Shown here piece after piece: positions 1 to 64,000 of a stretch of 64,000 nt of DNA (position 1 is its first letter; every line of letters begins with the position of its first letter). The translations under genes were made by a program, and so were the position numbers. The DNA is from Phlebopus portentosus. Taxonomy: Eukaryota > Basidiomycota > Agaricomycetes > Boletales > Boletinellaceae. The stretch spans positions 310,001 through 374,000 of the forward strand of contig JAYXKI010000020.1 in NCBI GenBank assembly GCA_037892935.1, written 5' to 3'. Below the pieces are notes generated by a model that saw nothing but the letters and a program-made list of their open reading frames with translations, did no database searches and had not been told where the DNA came from.

Positions 1-1622
1 TTCTTGGGATCCATTCGAACTTCGCCGTTGCCAATGATGTGTCCGAGGTACTTGACTGTGTCAACTTCGAATTCGCACTTCTGTGGCTTTAGGAAAAGTC
101 CGTTTTGGCGAAGTATCTCAAAAACTCGTTTGGTGCGTCTGTGATGTTCCTCTAGATCATTCGAGAAGATGAGAATGTCATCGAGGTAAATGATGACGAT
201 ACCCTCATGAATTAGCTCCCGAAAGATGTCGTTCATAAAGCCTTGGAACGTCGCTGGCGCATTACACAAGCCAAAGAACATAACTGTGGGTTCGAATAAG
301 CCTAGGTTTGTCCGAAATGCTGCCTTCCACTCGTCTCCCTCGCGAATCCGGATGTTGTAGTACCCCCAACGAACGTCAAGCTTTGTGATGTACCTTGCAT
401 CCTTGACCTTGTCGATGAGTTCATTTATCAATGGCAATGGATATTTGTTCTTGACCGTCCCTTCGTTGAGCTTTCGATAGTCTTGGATCGCTCATAGGCT
501 CCCATCTTCCTTCTTGATAAAGAAGAATGGAGACGCCATCGGGGATTTCGACTGTCGGATACGTCCCAATGCTAGGTTCTCTTCTATGAACTCCTTCATC
601 GCCTCTTGTTCTTTCGGTGACAATGGATAAACCTTGCAATCGCTGGGTTTGAAATCCGGTTTAAGGTCAATAGCGTGGTCCCACGTTCGGTGGTTTGGTA
701 AGCGTTCGAACGATTCCTCACTAAAGACGTCAGCGTATTCCTCCAGGTAAGGCGGCCACTTCGCCGCTTCCTTCATCCGCACATTCCTCACAAACTCCTC
801 GTCTATCTCCTCGCTCGATAGCGACGACTCACATTCGTCAGGGCAACGTGTGAACTTGACTGTTCCTAACTTCCAGTCGATCTCAGGATTGTGCTTCGTC
901 AACCAGTCATGTCCGAGGAAGATGTTGCTCGATGCCAAGGATGTCACCGCCAGTCGAATCTCCTCCTCATGTTTCCCGAAAAACATCCGCACAACTACAT
1001 ATTCCTTGATCAACCCCGCTTCGTTGCTTGTTCCGTCAGCGTTGAAGACTGGTCTAGGCCGAATGTACCTTTGGGTGGGGAAACCGTATCGTTTGACAAA
1101 ACCTTCGTCGATGCATGAGCCCGTGCATCCTGAGTCGATCAGTGCATGAGCATCAATGAAGTTTTCCTCTTCGAGTAGGGGGTTCGACAAGTCTACTTCG
1201 TCATCACCTGCTACCTTTGGGTGTACGATGCTAACGAAGGCGTCGAGCTCTTTTCCTCCCGCTCGTCGCACGAACTGGTCTGTGTCCACAATACCCTCAC
1301 ACCATACCTCGGCCACGCGTCTGCCTACCACATCCCACACTGCTTCAGTAGCGTCCGCCTGAGCAACAACGTTCTCATGGTAAGGTACTTCCGTCACAAC
1401 CTCATTTTTTATAGCGGTTTGATTCCGCTCCTCCTCACTCAACTCACCTGCTTGCGAATCTGCTCTTCTGACAAATAAATCTTCATAGACCTCGAAGTCA
1501 TCGTCGTCCTCTTCAGATTCATCTGGCAGCACGTCAGTAAGGATCTTTCGAAGGGTGAAACCGTCACTGATATTCACATCTTGATATTGTACAACAGGAC
1601 AATTATATTTTAACGAGTCCAA
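1..1622 (-). pseudogene. pol: Copy A pol fragment: aspartic protease and N-terminal reverse transcriptase
   Basis: The minus-strand frame begins with an acidic linker. It continues into a retropepsin with an intact DSG active site (motif [10 protein letters not shown]) and the RT finger and palm, including YLDD near bases 181-200. A TGA at 492-494 stands where copy B has CGA (Arg), directly after the KKEDGSL motif of RT, and the same frame continues to base 1. Unlike copy B, the catalytic protease Asp is intact here. The frame lies in -1 relative to gag, as in the other copies. It is defective because of the nonsense codon, and it is truncated by the window edge. Confidence 0.9.
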
Positions 1623-1663
1623 CGAAAAGAGTCCTTTAGGAGACCGACCAGTCGTTCCGACGT

Positions 1664-3115
1664 CTATGCCTGGTCTTCCGGAAAATCCTCGCCTTCCACT
1701 AGTTCTTCTAGCTCAGCAGGCACTGCTTGCACCTCGACCTCGTCATCCTCTTCGAAGGAGGATTCCTTTGCTTGGCCGAGCTCTTCAAAGAGCGCCTTTC
1801 TGTCCGCTGGAACAAAGGCTGCGATGATGGCTCGTATTGCCTCACGGCCTCGCGGGCATTCTCTGATGTAGTGGCCTACCTGGCCACACTTGTAACAAGC
1901 ACGTGTACGACGTGCCTGGTTCATCATTAGGTCCATCGGCTGACCCATGCCTCCATACGTTATCCCTGTCGCGTCATGACGATCTTGGGGAGGAGGTACG
2001 TAGGGGCGAGCCGCTTGTTGGAGCGGCATAGGACGTCTTGGTGGCGGAGGAGCTGGCCTTGTTGCTATTGAGGTTATTGTCTTTCGTCAACGTTCGGCCA
2101 TCAGGTCCCTGATTTGATGCTCGACCCTGTCGACTTTGACGGCAGCCTTCTTGAACTCTTCATACGATGTTGGTTCATTAGGCAACCTCATGACACCTTC
2201 GACAACCTTGGGGTTTAGAGCCCTCTTCAGACGACTCATCAACCATTCGTCATGTGCTTCCATCGCTAGACCAGCATCTACTCGACAGATGTCGAACTTG
2301 TTGAAGAATTCATCGGCATTGAGGTCTCCTTGGTACATTGCATCAAGTCGTTCGAAGGCCTTTTGAGATCTGGCGGGGTCATCGAACGACGTGTCTAGCT
2401 TCTTCAAGAAGGCGTCCCAGCTGTCCATAAACTTCAAGTCACCGTCTGCATCGATTGCTCCGCTGGTATAGCTTTCCGCCCAGCGAGCTGCAGCACCACT
2501 CTTCATGTACAACAGGGCGAACATAATTTTGCTCTTGTTCGTCCTGAATTCATGTTCGGATGCATAGATATATAGGCGCAGTTCTCGTTTGAAGTCTACA
2601 TAATCATGTTCGCCATCGAAATCTCTGGGTTTGGTGATGTGGACCTTCTTTGATGCCTTAGAGCCTTGGTTCGCACCTTCGCCTGCAGCTTGGAGCGCTA
2701 GTGCGACCGCCGTCGCGAGGTCAGTCATCGTTTCCTTTGACAACGACATCTCGTGTTCTTCCTCTTCCTCTTCTTCTTCTTCGCTGGGTATGAGCGGAGC
2801 TGGTTCGCGTGGTTCGGTGAACGATAGAGGGGGTGCTGTTGGAGGGGCTGATGCCGTTGACTTTGATGTTGATGGCTCTGGTAATAGAGCCGTTGATCGT
2901 GTGGGGGTAGGGGGCGCGGGATCATCTACGTCACCTTCTTCTTTCGCTCTCCAATAGTGGGACTTGTCCCCTCTGGTAGAATACCACCTCTTCGCAGTTT
3001 CGTCCCACCAAGCAATGAAGTTTTGACCGCCCGACCTGACGATGTACTGTCCCTTTGACGCGCTCCACCTAGAGTTTGTCGGAAGCGCCGCTCGTTGCTC
3101 GTCAGTTAGCTCCAC
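1664..3115 (-). pseudogene. gag: Copy A gag (capsid/nucleocapsid) with one nonsense codon
   Basis: This is a Retrotrans_gag-type capsid followed by a CCHC zinc knuckle (CYKCGQVGHYIREC) and an acidic C-terminus. A TGA at 2087-2089 interrupts an otherwise open frame, and both halves are in phase. The gag site that is TGA in copies B and C (FE*LDAM) is CGA (Arg) here. The overlap heptamer is changed to GGATTTT (plus strand 1683-1689), so the frameshift signal proposed for B and C is broken in this copy. No ATG is visible at the start of the conserved region, where a GTG begins the aligned part, so the true initiator is unknown. An overlapping leader ORF ends at 3102. Confidence 0.88.
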
Positions 3116-3359
3116 CTTGATAGGCTGGGGGTGGAACGGGGATCGGGATGGTGTTCGGACGGGACCGACTTCGGATGATCGGCTCGTCTTTAAAATTGAC
3201 GACTAGACGAAAGGCACCGAGGTAGATGATGAACGAGATACTTGATGAGGATTGGACTCTATGCGTCACCCACGAGAACGTCTGATGGGAGTTCCAAAGA
3301 AGGGTGATTCTGAGTGCCACGTTGACGATAGTGTGGATAGGGGTCTGGAACTGGACCGT

Positions 3360-4988
3360 TGAAACTCCTGTGGACGTTCTGATGCCGGACAGGGAGTGTA
3401 TAGTTCGAGGGGCTGCCCTAGAATACCTTCAAACGGTCAGCAGAGAATTACACCCGAGCTAAGGGCACGAAGGAGTGGAGGGAAATAGGGATAGGCAATG
3501 GAAAGGCTTGGTGAGGACCGGGGATATGAGGGAAGCGCTCGAGGAGGAATTCCGAGGGTAGGCTTCTCCCGAGATCGACGGTGGCGGTGCAAAGGCAAAA
3601 TCGACTCTCCGGCTCAGCTGCGAGCTCTGGACTAAAGCCGACTAACCCAAGGCACAAGAACTAAACTAACTAGGCTACGCTAGTCGAACCACCAACCCGA
3701 ACGTGACTAATCGACTGTGCTAACACACTGGTAAGCGACTGCAGCCGATCTCACTCGTAGTCTAAAGTGTCGGAACGCGGCGTAACGATTCGAAACGCGA
3801 TACGATGGACGAAAGGCAATTGCTGAGTGTATCGAAATGTGATGCGAGGGATGGAGGTGCAAAACGATGACGGAAGGGGACTGAGAGAATCGAAGGATAT
3901 GTGTGGGACGATGAAACCGACCGTTTCCGATCGAAACGATGCGGAATAGCACCGGGCTGGTCTTGAGGAAGCGGAGAGTGGAAAGTCAAGAGGAAAGGGA
4001 TGATATGGTGTCCTTTCCCGACGACAATGGAGAGGGGAAGGTGTTGCGAGACCGAATGCGAGTGGCACGCAGAGTAACTGGGTTACGAACGAAACCGGGC
4101 GAAACGGATCGAAACACGTGAGGGGGTCTTGTTTCGGGTGAGAGAAGATAGAGAAGCCTTTATACGATGACGGCGAACTATACGAACGCGCGAACGGCTC
4201 TACTGCGAAGAGAGATCACCGATCGACTGTACAGAACACGAAATGTCGTATATTAGACTATAGAGACGAGAGAGTCCACTACGAACAAGTAGACTAGAGG
4301 TCGAGAGGCTTTGAGACGATGTGAGAACTGCAAGCTAAGCTCCCCACTCAGCTCCCACTAAGCTGTCCCTCTACTACGAGAGTCGTGCTATATTTATACT
4401 AAACGTCCAAGACTGAGCCTCCCAGCGGTCAGAGAACCTACGTCATAAAGAAAAGGGAACGCATATCGCTATCTACAAAGGAGAGGAGCGCATAGGAATG
4501 GTTTAAGGGACACATAGGTCAAAAGAAACAATACTAAGCATGTCTGGAACGAGAGCATAATGGATTAAAGGGGACGCATATAGAAAGGTCAGAAAATGTG
4601 CGGAACCTTCGGAACCGGGTCTCTTTGAGCGGAACGAAGCGGAACTCGGGGAAACGACTCGGAAGGGCTCTGGCTAGCCTGACAAAGTAAGTCTGCGATG
4701 TTTAACAAAGGAGAGGGACTGAGGACGAGGTTGCAGGGTCAAATCTCTTTGTCTGGAATGCGGATCCGAGGTCCGGAGACTTGTGATCGACGCGTGCAAA
4801 CTCGATGCCGTGATTCTCCCGTCTTGATGGCCGATCAAAGAACGGTGCACGTGCCATCTGGACTATGGCGTTCTTGCTAAGTTCACTCGTTCGAGCGAAA
4901 CCAGTCGAAACCGAGCGAAACCAGTCGGAACACCGCGGAACTGGTCGTAACGACTCCGTACGTTCCCAAGCTTCAGACTTACTCTTCA
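3360..4988 (-). repeat. 3' LTR of the nested element
   Basis: It is a direct repeat of 13570-15198 at an offset of 10,210 bp. The boundaries are TGAAACTCC and ACTCTTCA on the plus strand. Clusters of CGRAAC-type hexamers at exact or near 10-bp spacing lie at 3771-3796, 3912-3947, 4090-4115, 4601-4665 and 4896-4951. It lies immediately upstream of the antisense gene at 5117, so it could serve as that gene's promoter (inference). Small ORFs inside it occur identically in both LTRs and are not called. Confidence 0.95.
4896..4951 (+). repeat. Phased array of CGRAAC hexamers, 10-bp period (six units)
   Basis: CGAAAC begins at 4896, 4906 and 4916, CGGAAC at 4926 and 4936, and CGTAAC at 4946. Each unit is a hexamer plus four variable bases. 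It lies 37 bp from the LTR edge and about 166 bp upstream of the ATG of the antisense gene. The exact 10-bp period puts all sites on one face of the helix. Confidence 0.85.
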
Positions 4989-5116
4989 TCTCCCGGGTTC
5001 ATGAAATAGTGACCGTCCGCGGTCACTCCCATCTCAATCCGACGCGTGGGAGTTTCGAAGCATAACGCGTCGCGTCCAAATTTTCTTCCGCTGTCATCTC
5101 TTCTTCATTCTTCAAC

Positions 5117-6641
5117 ATGTTCACTTCCGAAGAAATCGTCGCGCTCTTGGGACCCATCAACTCCGATGACGACTGGAAGGCAGCGGTCGCGAAATTCGAG
5201 GCAGACGTCGCCTTGGCCAGGTCGGCAATGGATGAACTAGACCATGGCGTCACGACGGTAATTCTGCCGGATAAGACAAAACCGGTCGAATGGATCGCGC
5301 CTACAGGTTCGATGACGGTTCGGTGGTTGACGAATCCGGTGATGGAATCTTTGATGGATGGGTGGAAGGCAACCACGGTGCGTAAACCGCGCACTCTAAT
5401 CAAGAATTTTTGTTAACGAAATTCGACAGGCACGGAAGGAAGCGTTGGAGCAAGTCCGTCCCAAAGGAACGAAAGAAGTCTGGTCGGAGACGGCGTACTC
5501 CAACTACTGCGACACGGACGCTCTCCTACGGACGCTGTACTACGATCGACGGGAATTTTACGCCAGGATGGAGACCAAACGACGAGCTTTCTTCCGCAGA
5601 CGCAGGGTTCCATTCCATCCTGCCTCGTTCGATTCGACTCGTGGGTTCTTCTTGGGCGAATCGTTCCCTCCAATGTTCCCGAAACCGCGCCCTGACATCG
5701 AAAAGGCTCTCGAGAACGTGAGAATGGAGAGCTCCAAGTTCCAACAAACGGCGAGGTTCACCGGCAGCACAGACTTCACGCGAGACGAAGCTGTCCGGAG
5801 TCACGTAGGTACTTCTTCTTGTCTATCATCTCCATCTAATCCTTCCTACAGCAAGCGTTCGAATATTGGGAGGATATCGAGCAACGACACCTTCGTGCAG
5901 GGCACATCCTTCGCATCGACAGGGTGAAATTGAGAACGGTCCGGCTCCTCTGGGAATACTACGGCTATTCCATCCTTCGTCGTCGGCTCTATCAACTCAT
6001 TCGTGCTCAGGAATCCGAAACGCAACAACAACAACAGCAACAACAACGATCCCAACAAGTGCTGTCTGAACCTTTCTCTCAACCGCAACAACAACAGCAG
6101 CAACAACCAATGCTGCCTGAACCATTTCCTCCGCAACAACAACAACAGCAGCAACATCAAATGCTGCCTCAGGACGTCGATAGTCCAATGGAGGTTGATT
6201 CCGCTCCTCTTCAGGTCGAAACTGGCGAAATGATTGAGGACGGAGAGGTCGCGGAACCGGTCGAAACGCTCGAAACCGGAGCGGAACGTTTGGAGGGGGC
6301 TAGCCGTTCTACACCCTTAACCTCACTCGAACCTACAATGCTCGAGATTGAGCTTCGCGAGAGTGAAAGACGAGAAGAAGAAGAACGCGCTGCTCAACGC
6401 GCCGAAATCTCCCGGATGGCTGCCGAAATCGAGGCCAACATGCGACGACGACTGGATGCAGGGACTCGCCGCGTTCGTGGTGTTCGGCAAGTGGTGGACT
6501 CGGACGAGGAGACTCCTGCGATTCAGGAAAGTCCTGAGAGTCCTCCTCCTGGTCATCGGGGAGAAGACTCCGTTATCATGAGTCCGGGCGACGGCGGAAT
6601 GGATATCGGTGATGTGGGAATGGAGGTGACGACAACGATAA

Positions 6642-6674
<33 letters not shown>

Positions 6675-7188
6675 TGGTGACGAACGATTGGGCGATGGGC
6701 GCGTTCGTCATCGGGTTCCGTGCGACCAGTGCCAGAAGCGTGGCCGTGATTGCGTGGGTCTTCCGCAGAGGACCTGCGCTCCGTGCTTGAAGCAGGCGAA
6801 GGGCTGTAGTCTAGCCACGAAGGGCAGGGCTGTAGCCGCAAAGCGTAAGGCAGCTCGGGAGGCGCGCGATCGGGACGCAAAACGCCGGAAAGTCACGGCT
6901 CTGGCGGCCAGATCAGTGGGTGGTCGCGTCGAGCATGAAGCTCTGCAGCGGGAGGTCGGGGAATCCGAGCTGCAGTTCGTGCTGGCGCGGATGGATCACC
7001 GGGACAAGGTTCTGTCCCGGATGCTGAACGAATTCAGCGTCCTCGTAGCGCAGGCGCACGCGGATCGTTGTCTGCTGCTCGAGTTGGCTGGGGTGAAGAC
7101 GGGGGAAGGTGAAGACGAGGAAGAGGAAGATAGAGGGGAAGTGGAGAGGGTTCGTCAGTCGAAGGGGAAAGGTAGGGCTCGGGAATAG
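5117..7188 (+). CDS. Antisense accessory gene of the nested element: spliced polyQ protein with a C-terminal Zn2Cys6-type cluster
   Basis: The gene starts at ATG 5117 (MFTSEEIVALLG). Two introns restore phase: 5378-5429 (52 nt, GTGCGT...GACAG) and 5805-5851 (47 nt, GTAGGT...CTACAG). Exon 3 encodes polyglutamine tracts (about 6019-6160) and an E/R-rich helix. A frame change is then needed near 6610-6640: the upstream frame degrades into a Thr run, while the next frame gives an acidic Asp run and continues to 7188. This may be a frameshift or an unresolved intron. The C-terminal frame has cysteines spaced CX2CX6CX7CX2CX6C with basic residues between them, the spacing of fungal Zn(II)2Cys6 DNA-binding clusters, followed by a Lys/Arg-rich stretch and an acidic tail. 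The N-terminal domain is not recognised. A nuclear DNA-binding role is inference. Confidence 0.75.
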
Positions 7189-7634
7189 AGTATAATCATC
7201 GCGTATGCTCTATGTCCTGGTCGGACTTTTGTAAAATAGAAAAAGAAAAGGACAAAAGAAAAAGAAAAATAACTTGTACTGTACATAGTTGTTTTTATAG
7301 TTAATTTATACGATTTTGTTTCGGTTTTTGTGAATTTTCGTGCGATCGAGCGAGACTGAGTGAAGACTAGAAGAATAGATCAAAGAATTCAAGGAATAGG
7401 ATGAAAGGAAACTGATACGAAGTGAATTGAGGCGTTTCGCCGTCGTTCCGCTGTTTTGAACGGCGAAACCGTGCGGAACTGCGTATTAAGTGAAAGTACA
7501 CGCGTTAGATCCTATTGTGGATCACGCTAGCAGAGACGAAACTATAGAAGGAGAATTGGAAGATTAGAATTGATCAGAGGAGAGAGAGAGAATCGGAAAT
7601 AAGTAAGTAGCATATATGAAGGGAAATGAATGAT
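7189..7634. other. Non-coding gap between the convergent antisense gene and pol
   Basis: No ORF is supported here. The segment is A/T- and purine-rich (AAAAAGAAAAGG-like tracts at 7230-7270). It probably holds the 3' ends of both convergent transcripts. A CGAAAC/CGGAAC pair at exactly 10 bp lies at 7464 and 7474, with GTTCCG at 7445. Confidence 0.6.
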
Positions 7635-10600
7635 TTAATCGGAATTTTGGGGCTCATCGTCAGGGAATTTCTCTGGCGAATCTTCTATTTCGGGTATGTC
7701 ATCATCTTCGTCCGATCCAATGAGCTTGGTCACCGGAACAGTCAGATGCGAACGCGGGAAGTACGGAACCAGGCGAAACGCTGCTATTCGGAGTTTCGAA
7801 ACCGCTCCATCGAGTTCGGCGACGATATACGAACCGCCTTGGGTGCGTCGAACTACCACGTAGGGGCCTAAATAGCGGGGTTTCGTTTTACGATTGAGTT
7901 CCATCTTGATACGCGTGTTTCGCAAGAGTACGAGGCTTCCTGGCTGAAAGTCGTAGTCCTTGATTCTATGCTTCTCCACCTCGGCGAACTGCTTCGCGTA
8001 TGCATGCCTTGCACTCATGACGAGTTTCGCAACGCGATCCAACTCTTCTGGACGTTTCTGGAGTTGTTTCGCACGTATTACGATGAGTTCCGACGTCGTA
8101 ACTGGCGAATCGAGCGGCGGTGCTAGGTATGTTGCTTCTGCGAGGTCGAAAGGCAAAACTGCTTCGACTCCATGGGCCATGTAATACGGGGACATTCCTG
8201 TCGCTCTGTTGATCGTGATTCTTTCTGCCCAAAATACCGAGTCAGCGTGATCACTCCAACGCTTGTCATTACCGTCTGCAGCTTTAATCAATGCTTCCTG
8301 TACGTCGAAATGTCTGCGTTCGACTAATCCATTTGCGCGTGAGTTGTATGACGAAATTCGAATGTGGTTGATGTGATACCGCATCTTCAAGTAATCTAGC
8401 GCGGCAACGAATGGTGTGCCGTTGTCGGTAACGAGTTCGGGGCATGCTCCATATCGACACAAAAGGTTCTGGAAGATAAACTGGCCTACGGTCTTACCAG
8501 TTTCTTCACGAAGAAGTCTAAATTCGGGATACGCGGTTAACGAACAACGCGCATGCACGATATACCGGAATCCACTCGATTTCGGCATAACCTTCGAGTC
8601 AATATGGATGCGTTGAAACAGAGGGGCTACCTCCGGTACGTTTGGTGGGATAAGAATATTCTTCGTCTGGCGTATCTGGCACTCATGACAGGTGCGCACG
8701 AAATAGTTCACGTCCTGTCCTAATGACGGCCACCAAAATCTTTCCAGCAGTCGCATTCGAGTGCAGAAAATTCCTTTGTGTCCTAGATCGTCGTGAGCTT
8801 GCTTGACTAGGTCCCACCTGCGTTTCGCTTCTATTACGACTTGGTGCCGGCCGTTCCGCGCCTTTCTCCACAGACGGCCTCCCTTCACGAAGAAGTCAGC
8901 TGCGTACCTGATTAGCTTCGCATAGCCACTATCGCTAAGATTGTCTGGGCGTGTGAGATGCGTGATTAGCTTCGTGACGTCATCTAAGCGGCTATCCTTC
9001 CTTCTCGTGGATTCCGTAGAAGGAAATAGGTTCTCTGTCGCTGTTTCGCTAGGTGTTCCGCCCTGTTGCGCTACTTGGTATGTCGAAACCGGCTCTTCTA
9101 TCGCAAAACCGTACGTTTCGTCTACCCAGTCTTCGTACGTTTCATCCGGAGGGGGGTCTTCTTCAGCTGCTCTTCGTCTGGATAATCCATCGGTACATCG
9201 GAAATCGGCTGCTGGGATGTGTCTGAGCTTGAAACTGAAGAGAAGGATACCTGCGATCCATCTGTTAATGGTCGCATTGGGCTGCAGGTCGGGATTGTTG
9301 ATCATCCCCTTGATGTATGCTGCGTCCATTTCGACTACTAGATTCCGGACTCCGATGAGATACAGTCGCATCGCGTGCAATGCTCGAAATAAGCTGTATA
9401 ACTCGATTTTCGGCTGTGAATACGATGCCTGGGTCTGATTCCAGTTAATAGAGCCGAAACGATTGATCCTTCGCCTTCCATCCGAGTGCTCTTGTCCTAA
9501 ATACCAACCAACTCCAATAATAGACGAGTCTACCGCCAATATTACTTCGTTATCCGACGCGTAGTCAATTGCGCACAGCGCGGGGCAAAGAATAACGGCT
9601 TGCTTTAGTTCGTCCATTGCGTTCTGTTCTTCGTCTGTCCACGCGAAAATCTGGTTCTTCCTTGTCATACGGTACAACGGGCGAGCGAGTTTCGAATAAT
9701 CCCTGACGAAAATCCGAAGGACTCCTACCGTTCCCAGAAATCCTCGGACTTCCGTCAACGTTCTACATGGCGGCCAATCTCGTATCTTCTGTACTTTCGA
9801 ATCGTCTGGCTCGCGTCCCTGGTATGTCAACTTGTGTCCCACGAATACGGCTGACTCCACACACGGAACCAACTTCTTTCCTGAAAACGTTCCTCCTACG
9901 GCCTTCATTCGCTGCAAAATTCTGTTCACATCGCATATATGCTCATACACGAAACGACGAATCTCGGAGTTTCCCGGTATGGTCTCGTACGAACCGTCTG
10001 GTAACTCGTATCGCGATTTCGGACCTAAACCGGGCGCATCGTCTGCGAAAGGGTTCGTAACGTGCGGAATCTCGTCCTGAAGGATAAAGGCCACGTCGTT
10101 ATGCATAATCTGCAATGAATTGGTGTATCCCATTGGTAGAACCGTCATTCGAAATGTTCCCAAGGGTGTCTGGAACGTAGTAAGATCTCGTGAGTGTTCG
10201 TCAAGCTTCCTTTGGTCGAATGCAACGAATAAATCCAACTCCGTGTAACAAGCTCGTCCTCCACTGCTCTCCGCGATCGTTTCGACGTTCGGTGGTACTG
10301 CCGAGTCCTTGACCGTAACCGCATTAAGATCCTGCAAGTCGATAATGGATCGTAACGTTTCCTTGTCTTTCTTTACCAAGCAAAACCATCTAGATCGATA
10401 CGACGAATTCGACGGTTCAATAACCCCGTTGCGAATCTTCTCTCGAATAAGCTCGAGGGCCTTGTCATGAATTCCCGGGGGAATTGGAATGCTCTTGTGC
10501 TGCCACGGTATATGCGGTATCGTGGGAATGCGTATCGGGTCGAAATACGTCGGATCGAGTGTTCCGCGTTCGGATTCGGTCCATGCTAATGCTTCTTCCT

Positions 10601-11147
10601 GCAACATAATTAGATTCTTCACTAACAACCTCTCCGCCGGCCACAGAAAGGTATTCTCGTCGATCTTCAGCGCTTCCATCCTTTCGGCGGTTACACGACC
10701 CGTGGGTTCGAACGGCTTCGGTACAACTGGCATCTCGGGCATCCCTCTCAACGGATCCGGATGCTGCCTTCGAACAATCCGGTACTCTTCTGGAAGGACT
10801 CCCGGGATCGGCCTGACTTTCTGCGCTACTCGTTTGTAAGCCATTACTGCCGCGTCTTCTTCTTCTGGGGTTTCTAAAACACATGAACGATAAGACCGTT
10901 CTTCTTTGTCAGTAGTATAGCAATTTTTGTTCAATAAATAAGGCAATCGTTGGTTGAAAAGAGATGGGATCATGTGTGAAATAAATTCGAAATCATAGGA
11001 AAATACCTGAACCGGCAATTGGTTACTACCATTCTCGTCTCGCCGATTTCTCTCAATCAGTTCCTCGACGCTTGCGGAAAACCCTTTGGAAGTGGTCCTC
11101 GCGCGATCGTTCGAATTCCGGTGGCCACTTTGCTTTGCTTTCTGCAA
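7635..11147 (-). CDS. pol: Pol of the nested element: reverse transcriptase, RNase H, integrase
   Basis: This is an open frame of 1,170 codons in -1 relative to gag and overlapping it by about 90 nt. The upstream end is set by frame openness rather than a proven start, since entry by frameshift at 11078-11084 is likely. RT has Asp in TELDL (about residue 305) and a catalytic box FADD (367-370) in place of YxDD, followed by a roughly 30-residue insertion. RNase H acids are D540, E582 and D608. Integrase has an H785/H790/C820/C823 zinc module, catalytic D850, D908 (VTDNG) and E943 (LVERR), and a GPY module near 1094. There is no chromodomain. Residues about 47-92 come from an AT-rich, intron-like stretch. 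No internal stop is seen, so it may be active. Confidence 0.9.
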   Translation of the reverse strand: MQKAKQSGHRNSNDRARTTSKGFSASVEELIERNRRDENGSNQLPVQVFSYDFEFISHMIPSLFNQRLPYLLNKNCYTTDKEERSYRSCVLETPEEEDAAVMAYKRVAQKVRPIPGVLPEEYRIVRRQHPDPLRGMPEMPVVPKPFEPTGRVTAERMEALKIDENTFLWPAERLLVKNLIMLQEEALAWTESERGTLDPTYFDPIRIPTIPHIPWQHKSIPIPPGIHDKALELIREKIRNGVIEPSNSSYRSRWFCLVKKDKETLRSIIDLQDLNAVTVKDSAVPPNVETIAESSGGRACYTELDLFVAFDQRKLDEHSRDLTTFQTPLGTFRMTVLPMGYTNSLQIMHNDVAFILQDEIPHVTNPFADDAPGLGPKSRYELPDGSYETIPGNSEIRRFVYEHICDVNRILQRMKAVGGTFSGKKLVPCVESAVFVGHKLTYQGREPDDSKVQKIRDWPPCRTLTEVRGFLGTVGVLRIFVRDYSKLARPLYRMTRKNQIFAWTDEEQNAMDELKQAVILCPALCAIDYASDNEVILAVDSSIIGVGWYLGQEHSDGRRRINRFGSINWNQTQASYSQPKIELYSLFRALHAMRLYLIGVRNLVVEMDAAYIKGMINNPDLQPNATINRWIAGILLFSFKLRHIPAADFRCTDGLSRRRAAEEDPPPDETYEDWVDETYGFAIEEPVSTYQVAQQGGTPSETATENLFPSTESTRRKDSRLDDVTKLITHLTRPDNLSDSGYAKLIRYAADFFVKGGRLWRKARNGRHQVVIEAKRRWDLVKQAHDDLGHKGIFCTRMRLLERFWWPSLGQDVNYFVRTCHECQIRQTKNILIPPNVPEVAPLFQRIHIDSKVMPKSSGFRYIVHARCSLTAYPEFRLLREETGKTVGQFIFQNLLCRYGACPELVTDNGTPFVAALDYLKMRYHINHIRISSYNSRANGLVERRHFDVQEALIKAADGNDKRWSDHADSVFWAERITINRATGMSPYYMAHGVEAVLPFDLAEATYLAPPLDSPVTTSELIVIRAKQLQKRPEELDRVAKLVMSARHAYAKQFAEVEKHRIKDYDFQPGSLVLLRNTRIKMELNRKTKPRYLGPYVVVRRTQGGSYIVAELDGAVSKLRIAAFRLVPYFPRSHLTVPVTKLIGSDEDDDIPEIEDSPEKFPDDEPQNSD

Positions 11148-13450
11148 TCGTTCGGGTCCGTTAAGGTGATATGTTGGTCACCTGACGTGTAATCCTTCGT
11201 TTCGCACTCCGTAATAGCGAAAAACGGTCTCCCCAACAAAGCCTGGAAGGGAGCGTTCGGAACGACTTGCACTTGGAGCGAAACGTCAATCCCGGCTATC
11301 GTGAACTTCGCATTAGAGATCATGCCAATGGTAGATGACCTAGCTGCGTCTGCTGTCTCGAGGATCATTCCTTTGTCAGGGGAAAGGGGTATCTGAAGCT
11401 TCTCCCATACGTCTTCGCGGAGCAGACATACTACGGCTCCCTGGTCGAGCACGCATTCGACTTCCAGAGTGTCTTCAATCAACGCGCTAACGGTCCTGAG
11501 GGGCATGGATGCCTCTGCGGCGACGCCTTGTCCACTGAGCGCCAGTATTTCTTCCGTCGAAAGCGTTTCGCTTGTTTCGACTTGTTCCGACGCGAAACGC
11601 CCAACTTGTAACGTAAGTGAATCATCCACGACCTCACCATATTTGACTTCAGCCGCGTTGTATCTCTTCGCCGTCGTCAACTCCTTCATCTGTTTCCTAA
11701 CGTCCGGGGCGATTGAGAGGAGTTCACGTTGGCTGATGGTGATAGGGGTATCGAGGGTACGAGTCAGAACGTTGGAGACTGCGCTCGAGTCTTCTATTGG
11801 TACGACGTATTTATACTGGGGTTGTGATTTCCTGGTAATGTCGTCCTGCTGCGGTGATTGGAGTGACCTTGTCGAGGGCCGCGCGCCACTCGGTGGCGCG
11901 GGCTGCGGTTTCGCCTGCGCCTTCTTATGAGGCTGAACTCTAGGAATCTCTACGCCATCGGGCTTCGTTCTTCGTCCACCAGCTGCCTTCTTCTTCGCCT
12001 CGTTAATCAAAATCTCCAAACGTTCGATGTCGTAGTTTTCCTGCTCGTCCTGATCTTCTTCGTCGTGACTATATGCGTACGCTGGACCAGCTTGATGGCT
12101 ATATGCGGACGTGACCGACTCGACCATCCCTACTGTGTGTGTCGCCGGGGCTTTAGCATGAAAGCTATCGATTCGTTCTTTGAGATTGTTCCCCGGTAGC
12201 GACCTCGTAATGAGACCGCCGTTCGGCAACACAATCCTTCCATCCTGGCTCCTAACGCACTTTCCGGCTTGGATGTACTCGAGAACCTTCGTACACGATC
12301 GAATATAGTGTCCTGCTTCGCCGCAGAAGTTACAAACTGGGTTCCGCGGGGTTTCGCTACGTTCCGCCCCTGGTCGATGCGGAACGTTCCCTTTGCTCAG
12401 GGCGTCGAGCGTAACCTGGAAACTCTTCAACGTATCCATTACCTTGGCCAAATCCACTTCTTCCTTCTTTACGATACTTGTCGAAGCTTCTCCGGTAGCC
12501 GGGGGTGGAAAGTTACTGCCGAAACTGCCCACAATCTTTCCTCCCAGCACGAAATTCGAATGTTCGAGCACGTCCTTAATCTTGTAAGGCGTAGACGAAT
12601 CGTGGTCTGGTAGCTTGATCTCGATACGACGAATGAGCGCCTCTCTAAGGTCTCCTGTAATTCCCATCAGGAACATCTCGTCAGCTTGGGACTCCAAGAT
12701 CTTTCCGTTCGTTATAAGATACTTAGAGCGCCTGACGAATTCTCGATGATATTCGCCTAAGTCTTCTCGGTTCTTGATCCCTTTCTTCGCCCGTTCTACG
12801 ACCAAATGCTCCAGTTCTCCCTTGGAGTAGCGTTTCCCTGCCGTGAGACTCGGGTATAGAGCTATAATCTCTCTCTTCACCGTCTCCACATCAGGGTTCG
12901 GGTCGTTAATCTCGTCGGTAGTCTCCCAAAGTTCCGCGACGTCGGTCTTCGCATAGTACAAGAACTTTCGGACGTGATCTCTATCGTTCCACGCGGCCTG
13001 TCTTGCGATTTCTGCAACGTCTTCGAAGAACCTAGGGAGTTCCTTTGGTTCTGAGCCGTCAAACGTTGGGGCACGTTTGTCCCCACGCGAGGGCGGTTGG
13101 TACGCCATTGCGGTTTGTCGATTTGTAAGTTGTTGTAATACGTTAGCGTTAGCAGACAGACGAGCTATTATCGCTGCGTTGCTGGCTAAGATCTGTTGAG
13201 TTCCGGTAGGTAGTTGGTAATTGGTAGGCGGGCTAGCTGGTCTGTTCGGCGAGCCTGGGGTGGAAGCTGGCACAGATGAGAGGTTGGGGAGTTCTGAATC
13301 GGCGATGGTAGATGGGGAATGATCTAGGGAATCGGTGTTGGAAGGAATGGCGCTAACGGATTGTCGCAAGGGTGTTTCGCTGTGTTCCGCGTTTTCCGCA
13401 GCGGAACGTAAGTTGCGATTGACAATCCTCGGCCTTCGAGTCGGCGGCAA
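11057..13450 (-). CDS. gag: Gag-protease polyprotein of the nested element
   Basis: This is a 797-residue open frame from ATG 13450. Residues 1-120 are low-complexity Ser/Pro/Thr. A Ty3-type capsid domain follows (about 125-300), then a CCHC knuckle (C373, C376, H381, C386). A Lys/Gln/Pro linker leads to a retropepsin-like domain around D669-Q670-G671, ending in a conserved LLGRPFF motif. Gln replaces the usual Ser/Thr of D[ST]G, which may be a family trait. The frame ends at 11057, 18 nt past the heptamer GGGTTTT. Confidence 0.9.
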   Translation of the reverse strand: MPPTRRPRIVNRNLRSAAENAEHSETPLRQSVSAIPSNTDSLDHSPSTIADSELPNLSSVPASTPGSPNRPASPPTNYQLPTGTQQILASNAAIIARLSANANVLQQLTNRQTAMAYQPPSRGDKRAPTFDGSEPKELPRFFEDVAEIARQAAWNDRDHVRKFLYYAKTDVAELWETTDEINDPNPDVETVKREIIALYPSLTAGKRYSKGELEHLVVERAKKGIKNREDLGEYHREFVRRSKYLITNGKILESQADEMFLMGITGDLREALIRRIEIKLPDHDSSTPYKIKDVLEHSNFVLGGKIVGSFGSNFPPPATGEASTSIVKKEEVDLAKVMDTLKSFQVTLDALSKGNVPHRPGAERSETPRNPVCNFCGEAGHYIRSCTKVLEYIQAGKCVRSQDGRIVLPNGGLITRSLPGNNLKERIDSFHAKAPATHTVGMVESVTSAYSHQAGPAYAYSHDEEDQDEQENYDIERLEILINEAKKKAAGGRRTKPDGVEIPRVQPHKKAQAKPQPAPPSGARPSTRSLQSPQQDDITRKSQPQYKYVVPIEDSSAVSNVLTRTLDTPITISQRELLSIAPDVRKQMKELTTAKRYNAAEVKYGEVVDDSLTLQVGRFASEQVETSETLSTEEILALSGQGVAAEASMPLRTVSALIEDTLEVECVLDQGAVVCLLREDVWEKLQIPLSPDKGMILETADAARSSTIGMISNAKFTIAGIDVSLQVQVVPNAPFQALLGRPFFAITECETKDYTSGDQHITLTDPNDCRKQSKVATGIRTIARGPLPKGFPQASRN
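11078..11084 (-). promoter_or_regulatory. Candidate programmed -1 frameshift heptamer G GGT TTT (nested element)
   Basis: On the minus strand the gag codons read AAG GGT TTT CCG, which fits X XXY YYZ. Slippage by -1 enters exactly the pol frame, and the gag stop follows 18 nt downstream. The same heptamer followed by CCG occurs at the gag/pol overlap of chromovirus copies B and C. Confidence 0.65.
12341..12366 (-). repeat. Phased hexamer triplet embedded in gag coding sequence
   Basis: On the plus strand GTTCCG starts at 12341, GTTTCG at 12351 and GTTCCG at 12361. This is the reverse complement of CGGAAC/CGAAAC at exact 10-bp spacing, inside the gag frame next to the zinc knuckle. Further pairs at 10 bp are at 7464/7474, 7764/7774 and 13374/13384. 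Confidence 0.75.
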
Positions 13451-13550
13451 AACCTGATGTTCTACAGGGACTCGAGCGGATTGGCTACGTGTAACTCGTC
13501 TGCTAGACGAATTTGGCGGGGTATTCGTAATGGTTGGACAGTGAAATCCC

Positions 13551-13567
13551 CCTCGCCGTGGGCTCCA
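13551..13567 (-). promoter_or_regulatory. tRNA-type primer binding site of the nested element
   Basis: Two bases inside the 5' LTR the minus strand reads TGGAGCCCACGGCGAGG. It starts with TGG, complementary to a tRNA CCA end, and the implied tRNA has C at position 61, as expected. The tRNA species was not identified. This element therefore appears to prime from a tRNA, unlike chromoviruses A-C. Confidence 0.55.
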
Positions 13568-13569
13568 CT

Positions 13570-15198
13570 TGAAACTCCTGTGGACGTTCTGATGCCGGAC
13601 AGGGAGTGTATAGTTCGAGGGGCTGCCCTAGAATACCTTCAAACGGTCAGCAGAGAATTACACCCGAGCTAAGGGCACGAAGGAGTGGAGGGAAATAGGG
13701 ATAGGCAATGGAAAGGCTTGGTGAGGACCGGGGATATGAGGGAAGCGCTCGAGGAGGAATTCCGAGGGTAGGCTTCTCCCGAGATCGACGGTGGCGGTGC
13801 AAAGGCAAAATCGACTCTCCGGCTCAGCTGCGAGCTCTGGACTAAAGCCGACTAACCCAAGGCACAAGAACTAAACTAACTAGGCTACGCTAGTCGAACC
13901 ACCAACCCGAACGTGACTAATCGACTGTGCTAACACACTGGTAAGCGACTGCAGCCGATCTCACTCGTAGTCTAAAGTGTCGGAACGCGGCGTAACGATT
14001 CGAAACGCGATACGATGGACGAAAGGCAATTGCTGAGTGTATCGAAATGTGATGCGAGGGATGGAGGTGCAAAACGATGACGGAAGGGGACTGAGAGAAT
14101 CGAAGGATATGTGTGGGACGATGAAACCGACCGTTTCCGATCGAAACGATGCGGAATAGCACCGGGCTGGTCTTGAGGAAGCGGAGAGTGGAAAGTCAAG
14201 AGGAAAGGGATGATATGGTGTCCTTTCCCGACGACAATGGAGAGGGGAAGGTGTTGCGAGACCGAATGCGAGTGGCACGCAGAGTAACTGGGTTACGAAC
14301 GAAACCGGGCGAAACGGATCGAAACACGTGAGGGGGTCTTGTTTCGGGTGAGAGAAGATAGAGAAGCCTTTATACGATGACGGCGAACTATACGAACGCG
14401 CGAACGGCTCTACTGCGAAGAGAGATCACCGATCGACTGTACAGAACACGAAATGTCGTATATTAGACTATAGAGACGAGAGAGTCCACTACGAACAAGT
14501 AGACTAGAGGTCGAGAGGCTTTGAGACGATGTGAGAACTGCAAGCTAAGCTCCCCACTCAGCTCCCACTAAGCTGTCCCTCTACTACGAGAGTCGTGCTA
14601 TATTTATAATAAACGTCCAAGACTGAGCCTCCCAGCGGTCAGAGAACCTACGTCATAAAGAAAAGGGAACGCATATCGCTATCTACAAAGGAGAGGAGCG
14701 CATAGGAATGGTTTAAGGGACACATAGGTCAAAAGAAACAATACTAAGCATGTCTGGAACGAGAGCATAATGGATTAAAGGGGACGCATATAGAAAGGTC
14801 AGAAAATGTGCGGAACCTTCGGAACCGGGTCTCTTTGAGCGGAACGAAGCGGAACTCGGGGAAACGACTCGGAAGGGCTCTGGCTAGCCTGACAAAGTAA
14901 GTCTGCGATGTTTAACAAAGGAGAGGGACTGAGGACGAGGTTGCAGGGTCAAATCTCTTTGTCTGGAATGCGGATCCGAGGTCCGGAGACTTGTGATCGA
15001 CGCGTGCAAACTCGATGCCGTGATTCTCCCGTCTTGATGGCCGATCAAAGAACGGTGCACGTGCCATCTGGACTATGGCGTTCTTGCTAAGTTCACTCGT
15101 TCGAGCGAAACCAGTCGAAACCGAGCGAAACCAGTCGGAACACCGCGGAACTGGTCGTAACGACTCCGTACGTTCCCAAGCTTCAGACTTACTCTTCA
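13570..15198 (-). repeat. 5' LTR of the nested element
   Basis: This is the mate of 3360-4988, with one mismatch seen over 1,629 bp. It should contain the promoter for the minus-strand gag-pol transcript. The phased hexamer clusters recur here at +10,210. Confidence 0.95.
15106..15161 (+). repeat. Second LTR copy of the phased CGRAAC array
   Basis: This is identical to 4896-4951 at an offset of 10,210 bp. In this LTR the array sits near the upstream edge of the gag-pol transcription unit. Confidence 0.85.
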
Positions 15199-15564
15199 CC
15201 GTTGATACGAACAGGGACTAGGCAGCCTTCCTTATTCTGACCAAAGACTATGTCGTTCGGATCGATGTTACCTAGGCTGATCTGGTCTTGAATGTCTGCC
15301 CAAGGTACGACAAACCTCTTTGGCTTTACGTAAGGTCGTCGGCGGGGTTGATAACGAGTCTGGTAGCGAGTCGGAGCCACAGTGATATGATTGTTTCGGG
15401 AAGTATCGGGACACGTCAAAGTCAGTCAGACCTTGATGGGCAAGATAGGGGTTGCTCGGATAAATCCGGGATGGGCGCGGTCGTCAACCGTCGATGTGTC
15501 TCCTGCGTGGAGTAGCGACAAACGAGTGGTTAAACCACGGGTTCGAGAGTAGGTCTTTCTATTA
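15199..15564 (-). other. Copy A primer site and 5' leader, cut by the nested element
   Basis: Just inside the 5' LTR of copy A lies the leader, which resumes at 3359 on the far side of the nested element. An open frame (15419 to 15189, no ATG) matches the leader frame of copy B at 48287-48565, with mostly conservative substitutions (K/R, D/E, I/V). The match is lost exactly at the insertion point. A second leader frame (3320-3102) overlaps the gag start. Whether these frames are translated is not known. Confidence 0.7.
15553..15563 (-). promoter_or_regulatory. Self-primer binding site of copy A
   Basis: One base separates this 11-mer (minus strand AATAGAAAGAC) from the LTR end. It is perfectly complementary to an 11-mer inside the same LTR (plus 15738-15748), where the transcript is expected to start. 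The same arrangement occurs in copies B and C. No match to a tRNA 3' end beginning TGG is present. Confidence 0.7.
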
Positions 15565-16037
15565 TGTTAGGCGGCGAGACTAACAGGCGTCGATCTCGAG
15601 GCGGCCAACACAACAACAAACAACTGGCTAACGCGAGTTGCCGGGCTATACGCACGCTATGTCGAAGTGAGGGTAAGTAGAATTCAATAAACTATTAATA
15701 CAAGAGTAGATACCTATGTCGAAGTGAGGGTAAGTAGAATAGAAAGACAAGGAAACAAACGAGTCAAACTATCTACTTATATAGACTTCGAGCCTGGGAA
15801 AGGTCTACTCTAATAAGGAGTTACATGATAAGAGAGTGGAGTGATTAGTGAGCGTCATGGTCGGAAGGAGCAGATTTAGTCATGGCTGATGACTGAAGAT
15901 GAATAAGCCACGACGGAGAGAACGGAATTAGTAAATGAGGATTAGTAATGTAAAGGAAAGGTGAAATAAAATAAAATAAAGCGAAAGATGATATGAGAAA
16001 ATAAAAGAAAATAAAAGAAAATGTTCGAGTCCTTACA
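15565..16037 (-). repeat. 5' LTR of chromovirus copy A (473 bp)
   Basis: On the minus strand it begins TGTAAGGACTCG and ends CGCCGCCTAACA, the same ends as the LTRs of copies B and C. It contains the TATATAAG promoter block and the self-primer donor. It also has two direct repeats of a CTTCACTTCGACATAG-containing segment. The outer flank at 16038-16042 is CCGGT; the matching target duplication would lie beyond base 1. Confidence 0.92.
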
Positions 16038-16338
16038 CCGGTGTAGCCTAGTGTAACCGAGGTGGGATAGCACTGAAGAATACTTGCCACGTTCTGACGC
16101 ACATCAATTATGCTGTGTTGAGGTTCAACGTTCATTTTGCGCAAAGCCCGCCCATCGTCAACCAGAACAACAAGTGTTGATCACGTTTCTTTAGGAGCTT
16201 GCTGCTTCTCTTTTTCACATTTGAGATTTTCCATGAAATGCACGTAAGATACAACTGACGAGTCGCATCTATACTCTTGGTCCGAATTGTCAGCGTAGTC
16301 TATTAAATCATTAGAGACTGACAAACTCCTATAATGGT

Positions 16339-16862
16339 CTACGCACTGGCTGCAAGCAACGGATTATCAAAGTCCCAAGGATCACCAGTACCAACTCTGT
16401 TGGTATCTGACTCTTGACCCGGATCGTCATTAGCCATTCGGGCAATATCAAGTTGTGATGGTTCTTCATCATAGGGCTCTTCATATTGATACGTCAGGTC
16501 CTCGTCAGCAGCTCTCCGGCCCCTTGCTTTTGTCGTGGTGGGCTCCGCTTCCATGTTTTTCTGTTATGAAGTATGAGTGCAATACCGGAAGACAAGACTA
16601 TCAGTACTACCATCTCTTCAACACCGTTCTTGTTGACAGCAGGCTGCTCTGCCTTCCTTGGCCGGCCTCATTTTTGTGGTCCTTCAGCAATGACATCTGC
16701 ATTTTGAGAGTTCGAATGAGGGCCATTTGCTTGCTGGGGCTCCAGGGCCGTTGCTGCTTTTTTGAGAGAGGAGTTTCTTGTGACAGCTGATGCCTGCTTC
16801 ATCCCGGCAGTCTTACGAGCCACAGTCTTGTGAGCTGCGAGTTTTCTAGGGGTGGGACTCAT
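16339..16862 (-). pseudogene. AT-hook-containing small protein, broken by CGA to TGA
   Basis: From ATG 16862 the minus strand encodes a Lys/Ala/Thr-rich basic protein (MSPTPRKLAAHKT...). A TGA near 16672 falls inside what would be K-R-G-R-P-R-K, an AT-hook core, and the frame continues open beyond it (GRPRKAEQPAV). A downstream piece (16554-16339) is acidic and may be another part. The protein family is not recognised. It lies on the same strand and just downstream of the mariner transposase, so it could belong to that element or to an older transposon. Confidence 0.4.
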
Positions 16863-16937
16863 GATGGTAAGAGATAAAAAAAAAAAGTGATGTGGCAACG
16901 AAGGTAGCTGCTTATAAACATGTTCCAAGCTCGCTTA

Positions 16938-18195
16938 CTAGCCCTCCGGAGATCGATGATCCAAAGTCTGCAAACATACACTATCTTCAGATTCAACGGC
17001 CTATACAAGCACATCATAGCGACAGTGGCAAAAGAAGAAATAACTATCCAAAGAATTAATGGAATACACCTGCCTGCAGAGTTGCTCAACAACTGAAGCA
17101 TCATCCTGAGGACCGGGACCCTGCCATTTTAACCTGGACTTGATTACAGAGAATGCAAGTTCAATAGGATTGTAGTCTGGTGAGTAAGGAGGAAGAAATT
17201 CAAGCCTGACACCCCTAAGCAAAGGGGTCAGTACATGCTGCGACTTGCATTGCTAGTGAGACAGACCGAGATTTGATGAGCTCCCGAATCTCGGGAGCCT
17301 TGTGTATTGGGCAGTTGTCCATTACGATGACTGATTGATTACCGGGGAAGGGATGCATTTTGTCCAACAGGCTGGCAATGAATTCCGTGAACAATTTGGT
17401 ATTGAATGTGCCCTGTACGATAGTGCAGTCGATTGTCCCATCGAGGCTGATAGCTGGCAAGACAGAGAAGCTAACGGAGTGAATCAGAAGCTTGTGACGT
17501 GCCACAAGAGGCAGAATCACCATTTCCCCCTATTGAAAAACTGCTTACAATACGCACGGCGACCCTCAAGGGCCCAAGCAGTGTTGCAAAGAAAAGCCTG
17601 CTGATTGCAAGCACTCTCATCGACAAATACCAGCTGTTCCGCTGTGTACTGAGAGGCGATATGTGCAACGTACTGCGCATGCAGAGTTTCATTCTGCTCG
17701 AGAGCCCTTTTCGGTAACTAGACCACGACGATTTCAGTTCGCGTGGACTGTGTAGAGAAGCAAAGTGACAGAGACAGCCACCTTCTTAAGTGTGAAACCG
17801 GCGCGCAGCAAGGACCTGTGTATAGTCGCATCTGAAGCCTCCTTCTCCCATCTTTCCTGGAGCAGTAGCCTCAACTCGTCGATGTAATGGTCATTGAGAT
17901 TGCTTAGTGACCCAAAAAGCAACTACGTGGTGTGAACCAACAGCTACCAGGACAGGTTTCAACATGTGCATACCTCGGTGTAGATATAATCAAGCACTCA
18001 AGGCCTTCCACGAAAACCAAGTTCATGCGCAGCAACAGTCCCGTTGCGCTTGAACTCTCGTATTATCCGGAAAACTGTTGTCTTGGGTATGTCGGTCAAG
18101 GCTGTGATCTGAGAGGCGCTGAGTTTCTTGTTCATAGTGATGATGCATTCCCGTAAATCGTTGGACAGCCGTCTGCTGCATCGCTGGGGTTGCAT
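16938..18195 (-). CDS. Tc1/mariner-type DDE transposase, five exons, possibly intact
   Basis: From ATG 18195 the first exon has a helix-turn-helix (SASQITALTDIPKTTVFRII) and a GRP linker, and the second exon a further helical segment. The catalytic domain carries VDESA (first Asp), VMDNCPIH (second Asp) and YNPIELAF (third residue Glu). Introns are inferred with GT..AG ends. The clearest is 17215-17266 (52 nt, CTGAC branch site, GCTTAG acceptor), and others lie around 17940-17975, 17724-17787 and 17006-17072. With these spliced I saw no stop before the predicted end near 16938. The family cuts and pastes DNA at TA. Terminal repeats were not located. Confidence 0.75.
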
Positions 18196-19237
18196 GAATG
18201 AATGCTCAACATAAGCTGTAGAGATGGTGACTGTGAAGATGGTGATGGCTCGAGATTAAGTGGCGACTCGACACGTGAGTTAACCCTTCATCCTCACATG
18301 CGTCGCTGCTCCTATCTCTTTGCCGTGGTGCCTCGTCTCTCATGATGGTCCGTCCCCAGCAACTGGGGGTTCCCTCATGCCTGTGGGTGATGAGGGATTG
18401 GTGAGGATGAGGAGGGAACTGTGGACAAGTGATGAGAGCTGCTGTGCAGGGAGATACTGCATACGAAAGACTACCGTCATGTGCGTATACTCGTGTTTCT
18501 CTGAGAGATGTTTCTGCAGCCCTGGTGGGCACGCTCGGTTTGGTTGTAGCAGGAGTGCATGATGGCTGAGCTGACCTTGTTCGCCCTCGCCCAGATATGA
18601 TTTTGGGTGACATTTCAGCAGAGGATGGTCACCGAGGTGGTTTCAAGTCTGATTAGTAGATAGTACATGTAATGTAGCCACACCCAAGCCTAACTCAGCT
18701 CAGCTACTATCTTGGCTAAAAGCGCCTATGCTGCTGTCTTTTTAGCAGAAACAATCAGATTTTTTGGTGTCCGAATGCGTGAGTTATGACAGATGCAATG
18801 AAGTAGGGGAGAGTTCTGCGAGCAGGAGTGACAACAAACCACCCAGTTTCACTACCACAATCATGTCAGGGAGCCTCGAGGAGTTGCGTACAGGTGCCCA
18901 CTGGGCTGGCCTGATTTATCAAACTTGAATCAGATTTTTCCGGATGACGTTGGGCAAGCTATGATTTTTACACTGAACGGAGGGCATGACAAGGATTTAG
19001 CACTATGATGCTATCTTTTTAGTAGCAAAGTACATACTCAACAAAACCCAGACATTTTTATATGTACTGAAGCGCATTTTCGAGCAGGTTTTTTACATGG
19101 TTATATCAGATTTTTATGTGCTGTATTGACTGAGATATTCGCTATTTTTTTTTTTTTTTTGCTCATCCAGGATGCACTATGCGTCAAAAATACACGTGAT
19201 TTTCCAAATTGCCAACAATTTTGCAATTAGCTGTAAT
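18196..19237. other. AT-rich intergenic region without supported genes
   Basis: No coding feature is supported. The segment has a T-run at about 19145-19160 and several AATCAGATTTTT motifs (about 18746, 18929, 19102) that also occur in the palindrome arms near 28815. It looks like old transposon debris. A 135-codon Ser/Thr/His-rich frame at 18206-18613 was not accepted. Confidence 0.5.
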
Positions 19238-19253
19238 CACTGCGTTCCATGGG
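19238..19253 (+). repeat. Left terminal inverted repeat of the CACTA-like element
   Basis: The sequence is CACTGCGTTCCATGGG, preceded by AAT (19235-19237). It is the exact reverse complement of 21345-21360. Confidence 0.8.
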
Positions 19254-19806
19254 TTTGTACAGTAACGTCCTTTAGAATACATTATTTAAGCTACACGTGT
19301 CTATAAGACGAGTTTGTAGTGCAAATCACTGTAGATCTGCTAGTCTCTTAAAATCAGAATATCATGAGCTAGATGATTCAAGTAGATGGCATCATGTATC
19401 CTAGATGATTTCTTGTAGCTGAGCATATCTGACATACAGTAGCATCTTCTATATGATCTATATGTTCTATCTGAGGTTCATTTCTGTAGCCAACTAGATT
19501 CATTGTAGATGATAAGCAAGTGATCTTCATTTCCATATTCGGAGTGCAAATCAATCTTGGATTCGCATTAATTACCCTATATATTTACATATTGCTATAT
19601 TCACCACTATCAACCAGTCCAGCAAGCATACCATAATCATTTAATGCATGGCGTGCATCAGATGTAATGGTGGAAGTGAAGACGAAGACGGAGGGAGAAT
19701 CTGATGATCACTGCGTGCGAAAAAAAATGAGAGATTGTAGCACACGCAAATTGTAAAGCAGCAACTTCACCTTGTCACCAAGCAAACACAGATAAGATAT
19801 TGAGAT

Positions 19807-20950
19807 ATGAGAGTGTCCAGTTCGCAAAGCCTTGCATTCGTGGTCTTAAAGGATGGGAACATAGAAGAGTCCAACAGCTCGCTCGAGGTGCAGGTGCACG
19901 AGGCAGTCAAGGCGCTGCTTGGAAAATGCTGGCAATGTGGCATGACGAATCGCTGCCAGGCAGGCCCCAGATGGTCGTCGTCCTCATGGCAAATAGGGAT
20001 AAACAACTCCACCGGTACTTTGACGTCCGCCAGGGCTTCCAGTCGGTATTTGGCCTTATCGAGAACATGCTCGACAAAGAAGGCCGTGATCAGTATTTAG
20101 CCAATCTCACGCTTAAGATTTACACGAAGCTTGGCGGTGTCAACCACCGGTTGGAGCCTGGTTCCCTGAAAGCTTGCAAACACGATGGTGGTCAGGCTGA
20201 ATGTGGTTAAGCCGAATGGGAATGCAGTCAAGGGCGCGCCTAGTATTGCGGCGGTCGCAGCGTCGTGCGACATGAACTTCGCGCAGTACCATGCAAGCGT
20301 ATCCCTTCAGAGACCTAAACAAGAGGTGAGTTCCTGTTTTTACGCTATTATGCAGGCGCCTGATGCAACCATTCATGGACGGTTGAAAACTTGCGCGGTA
20401 TGATTCTGGAACGCTTGAAGGACTACCGTGAGAGCATGGACTCGTTCCCTGAACGCATCCTTATATTCCAAGCCGGTATTTCGGATGGCCAGCACGCGGT
20501 GATAATGGCCACAGAGATCAAGCAGCTGAACGAAGCATTCAGTGAATTGAAGAAATACAAGCGAAGCTGACTTACATCGCTTGTAGCAAGGTTCAACACC
20601 AGAATTGGTTCTACCCGATGAAGGTGGCATCTGCGGACAGGACCTCAAACTCTCTGATGGGGTCAGTCGTAGACCAGGAGTGACGAGCATTTATGACTAC
20701 AATTTCTACTTGCAGGCTCACGCGAGCACGCAAGGTATTGCTCGCACGGCTCACCACACAATCCTCCATGAAGACGACGAGTTCTCTCCGATGCTCTGCA
20801 GCAAGGCATCAATGACACTTCATACCTCTGGGTGGCGTCGACGAACAGTGTGAGCTTGGTACCACCAGCCTACTGGACAAGTTGAGCATGCGCTTGTGCA
20901 TGCTTATACTTGCGCATCGTGATGTCAGCTGCTGAGAGAAGTAAAGAGGC
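19807..20950 (+). pseudogene. Argonaute MID-PIWI fragment, degenerate
   Basis: Three frames must be joined. A MID-like start (19807 on: FVVLKDGNIEES) leads into a frame with QYLANLTLKIYTKLGGVNH, the conserved LKIxxKLGGxN box of Argonaute. PIWI strands follow (VKGAPSIAAV, MILERLKDYRE, ISDGQHAVI, NWFYPMK, YNFYLQAHA). An intron beginning GTGAGT near 20325 is retained. The first catalytic Asp is Asn (RLNVVKP) and the second is Ala (FQAGIS); the His region (RTAHHTI) remains. Frameshifts and an in-frame TGA (SVVDQE*) show that it is not functional. The N, PAZ and linker domains are absent. Native proteins of this family bind small RNAs in RNA silencing. Confidence 0.85.
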
Positions 20951-21344
20951 CAGGATGTCGGCTCAGGATGTCATTGGTAGGGCAAAGGGTCTCTGGAGGG
21001 GCGGAGTCTCAGGTGACAGAGGACGGGTGGCAGAGGATGATGGTGGAGGAAGAAAGAGAGACGTGATGATGCAAGGGTGATGGTCAAGGTGAAAAGAGAA
21101 GTGGACAAGTCGTGACCGGCGTAATATTACAGTAGATGATATAGTATCCTCTGATGAATCTCTTCAACTGATGCTATATTAATCTACTCGATTGTACAGT
21201 TAATCTGTCTATTTAATTTTCATGTAGCATCTTCACACTTGACATACACAAAGCTATGGTAGATTCAGTTTTCAGGCCTGACTGAACAATCTTGTATATT
21301 CTTGCTATCACAACTACTGTAATCTATCGGACAACCTCTAGAAT

Positions 21345-21360
21345 CCCATGGAACGCAGTG
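21345..21360 (-). repeat. Right terminal inverted repeat of the CACTA-like element
   Basis: The sequence is CCCATGGAACGCAGTG, followed by AAT (21361-21363). Confidence 0.8.
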
Positions 21361-21858
21361 AATGGCTGTATCGATCAGAAAAGAATCTAATGCTTCGGTG
21401 ATTCCCGGGTCACGCTTGTAATCAAAATGTAAACTGTGACACGCTCGTTTTCCTTTTTGCGCGGAACAGACAATTTCTTACGGAATTGTAATATTGAATA
21501 AAGCATTATATGCATGCATGCAAACCCTCCTTCCTAAAGCACGGGGGTTATTCATGGTACATAGCTGTGAGGAGTGTCGAAATTTTACAGAATTTATTAC
21601 CCATTCCTGAAACAATAGCTTTCCGATGAAGTCAATTAAATTACATGCCTACCACACAAACAGGAGTACAACATTTTGGTATATTCATTATGCTTCAAGC
21701 GTCTTTCAACTGACTCGCATTCTTCCCGATACAGCGTCTCCGCACGCTCAAGCAGATCATTGAAGTCATCCCCTGATTCAGAACAAAAGTCACATAGACC
21801 ATTCACTACGGGACCTACTGCGTTGCGAGAGATTTGGTAGTCGTGCTGAAAATCTTCG
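21361..21858. other. Intergenic region downstream of the JmjC-like gene
   Basis: Nothing coding is supported. It probably holds the 3' untranslated region of the minus-strand gene that ends at 21859. An alternating TGCATGCATGCA tract lies near 21510. Confidence 0.5.
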
Positions 21859-24800
21859 CTACCAATCCAAGCGGGGGTCCTCCGGCTCCGGAGCCAACTT
21901 CGGAGCTAGTCGGTCAACGTGCACAACAATCACCAGCAAGGTAGCTACTTCGGAAGGTGACGCTGACGAGTGAAGCTGATCTAGTGATTTATGAGCTAGG
22001 ACATGAATGTACTCATATCTTAACTTCGTACCTCGGGTCCCATTACAAAGACGTTCAGCAAAGCTACAGACAGCTTTCATTAGAAGAAGCGGAGCGACAC
22101 GATGCTCTGCGTTGGACACTCTAAATCCTATATAATGCTCAAGCACTAGTGCCCGGAGGGTATCCTCGAGATGAGCGTACGAGTAGAAATGTCCACCAAA
22201 GCAAACGGAAAAGTCTCCTGTTATAACCAGGTGGCTCGTACCAGGCCTCATTATACTTTTTGGGAACTGTCAGCATGGGCTCTTACGGGCTTTTGAGAGG
22301 ACTTACAAGACATCGCCCTGGCGAAGAATCAACGCATCAGTGTCGACGGCTTCTTTATCTCCAGCCCACGCAGGACACTGCTTTGGCTCACGTGGCAAGA
22401 ACCAGACCATTACGCCCTTGCAGATATAGATGAAGGTGCTCAATCCTCCAGCATCTATACGCCAGTCCGACCACGCGGACAAACCACTTATAATCACGCA
22501 ACGTTTACCAAACTCCCGAGTACTAAGCTTTGTCCAAAATTTGACCGATTCCTTACCCACCGCGAAGGTATCTCGGTAATAAAGAGGCTTAAAATCATCG
22601 AATGGTCTGAGATTCGCCGCCCGTCAGTACAAAGTAAAACTCATGAAAGATTAAATTTACGAACAGAGGGAATAAGTCTTCTGAAGTAGGGATGTCAAGG
22701 AAGCTTAGCACCCGCAGCGTAGGGGCTTGCGATTCTTTTTCAATGGAAAACGAAACAGCGCGCTCTTTAATAATAGTTCCCGATGTGCTTTCGCGCTTCT
22801 TCGATTTTGATTTTGCGCGCCGACCTTTCTGATCTCGTGAAGCGCGATCCCGTGACATAAGGGCCTCCTGAGAACTCCCCGTGTCAGAGCGCTCACCGAC
22901 GGAAGCACAATAGGCATCCCAGCTCTGGACGAACTCGGCCCAATGCTTAATATATTCATCCACGCTAGATCGAACCATACGATACGAAGCGCGCTTTCCC
23001 CGTTGATTAACCTTAGCACTAATCGGAAGTGTTGTGCAGTCTATGGGAAACTGTCAGGAGGTGTCTTGGCAATCAAGTGAAGTCTTCTACCTCGTGCCGT
23101 AAGAGGTGCATTGACATCGACAATCTCTTCTAATTTTTTCCAATCGAAACCATAAATAGCACCTTCAAGGAACGCCGTCGTATCTGCGAGTCGAGAGCAT
23201 CTGACGAGATGGATATTTTTCCTCCTTCGCAACACTTCTGATGGATCCTCGGTCCTCCATTGATCGCTAGTGAAGCAGACGATAGTCACATACACGGGTG
23301 CCTTCGTGAGATCATAACGAAAGTTTGTGTTCAACATCCGTTTTATAAGCAGCCGCTGCTCGGAATAACTATCAAGTCGGAATGGCTGAATCGTGCATAT
23401 GTCACTCTCACCTGCCGGTCCCATACCGGTATCTTGACAGCAACTGGTCGCCAACACTGACCATTCGATAATGCAGACGGTATAACCACATCCTTCTCCC
23501 GCAACCATCGCTCAGACGAACGGAGAGACGGGTCCGATATAGCTGGAATATCATGCAAACTCAGAGAGTAGCAGGACAACTAAGAATTTGCGAGTAAGTT
23601 CTAGAGGCCGTAACACTTGCATAGAATGCACCCTACATTCAGGGGAGCAAGCTCCCAAACGTTTCTTAAACTCAGAGCATGGCAACGGTTATCAAGGCTA
23701 TTGATCTTTTCGATTTCGATTTCCTCCTCATCAGGGAGTCCGATGAAGCTGCTCCTAGCCCTTATTGGATCATCCTCTGTCAAACTGCCAAACAAGCGCA
23801 GAACTTCCGAATCAGAGCACTGCCCTGCTGTTTCGTGATGACCTGGAGCTTCCGGCACTTCATCGATCGAGTTGTGGGATATACTCAGGGCCTGAGTGAA
23901 GACCTCAGTCGTATCATTTGACGGCCCCGGATCCTCACTTCCGTTGGATCGATGAGACGCCTGCGAGTCAGGGGTCGGGATGGCAGCGCCAAGATAGCGC
24001 AAAGGTTGCGAATTGTCTTCGAATGCGTTGATAGAGCGCGGGAGCTGAAGAGATTCATCCATTGCGTCGTGTACCGGGGCCGCAAATCGAGAGTTTGCAT
24101 CAGGAGCGATGTAATCGTTTTGTTGAAATATCCGGACGGGACAATGGTGAGATGTCATGCAAGTAACCTCATTACCATCGCATATCGTCGTATTGGTGTT
24201 CGCTACATCGCCAGTCGGGTCTGATGTGACATGGTATAAAGGTGGTGCCGCGACAGATGTCCTGTTTAAAACCATCGAATCATTTTCTCCGTTCCCGAGG
24301 GCACGGGGACTGCCAAGGAATATCCTTTTTGCAGGGGTAATATCTCTCTCTGTCGACTCAGAACTAGAGTCTTCAGACTCCGGTGTCAAAGCGTTCCTGT
24401 CTTCGGCCAGCTGCTTTCCATGCTTCCTTTTCGGGGCTTCTTCGAATCCCGTGACTCACGATCAGAACGCACATGGCTGTTGTTCCCCTCTACGTGGTTG
24501 CCAACACGCTCGACCTTGCGTGCAGTACCATCACTCAAAGCTGTGGTGTACCACTCCGGATTGAGCACATCGACAGGCTTTTTCTGGACAACTCGGGCAA
24601 TGTGGCGTATTACTCTTACCAAAGGCTCGTTCTGATCCTCAGCTTCCTTTCGAATTTCCTGCCATTCCTCGTGAGTCATCGCGGGTGTCATCTCGTGCTT
24701 CTGTTTCTCCTTGAGATCGATGCACTTTACACGCCAATTCGAGTCGTGGACGCACTTTTTGGGTCACTTCGAGATTGCACCCTCTACGAGGCTCTGGAGA

Positions 24801-26534
24801 TAGACTCTGCGTCTCATTTCCAGAGTCCGAATGAATGGATGAGACACTCTGCTCTGGAGAGACACAGCCGGCTGCACCGGAGAAATAGATCGCATGACAA
24901 CCTCAAGGGCGAATGCTGAGATCTCACCTTCTGGAAGTAAGGATTCCAGCCGACCTGGCTCCGGCAAATGTCTTGAAGCAATACCTTCCTGAAAACACTT
25001 ATTATGCCAGGTAGTCATAAGCTCGAGCATCCGTTGTTCGAACACAACGGGTCCCCTGAGTGCCATCTCGATGACGATGTTCATCAGACTACGTTCTTGA
25101 ACTGAACGAACAGCATCTGGCTTGAGACGAGGGAGCGTGATAGCCTGAAGGAATAAGTGACAGGAATTCAAATTTACGACGTCAAAACTCACCTGAGCGA
25201 TGCAATACATGGGTATGCGGTTGCGGGCATTGCTAGTTAAGGCATTCCCGTTCAGAAGGCAGAAAGGCGAGACTGCGCAAGCCATGTACAAGGCGCGCAG
25301 AACAGGGAAATCGCCGTCTTCGCTTCTTAGAAACGATGGAACGTCCATTCCGCATTCTTCCCTGAATCAGGTGAGCAATGAACCTGTGCTGTCGAGCGTT
25401 GATAGATGACTTGCATCAGAAGTTTAGAAAGTCTTTTGTAATCTGGTAGAAGAGCATTTTGCCTGGACGAAAAGAGGTCGAGACCTCTCTTATATAAGGC
25501 ACCGTAAAGCTGAGCGACGAAAAAATAAAGAATGATCTAAACATCGAGCTCACCAACATTAGAGCTCGCAGTCTGAGGGCTGCATGACAGAAATTATTAA
25601 AAATCGTGTTCATTTTTGCCGCGGAGTGCGTCTGTCTAACGCTTCGAATTAGTGAATGCATAATATTGTCCCGATTTCCACCTGAGTGGCCATTAGCACG
25701 CAGAGCGACGTCGATTGTATGCTGAGCTGCTGGACGAAAGCTAGTGCAATTCGCGAGAGAAGAGCTTTGGTCCGGAGCGACTCCAACACCCACATTCGAG
25801 TCCCCCGGGTACTCATCAGCACCATCCTCCTCCATCTCATAGTCAGCGGATGTGCTTACAAACCCATTACGACTTCCTATTTCCAGCAGGCTCTGAGCCG
25901 CCGAGGTATCGCGTAGAAGTATACTAGCATCGCTTCCCAAGGCGCATTGTCGAGGAAACAAAGTGTCTCCCTGGCTATCGTGATATGACTTGTCCCACAA
26001 ATCGAGAAACTTGTCCATTGTCTGATCCCAGAATAAATAGCATTCCCACGCTTTTCGTAGGCATTGCGGTACGTCCTTTGTTGGCTCGACAATAGGTTTG
26101 TGAGAACGTCGTCGGTCCGCTTCGCTGTTGTCGATCGCAAATATTGTTCTATCAAAGACAACGCACAATAGGAGGCCGTGCAACCATTCATTGCTCATGC
26201 GAGGTTCGATAACATGGTGCCAAGCTGCCCTCGCTAGAGACCGATCTCTAGTTGAACTTGAGTTCAGACTGGCGACCAGACGGCGGTTGAAGTCATGGAC
26301 GCATCCGTATAATCCTCTAACGAGTGCATGCCTGTTGTTCTTCTGGTCCGGGTCACCAAGAAGCGCGCAAGAAATAACGGTGTGCCACCTTGTAGCTTTA
26401 TTCCAATACTCGATGGATACGCCAACTGGCGTAAGAAGGATGGCTGCGTCGATTCTTGTGCGGGTCACCTCGTCGTCCTTAGGTCCTAAGCACATCGAAC
26501 TTGTCATCTCATCGTACATTGAAAGGGCAGACAT
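21859..26534 (-). CDS. Large multi-exon protein with a JmjC-like (cupin) C-terminal domain
   Basis: Collinear minus-strand exons run from ATG 26534 to the stop at 21859. Clear introns are 25145-25192 (48 nt, GTGAGT..CAG) and 22256-22306 (51 nt, GTAAGT..AAG); a 49-nt GTGAGT intron is likely near 24410-24460. The N-terminal exon (about 330 residues) and the middle are unrecognised, with Ser/Asp-rich stretches and a KSKSKK basic patch. The C-terminal part reads SDWRIDAGGLSTFIY, then GDVFIMRPGTSHLVIT across the last intron, then GGHFYS, the pattern of basidiomycete JmjC-like proteins. The first metal ligand is Arg-x-Asp instead of His-x-Asp, so Fe/2-oxoglutarate chemistry may be lost. A TGA at 24764-24766 splits one exon in frame (CGA expected, giving KRPKK), and a frame change near 23041 is unexplained. 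It may be a decaying gene. Confidence 0.6.
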
Positions 26535-26829
26535 CGCAGTGAATAATCGTCGTTAGAGTATGTATCGCCTCGAGAGTCAGCCTCAGCGTGGGTACACTTG
26601 ATGAGTGCTGGTCATTGTGAGCTCAGACGTGCAGGAGCGTGCAAGCTAGATTCGCGGAAATTACTGACTGGAAAAGAGCCAACCGTAACGTGTAACACAG
26701 GGTCGGATATGTTACAACCGATCACACTCACTGCATATTGGAGGTCCCTAACACGTGCCTGTGTAGCCGTACGTACCTAAGTTCCTTATCTACGCAAAAA
26801 TCTGTCTTACATCACACAGAAAATTTGTG

Positions 26830-26994
26830 TACAGGTGGGTACAAAAAGTCTTTGGCCCCCCTGTTTTAGGAAGGTGATTTGCATGCCTTCTCGGGAAACG
26901 AACACCCGTGCCGACATTGAGCAAGTACCATACATAGCATGCAAATCCTCCTTCCATAAACAGGGGGGCCGAAGACTTTTTGTACCCACCTGTA
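26830..26994. mobile_element. Tc1/mariner-type MITE, left arm
   Basis: It is TA-flanked with inverted ends beginning CAGGTGGGTACAAAAAGTC and closing with the complement. The inverted repeats extend past 40 bp with a few mismatches, through a GGCCCCCCTGTTT block. It is 161 bp without the TA and non-coding. It is consistent with a mariner-family MITE moved in trans. Confidence 0.8.
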
Positions 26995-27324
26995 GAACAA
27001 GATACGTTACGTACACAGATATATGCATTTCTGTGTAGATCACCCAACATAAAAGTCCGTATAGTTTTGTCTAGCTGACGTGGTGCTTGATTAGATTTTG
27101 AGAGTTGATATATAAAAACTAGACTAGATCTGTATAAGCGAACTATGTAAATCTACACAGATCTACGCATGCGAGACTGTGAGTGACGAGGTCAGACGAA
27201 CTTAGATGCATTTTGACGTGTCGTCCTCTTTGTCTCTTGCCACCACTAGTACTGTCATGCCACTCTATCCACCCCCAGCACCTACAAATCATCTCCGTCC
27301 CTGCTTCATCCACCTCATTTATGA

Positions 27325-28602
<1,278 letters not shown>

Positions 28603-29691
28603 GATGACCGACAAGTCAAATTTCATCACCATCACCAACGACAAGGGATGTCTGTCCAGTGAACGCAAGCAAGGTCAAGAAGGCTGAGCAATTCAAGGCT
28701 GAAGATAAGGCCGAGGCTGCGCATTCATTTGTTGTGGAACTATCATCTAGAAAATGGGCTCAAATATGTTTTCGATAATTTCCTAATAAAGATTTAAATT
28801 TACATAAATGGAAATCAGATTTTTTTGGGTGTTGCGCTAGAGAGCATAAATATACGGGAAATATATGACAAACTACACAAAACTACACAAAACTACACAA
28901 GACTACACAATTGAGCCTAAGTGATACACACAAAACTACGCAGATGGTCTTTTTAGCAGAGCTAGATGGTTCGTGCTAATCCTGAAAGTTCAGGAACTTA
29001 CAATCTAACAGCGAATCCGTGTAGGTAAGCTACATTTCCCATATAGTCGGGTGTTTTGTCTCTTAACAGCAGACTACACGGACCCGTGATAATCGTGTCA
29101 ATACACAGTGACTCTCAGAAGCACAACATCGCTTCAAAAAAAATATATAGACTCTTACAGCGTGTTCAGAAAACCTTGACAGTCACTGTGTATTGACACG
29201 ATTATCACGGGTCCGTGTAGTCTGCTGTTAAGAGACAAAACACCCGACTATATGGGAAATGTAGCTTACCTACACGGATTCGCTGTTAGATTGTAAGTTC
29301 CTGAACTTTCAGGATTAGCACGAACCATCTAGCTCTGCTAAAAAGACCATCTGCGTAGTTTTGTGTGTATCACTTAGGCTCAATTGTGTAGTCTTGTGTA
29401 GTTTTGTGTAGTTTTGTGTAGTTTGTCATATATTTCCCGTATATTTATGCTCTCTAGCGCAACACCCAAAAAAATCTGATTTCCATTTATGTAAATTTAA
29501 ATCTTTATTAGGAAATTATCGAAAACATATTTGAGCCCATTTTCTAGATGATAGTTCCACAACAAATGAATGCGCAGCCTCGGCCTTATCTTCAGCCTTG
29601 AATTGCTCAGCCTTCTTGACCTTGCTTGCGTTCACTGGACAGACATCCCTTGTCGTTGGTGATGGTGATGAAATTTGACTTGTCGGTCATC

Positions 29692-30969
<1,278 letters not shown>

Positions 30970-31299
30970 TCATAAATGAGGTGGATGAAGCAGGGACGGA
31001 GATGATTTGTAGGTGCTGGGGGTGGATAGAGTGGCATGACAGTACTAGTGGTGGCAAGAGACAAAGAGGACGACACGTCAAAATGCATCTAAGTTCGTCT
31101 GACCTCGTCACTCACAGTCTCGCATGCGTAGATCTGTGTAGATTTACATAGTTCGCTTATACAGATCTAGTCTAGTTTTTATATATCAACTCTCAAAATC
31201 TAATCAAGCACCACGTCAGCTAGACAAAACTATACGGACTTTTATGTTGGGTGATCTACACAGAAATGCATATATCTGTGTACGTAACGTATCTTGTTC

Positions 31300-31464
31300 T
31301 ACAGGTGGGTACAAAAAGTCTTCGGCCCCCCTGTTTATGGAAGGAGGATTTGCATGCTATGTATGGTACTTGCTCAATGTCGGCACGGGTGTTCGTTTCC
31401 CGAGAAGGCATGCAAATCACCTTCCTAAAACAGGGGGGCCAAAGACTTTTTGTACCCACCTGTA
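31300..31464. mobile_element. Tc1/mariner-type MITE, right arm
   Basis: This is the mirror copy of 26830-26994. Its outer TA at 31463-31464 is the last paired position of the palindrome. Confidence 0.8.
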
Positions 31465-31467
31465 TAT

Positions 31468-31597
31468 CACAGGGGGCAGAATTACGTTTCTGAGCCGCTT
31501 ATATAGGAAACAGAATTGGAAAGCTCGCCTCTGATTGGCTGAATTTCAGTTCCGGATCAAAATTTTCAGGTTCGGAAATAGGGTTCTGCCCCCTGTG
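31468..31597. mobile_element. Fold-back MITE with CACAGGGGGCAGAA ends
   Basis: A 14-bp inverted repeat, CACAGGGGGCAGAA at 31468 and its complement ending at 31597, continues imperfectly inward. TAT-rich flanks suggest insertion at TA. It sits 4 bp from the right edge of the palindrome. It is non-coding and has no counterpart on the left side. Confidence 0.65.
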
Positions 31598-31705
31598 TAT
31601 ATGTTTTTTCAGTCGTCGGCATTGCACGTGAAAACCACGTGCCCAAAATTTTATATATGGACTCTGTATGACTCCTCCTTAGACCAGCCTGCTTCGATCT
31701 CACAA

Positions 31706-34700
31706 ATGCCTGCGAGGCCGAAAGGGAGATTTTGTACCTGCGATTCATGTCCAAAGGGGGGCAGGTACATCGAAGGTGCTGAGGTGGCCATTCACCTGGC
31801 TCGTCGTGTGACTTCCCAAGGAAACTCTTCTACAACAGAATCGATGGGACCGTACAAAGAAATATTTCGAAGTGTACGACACATCAGTGCTTATTCTAGG
31901 GACAGGACGGGCGACTGCACTCGTGGCACTGAAATCGACAGAGGATCCTTAGTAGCTCGATCGACGATTGCAGTGGATATGCTCCAAGATACGTTGCGTT
32001 CTTTGCGGCATACTAGGTTCGGGTATCCCAGAGTCCCACGCACTTGAAGCTGTAGAAGGATGGGTCAACCAGTTGCGCGTTTCATCGAATCAGATGCAAG
32101 GTCTTCCTAAGACAAAACAGCTCAGACAGGACATTAATCGACAACGCAGTCTAATCGACGACCGGCTTTGAGAATTGCGAGGACTCCGAGATCGAAACGT
32201 CATTGCCACTCATTCTGTTCCAGAATGTGAACTCAATTGTGGTGCGTTTTCTGGGACTGTCCAACCTAAACCTGCTTTCTCAGAGACACTGTACTGCTAG
32301 ACCCCATTTTATTTCGCCAGTCGATGAGGAGGATGAACTAGTGCAAGTTACGATGTTTGTCGGAATAGTCTGTTCGGCGATTTTCATGCTTAGTCGTGAT
32401 ATGATCGGTGTCATTATCGGCATGGTAAAGATCGCGATTTCCTCAGCTCTTAGGATTCGAACACGATCAGGTACTTCCCATGAGCAAATGCTACTAGATG
32501 CAGTTCCCAAGGACCCGCGCACCTTACTTTCAAAGTTCAATTTGTCCGGCAAGACGACGATTTACGCCAGCTGCTCGAAATGCCACATGACGTACGAGCC
32601 TCGTCATGAGCTCGACTTGGTTACACTTCGTATCCGGAGACCTGTACAAACAGACGACGCCCAGACGACGGAATTTGCGGTACTAATCTCGTTGCTCGCT
32701 GCTCTGTCGGCAGAAAAGGCACCGTAATACAGAGGCCAATTCAGCCTTACGTTTACCATTCTGTGTTGGACTACATCGGAACACTTTTCTCCCACGAGGA
32801 CTTGGAGCGTTACATTGACAACGCTTGCGATGCCACTGCGGTGAAAGTCGCGGGAAAGCAACACCAGAGGCTCGAGGACATTTTCGGAGGCACATTCCTT
32901 GGATCCTTCCGAGGGCCGGATCCTGATGTCCTATTTCTTGATAGAGGACAGGAAGGTCGGCTTGCGTTCAGCTTGAACGTCGATTTTTTCAATATTCATG
33001 GAAATCGAGCTGGAGGCACAGCTACGTCCTGCGGTATAATCAGTCTGGCCTGTCTCAATTTACCTCCTGAGATGAGATTTCGAAGAGAAAATCTTCATAT
33101 CGTGGGTATAATACCAGGGCCTCACGAGCCCGATCTCGAGGCCATAAACGCCTACACAAGACCGCTCATCGACGACATGGTAGTTCTGTGGAATCATGGA
33201 GTCAGGCTGTCTCGAACTGCGTTGCATAGGCATGGCCGTTAATCCGGGCTGCGATCATCTGTGTGGTCTGTGACCTACCTGCCGCGCGTAAGGTAGCCGC
33301 CTTAGCAGGCCACAGGAGCAACAAATTTTTATGCTCCATTTGTAAGGTGGACAGGGAGCATATTGCTAACCCGTCTCACTCTCCTGCGCGTCGCGATGTC
33401 TTTGAAATGAGACAAAAGGCTCAAGAATGGAAGGATGCGCCAACCTCGGCTCTACAAGATCGAGTATTCGACTGCTTTGGAGTCCGTTATTCTGAACTGT
33501 TCCGCCTCCCTTACTGGGATCCGACCAAACAACTGGTCGTAGACCCCATGCACAACTTGCTTTTAGGTATTACCGAGAATCACTTCAAGAACGTGCTTCG
33601 TCTCACCGTAAAGCGGGAAAGAACATCCGTTGCCAACAGTTCTCCTGCTTTTCTTCACGATTTCACGCCTATCTCTGGGCCGCATGGCCTGAGCGACGAC
33701 GAAATCAAGGACATTGCAAAAATCCATAAGATGTTGACGACGTACGTCGACGCCTCCAACCGCAATGACCCGAAGGCGCGCGAAGCATTTACGAGGCGCC
33801 TTTGTAATCACAGAAAGAATTCGCTACGGTTTGTTCTCGACGATCTACAGCTTCAACCGGAGATTCCAGAGGGCCAATCCCGCGTGGTGAAGGAACATTT
33901 TGCGAAGTCACTTACGAACTGGGCAAGTCTCCTATTCCGTTCTTGTCTGGGACCTCGAGTCTGATTTCTGTGCCTGCTGAAGTGTTTCAGCATGTCTCTT
34001 GCACCTTCAAATGCCTGCGTTGAGTCAACCCTACTTAACGACCTTCTGCAGCATATACGTCGTGTGATCAAAGAGACGACGACACCTACATGGATCAGTA
34101 GTGTCCCGCCTGACTTTGGCGATCCAAAATGCGGGAAACTCAAGGCGGATGAATGGAAAGTCCTTTGCACGATCCACTTGCCACTTGCTCTCGTGTCGTG
34201 GTGGGGTGAAGGGACAAAACACGCAAGCGAAGACATATCGCAACGTTGTAGAGAAATAGTAGATCATACTATGCTGCTTGTCTCTGCGGTAACAATCGCT
34301 TGCAAACGATCGACGACAGCAGATCAGATTGCACGGTACGAGCGTTACGTTAAGGAATACATAGTCAGACTTCGGAAGATTCACCCCAACGCAAAACTCA
34401 CGACCAATTTACATATGGCGACTCATGTTGGCGAATTTATGAGGCTGTTCGGCCCGACACATTCATGGTGGTGCTTTCCCCTCGAGCGTCTTATCGGATT
34501 CTTGCAAAAGATGCCGAACAATAACAAGTTTGGTGAGCCATCACTTCCCGTTCTTAGAAAGTACTGACGTTAGAATAATAGGACAACTTGAGAGCTCCGT
34601 TCATGACTCTTTTGTCGCATTTAGTAGGATAAAGCTGTGGTCCTCAAAACCTGGATGTCCAATGGCTATAAAGGAGTGCAGAAGAATCTACGATAAGCTG

Positions 34701-35247
34701 TATCCAGATAATCTCGACCGGAGTTAGCTAGTGGACCATGATGAGCAAGCTGAGAATGAAGACGATCGTGTTTGTTCCCGAAAGAAGCGTGAGCAACTTA
34801 CTTTCATTCCTGGTCTTGTTTGTAGTCATTAATCACCTGATCTCAGCTGTTTCTCTTTCTCGGTATTGCTTTAGGGGTCGACAGTATAGTACAGACAAAT
34901 GTCACACTGGTAACAGCCTTGTTCTTGTACGGTCCAAAGACGAGGTTGCATACGGTGACCCGTGTGTCATCGAAGACATCTTTCTCGACGACCACGATAA
35001 AGTCAAATTCCGGGTACAAGAGTGCGGAAAGCTAGATACGCTACTTGATCCTTTCCGTTTCTATCCAGACTTTCCTGGGAAAGCACTCTCGTCAGAATCG
35101 TCTCGACGGTCTGACGCGATCGAGCCTCAACAGGTCATATGTCGCTTCGCTCGCTTTCGAATACAGCCCAACGTAATAGCTGTTCTTTCTCTTTCGAAGG
35201 TGAGATCTTTTTTTGCTTGCTGCGTCATTCTTTCTAACCTCGTGTAG
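31706..35247 (+). pseudogene. tnp2-like transposase (Plavaka/CACTA-type) of a DNA transposon
   Basis: Exons follow the order of basidiomycete tnp2-like transposases. An N-terminal CxC zinc segment (CTCDSCPKGGRYIEG) from ATG 31706 is followed by a CSKCHMTYEP box. The central domain contains LNVDFFNIHGNRAGG, IIPGPHEPDLEAINAY and VCDLPAARKVAAL, then PYWDPTKQLVVDPMHNLLLG. A C-terminal helical region (GPTHSWWCFPLERLIGF) and a terminal piece with DPFRFYPDFPG complete it. Several frame changes are compatible with introns of about 50 nt, but some are not resolved, so integrity is uncertain. Terminal inverted repeats were not found. Proteins of this group catalyse cut-and-paste transposition. Confidence 0.8.
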
Positions 35248-35835
35248 GAGTAGGCAATCCTAGCATCAGTATCCCAAGAGAACAGCGGAGAATGCCTCGA
35301 GAATGCCTGAGAATCAGTAGACTCACCGAGAATCATTTCTCACGTCAGTCAGAGCTTTGAATCTACTTTGCAATCATTCTCATTCTCGATATTTACCCTC
35401 TCGACATCACTCTACAAGTATTCTAGTGCTGTCTGGAACGCATCTATTCGCGATATTCTTTTGGTTTTCAAATTTGTAGGCCCACTAGAATTGATATGTA
35501 ACAAATAGATCTTATGAATCTACGTACAACATCGTGTTCTGTTGTATCACGGGCGGATCATAGCAGAAATCTTACCGATGTTAGTCTAAGCAGTTGGACC
35601 TGAGACGCAGAAGCAGAACGATCCTTTTCGCCGAGACAGGGGCTTGCAAGTAGGCAAATCATGACAATGCGCAGAATAGCTGTAAGGCATCCCCCTCGTA
35701 AGACAGTAACGAGATATAGTGTCTACTTCAGCTTGCGCTTACGACAAGCAAGCCCATGGCGCATTAGAGGTATCAAAGTCTACGTACACTGTTAAGACAG
35801 TAGTTGGCTAGTTATACCTCTGTCGAATCTTTGAG
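35248..35835. other. Intergenic region with clustered GAGAAT/ATTCTC motifs
   Basis: No gene is supported. GAGAATG-like words recur at about 35278-35380. The segment separates the plus-strand transposase from the convergent minus-strand cysteine-rich gene. Confidence 0.5.
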
Positions 35836-37100
35836 TCAGTTATTGGAACGTATTTCCCGTGCCTTCCTCCGAGAGATTCGGTTTGCCTCCCGCTCTACAC
35901 GCATCTTTTCTCGTTTTGCCCGCCTCCGCTCCCTTGCATTACGTAATATCATTCTCTTGTAGCTGTCGGAGCAAGGAAATTTTGTCAACCGGTGTACTCG
36001 TGGTAACTTAGGTTGGGGAATGTGTTCGCATTGAGGACATGGGCACTCATTCGTACAGACTGGACAAATGAAGTCGTGCTTTTTCTCTTCATTAAACTCG
36101 AATTTCGCGAGTCCTTTTGGTTTAGGCCCACCCTGGAAATTGGTCGTTATTCTGTAACTAATAAAAAAGAGCATCAATGAGAACATGCTGTATATGATAG
36201 CTGATTATACTTGCTATTTAATGAAGTACCCAGCGCAAAATACTCGAGCGCATTTGATGCATGGAATCCAGTACCATCCACACGGCGTATCTGCAGTGCT
36301 CGCATCGCATCCATGACAAGGCGGATCAGGGTTCTGAGCATCGCGCTTAGCTTCTTCATCATCCTTCTGCTTTTGCTTCTCATCAGCTCGCCTCTGCTTC
36401 AAGTCCTTCATCTCTTCATGAGCATCTTTCTCATGTTCCTGATGGTCTGCTTCTTGCTGCTCATGTTCAATCTCGTTTCGCATTATCGCATCCTGTGAAT
36501 ATCGCAGTATTTAGACACCAGTGACTGCAAGGAACGGGAGGTCCGTACGTCGCCTCCATATTCAGTGTATAAGGTATTTATACGTGGTTTTAGGCATGCA
36601 CCAGATAATGATGTTCGACGTTCAATGCGATTGGTGATCGATGCTTCAAAAGTATCCATTTTGACATATGGTGTCCTCAAATGTAACAGGCTGGGACGGA
36701 TGGATAGAGAATCGCTCCGTATTGACTGAACGTAAAGTAGCTGTCAATTGAAAAGAATCTCCTTGAGAAGCGACTCGGACCCATACACTTGACAATGTTG
36801 CTAAAAGATACTTGTCCAGGATGTTTGTCCTATCATTTTCGTTCACTGGAGGGAAGGAGGATGTGTAAGCACCACTGAACTTAAGAGAAGCATGCAGAGA
36901 AAACCTTTCGATGTACAACCGGATCCATTGTCACCCTCAGTAAGAGCCGCTTCAGCAACAATCGACAGCAGAGAATCTATAGGTGCATCACAAGTTTCTG
37001 CGGTCTGCGACGGCACGGAGAAAAAGAGGGGGTTGAGCCATTCCGAGAGGATCAAATCGACGCTCTGATCCTGAGACAGACGTAGCGCAGGGTGGGTCAT
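35836..37100 (-). CDS. Multi-exon cysteine-rich protein, zf-4CXXC_R1-like
   Basis: From ATG 37100 the minus strand gives an exon without recognisable domains. Introns with GT..AG ends follow, for example one closing TCCCTCCAG near 36848. A Glu/Lys/Gln-rich coiled coil (36483-36350) leads to a Cys-rich region: CHGCDAS, CGWYWIPCIKCARVFC and, after another intron, FICPVCTNECPCPQC. This spacing resembles the zf-4CXXC_R1 domain of fungal nuclear proteins. The end is strongly basic (RNARERRRAKREK). It is probably nuclear and possibly DNA- or chromatin-associated. Exon borders are approximate and I cannot exclude decay. Confidence 0.5.
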
Positions 37101-38189
37101 CGTTGTTGACGCAGGTTACTACCGAAATGTGATTCTTTATTTATATTATAGGCCGGGTCCGAGGTTTCAGTCATCCATTGCCTTTCGTAGCACCGCAGCA
37201 AAGGCTAAGACTGCGAAGCTCGAATTAATGACAGCACAGTCATTTAGAGCAATGTGAACAATCGAAAGATATCTAAATATGGAGACCATGAATGCCGATA
37301 AGGACTCAGGCTGATATTGATTTCTGAGCGACTTCAAATCTAACCAAGAACATTCACCAAGACGAGCGTTGGAAGAGAAGATGAAGGCTTCAAGAATCTC
37401 GGAAAAGGCTCACGAACAAAATTCAAGAGGCCAGAACGCAAGTATCCTGAACGGCGACCGGAAAGAGGCTTGTCAGGATCGGCATGCGGATATATCTGAA
37501 CTTCCATTCCGGTAGGTGACTGTGAAGTAGTGCTGCGAGTGCTGCGTAGCAAGATGACAGAAAGGACCTATCAACCACTGCATATTACAGCTAAATGCAA
37601 AAAACCTGAGATTTGGGATACAGTGAATTATTCATTCCATAATGATTTGGACACGTGATTACAGTCTTTTTCATACAGCTAATTGTGGTGACTGGCATTC
37701 CCAAAGCTCGCCGCGTGCGCGTTTTTTCTCAGGCGGAGCTTGAATTATTGCTCTTTGGTAACTCACGCCAATCTCACTGTGTCACTTTTCATTTTACCAC
37801 AATAAAAGATATCAAGGCAACTGGTCAGGTATAATAGTTGCGGATGGTCGTATATGATTATACTCTATATATTAATTTATTCTTTTCTGTTTTTTCTCTA
37901 GCCAGTAAATTAATATTGTTCGTCGAGTGCTTGATGCAACTTCATTCTCTCCTTTCCTTCGATCACGTGATAGAATATACCTAATATCCCTTCAATATGC
38001 ATATTGCAGTTATCCTCAACACAAATATCTGATTACATGCAAATAGGTCCAAAGGTTTCCCATGATAGAAGTACTACAGGCCCACGCAAGGGTGCGAGAA
38101 GCAAGAATGCAATTGCAAGATGCAGAAATCAGACGTGGGAACGTAGGGTGACGGGCTGACACAGTCACGTGTCGGTCTGTTCCCCGACC
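37101..38189. other. Intergenic region without supported genes
   Basis: AT-rich sequence at 37600-38040 contains no convincing coding frame. A 70-codon minus-strand frame at 37340-37552 has no recognisable domain and is not called. Confidence 0.5.
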
Positions 38190-38236
38190 TTAACGCGTTC
38201 TCTCCTCCATGAATCGCGGAAGGCCATTGTCGTGCG

Positions 38237-39348
38237 ATGCTTGGACTGTCGAAACGAGGCTTTACGATTCGGCGCATGGCAGGATTGACGAGCATCTGGA
38301 AATCTACGATCAGCGATGTGATCGATCGTCACCGTCGAGGTGATCGAGTCTCCCAGACGTGGTCGGCTGAGAGTCCTAGACTAGAATATATAGAAACAAG
38401 GGCAAGTACTCATCGCTTTGCATTTACGTACCGCTCAGTATTTCGTCAGTTTCTTCTCAGTTCATAAGATCGACGTTGTGATCTTTATCTTGCTGAGCTC
38501 AAGGATCTGCTCTGGGACATCCAAGCGAAGAAGGCATCGATAACCACAATCGAAATGACATTAAAACGGGCTGGTTCCCCTTTTGAAACTGGTAGGCTCA
38601 GAGAGCTCGTTTTGATCGTTGCCCGAGTTCCGATCCTTCCTTGCATCTGTGATAGATCACTAAGCAAGCATTTGAGCATAACGAGGCCAAGAGACATAAG
38701 TAAGCGACTCATGATGAGCTCGCGGTACATGGCAGAGCAACTGGTATCTGTCGATGAAAGCGCGTGTGATAGACGGACCTACTTGCGAAACAAGGCATGG
38801 GCTTTACATGACCATCAAGCCATTTGCAAACAAGTGTTCCTTAGGAGCAAACGGTTTGTCTAGTTTGGGACTTGCAGATTTCATCTCAGCCAGCTCATCA
38901 GATATTCCTTTCTTCCAGCTATTTCATTGGACGGCATCTTACATTGCACAATTGTGGAAGGCTCTTCCAATGCAGCATTGTTTTACGACTTCATTTCTGG
39001 ACTGTTGGACCGTATGCAATCATGGCCAGGACCGAATTCCGCGATGGTCATAGACAATTGTGCAATTCACAAAGGGGGAGAAATTCGCGAGCTTATCAAA
39101 TACGTTTCCTGCCAATATCGCTCCTCTTTTCACTCTCTGATGGCCTCAGGGGAATGAGAATCGAATTCCTTCCAGCCTACTCCCCAGACTTCAATCCAAT
39201 TGAGCTCGCATTCTCACAGCTTCGGAATGTCCGTTTGGAAGATGAGATAGACGAGTTTGTGGTGTTCCGGCGTATATACGGGGAGATTATGTCAATTAGC
39301 TTGGCCGACTGTCGTTCCCTCTTCAGGCATTGTGGCTACATCCGATAA
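38237..39348 (+). pseudogene. Second Tc1/mariner-type DDE transposase, diverged
   Basis: A helix-turn-helix (GLSKRGFTIRRMAGLTSIWK) is followed by DLYLAELKDLLWDIQAKKAS, then an intron from GTAGGC near 38600 to about 38655. The catalytic core has SVDESACDRRTYLR (first Asp), ISLDGILHCTIVEG, VIDNCAIHKGGEIREL (second Asp) and, after an intron at about 39101-39149, YSPDFNPIELAF with Glu as third residue. It ends near 39348. No good initiation codon precedes the HTH. An awkward junction at 38860-38905 needs an extra intron or frameshift. It differs clearly from the copy at 17 kb, so the locus has received at least two mariner lineages. Confidence 0.7.
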
Positions 39349-39390
39349 TAATTTGTATTGCAATGCGAAGCAGGCGCAAACAACTAGTTT

Positions 39391-39897
39391 TTATATACAG
39401 ACAAGGACTTTATAACGGAGTTGAACCCGTACTTTCATGCACATGTACGTCGACGAACTAAACCCACTTTTTGCCCTCACTAATGTCCACTTCTCTCGGG
39501 CAGCGTAACGGATTCGGTTGATAAGTCCAACAGAGAGTTCTGTCGTTGCCTGTCCAAGGTTTTCCCAATCGTCTGATTTAAGTGCTGCAACATCGCCAAG
39601 CCTTATAATGTCATTGTGCTCGAAAAGCGAGACGAGCGACAAATAATCTACTGGGTCACGACCTCTTTCAAGATCATTGGGCAAAGATCGAAGACAGTTT
39701 GATGCGATTGGGAAGTTCCTTACCGTGCGAGGTCTCTTCAGAGGGAGGATAGTTTCGGATCGTCGGAGATCTGTTCCTGTGAGTGCAGCGGGTGTACCGG
39801 ACGCAACGGGCGTTGTCGGCGGCGTAGTTCCTGGAGCATCGGAAGCTAGTTGGAACCAGCAGCTAGAAGTTCTTAACAAGGAGATTGCAGATCTCAC
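39391..39897 (-). CDS. Hypothetical protein fragment (168 codons)
   Basis: This minus-strand open frame has a Pro/Thr-rich N-terminus and a helical region (DPVDYLSLVSLFEHNDIIRL, then SDDWENLGQATTEL). The second half looks like a genuine folded domain, but I do not recognise the family. Its 5' end overlaps the start of the plus-strand nucleoporin pseudogene, so one of the two has been broken by rearrangement. Confidence 0.35.
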   Translation of the reverse strand: MRSAISLLRTSSCWFQLASDAPGTTPPTTPVASGTPAALTGTDLRRSETILPLKRPRTVRNFPIASNCLRSLPNDLERGRDPVDYLSLVSLFEHNDIIRLGDVAALKSDDWENLGQATTELSVGLINRIRYAAREKWTLVRAKSGFSSSTYMCMKVRVQLRYKVLVCI

Positions 39898-42800
39898 AGC
39901 TCGGTAAGCATAGCTTTCTGCTCACTTCCTCATAGACCTCTAAGCAAGAATATAGTTGCAAAGACCTCACGGCTCAAAATAGCCTGCTTCACTGGCACCT
40001 GGATTCTGTCGGCCCACAGGCCTCTCATATACGTCAAACTGCGGATTCAAACATGAACGTGTCAGAGTCAGGTAATGAAGATGATGTGAATGGTCGTGTG
40101 GCGGAGCTGCGTTCCGTGGTCGCCTATCTGCACAAGGAGAAGGAAATTGCTTTATCCAAGCAGGAGAATGCACCGTCTCAGGCAGGTTCTCGAGGAAACA
40201 AGGACGGCACCATGAAATGTATGTCCACACCGTTCTGCTTATCCTTACTATGCATTCTAACTCATTCAAGAGGAGCGCGAAGAAGTAGCGGAGGCTATCA
40301 GTAATTCAGCTGAGCATTTCGAATTGCTGGAGAGAATAAACGAGCTCAACATTCTCCGTGAAAGCGTCGTCACACTTCGTGCAGAGAGTGAAGCGCAAGC
40401 TCTGAGACGGCGCTCGATTGTCCCCCGTCAGAACTGAACCCGCTTAAAGAGAAAAAGGAGACGCACCGACCTGAGCTTGATGCAAAAAACGCTCAGATTA
40501 AACGGCTTGACGATGCGAACGGTCAATGGAAGGAACGAAATGCTCAGCCTCTTACGAAGGCAAGTTAACTGATCCGCATTATAGTATCTATACTTGACGG
40601 CTTATTGACAACGATTAGCACGATCGTACTGACTCAGACGGCGTCCAGGCTCTCAAGGACGAGATTGAAGACTTACAGATCGGTTGTCGAAGAGGATGCA
40701 TATACCAAACTGGCATGTTTTGCACACTCTCGAAAAAGACGCATCGCTGACCAGTCGATCTTACAGTTTGAAGTCACGCAGGCCACACTCGCCGATTTCC
40801 GAAAGATATGCCCGTCTAATCACGCAACCGACTTGGGCAACGGAATCAACAGATCTCCAAGTTGAACGAGACTGTCTCTGAGGTGCGAAAGCAAGTCAAG
40901 GACCTGTCCGACGAAAAGGCGCCTCGCCAGTCTGGTCGCAGTGGTAGTATCATCGGATTCAAATGCCGGGATGGGGTCGTTGAAGACTCAACTGGCGGTT
41001 GCAGTCCCAGCCAGGAGAGAGAGAGCTCGGCGAAGTTACTAACCGATGAGATGAGCAAAGCGAAGAAGGTTGCAGCTGACCATGAGGCTCCTTTGGTGAG
41101 TGTGCTGAGTTTCGACTGCTAGCAATATTCCCTAAAATTTTGTCGAGTCAGCTCTCCGCGGGGAGAGGGACAGCTTGCTCGCGGAGAAAAAGCTTCTGGA
41201 CAAAGTGGCGTTGTTCCAGTGGTTGAAGGTACCGATGTCGCCCAAGTTCGACAGCTTGAAGCTGAGAAGGCGAAGCTTTCAAGGGCCCGAGACGACGCTC
41301 TCGCAGGTGCGAGGGACGCGGAAGAGCGTGTACTCTCAACAGAGCGACCGAACGTGGTACGGTGGAGTCTGCGACGGCCTTCCTTCTTTTCCGATTCCCA
41401 TTAGCCTCCACCGTTGCCAACGTCGCTTGTCGCTCGTCGCCCGTCGCCCATTGCTCCTTACTTCTAACGTCTGCCTTCGTGCGGATGATGCGCATCTGCT
41501 TGCTCAACACCGCCTCCCTCGGCTTCCTTTACAATCGGATCTTTATTTCAAGATATTGGTGCGGACGCATTGTCCAAATTCTTCCCTGCCCTCAACCATG
41601 TTAGTTGTGCAGCACTTCATTGAACGTGTCTCCGGATAGCTTGTTCAGTTCTAATATAATCATTTCAACGATCAGCAGCATGCAGGAGAAGTTCACCGAG
41701 GTTTACTCTGAATACGTTAGGATGCAATGCGAATTGGTCAAGAAATGGTATTCGTACTCTTGCTGGAGTTATTGCTGCATTTGAAGAAGAAGTATGTTGA
41801 CTCCCTTTTTACATTGATCACTGGCATTAATTTCAATTTGGGTCCCAGTTATTGGGAAGCAAGAGATCGAGCGACCTACAGCAAGTCCAGTTTGCGACTC
41901 AGGTCTCTCGAGCACTCACAAACAGCGGCGTTTCTCTGGTAAAGCTTCAAAACGCGAAGAATGACGAAGAGAACCTGAAGCGAGAGAACGTTCTATAGAG
42001 CTGGCAGCTTGACGATACTCGCAAATCAAAGGTCTCCTCAAGGAACTGGATCGATTACAGGACGCGCCGCTGCCTTCAGATGAAGGTTTACAGATTAGTT
42101 GACAGTAAACGAACATGGCTCTATTGGGTTAGGTCCGCGAGATTTCGGCAAGAATGGAAAATTCTGAACAGAAGTACAAGGCACGAATGGAGGACGATCA
42201 GAATAGGTTATCCGCGAGGTGCACGAAACAATCACAGCGTTCTGAAGATGTCTTCTACGTTACTATCCATCATGGCACGCGGAGTATTCGTCGAAGGCCC
42301 GATAACCTCTCATGAAGGCCGATATAAGTCGAACGCACTCACTTACGAGAACGGGCCGATGAGCTTGTCAAGTAGGCACAAATGAATCGAGAAAGATTAC
42401 CGTTTATGAGCGAGGTACGTCCTCGAACACTATCACGACTGGTGCCATATCACAATCAACTGACGAAGACGGCTCGGAGCAGGACTTCAAGGCTGAACTT
42501 GCCGAGCCTCGGTGAGCTTGACCGTATTTATTAGTGTTCGCTGATCACTGTCTTCCACGGCATGACGCAGAGCTGCACCCAAGTCTGCCGGAGGTGATCT
42601 CGCCATGTGCAGCAATTCCAGGAAATTAGTCAAGCCAGTGAAACTGCTTTTCAAGCACTGCCCGCCGCGCATGACGGGTATAGGGTATCGGTCGAGGCCC
42701 AGATCACTAAAGTTGAGGTACGGGAAGCTCATTTGCCCTCTGCATCATATATGTATATTCATTATTTCTAAGGTGAACGGAAGGGGCTTGAGGAGAAAAA

Positions 42801-43510
42801 TGTCTTCTCTGCAGGATGATATCGCTCGACTTGCCGAGAAGAGCGGTGAGCTTCAACGGCCGCTCGAAGAGTATGTGATCATGCACTCAGGACAAGAAGA
42901 TGCTGGAAGACATTTGTTGGTATCGCCAATGCCGAGAGGAGCTCTCTCAGTGATCGGGCGTCTCCTGAGAACAAGGTGCCGGAACAGACGGAACGGGCCA
43001 AGGCAGGTCTTCCTAAGATTTCAGGGGTAGGGCTGGACTTACCCACTATATAAGACTGCCGAAGAGGAGTATTCTCGCAAAACCGTCGCTCATACCGGGT
43101 CGCTCAAGGTCGTGGACTGTCTCAAGGAGCTCAGAAAGGTGTGGGTCTCGTTACATGAGAAGATGATCCAGGCTGCGACTGCTCAGGCCAAGTCGACTGC
43201 ATCGGAAAATAATTGGAACCAGCAGCGAGAAGTCTTCTACAAGGAGATCGTGGATCTCAGAGCTCGGTAAGCACTGTCGTTCTACGCTCCTCCTCGTACC
43301 TTCCTTGAGCAAGAGTCATGTTGCAAGGACCTCGCGGCACATAATGGCCCACCTCACCAGCGCCCGGAGTCCGTCAGCTCACAGGCCTCTCGCGTACGTC
43401 AAGCAGCGGATTCAAAGCGAACGTGTCGGCGTCGGGTGGCCCTATGACGGAGATGCGGTGTGTGCTGTCCTACCTACGCAAGGAGAAGGACATTGTTGAC
43501 TTCAAGTAGA
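39830..43510 (+). pseudogene. Decayed TPR/Mlp1-like nucleoporin coiled-coil copy
   Basis: Coiled-coil pieces in changing frames match the TPR/Mlp1 (nuclear pore basket) family. They include WNQQLEVLNKEIADLTAR, VAYLHKEKEI, KINELNILRES in degraded form, DAKNAQIKRLDD, VQALKDEIEDLQ, QEKFTEVYSEYVRMQ and VREISARMENSEQKYKAR. Many frameshifts and stops rule out a functional protein. The WNQQ..KEI..L.AR segment and the hydrophilic block after it occur twice (about 39840-40160 and 43205-43500). This indicates two partial copies, or a tandem duplication whose 3' copy stops early. Confidence 0.7.
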
Positions 43511-45441
43511 ACTCTCCGGAAAGGGGAATACACGACAAAGGCCCATAGATTGATAATCTCGACGAGTCTCTTGAGGAAGAACGGCACTCTTAGATGTACG
43601 CCAGTAACGTTTTGCTTATCCTTATCATAAATTTATTCTGCCTTATTCTTCAACGCAAATCATAAGAAGAAAAGGCCACGAAATTCCTAAAATTCCCCAT
43701 TGATTCTTCAGAATATTAAAAGCCAACAGACATTAATGCATAGCAGAAGCGCGTGTGTGAGTAGGTTGAGGCACGCGCCGATCACCTTTCAAAAACGGAA
43801 CATTTCGATCGAGAATTGGTAGTTGTGCATTGCTATTGCATAAATCAAGGCGCATCAAATGTGGTAGAAGGATTTAGGACTATGTAGTACTTCTATTCGA
43901 GATAAGAATAGGCAAGATTAATCTCTGGAGTCACGTGCAGCAATAAGGAAAGGTGGTTAAAAGCACAGAAAATCGATACAAGCTAGGTCTTCAGTAATAT
44001 TTGATACTAAGCAATTGTCATGTCTATAGCATGTCCGTATACAGAATCACATCGCCTGAAAGCTTTTGTGTCAGAATCGGACGGCAAATCCAGGAAAAAA
44101 TATCACCTTTAAAGCATCCCTTCATACCATCTCCGTGCTTTCTTGACGCCGAGCAGAAGATCTGTCGAAGATCGTGAAAAACCAGGCCATTGTATGGCCA
44201 ATGGCTTCAAAGAACATGCTGCAGAAACGGCCGTAGCCGTAGAAGCTGGCTTCGTCATCCATCTGAGAGATAACAGGCGCGAGTAGTTGTCAATACGACG
44301 TAGAGACGTAGAAAAATGCAAAGGACTCGTGTACGGACTGGATAATGCTAAGCAGTACTAAGTCTCGTGTCAGGTGCAGCTATCGAAAAGATGCATGTAT
44401 CTCACCTTGGAGTTGTCGGTCCGGAAATGTGAAGCAAATTTAGGATGATTGACGGTATAATGAGGATGCAAAGAACGATAGTAGGGTGCAGTAGATCAAG
44501 CAAGCTCAACGTAGAAATGAATGAAGTCTATTAGAAAACCTCGTTCAGCTCGCAACGTCGATCAGAACATATATGGTCACTTGCCGAGCAACATATATCA
44601 CGTCGATCGACCAGTTAGATGTAAACATTCGAGCCCATCTAACTCCCGGTTCCGAGAGACTTGGCGTCAGTCACGTGACCTAGTTCTTTCCACCTTCACT
44701 CACATTCACGATCGGTGTTCAAGAAGCATTTTCCATGGTTCCGTGCTTCCATCATCCCCGTTCGGCGCTCAGGGGAAGGAAAGCCGTCAATCATGCCGTC
44801 CACATGTTCGGCGAGACTGAGACCCAAAAGCAACCGTGGTTCCATCCTGAGGTTTGGCGCTTACCACGTGACCTAAACTTTCCAACTTTGTCGCCGACAC
44901 TCCCATCCAGGCTAATCCATTCTATCTATACATGTATATATAGTTCGCGGGTATATGTCACGTGTCCTGAACTCAGCCCCCTCCGAACTCCAGCCAGCGA
45001 ATTCGTTGCAAGACCCATCCAGCAGGTCTGGACGTACTATTTGTAGATAATTCCATAAGAAAGCCGGTCCAGCCGGTCCTTTCGGCTCCTCTTCCACACT
45101 ATCGCCTGCCGTATTCGCCCCCGCTCGCAGGTAGGGCAGCAAGTAATGACGAGGCAGGTGCATCTAGGATGGCAGCTGCAGCGGCAGTTACACACATCTC
45201 GACAGTATGGCGAGCCATTCCTGTCCACAGAATTCGTCTGCCATTTCCCTTTTCTGCTTTTAGCTGATCTCGAGGACTCTTGTAACTTATTCCGAGATCC
45301 TCTGCGTGACGAGTGCAACCCCTTGCTTTCAGTTCGGTAATCTGGTGCCAAAGAGGGATTCCGCATATGATGTGCAGCAACTTCTTCCTACTAGCCACGG
45401 GTTGGAATTTCCACGTTGATCATGTCTCAGCCGTAACCTAA
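43511..45441. other. Intergenic region without supported genes
   Basis: Short frames exist on both strands but none shows a recognisable domain. Two imperfect copies of a segment with CACGTGACCTA (about 44680 and 44870), plus another CACGTG near 44960, could be bHLH-type E-boxes. That is speculative. Confidence 0.4.
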
Positions 45442-45622
45442 GGCTGCGTTCGGTGCTAGTCGCGGCCTTGGAGTCCACGCGGCTCTTGGCCCTGGTAACA
45501 GGCAGTCATGCAGGTAAAGATGGCAGGAAAGTGACAGCCAAGAGCTACGACTTGGCCAAAACCATCTTTTTTTGCAGGAGAGCCGCGTGACTAAGAGACT
45601 GCGGCTAGTACCGAACACAGCC
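45442..45622. mobile_element. PIF/Harbinger-like MITE (181 bp)
   Basis: Inverted ends GGCTGYGTTCGGTRCTAG extend imperfectly through a CGCGGCTCT block. The element is flanked by TAA at 45439-45441 and 45623-45625, the 3-bp duplication of PIF/Harbinger elements. It is non-coding. Its right edge supplies the stop codon of the adjacent minus-strand gene. Confidence 0.75.
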
Positions 45623-46835
45623 TAAGAATACGACGGTTGTTGCATCTCCTGTTCATGGAGTCTCTGCGATCCAGAAGGCGCTGTCAGATGATGTAATCCA
45701 ACTGCTTTGACAGGCTCTTTCGTAGAGTGTTGACATGCAGGTTCGCGTATCATTCCATTCGTGTCGGAAGACGATAAAGGAAGTGTTACTTCCATTCTCT
45801 CAAGCACCTCTGTTCCATCACGCTCCGCCTGTTGGCCAGTCATTGCGTCCGAGTGAAAAGCTGATGACTGAATATTTGCTTCGTCGCCTTCAAATGATTC
45901 TTGCTCCGTAGTATGGGACACCAAGCCCTGCTCCTGGCGATCATCCATGCCATTCGCGTGAGGACGCAATGGATGAGGTATTTCCTCTACCACCAGAAGA
46001 TAGCGCAACCAGTCGACTCGGTATCTCACGGCAATGACTTTAGCAAGACTAGTTACAGGAACAACCAGAAGGGCCATCGCCGAGATCTGTCCTGGGCCCC
46101 AAACGAACTGTCGCATACCCACGGAATAGTTCCGTGTAATAGTTAGCTCAGTATTCATGACGAGAATCGACCAAACGATGACTACAGCGGAAATATTCGC
46201 GATCCACTCAGATCTACTGGCTTGCCCTCCAGCGTGCGGAGCGTTCCTGCTTCTTTGTCGAATTACGAGAGGCCTGTCTGCGAGTCTCTGCTGAGCTGTA
46301 TCACGCATTCCCATATTACCATCCTCTCTCCTCCTCGCTCGCCTAAACATCTGAGATGCGGACCCAAAAATTCGATTCCGGCGCTCGCAGATTCCATAGT
46401 CATACAACGTGATCGAGAGAAATGCCACCAGCTGCACGATGAGAAGGATGATCCCGACTACCTGACCCGTACGTAATACGTGGAATTCCTTGAAGAGGAC
46501 CATTACTGCACTCGAGTTGCACTCCGGCAGTGAACCAAAGGATTTCGCGGAAATGAGTATTGCTAGGCAACATGATAAGAGGAGAATAGTGTGGCCGAAG
46601 AAGACGATCTCAAAAGAGGCATTCGCCTCCCGAGATGTCAAAACCACGGGGTTGCAAGGTAGGCAGTTGTCCAGGACAGTGACAGAAGGTACATGATTAC
46701 AACCGCGTCATTCAACGTCAGATCCGGATGGCCCTTGAAGCCCAGGATAAGCGCAATTAGGGCATAAGTGATGCCGTACAGCAGGCAAGACCAGAGTGCT
46801 GAGATGATGTTTTCGAACGTCGGCCCGAACATCAC
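45622..46835 (-). CDS. Integral membrane protein of unknown function
   Basis: ATG 46835 starts MMFGPTFENIISALWSC. It is followed by hydrophobic helices (YGITYALIALIL, AVVIMYLLSLSW), then in the next frame VFFGHTILLLSCCLAILI, VVGIILLIVQLVAFLSI, ANISAVVIVWSILVM and ISAMALLVVPVTSLAKVIAV. That gives about six membrane segments, with a long hydrophilic, Ser/Glu-rich C-terminal tail. Near 46640 the reading must shift frame, so an indel or an unresolved intron is present. The family is not recognised. The stop (TAG, 45622-45624) overlaps the end of a MITE, so the tail may have been truncated by that insertion. Confidence 0.5.
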
Positions 46836-47595
46836 TAAAAGAGCTGCCTAGGACACAGTCATAAAATGTTTAAAATCGCACTTGTTTCTTTACTGACCGT
46901 AGATGAACGTTTGCGTGTAGAACGAGATGCGCACACCGAGACCAACGATGTCGCGATTTGCCTGGGGAAGCACAGATCAGACCAAGATCATTTATCCGGG
47001 GTGGAAGTGGATGTGCTCATACCTCTGGCGACCGACACTCTGATTCTAATAGCAAATACATCTATGTTGTTTCGTTTCAAATACGGCGAGCTTTATGTCT
47101 TTGGAGAAATGTACAGTCCAGAACTGATAGAGAATGGTATCCAGATATCCAGTGGTTCAGTACGTTGACGAGCTTCTTTTCCGTCGTCGAGAGAAGCACG
47201 AAACTTGAAACACGTGCATTCATAAACCCTAATCCGATCCACTCTCAGATTTTCAAATTATGTAATGACGCTGAGCTGAGCTCAAACACAGCAGGCAAAA
47301 ACCGGTTTCGGCAGTGCTGCGATAACGGACGAAAGTAGAAATGAAATTAATAATTGCGCCCATGATTGCAGCAGGGTTGTGACTTATAATTATTAATGCA
47401 ACGTGCCTGTCGGCTTTGTTGAGACAATAAATTGTATAATTGATTGCAAAAGGGGTTTCAACTTATCCGAGATTATAAATTGCAACGTGTTTGCCACAGA
47501 AAGGGAAATTTGAAGTTGCATCACGGTGGCAATTTATTAAGTCACTCACGATTTCCCCTTTTGTGAGATTTCAAATGTCACACTTGACGCGATTT
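46836..47595. other. Intergenic region upstream of chromovirus copy B
   Basis: No gene is supported. A 100-codon plus-strand frame at 46866-47168 has no recognised domain. AT-rich sequence from 47340 leads to the insertion target GTAAT. Confidence 0.45.
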
Positions 47596-47874
47596 GTAAT
47601 TGTAAGGACTTGAACATTTTCTTTCATTTTCTTTCATTTTCTTTCATTTTCTTTTATTTTCTTATATCATCTCTCGCTTTATTTTAATTTACTCCACCCT
47701 TCTTTTACATTACTAATCCTCATTTACTAATTCCGTTCTCTCCGTCGTGGCTTATTCATCCTCAGTCATCAGCCATGACTAAATCCGCTCCTTCCGACCA
47801 TGACGCTCACTAATCACTCCACTATTTGACATGTGACTTTTCTATTAGAGTAGATCCTTCACGCGCTCGAAGTC

Positions 47875-47882
47875 TATATAAG
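47875..47882 (+). promoter_or_regulatory. TATA box of copy B LTR promoter
   Basis: TATATAAG lies 35 bp upstream of 47910, the start of the 11-mer complementary to the primer site. That is the expected distance if 47910 is the transcription start. The same block occurs in copies A and C. Confidence 0.6.
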
Positions 47883-47909
47883 TAGATAGTTTGACTCTTT
47901 CGTTTCCTT

Positions 47910-47920
47910 GTCTTTCTATT
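47910..47920 (+). promoter_or_regulatory. Predicted self-primer (5' end of copy B RNA)
   Basis: GTCTTTCTATT is the exact reverse complement of 48096-48106. The pairing does not extend on either side. In Tf1 the first 11 nt of the RNA pair with the primer site and are cleaved to prime cDNA synthesis, and the length here is the same. Confidence 0.65.
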
Positions 47921-48095
47921 CTACTTACCTTCACTTCGACATAGGTATCTACTCTTGTATTAATAGTTTATTGAAATTCTACTTACCTTCACTTCGACAT
48001 AGCGTGCGTATAGCCCGGCAACTCGTGTTAGCCAGTTGTTTGTTGTTGTGTTGGCCGCCTCGAGACCGACGCCCGTTAGTCTCGCCGCCTAACAT

Positions 48096-48106
48096 AATAG
48101 AAAGAC
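48096..48106 (+). promoter_or_regulatory. Self-primer binding site of copy B
   Basis: AATAGAAAGAC lies one base inside the 5' LTR end. It is complementary to 47910-47920. No TGG-initial tRNA primer site is present at this position. Confidence 0.7.
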
Positions 48107-48286
48107 CTACTCTAGGACCCGTGGTTTAACCACTCGTTCGTCGCTACTCCATGCAAGGAGACACTTCGACAGTCGACGACCGCGCCCATCCCGGATTTAT
48201 CCGAGCAACCCCTATCTTGCCCGTCGAAGTCCGATCGACTCCGACGTGACCCGATAGTATCCAAAGTATCAACAAATCACATCACC

Positions 48287-48722
48287 GTGGCTCCGACTCG
48301 CTACCAGACTCGCTACCAACCCCGTCGACGACCTTACGTGAAGTCGAAGAAGTTTGTCGTACCCTGGACAGACGTCCAAGAACAGATCCGCTTGGGTAAC
48401 ATCGACCCGAACGACATAGTCTTTGGTCGAAACAAAGAAGGCTGTCTAGTTCCTGTTCGCATCGACGGTCCAGTCCCAGACCCCTATCCCCACTATCGTC
48501 AACGTGGCGCTCAGAATCACCCTTCTCTGGAACTCTCATCAGATGTTCTCGTGGGTGACGCATAGAGTCCAGTCGTCAACTAGCATCTCCTTTATCATCT
48601 ATCTCGGGGCCTTTCGCCTGATTGTCAATTTCAAAGACGAGCCGATTATCCGAAGTCGGTCCCGTCCGAACGTCATCCCAATCCCAGTTCCACCCCCAGC
48701 CTATCAAGGTGGAACTAACTGA
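48287..48722 (+). other. Conserved overlapping leader frames of copy B
   Basis: A basic frame (48287-48565, RYQTRYQPRRRPYVK then VVPWTDVQ) has no ATG. It overlaps a second frame (48504-48722, MALRITLLWNSHQ) by about 60 nt. The second frame in turn overlaps the gag frame by about 100 nt. Copy A shows the same frames with conservative changes. They may be upstream ORFs, or exons joined to gag by splicing or frameshift. Copy C has lost most of the first frame by deletion. Confidence 0.45.
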
Positions 48723-50163
48723 CGAACAGCGGGCGGCTCTCCCGACAAACTCGAGGTGGAGTGCGTCAAAAGGACAGTACGTCGTCAGGTCGGGTGGTCA
48801 AAACTTCATCGCCTGGTGGGACGAAACCGCAAAGAAGTGGTATTCTACCAGAGGGGACAAGTCCCAGTACTGGAGAGCGAAAGAAGAAGGTGACGAAGAC
48901 GATCCTGCACCCCCTACTCCCACGCGATCAACGACTTCATTACCAGGACTGTCGGCATCGACAAGTCAAATGTCGGCTCCTCCCACAGCACCTCCGTTAT
49001 CTTTTTCCGAACCACGAGAACCGGCTCCACTCATACCAACAGACGAAGAGGAAGAAGACGAAGAAGAAGTACAAGAGATGTCGCTGACGAAAGAGTCGGT
49101 AACGGATCTTGCTACGGCGATCGCACTAGCGCTCCAAACTTCAGGCGAAGGGGCGAACCAAGGATCAAAAGCATCAAAGAAGGTCCACGTCGCCAAACCA
49201 CGAGACTTCGATGGCGAACACGACTACGTTGACTTCAAACGAGAGTTGCGTCTCTACATCTACTCATCGGAATCGGAGTTCAGGACGAACAAGAGTAAAA
49301 TTATGTTCGCCCTGTCGTACATGAAGAGTGGTGCTGCAGCCCGCTGGGCGGAAAGCTACACCAGTGGAGCAGTCGACGCCGATGGCGACTTGAAGTTCAC
49401 TGACGGCTGGGACACTTTCTTAAAAAAGCTGGACATGTCGTTCGATGACCCCACCAGATCCCAGAAGGCCTTCGAATGACTTGACGCGATGTACCAAGGA
49501 GACCTCAACGCCGATGAGTTCTTCAACAAGTTCGACATCTGTCGAGTAGATGCGGGTCTAGCAATGGAGGCGCATGACGAATGGCTGATGAGTCGCCTGA
49601 AGAGGGCCCTAAACCCCAAGGTCGTCGAAGGAGTCATGAGATTACCTATTGAACCGACGTCGTACGAGGAGTTCAAGAAGGCAGCCGTCAAAGTCGACAG
49701 GGTCGAGCGTCAGATCAGGGACCTGATGGCTGAGCGTCAACGAAAGACAATAACCGCAACAGCAACAAGGCCGGCTCCTCCGCCACCGAGACGTCCCGTG
49801 CCTTTTCAACAACCGGCTCGCCCCTACGTACCCCCGCCCCAAGATCGTCGTGACGCGACAGGAATAACGTATGGAGGCATGGGTCAGCCGATGGACCTGA
49901 TGATGAACCAGGCATGTCGTACACGTGCTTGTTACAAATGTGGTCAAGTAGGCCATTACATCAGGGAATGCCCGCGAGGCCGTGAGGCGATACGGGCCAT
50001 CATCGCAGCCTTTGTTCCAGCAGACAGAAGGGCGCTCTTCGAAGAACTTGGCCAAGCAAAGGAATCCTCCTTCAAAGAGGATGACGAGGTCGACGTGCGG
50101 GCAGTGCCCGCTGAACTGGAGGAACTAGTAGATGGCGAGGGTTTTCCGGAAGACCAGGCGTAG
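48622..50163 (+). pseudogene. gag: Copy B gag with one in-frame TGA
   Basis: The first ATG at 48622 gives an N-terminal extension before the conserved VELTDEQRAALPTN start, so initiation is uncertain. A capsid domain with a run of Glu residues (about 49045-49075) is followed by the main capsid helices and a CCHC knuckle (CYKCGQVGHYIREC, about 49930). The frame ends in an acidic tail. A TGA at 49477-49479 (FE*LDAMY) replaces Arg of copy A, and copy C has the same TGA. The frame ends with TAG at 50161, 16 nt past GGGTTTT. Confidence 0.9.
50139..50145 (+). promoter_or_regulatory. Candidate programmed -1 frameshift heptamer G GGT TTT (copy B)
   Basis: Gag codons read GAG GGT TTT CCG. A -1 slip gives [19 protein letters not shown], which leads without a stop into the protease frame. 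The gag TAG lies 16 nt downstream. Confidence 0.65.
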
Positions 50164-53100
50164 ACGTCGGAACGACTGGTCGATCTCCCAAAGGACTCTT
50201 TTCGTTGGATTTGTTAAAATATAATCGTCCTGTTGTACAATATCAAGATGCGAATATCAGTGACGGTTTCACCCTTCGAAAAATCCTTACCGACGTACTG
50301 CCAGATGAATCTGAAGATGACGACGATGACTTCAAAGTCTATGAAGATCTAATTGGCAGAAGAACAGATGCGCAAGTAGGCGAAATGAGAGAGGAGGAGC
50401 GGAATCAAACCGCTATAAAAAATGAGGTTTTGGCGGAAGTACCTTACCGCGGGAACGTTGTTGCTCAGGCGAACGTTACTGAAGCAGTGTGGGATGTGGT
50501 AGGCAGACGCGCGGCTGAGGTATGGCACGAGGGGATTGTAGACGCGGACCAATTCGTCCAGAGGGCGGGAGGAAAAGAGTTGGACGCCTTTGTTAGCATT
50601 GTACACCCAAAGGTAGCAGGCGATGATGAAGTGGATTTGTCAAACCCTCTACTCAAAGAGGAAAACTTCATCGACGCTCATGCGCTAATCAACTCGGGAT
50701 GTACAGGCTCATGCATCGACGAAGGCTTTGTCAAGCGATACGGTTTCCCCACCCAAAGGTACATTCGGCCTAGACCGGTCTTCAATGCTGACGGAACGAG
50801 CAACGAGGCTGGATTGATCAAGGAATACGTAACTGTACGAATGTTCTTTGGGAAACATGAGGAGGAGATTCGATTGGCAGTGACATCCTTAGCGTCAAGT
50901 AACATCTTCCTCGGACATGACTGGTTGACGAGGCATAACCCTGAAATTGATTGGAGGATGGGAACAGTTAATTTCACCTGTTGTCCCAATGAATGTGAGT
51001 CGTCACCATCAAGCGAGGAAATAGACGAAGAGGTAGTGAGGAATGTGCGGATGAAGGAAGCGGCAAAATGGCCACCTTACCTGGAGGAATACGCTGACGT
51101 CTTTAGTGAGGAATCGTTCGAACGCTTACCAAACCACCGAACGTGGGACCACGCTATTGACTTGAAACCGGACTTCAAACCCAGCGATTGCAAGGTTTAC
51201 CCGTTGTCGCCGAAGGAACAAGAGGCGATGAAAGAGTTCATAGAGGAGAACCTAGCATCTGGACGTATCCGACAGTCGAAATCCCCGATGGCGTCCCCAT
51301 TCTTCTTTATCAAAAAGGAAGATGGGAGCTTACGAGCGATCCAATACTATCGAAAGCTCAACGAAGGGACGATTAAGAACAAATACCCGTTGCCGTTGAT
51401 AAATGAGCTCATCGATAAGGTCAAGGATGCAAAATACATTACGAAGCTCGACGTTCGCTGGGGGTACTACAACATCCGGATCCGCGAGGGAGACGAATGG
51501 AAGGCAGCGTTTCGGACAAACTTAGGCCTATTCGAACCCACGGTCATGTTCTTCGGCTTGTGTAATGCGCCAGCGACGTTCCAAGGCTTTATGAACGATA
51601 TCTTTCGGGAGCTAATTCATGAGGGTGTCGTCATCATTTACCTCGATGACATCCTCATTTTCTCGAATGATCTGGAAGAACATCGCCAACGCACCAAACG
51701 AGTCTTTGAGATTCTGCGTCAAAACGGACTTTTCCTGAAGCCACAGAAATGTGAGTTCGAAGTTGATACGGTCAAATATCTTGGACACATCATCGGTAAA
51801 GGCGAGGTTCGGATGGATCCGAAGAAGACGACAGCGGTTCAGGAGTGGCCAATCCCGCGAAACGTCCACGAACTGCAACAATTCCTGGGACTAGGGAATT
51901 GGTTGCGACGATTCGTAAAGGACTATAGCGCGCTCGTTAAACCCCTGATGATGCTAACAGGTAAGGTGGAATGGAAGTGGGGCAAAGATGAGCAGGCGGC
52001 GTTTGAGGAGTTGAAGTGTCGTTTGAGTAGTCCTCCCGTGTTAGCGATACCCAACAACGAGGATCCTTTCCGTGTAGAAGCGGATGCGTCGGATTTTGCG
52101 ACTGGTGGAGTCCTTCTACAGAAACAAGACGGCAAATGGAAGGTGATCGCTTATCGGTCGTCAACATTCCTAGAGGCAGAACAAAATTATGAGATTTACG
52201 ACAAGGAAATGCTCGCCATCGTTCAAGCCCTAAAGGAATGGCGACAATATCTCCAAGGAGCCAACCAACCCTTTGAGGTATGGACGGACCATGCGAATCT
52301 AACGTACTTCCGATCGCCGCAGAAGTTAAATCGTCGACAAGCTCGTTGGCGACTTGATTTAGCTGAATTCGACTTCACATTAGTACATAAACCAGGGAAG
52401 ACGTTGGGCAAGGCTGACTTATTGTCGCGTCGGGCGGACTACAACAAGGGCGAACGAGATAATGAGGGCGTCACGTTCATCAGGGACGAATGGCTGGTCA
52501 GGGGAGTGGTGGAAACCTTGAGAGACGTGCTAATCGAAAAGATTCGAAAGGCACAAGCAGAGTTGAAAGAGGAAGAGAGACCGACGAACTTAGTGTTCGT
52601 AGATGGGTTGTGGAAAAGGGAGATGACGGTCAAGCTCTCAAGGACGAAGACAAAGAAGTTTCAAAACGTTTTCGTGCCAACGAGCGTAAGGGAGGAAGTG
52701 ATGAGGGAGTGTCACGACTCGACGTTGGCAGGTCACCCAGGAGCAAACAAGACCGTTGCACTAGCAAACAGAGGTTTTTGGTGGCCTAACATGTACGTCG
52801 ATGTCAGGAATTACGTACGAGGATGTGATCGTTGTCAACGGACGAAGGCTCTAAGGACAATGAGAGCAAAGGTTTTGCACCCTAACGAGGTGCCGGAGGC
52901 GCCATGGCAAATTGTCACAGTCGACCTAATCGGAGAGTTGCCGGAGTCAAATGGATTTAACGCGATTTGCGTGGTAGTCGACCGCTTCAGCAAACAAATC
53001 CATGCGATACCAACAACGACGAAATTGACAGCAGAAGGGATGGCCAGGATTTATAGGGACCACGTCTTCCGGTTGCACAGTTTACCTCGAAAGATTATCC

Positions 53101-54068
53101 ACAACCGAGGAGTACAATTCGATGCAAAGATGATGAGGGAGCTGTACAAACTCCTTCACATCGAAGGCAATCCGTCAACAGCGTACCATCCTCAAACGGA
53201 CGGACAAACAGAATGAGTTAATCAAGAACTCGAACAGTACCTTCATCTGTACGTCAATCATCGACAATCGGACTGGGCAGACTGGCTGGCTCTCGCAGAA
53301 TTCGCATACAATAACCGTGAACATTCCGCGATGAAGCTATCTCCCTTCTTCGTCAATACAGGAAGACACCCCTTAGACTTCAAGGGGATTGAAACAACAT
53401 CATCGAACCTGTCAGCAGAAGAGTTTGCCAAGCATGTCAAGGAGGTGCACGAACTCGCCCAAGGCAACCTGACCCAGGCCAATGAAGACATGAAGCGTTT
53501 CTACGATCATCATGCGGGAAAGTCGGTAGCCTATGAGGTGGGACAAAAGGTCTTCTTAGATGGCCGGAACATTAAGACGATCCGACCGACGAAGAAGATG
53601 GATGACAAATGGTTTGGGCCATTCGAGGTTGTGGAAAAGGTGGGAGCGAGCGCATACAAGTTGAGAATTCCAAAGACATGGAAACACGTTCACCCCGTCT
53701 TTAACGAGATTCTGCTCAAACCGGCCATTCAACCGTCCTTCGAATCACAAAAGAAGCCGTCTCCACCCCCACCAGTGATCATTGATGAACACGAAGAGTA
53801 TGAGGTTGAAGAAATACTCAACTCACATCTACATAGAGGAAGGCTCCAATTCTTAGTCAAGTGGGTAGGATATGAGGAAGCGACATGGCAACCGGAATCC
53901 GACGTTAAGGATAATGCGCAGGAATCAATCCAAGAGTTTTATCGCAAACATCCTGGAGCTCCACGAAAGCTAACAATACCTCAACAAAGCATGCGAGCAT
54001 TGTATAGGTTCACGTCGTCGGAAGGATTACGTGGTTGGTCGGGACGCCCAACCTTGAGAGGGGGGTGA
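50146..54068 (+). pseudogene. pol: Copy B pol: protease, RT, RNase H, integrase, chromodomain
   Basis: The frame follows gag in -1 and ends with TGA at 54066-54068, abutting the 3' LTR. Protease shows NSG instead of DSG (codon 50691-50693). RT has YLDD at 51639-51650. RNase H has EADAS, YDKEML and WTDHAN. Integrase keeps the HHCC module (CHDSTLAGH...CDRC) and the first Asp (VDLIGEL), but the second Asp is Asn (HNRGVQF, 53103-53105). A TGA at 53214-53216 (QTE*VNQELEQ) cuts the integrase before its Glu. The rest is in phase and ends in a chromodomain (YEVEEIL, FLVKWVGY, TWQPE; about 53795-53945), which in chromoviruses directs integration to heterochromatin marks. Confidence 0.93.
54056..54065 (+). 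promoter_or_regulatory. Polypurine tract of copy B
   Basis: GAGAGGGGGG lies just upstream of the 3' LTR and within the last codons of pol. It is expected to prime plus-strand DNA. Copy C has the equivalent GAGAGGGGG at 61055-61063. Confidence 0.7.
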
Positions 54069-54562
54069 TGTAAGGACTCGAACATTTTCTTTCATTTTCT
54101 TTCATTTTCTTTCATTTTCTTTTATTTTCTTATATCATCTCTCGCTTTATTTTAATTTACTCCACCCTTCTTTTACATTACTAATCCTCATTTACTAATT
54201 CCGTTCTCTCCGTCGTGGCTTATTCATCCTCAGTCATCAGCCATGACTAAATCCGCTCCTTCCGACCATAACGCTCACTAATCACTCCACTATTTGACAT
54301 GTGACTTTCCTATTAGAGTAGATCCTTCACGCGCTCGAAGTCTATATAAGTAGATAGTTTGACTCTTTCGTTTCCTTGTCTTTCTATTCTACTTACCTTC
54401 ACTTCGACATAGGTATCTACTCTTGTATTAATAGTTTATTGAAATTCTACTTACCTTCACTTCGACATAGCGTGCGTATAGCCCGGCAACTCGCGTTAGC
54501 CAGTTGTTTGTTGTTGTGTTGGCCGCCTCGAGACCGACGCCCGTTAGTCTCGCCGCCTAACA
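54069..54562 (+). repeat. 3' LTR of copy B
   Basis: It is 494 bp and matches the 5' LTR except for four transitions that I could see. It is followed by the target duplication GTAAT. Confidence 0.95.
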
Positions 54563-54578
54563 GTAATTTCACCACCGG

Positions 54579-54699
54579 GTGGGCGATCAGTGGGCGATCA
54601 GCGGGTGATCAGTGGGCCATTCACTGCATTCAGTGGGCGATCAGCAGGACATTAAGTGGGTGATCTGCAGGTGATCTGTGGGTGATCACTGGGTGATCA
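54579..54699 (+). repeat. Array of about eleven 11-bp GTGGGCGATCA-like units
   Basis: Units are mostly exactly 11 bp, for example GTGGGCGATCA twice in a row at 54579-54600, then GCGGGTGATCA and GTGGGTGATCT. Two units are 12 and 9 bp. The array belongs to the locus into which copy B inserted, just right of its duplication. No gene is present up to 54899. Confidence 0.75.
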
Positions 54700-54899
54700 A
54701 TGTGGCGGGCGATGAACGGGCAGAAAGAAATTTATTACATATAATCTCATCTCAACTTCTTTCATTGCTGGTAATTTTAGTGCTAGTTGTTTCCTTTGTT
54801 CTATGCTGTCTTCTCTTCTATTTGCTGTTTACATTCGCATTGCATTGATCATCACATTTACTCTGTATGCCCATTTTATGTTGTGGAATTCGTACAAGC

Positions 54900-55318
54900 T
54901 GTAAGGACTCAAACATTTTCCTTTTCTTTTCTTATGTCATCATTTATTTTAATATTCTTTTTCCTTTTCTTTTATTTTTCTTGTTGTGTATTCATCCATT
55001 TGCTGGAACATTCCACAACGTTCTATCATGCTCACTAATCATCCCATTCCTTGTCATGTGACTTCCCATTAGAGTAGACCTTTCCCACGCTTGAAGTCTA
55101 TATAAGTAGATAGTTTGACTCTTTCGTTCCTTGTCTTTCTATTCTACTTACCTTCACTGCGACATAGGTATCTACTCTTGTATTATTAGTTTACTGTATT
55201 CTACTTACCTTCACTGCGACATAGCGTGTGTATAGCCCGGCAACTCGCGTTTAGCCAGTTGTTTGTTGTTTGTGTTGGCCGCCTCGAGATCAACACTCGT
55301 TAGTCTCGCCGCCTAACA
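54900..55318 (+). repeat. 5' LTR of copy C
   Basis: It runs from TGTAAGGACTC to CGCCTAACA. It contains two copies of a TTCTACTTACCTTCACTGCG segment with TATATAAG upstream, and the self-primer donor GTCTTTCTATT at 55133-55143. Confidence 0.93.
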
Positions 55319-55319
55319 T

Positions 55320-55330
55320 AATAGAAAGAC
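55320..55330 (+). promoter_or_regulatory. Self-primer binding site of copy C
   Basis: AATAGAAAGAC is fully complementary to 55133-55143. It is preserved although the rest of the copy is strongly mutated. Confidence 0.65.
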
Positions 55331-55711
55331 CTACTCTTGGACCCGTAGTTTAACCACTTGTTCATCGCTACTCCACGCAGGAGACACATCGACAGTCAAC
55401 GACCGCGCCCATCCCAGATTTATCCGAGCAACCCCTATCTTGCCCATCAAGGTCTGATTGACTTTGACGTGTCCCGATAGTTTCCGAAACAACCAATCCT
55501 CCAACCGTGGCACTCCGAATCACCCTTCTGTGGAACTCGCATCAGACGTTCTCTTAGGTGACTCACAGAGTCCAATCATCATCAAGTATCTCATTCATCA
55601 TCTACCTCGGGGCCTTCCGGCTAGTCATCAATTTCAAAGATGAGCCGATCATCCGAAGTCAGTCCTATCTGAACACCATCCCGATCCCCGTTCTACCCCC
55701 AGCCTATCAAG

Positions 55712-57154
55712 GTGGATCTAACTGACGATCAGCAGGCAGCCCTCCCAACAAACACTAGGTGGAGCGTGTCGCGAGGACAGTACATCGTCAAGTCGGGCGA
55801 TCAAACCTTCACTGCTTGGTGGGATGAGACTGCAAAGAAGTGGTACTCCACCAGGGGGGACAAGTCCCAATATTGGAGAGCAAAACAAGAGGGCGATGTA
55901 GATGACCTCACACCCCCTACCCCCACACGATCAATGGCTCCATTACCAGGGCTATCAACATTGACAGGTCAGACGTCAGCTCCACCCATAGCACCTTTGT
56001 TGTCTTTCACCGAACCACGAGAGCCTGCTCCGCTCGTACCAACAGACAAAGAAGAGGAGGATGAAGAAGAAGAACAAGAGATGTCACTATCGAAAGAATC
56101 AGTAACGGACCTTGCTATGGCAATCGTGCTAGTGCTCCAAGTGGCAGGAGAAGGAACGAGCCAAGGATCAAAGTCGAACAAGGTTCATGTCGCCAAGCCC
56201 TGAGACTTTGATGGTGAGCACAGATATGTTGACTTCAAACAAGAGCTGTGCCTATATGTTTATGCATCGGAGTCGGAGTTCAGGATGAGCAAGGCGAAGA
56301 TTATGTTTGCTCTATCATACATGAAGAGCGGTGCTGCAGCAAGCTGGGCAGAAAGCTACATAAGTGGCACAATCGATGAACATGGTAGAATGGCATTCAA
56401 GGACACTTGGGATGCTTTCCTAAAGAAACTCGATACCTCGTTCGATGACCCGGCCCGCTCTCAGAAAGCCTTTGAATGACTCGATGCGATGTATCAGGGC
56501 GACCTCAATGCCAACAAATTCTTCAACAAGTTCGACATTTGTCGAGTAGATGCTGGACTGGCTACAGAAGCTCATGATGAATGGCTGATGAGTCGTTTGA
56601 AACGAGCATTAAACCCGAAAGTAGTTGAAGGTATTATGCACCTACCCAACGAACCAACAACGTATGAGGAATTCAAGAAGGCCGCAGTCAAGGTTAACAG
56701 AGTCGAGCGCCAGATTAGGGATCTGATAGCCAAACACCGGAGGAAGACGATCAGCTTGACAATTATGAAACCAGCACCGCCACCAGTGAAATGTCCAGCG
56801 CCACCTCAACAAGCAACTCATCCTTTCGTCCCTCCCGCCCAAGATCATCGTGATGTGACTGGAGTAACATACGGGGGCCTAGGTCAGCCGATGGACGTGA
56901 TGATGAACCAGGCACATCGCACGTGTGCTTGCTATAAGTGTGGTCAAGTGGGCCACTACATCCGGGAATGCCCACGAGGTTGCGAAGTGATACGTGCAAT
57001 CATTGCGGCATTTGTGCCAGAAGACAGGAAAGCACTACTCGAAGAGCTCGGCCAAGCAAAGGAATCTTCCTTCAGCAATGTCGATGTGCGAGCAGTGCCG
57101 ACTGAGCTGGAAGAACTCATAGACGGCGAGGGTTTTCCGGAGGACCAGGTGTAG
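55712..57154 (+). pseudogene. gag: Copy C gag, two nonsense codons
   Basis: It is homologous to copy B gag, with the conserved start VDLTDDQQAALPTN and a CCHC knuckle (CYKCGQVGHYIREC). TGA at 56201-56203 stands at an Arg codon of copy B, and TGA at 56477-56479 is the stop shared with copy B. The overlap heptamer GGGTTTT is intact at 57130-57136. TAG ends the frame at 57154. Confidence 0.9.
57130..57136 (+). promoter_or_regulatory. Candidate programmed -1 frameshift heptamer G GGT TTT (copy C)
   Basis: Gag codons GAG GGT TTT CCG are as in copy B. The pol frame opens in -1 and continues into [11 protein letters not shown]. Confidence 0.55.
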
Positions 57155-60100
57155 ACGTCGGGATGACTGGTTGGTTCCCTAAAGGACTCTTTTTGTTGGA
57201 CTCGTTAAAATATAATTGTCCTGTTGTACAATACCAAGATGCGAATATCAGTGACAGTTTTACCCTTCGAGAACTCCTTACCGATGTGATACCTGATAAA
57301 CCTGAAGTGGACAACGATGACTTCGACATCTACACAGATTTGTTGGTTAGAAAAGTGAATGTGCAAGCAGGTGATTCAAATGAGCTTAGAGTGGAAGAGC
57401 GGAATCAAACCGCTATAAAAAATGAGGTTGAGGCGGAAGCACCTTACCGCGAGAACGTTGTTGCTCAGGCGAACAATACTGAAGCAGTGTGGGATGTGGT
57501 TGGCAGATGCGCAGCTGAGGTATAGCGCGAGGGCATAGTGGATGCAGATCAATTCATCCAGAGGGTGGGAGGAAAAGAGTTGGACGCCTTCATTAGCATC
57601 GTAAATCCAAAGGTAGCGGGTGATGACGAAGTAGACTTGTCAAACCCTCTACTTGAAGAGGAAAACTTCATCGATGCTCATGCGCTAATCGACTCGGGAT
57701 GCACGGGCTCATGTATCAATGAAGGCTTTGTCAAATGGTACGGCTTCCCCACTCAAAGGTACATTCGACCCAGACTGGTCTTTAATGCGGATGGGACAAG
57801 CAACGAGGGTGGATTGATCAAGGAATACGTGATTGTACAGATGTTCTTTGGGAAACATGAGGAAGAGATTCGATTGGCGGTAACATCCTTAGCATCGAGC
57901 AACATCTTCCTCGGACATGACTGGTTGACAAAGCACAATCCTGAAATCAATTGGAGAGCGGGGACAGTTAAGTTCACACATTGCCCTGACAAATGCGACT
58001 CATCATCCTTGAGTGAGGAGATAGACGAAGAGTTTGTGAGAAATGTGCGGATGAAGGAAGCAGCAAAGTGGCCACCTTACCTGGAAGAGTATGTGGACGT
58101 CTTTAGTGAGGAATCGTTTGAACATCTGCCGAATCACTGAATGTGGGACTATGCTATAGACGTGAAGCCGGATTTCAAGCCCAGCGATTGCAAGGTTTAT
58201 CCATTGTCGCCGAAGTAACAAGAGGCGATGAAGGAGTTCATAGAGGAAAACCTAGCATCAGGACGTATCCGACAGTCAAAATCCCTAATGGCATCTCCAT
58301 TCTTCTTTATCAAGAAGGAAGATGGGAGCTTATGAGCGATCCAAGACTATCGAAAGCTCAATGAAGGAACGGTCAAGAATAAGTACCCGTTGCTACTGAT
58401 AAATGAGCTCATCGATAAGGTCAAAGATGCGAAGTATATCATGAAGCTCAACGTTCATTGGGGATACTATAACATTCGGATCCGCGAAGGCGATGAATGG
58501 AAGGCAGCATTCAGGACAAACTTAGGTTATTTGAACCAACGGTCATGTTTTTCGGGTTGTGCAACGCACCAGCGACTTTCCAAGGATTCATGAACGATAT
58601 CTTTTGAGAACTAATCTATGAGGGTATTGTTATCATTTACCTCGACGACATCCTCATTTTCTTGAACAATCTGGAGGAACATTGCAAGCACACCAAACGA
58701 GTCTTTGAGATCCTTCACCAAAACAGACTTTTCCTGAAACTGCAGAAATGTGAGTTTGAGGTCGATACAGTTAAGTATCTCAGACACATCATCGGTAATG
58801 GTGAGGTTCGAATGGATCCGAAAAAGACGGCAGCAGTTCAAGAGTGGCCGATCCCATGGAACGTTCACAAACTGCAACAATTCCTGGGACTAGGGAATTG
58901 GTTGTGACGATTCATAAAGGACTATAGCTCTGTCGTTAAACCACTGATGGTGCTGACAGGAAAGGTGGAATGGAAGTGGGGAGAGGAGGAACAACGAGCA
59001 TTCGAAGAGTTGAAGGGTCAGTTGAGTAGTCCTCCAGTTCTAGCCATACCGAATGAGGAGGGTCCTTTCCGGGTCGAAGCAGATGCGTCGGACTTTGCGT
59101 CTGGAGGAGTGCTCCTTTAGAAACAAGACGACAAGTGGAAGGTGATAGCCTATCAATCGTCGACCTTCTTGGAGGCCGAACAAAATTATGAGATCTATGA
59201 CAAAGAGATGCTCACAATCGTTCAAGCTCTTAAGGAATGGCGACAATACCTCCAAGGAGCCAAGAGACCCTTTGAAGTGTGGACCGATCATGCAAACTTG
59301 ACGTATTTCTGATCGCCTCAAAAGTTGAATTGTCAACAAGCTCGTTGGCAACTTGACTTAGCCGAATTCGACTTCACGTTAGTACACAAGCCAGGGAAGA
59401 TGTTGGGCAAGGCTGACATATTGTCACGTCGGGCTGACTACAACAAGGGTGAATAGGATAATGAGGACGTCACGTTCATCAGAGACGAATGGCTGGTCAG
59501 AGGGGTGGTAGAGACGTCAAGAGACGTGCTGATCAAGAAGACTCAAAAGGCACAAATGGAGTTGAGTGAGGAAGAGAGACCGGCGAACTTAGTGTTTGTG
59601 GACGGGTTGTGGAAGAAGGAAGTGACGGTTAAGCTCTCGATGACGAAGACCAAGAAATTCCAAAACTTTTTCATACCGATGAGCGTGAGGGAGGAAGTAA
59701 TGAGAGAGTGCCACGACTCGACATTGGCAGGCCACCCAGGAGTGAACAAGATAGTTGCACTGGCAAACAGAAGTTTCTGGTGGCCTAACATGTACGTCGA
59801 TGTCAGGAGCTACGTGCGGGGATGTGATCATTGTTAGTGAACGAAGGCCCTCAGGACAACAAGGGCAAAGGTTTTGCACTCGAATGAGGTGCCGGAGGCG
59901 CCATGGCAAGTTGTCACGGTCGACCTGATCGGAGAATTGCCAGAGTCAAATGGGTTTAATGCAATCTGTGTTGTAGTCGACCGCTTCAGCAAACAAATTC
60001 ATGTGATACCAACGATGACGAAACTGATGGCAGAAGGAATGGCGAGGATTTACAGGGACCATATCTTCTGGTTGCACGGGTTACCTTGAAAGATCATTCA

Positions 60101-61066
60101 TGATCGAGGAGTACAATTCGATGCAAAGATGATGAGGGAGTTGTACAAACTCCTTCACATCAAAGGCAATCCATCAACGGCGTACCACCCTCAAACAGAT
60201 GGGCAGATAGAATGAGTTAATCAAGAACTCGAACAGTACCTTCGACTATACATCAATCATCAACAATCGGACTGGGCGGACTGGTTAGCTCTTGCAGAGT
60301 TTGCGCACAACAATCACGAACATTCAGCAACCAAACTATCACCTTTCTTAGTCAACACAGGACAACACCCTTCAGGCTTTACCGGTGTTGGAACGACATC
60401 GTCTAATCTATCGGCAGAAGAGTTTGCCAAACATGTCAAGGGAATACACAAACTTGCTCAGGCCAATCTGATCCAGGCCAATAAAGACATGAAGCGCTTT
60501 TACGATCGTCACACTGGAAAGTCGGTAGTCTATGAGATGGGACAAAAGGTCTTCTTGGATGGTCGAAACATTAAGACGATCCGACCGACAAAGAAGATGG
60601 ACGACAAATGGTTTGGCCTGTTTGAGGTTATGGAAAAGGTGGGCGCAAGTGCATATAAGCTAAAGATCCCGAAGACATGGAAACATGTTCATCCCGTCTT
60701 TAACGAGATCCTGCTCAAACCGGCCATTCAACCGTCTTTCAAATCACAAAAGAAGCTGCCTCCACCCCCACCAGTGATCATTGATGAACAGGAAGAGTGC
60801 GAGGTTGAAGAAATACTCGACTCACGTCTACATCGAGGCAGGCTCCAATTCTTGGTCAAGTAGGTTGGATATGAGGAAGCGACATGGCAGCCAGAATCCG
60901 ACGTCAAGGATAATGCGCAGGAATCAACTCAAGAATTCTATCGCAAACATCCTGGAGCTCCAAGAAAGTTAATGATACCTCGACAAAGCCTGCAAGCACT
61001 GTACAAGTTCACGTCCTCAGAAGGCTTATGTGGTTGGTCGGGACGCCCAACCTTGAGAGGGGGTGA
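57137..61066 (+). pseudogene. pol: Copy C pol with many nonsense codons
   Basis: Domain order matches copy B. The protease keeps DSG ([10 protein letters not shown]), and RT keeps YLDD near 58640. The integrase HHCC module has CDHC followed by TAG TGA (near 59834), and the integrase second Asp is present (HDRGVQF). The chromodomain near 60790-60930 is cut by a TAG where copy B has Trp. Other stops lie near 57523, 58138, 58217, 58333, 58606, 58906, 59117, 59309, 59454, 60088 and 60212. Most are CGA to TGA. Confidence 0.9.
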
Positions 61067-61426
61067 TGTAAGGACTCGAACATTTTCCTTTTCTTTTCTT
61101 ACATCATCATTTATTTTAATATTCTTTTTCCTTTTCTTTTATTTTTCTTGTCGTGTATTCATCCATTTGCTGGAACATTCCACAACGTTCTATCATGCTC
61201 ACTAATCATCCCATTCCTTGTCATGTGGCTTCCCATTAGAGTAGACCTTTCCCATGCTCGAAGTCTATATAAGTAGATAGTTTGACTCTTTCGTTCCTTG
61301 TCTTTCTATTCTACTTACCTTCACTGCGACATAGTGTGCGTATAGCCCGGCAACTTGCATTAGCCAGTTGTTTGTTGTTGTGTTGGCCGCCTCGAGATCG
61401 ACGCCTGTTAGTCTCGCCGCCTAACA
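61067..61426 (+). repeat. 3' LTR of copy C (59 bp shorter than its mate)
   Basis: It has the same ends as the 5' LTR. It lacks one of the two direct repeats and the spacer between them, as expected from deletion by recombination between the repeats. Confidence 0.92.
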
Positions 61427-62114
61427 CACGTGATTTAAAAGTGACTCCGTATAACATCACATACTTACAAGAGCTTTTGCGGAATGGACCGAGAGAATAC
61501 CCTGGAGCATGATATGTGATTTAAGATACCAGGACCGTATAGATCTTTTGATACAATAAGTGTGCGGATGCATTTCTTCAGTATGGATGGATTGTTGAAA
61601 GGCACTTTAAGAACAGAGATTAGGTCTATCACAGACAGTAAATCGCATACAAGTAAGATGATCACCTTAAAAGTAGGAAATCGAGGATGAAAACAAAGAA
61701 AATCATTCATTGCGTGCTGGTCGCACAGTGGTCGTGCAACGGTCGCGCTCCAATCGCGCGTTAATCGCGCGATGAGTGCGTCAAAATCTCGGTGTTTATG
61801 AGATGTGGCAATTAAATTTTAAATCTTGTATCCAACGAGATTTAGCATCTCGTGTAGGATTTCGGACACATCGAGATCCTAACAAAGAGATTTTAAATTT
61901 CATCCTTAACGAGATGCTTAGCTAAATTTTATGTCTCTATAAGGCTGAGATTTAATATCTTAGAAAGGATCTCGCGGCCAGGGAGATGCTAGAATCTCTC
62001 CAGCATGGAAATTTAAAATCTCTCACGCGGCAAGACACATCACGAGATTTTAAATTTTCACATACATCTCGGGAGTTATCTCGGTGCCTCCGAGATGCAT
62101 CATTGCCCGCTGTG
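61427..62114. other. AT-rich, ATCTC/GAGAT-rich non-coding segment
   Basis: No gene is supported. Between about 61790 and 62110 the words GAGAT and ATCTC and blocks of AAATTTAAAATCTC recur in both orientations. Its right end, read on the minus strand, begins CACTACACAGCGGGC, so it may be the end of a CACTA-type element. A left end was not found. Confidence 0.45.
61717..61782 (+). repeat. Six 11-bp units with TCGCGC core
   Basis: The consecutive 11-mers are CTGGTCGCACA, GTGGTCGTGCA, ACGGTCGCGCT, CCAATCGCGCG, TTAATCGCGCG and ATGAGTGCGTC. The period is exact, and the core sits at the same place in each unit. Confidence 0.7.
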
Positions 62115-62285
62115 TAGTGAGCGTCATAGTTGGAGAGAACAGATTTAGTTATGGCCGATGACTGAAGATGAATAAGCCATGACGGAGGGAACAGAATTAG
62201 TAAAAGAGGATTAGTAATGTAAAAGAAAGGTAGTAAGAATGGATGATGTCATAAGAAAAAGAAATGAAAATGTTCAAGTCCTTAC
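62115..62285 (-). repeat. Partial 3' LTR of copy D
   Basis: On the minus strand it begins GTAAGGACTTGAACATTTT and aligns with the first third of the copy B LTR up to the CGCTCACTA site, then homology stops. Confidence 0.85.
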
Positions 62286-62297
62286 TCCCCCTTCAAG

Positions 62298-64000
62298 GTT
62301 GGGTGTCCCAACCAACCACATAGTCCTTCCAATGACATGAATCTGTACAGTGCTCACAGGTTTCGTCGAGGTATAGCTAGCTTTCTTAGAGCCCCAGGAT
62401 ATTTGCGATAGAATTCCTGAATCGATTCCTTTGCATTATCCTTGACATCAGACTCTGGTTGCCATGTCACTTCTTTGTACCCAACCCACTTGACCAGGAA
62501 CTGAAGCTTTCCTTGATGTAAATGCAAATCAAGTATTTCTTCAACCTCGTATTCTTCCTGTTCATCAATGATCACTGGCGAGGGTGGAGGCGGCTTCTTT
62601 TACAATTCGAACAATGGTTGGACGGCTGGTTTGAGCAAGATTTTATTGAAGACCGGATGCAGTTTCTTCCACGTCTTTGGCAGTTTGAGCCTGTATGCAC
62701 TTGCACCAACCTTCTCTATGACCTCAAAGGGACCAAACTACTTGTCATCCATTTTCTTTGTTGGCCAGATTGTTTTGATGTTCCATCCATCTAAGAAAAC
62801 TTTCTGTCTTGCCTCATAACTGACAGACTCCCCTGCATGATGGTCATAGAAGTGTTTCATGTCCTTGTTTGCCTAGACTAGGTTAGCTTAGGTGAGTTTG
62901 TGTACCTCTTTGACATGCTTGGCAAATTCTTCTGCTGACAGGTTAGATGATGCCGTTCCAACACCTGTAAAGTCTAAGGGGTGTATTCCTGTATTAACAA
63001 AGAAAGGAGACAACTTCATTGCTGAGTGTTCACAGTTGTTGTATGCAAATTCAGCGAGAGCTAACCAGTTCGCCCAATCCAACTGTCGATAATTGATGTA
63101 CAATCAGAGGTATTGTTCAAGTTCTTGATTAACTCACTCCGTCTGTCCATCTGTTTGTGTGTGGTACACTGTCGATGGATTGCCTTTGATATGAAGGAGC
63201 TTGTACAACTCTTTCATCATCTTCATGTTGAACTGCACTCCTTGGTCATAAATGATCTTTTGAGGCAGGCTGTGTAACTGGAAGATGTGGTCTCTGTAAA
63301 CCTTCACCATACCTTCAGCCATCAATTTTGTTATTGTCAGGATCGCATGGATTTGTTTGCTGAAATGGTTGACTACAATGCAAACTGCATTAAACCTATT
63401 TGACTCTGGCAATTCTCCGATCAGGTCAACTGTGACAATCTGCCATAGCACCTCCAGCACCTCATTAGAGTGCAAAACCTTTGCTCTCGTTGTCCTTAGA
63501 GCCTTTGTCTACTGACAATGATCACACCCCTGCATGTACACCCACATGTCTCCACTTAGCCCTGGCCACCAGTATCTTCATGCTATTAACTGAATTATCT
63601 TTGTTGCTCCTGGATGTTCTGCCAGGGTCAAGTCATAGTGTTTCTTCATAACAATTTCCTTAATGCTTGCCAGTACATACAGCCATCTGCCTTTCCTCCA
63701 TGCTTCTTCTCTCCACTCAATGCTCTTTGGTCTCTCCTTCTCATCTTCCTCCCTCTGTGCTTCTCTAATCTTATTGATGAGTATGTCCCTTGATGTTTGA
63801 ACTGTCCCTCTGACTAGCCATTCCTTCTTGACAAAGGTTACGTCCTCGTTGTCCCATTTGCCCTTATCATAGTCTGCCTGGCATGACAACAGGTTGGCCT
63901 TGCCTAACGTCTTTCCTGGCTTATAGACTAGCATGAAATCAAATTCGGCTAAGTCTAGTTGCCATCGAGCCTGTCGATGATTCAACTTTTGTGGTGATCA
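62298..64000 (-). pseudogene. pol: Copy D pol fragment: RNase H end, integrase, chromodomain
   Basis: Minus-strand pieces include the RNase H end (DLAEFDFMLVYKPGKTLGKA), an HHCC remnant and an integrase core (VDLIGELPESN, then DQGVQFN). They continue to DGQTE followed by a stop, at the same site as in copies B and C. The conserved YNNCEHSAMKLSPFFVN segment and an intact-looking chromodomain (YEVEEIL, FLVKWVGYKEVTWQPE; 62575-62400) follow. Stops and frameshifts between the pieces make it non-functional. Confidence 0.88.

Follow-up and report, generated by a model that had tools for sequence, protein, structure and literature searches.

A nested Ty3-type element and its antisense gene

The window, a 64,000-nucleotide stretch of the Phlebopus portentosus genome, contains a copy of an LTR retrotransposon (family 1) that is inserted within a different element and is oriented on the minus strand, as are its gag and pol genes. 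The element is classed as Ty3-type by its LTRs and by the order, on the minus strand, of DUF4100, protease and zinc knuckle, RVT_1, RNase H and Integrase_H2C2; Pfam returned no row for an integrase core in its pol. The two LTRs differ by a single base, and a 4-bp duplication, CCGT, flanks the element on each side. The features are as follows.

3360..4988, minus strand: 3' LTR, 1629 bp, one base apart from 13570-15198
5117..7188, plus strand: antisense gene (aORF) between pol and the 3' LTR, with GT..AG borders, matching the annotated protein P0001
6721..6807, plus strand: Zn2Cys6-type cluster, C-x2-C-x6-C-x7-C-x2-C-x6-C, all six cysteines invariant
7635..11147, minus strand: pol, with reverse transcriptase, RNase H and integrase zinc domain
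11057..13450, minus strand: gag-protease ORF, with DUF4100, aspartyl protease and zinc knuckle
13570..15198, minus strand: 5' LTR, matching 3360..4988 save for one base

An earlier sequence-only reading of this DNA had missed both the minus-strand gag-pol and the intron-bearing antisense Zn2Cys6-like gene. The latter has three predicted exons (5117-5377, 5430-5804 and 5852-7188), is probably spliced and expressed, and in the window copy shifts frame within a low-complexity linker of exon 3. Among the matches listed, at least 67 family 1 places carry the zinc part, as do at least 24 of a second family described below; 27 of the 67 family places have a stop-free aORF match, the open frame there being 478-539 aa long.

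The fungal Zn2Cys6 zinc cluster follows the pattern C-x2-C-x6-C-x5-12-C-x2-C-x6-8-C. The aORF product combines this cysteine pattern (spacing 2-6-7-2-6 in family 1 and 2-6-7-2-7 in family 2) with predicted helices, and its six cysteines are the same in the two families and in two further species. The zinc domain has no Pfam match, and fold searches gave no significant match. When the family 1 zinc piece was compared with the PDB, the four solved chains listed were all Zn2Cys6 proteins, with weak E values of 0.5-6; in these alignments the two halves of the cluster are crossed with those of Pho7, first against second and second against first. The family 2 zinc domain had no PDB sequence match. 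When the whole alignment was used for a PDB profile search, the two matches obtained, at E 4 and 5.2, fell in the glutamine-rich part and were rejected as chance-level. Protein searches found relatives in Sanghuangporus only (at least 5, at least 1 and 1 proteins, among 7986, 7995 and 3467 candidates scored), so that, among the matches listed, comparison is limited to two lineages.

Phased CGNAAC words in LTRs, gag and pol

Words of the form CGNAAC recur in arrays at or near 10-bp spacing throughout the element.

3771..3796, plus strand: LTR array of three units at 10 bp (CGGAAC, CGTAAC, CGAAAC), with a second copy at 13981 in the other LTR
4090..4115, plus strand: LTR array of three CGAAAC at 10 bp, with a second copy at 14300
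4601..4645, plus strand: LTR array of four CGGAAC (starts 4601, 4610, 4630 and 4640), with a second copy at 14811
4896..4951, plus strand: LTR array of six units at exactly 10 bp, with a second copy at 15106
6252..6287, plus strand: four CGRAAC at spacings of 10, 9 and 11, within aORF exon 3
7464..7479, plus strand: 10-bp pair between the aORF and pol
7764..7779, plus strand: 10-bp pair within pol
11565..11589, minus strand: three GTTYCG at spacings of 9 and 10, within gag
12341..12366, minus strand: triplet at 10 bp within gag, an array found again in other copies
13374..13389, minus strand: 10-bp pair close to the start of gag

The six-unit array at 4896..4951 lies about 165-220 bp upstream of the ATG of the antisense gene. 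Every one of the 25 positions named by the sequence-only reading carries the stated or an imperfect unit, and those at 13374 and 13384 are in reverse orientation (GTTTCG, GTTCCG), which that reading had left unsaid. It had also reported arrays in both LTRs; they are present in each, but LTRs one base apart count as one observation.

CGRAAC is approximately 2-6 times over-represented across LTR, gag and pol. The LTR carries 15 copies on the plus strand and one on the minus strand, against 2.7 expected on both strands together (1000 dinucleotide shuffles, maximum 9); the sequence-only reading had counted about 14 on the plus strand, and its chance expectation of one should be raised to about 1.4 per strand. 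Seven exact 10-bp pairs occur in the LTR and none in the 1000 shuffles. For gag and pol, 1000 codon-preserving shuffles each were used. In gag, CGAAAC and CGGAAC are each found 9 times (3.0 and 1.7 expected), and four CGNAAC pairs at 10 bp compare with 0.25 expected; in pol, CGAAAC is found 15 times (4.7 expected), CGGAAC is raised weakly (7 against 4.0, p=0.09), and two CGNAAC pairs at 10 bp compare with 0.04 expected, CGRAAC alone giving one pair, a number attained in 35 of 1000 codon shuffles. The units of each coding pair at 10 bp listed above occupy different reading frames, as this distance requires. With no word chosen beforehand, CGAAAC is first and CGGAAC third among all hexamers ranked by over-representation, and among 4096 one-gap hexamer classes CGNAAC has the most 10-bp pairs (18), the next class, GCGNAA, having 6 and overlapping CGNAAC itself. 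Genome-wide, CGRAAC triplets at 10 bp number 450 (221+229), compared with 2+0 for the reversed pattern, and none occurs at a spacing of 9 or 11 bp. At distances greater than that of nearest neighbours, the phase shows a broad maximum between 10.25 and 11 bp, and 10.5 is the best of eight periods tried. A phase between opposite strands (distances of 9, 19, 29 and 39) was also seen in gag (5 against 0.15) and pol (2 against 0.05) and in none of pol2a, pol2b or either aORF by the same codon-shuffle count; as it was picked after the distances had been inspected, it is a post hoc result.

Pairs of CGNAAC at 10 bp are absent from 48 kb of the window, from 47 kb around family 2 loci and from a 6.8-kb Ty3 element elsewhere in the window, and the four CGNAAC words have observed-to-expected ratios of 0.4-1.4 in these sequences. 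The control at 26830-31464 contains CGCAAC and CGTAAC four times each (2.1 and 2.0 times expectation) and no 10-bp pair. The other Ty3 element in the window has an array of its own, CATTTTCTTT, which by contrast is a true tandem repeat. The hexamer excess and the 10-bp spacing are therefore real, in that they persist against dinucleotide and codon-preserving shuffles and are missing from the controls. The sequence-only reading had proposed selection on the DNA as well as on the protein, and had named as evidence against it the loss of the 10-bp peak after such shuffling or of the hexamers in other family members; neither was observed, and the survival of excess and phase after codon-preserving shuffling supports the proposal.

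A second family with another third base

The genome also contains another Ty3 family (family 2); its gag is 53% identical to that of family 1, and it has the same gene order and the same zinc gene, which is carried by all six of the elements fetched. CGNAAC is phased in both families, family 1 preferring CG[A/G]AAC and family 2 CG[C/G]AAC. In family 2, CGCAAC (27 against 5.8 expected) and CGGAAC (27 against 8.1) are raised, whereas CGAAAC is not (11 against 9.7). The choice of A or C as third base differs between the families (Fisher p=1.8e-7; gag plus pol, p=3e-5), a shift that counts as one event since the comparison is between two families. Of the 49 family 1 sites in gag and pol, 40 are without a family 2 counterpart; recurrence of the same core and phase, mostly at other places, is further support for selection at the DNA level. 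The LTR arrays of family 2 consist mostly of CGTAAC and CGATAC, unlike its body word. CGCAAC-CGSAAC at 10 bp occurs at 92 places genome-wide (reversed pattern, 13), many of which come from a single recurrent family 1 site and from a family 2 site that, being palindromic, is counted once per strand; at 11 bp the same combination occurs at 32 places (7 for the reversed pattern), and a single recurrent spacer makes up 19 of these, so that 10 bp is not exclusive for the family 2 word.

Polymorphism was compared among 22 LTRs (the two in the window and 20 fetched) and 30 aORF regions (that of the window and L010-L038, with the less similar loci L018, L026 and L034 retained), and motif positions were not significantly less polymorphic in this sample. 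Pooled CpG polymorphism was higher, not lower, at motif positions (0.0432 vs 0.0399; Fisher on polymorphic sites, p=0.09), and that of other bases was 0.0168 vs 0.0231 (p=0.73). When the LTR is taken by itself, motif bases outside CpG are less variable (0.0046 vs 0.0135), on too few polymorphic sites. Because inserted copies drift, these values speak neither for nor against conservation.

A candidate reader of the sites

We consider it probable that the CGNAAC words are sites of the element's own antisense-encoded Zn2Cys6-type protein, serving as a VANC-like anti-silencer or as a trans-activator of the LTR; as a candidate reader, this protein is a likely one. Its Zn2Cys6-type cluster, followed by a predicted basic helix and then by long helices that may dimerise, would bind a word centred on CG: [G/T]CG[A/G]AAC in family 1 and [G/T]CG[C/G]AAC in its sister, family 2. 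With roughly one helical turn between sites, several molecules would be placed on the same side of the helix, which would favour cooperative binding. Bound protein may then mark the family's copies in both LTR and body, its likeliest job being to switch or keep the element on, acting in trans on all of them. Weighing against this reading are the polymorphism at motif positions, which is not significantly lower among copies, the weakly raised CGGAAC in pol, the difference between LTR and body words in family 2, and the absence of Pfam and significant fold matches for the zinc protein.

Among the closest known parallels is that of the Arabidopsis VANDAL transposons, in which a VANC protein and a short family-specific word at high density belong to the same element; the word differs from one related family to another and changes together with the protein (PMC5735166, PMC10398659). 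An element-encoded protein and a dense family-specific word likewise occur together here, although the likeness is one of working principle only: VANDALs are DNA transposons and the present carrier is an LTR retrotransposon. The VANC21 word, as described there, has nine bases and lies mainly in non-coding tandem repeats, with binding documented by ChIP and EMSA (PMC5735166, PMC10398659), whereas the present word is a hexamer centred on CG that follows the helical phase and extends into gag and pol, and its putative binder has a zinc-cluster pattern. In place and orientation the gene resembles both the aORF-3R genes of plant Grande, RIRE2 and Retand, antisense extra ORFs between pol and the 3' LTR (PMC7264820), and brtn, the extra gene of Boty-like elements in Botrytis. 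Some aORF-3R products, described as without clear similarity to other proteins, are nuclear, and a 2020 review calls their roles undetermined; DNA binding goes unmentioned in its passages on them (PMC7264820), in contrast to the zinc-cluster pattern and candidate target word found here. With Pho7, whose site TCG(G/C)(A/T) requires its CG (PMC5559640) and resembles the family 2 CG[C/G]A, and with the LAC9/GAL4 type and HAP1, the protein shares the six-cysteine spacing and a CG-centred (candidate) target; unlike fungal Zn2Cys6 factors it has no Pfam match and carries its cluster near the C-terminus. TET/JBP dioxygenases, also a proposed anti-silencing gene on mobile elements of Agaricomycetes, are carried by DNA transposons and are enzymes (PMC12730594), not sequence-specific binders with a cognate word.

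Plant and fungal retrotransposons are known to carry antisense genes in the interval from pol to the 3' LTR (PMC7264820). The present one combines a DNA-binding signature with an independent, very strong candidate target word in its element, which differs between two families; this combination makes the function of antisense retrotransposon genes testable by binding. Among the open-licence PMC papers listed we found no antisense Zn2Cys6 retrotransposon gene. More tentatively, and with rather less confidence than doubt, we suggest an LTR retrotransposon lineage in which the zinc-cluster protein of an intron-bearing antisense gene reads phased words from end to end of the element and within its coding sequence, and coats its own copies against silencing, protein and word co-evolving per family (A/G vs C/G) as a private self-recognition code. 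If so, VANC-like self-recognition would reach from plant DNA transposons to fungal retrotransposons, and an unusual DNA-level code would run through gag and pol.

LTRs commonly borrow host factors, and the sites may instead bind a host transcription factor exploited as an enhancer, the antisense protein having another role. Host Zn2Cys6 factors do read CG-centred words (PMC5559640), but we regard this as unlikely given that two families in one host differ in third-base preference, that the sites are dispersed through coding sequence and that the window's 6.8-kb Ty3 element is without them. It is also quite improbable that the element's protein binds the arrays for another purpose, for instance to tether the integration complex to copies already present, to mark the cDNA or to attach to centromere-like clusters. 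Copies do lie near one another on several contigs (among the matches listed), and CBF3 subunit B, a centromere protein, is one of the four weak PDB matches (E 6); however, the window copy sits within a different element, and target sites are NCGN rather than CGNAAC arrays (9 elements).

A neutral origin by 10-bp tandem slippage or base composition is very hard to credit. The 4896 array does contain one 20-bp duplication, family 2 spacers are partly repeated (1.75 of 4 bases match, n=8) and the CpG observed-to-expected ratio is 1.31; but the spacers of 10-bp neighbours in family 1 are dissimilar (1.17 of 4, n=18), for which reason tandem duplication is rejected as the main origin, isolated sites in coding sequence are in excess too, the excess persists in shuffles that retain dinucleotide or codon content, and CGCAAC and CGTAAC are near expectation in the family 1 interior. 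It is scarcely believable that, as the broad phase peak might suggest, the words serve as rotational signals for nucleosomes or DNA bending and lack a dedicated reader. Signals of that kind are built from dinucleotides, but what is prominent here is a single six-base word whose third base changes from one family to the other.

Phased CGNAAC words in the family 1 element

The Ty3-type element of the window, whose family is here called family 1, comprises the following features:

3360-15198, minus strand, whole element, with two LTRs and target duplication
11057-13450, minus strand, gag
7635-11147, minus strand, pol
5117-7188, plus strand, antisense gene between pol and the 3' LTR
5117-5377, 5430-5804 and 5852-7188, plus strand, predicted exons of the antisense gene, with GT..AG borders

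The two LTRs, of 1629 bp each, differ by a single base, and a 4-bp duplication, CCGT, lies at 3356-3359 and 15199-15202.

All 25 hexamer positions reported by the sequence-only reading were correct, and the LTR excess of CGRAAC that it proposed was borne out: 16 words against 2.7 expected from 1000 dinucleotide shuffles, with seven pairs at 10-bp spacing and none in any shuffle. The same held against codon-preserving shuffles for gag (CGAAAC, 9 vs 3.0; CGGAAC, 9 vs 1.7; 10-bp CGNAAC pairs, 4 vs 0.25) and for CGAAAC (15 vs 4.7) and 10-bp CGNAAC pairs (2 vs 0.04) in pol, where CGGAAC reached just 7 vs 4.0 (p=0.09). With no word chosen beforehand, CGAAAC was the most over-represented hexamer of the element (43 vs 10.5) and CGGAAC the third, and of 4096 one-gap classes it was CGNAAC that had the most 10-bp pairs (18). 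No such pairs were found in control DNA (48 kb of the window, 47 kb around loci of a second family, another Ty3 element of 6.8 kb and 26830-31464).

Searching the genome (38.4 Mb, 23 contigs) returned 221 + 229 CGRAAC triplets at 10 bp, 2 + 0 of the reversed pattern, and none at 11 or 9 bp. As a few arrays account for these triplets through copying, the count reflects fixation in the family rather than 450 events; among the 100 matches listed, all except a simple repeat (C2:3162546) carried, by eye, the spacers of three family 1 arrays. Motif positions in aligned family copies showed no significant extra conservation.

A second family and the putative antisense zinc gene

The antisense gene product carries C-x2-C-x6-C-x7-C-x2-C-x6-C close to its C-terminus. 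This zinc part shares 97% identity with hypothetical proteins annotated in Sanghuangporus sanghuang, one of which (P0001) has the same joins as the predicted exons, and 86-87% with ones from S. baumii and S. weigelae. Judged by this one protein family, the host is probably a species of Sanghuangporus (Hymenochaetales) or one closely related to it. As the gene runs antisense to the genomic RNA, retrotransposition would leave its predicted introns in place. Exon 3 of the window copy has a frame change within a low-complexity linker; at 27 of the 67 family 1 places, the match is free of stops and lies in a 478-539-aa open frame.

Those 67 (77-99% identity) are among 91 genomic places matched by the zinc part, the other 24 matching at 28-37%. 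Six of the 24 were fetched, and gene order was read in the copies on contigs C10 and C13. Each of the six is an LTR element of ~11.5 kb (LTRs ~1.34 kb) that bears a 401-aa antisense frame containing the zinc pattern (family 2); P0006 matches this sister family in three blocks. Protein identity to family 1 is 53% in gag and 72-77% in pol, and LTR alignment is limited to short stretches.

In the one family 2 copy counted, that on C10, CGCAAC was the top over-represented hexamer (27 vs 5.8), CGGAAC was in excess (27 vs 8.1) and CGAAAC lay at expectation (11 vs 9.7); CGNAAC again ranked first in 10-bp pairs (8 pairs). Family 1 had a CGAAAC/CGCAAC ratio of 43/8 and family 2 one of 11/27 (Fisher p=1.8e-7), the gag plus pol figures alone being 24/4 vs 8/19 (p=3e-5); these p-values serve as guides, since sites within an element are non-independent and the shift counts as a single event in evolution. 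Of 49 family 1 sites in gag and pol, only 9 fall where family 2 also has one. The family 2 LTR holds a mirror arrangement of eight units (spacings 10,10,10,9,10,10,10), and its word is looser than that of the body, as the units are mostly CGTAAC or CGATAC. Across the genome, 10 bp is not the sole spacing at which the family 2 word recurs. Further versions of the word could be held by older relics of this family's antisense protein (55-73% identity; C18:832049, C10:1593908, C4:298591, C2:1788124).

Helical phase, putative reader and role

Same-strand CG[AGT]AAC distances within the family 1 element peak at 10 (17), 20 (9) and 30 bp (7). For pairs 6-105 bp apart (58 distances in family 1, 22 in family 2), the phase is a broad peak with a best period of 10.5, of eight tried, in both families; at period 10, 0/1000 (family 1) and 1/1000 (family 2) sets of jittered positions were at least as strongly phased as the real ones. 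Of 4 spacer positions, 1.17 agree between adjoining units in family 1 (n=18) and 1.75 between those of family 2 (n=8), and G or T precedes the word in 77% and 84% of sites, respectively. The CGNAAC words are very probably selected protein-binding sites; nucleosome positioning or integration tethering may alternatively be their purpose.

Zn2Cys6 domains read CG-centred words, and Pho7, a known factor of this type, targets TCG(G/C)(A/T), binding being abolished when CG is changed (PMC5559640). The word seen here, CG-centred, spaced at about one helical turn and differing in its third base along with the protein between the two families compared, is of the sort that an element-encoded Zn2Cys6-type factor would select. 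Judged from sequence, the element's own protein is the likelier reader of the candidate sites, a part that a host factor may otherwise fill. The closest functional model is VANC of Arabidopsis VANDAL transposons, which removes silencing marks from its own family (PMC5735166, PMC10398659). Anti-silencing or activation in trans is a possible, still tentative, role.

Target sites and other repeats

Target sites are 4 bp with CG at the centre (NCGN) in all nine elements seen (window, L053, L054, L039-L050), the sequences found being CCGT, ACGT, GCGC, ACGG, GCGT and TCGG; the integrase may prefer CpG. Duplications match in six of seven elements with both sides seen, the exception being the family 2 copy on C6 (TCGG vs GCGT). 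CpG O/E is 1.31 in family 1 (window 3360-13569) and 1.28 in the C10 copy vs 0.96 in 48 kb of the window, and the most polymorphic positions among copies are CpG. Family 1 copies lie near one another on several contigs (for example at C1:1.91-2.35 Mb, C6:0.07-0.52 Mb, C8:1.43-1.77 Mb and C12:0.17-0.26 Mb), a grouping that, by position, is reminiscent of the centromere-like clusters that retrotransposons form in fungi.

Another Ty3 element has a different 10-bp tandem array, CATTTTCTTT (4.9 copies, 97% matching), in its repeated ends at 47615-47663 and 54083-54131. The region 26830-31464 is an inverted repeat of 2288 bp, 100% complementary with 59 bp between its arms, which may be a mobile element or an assembly artefact; it contains AAACTACACA 10-bp arrays at 28870 and 29384.
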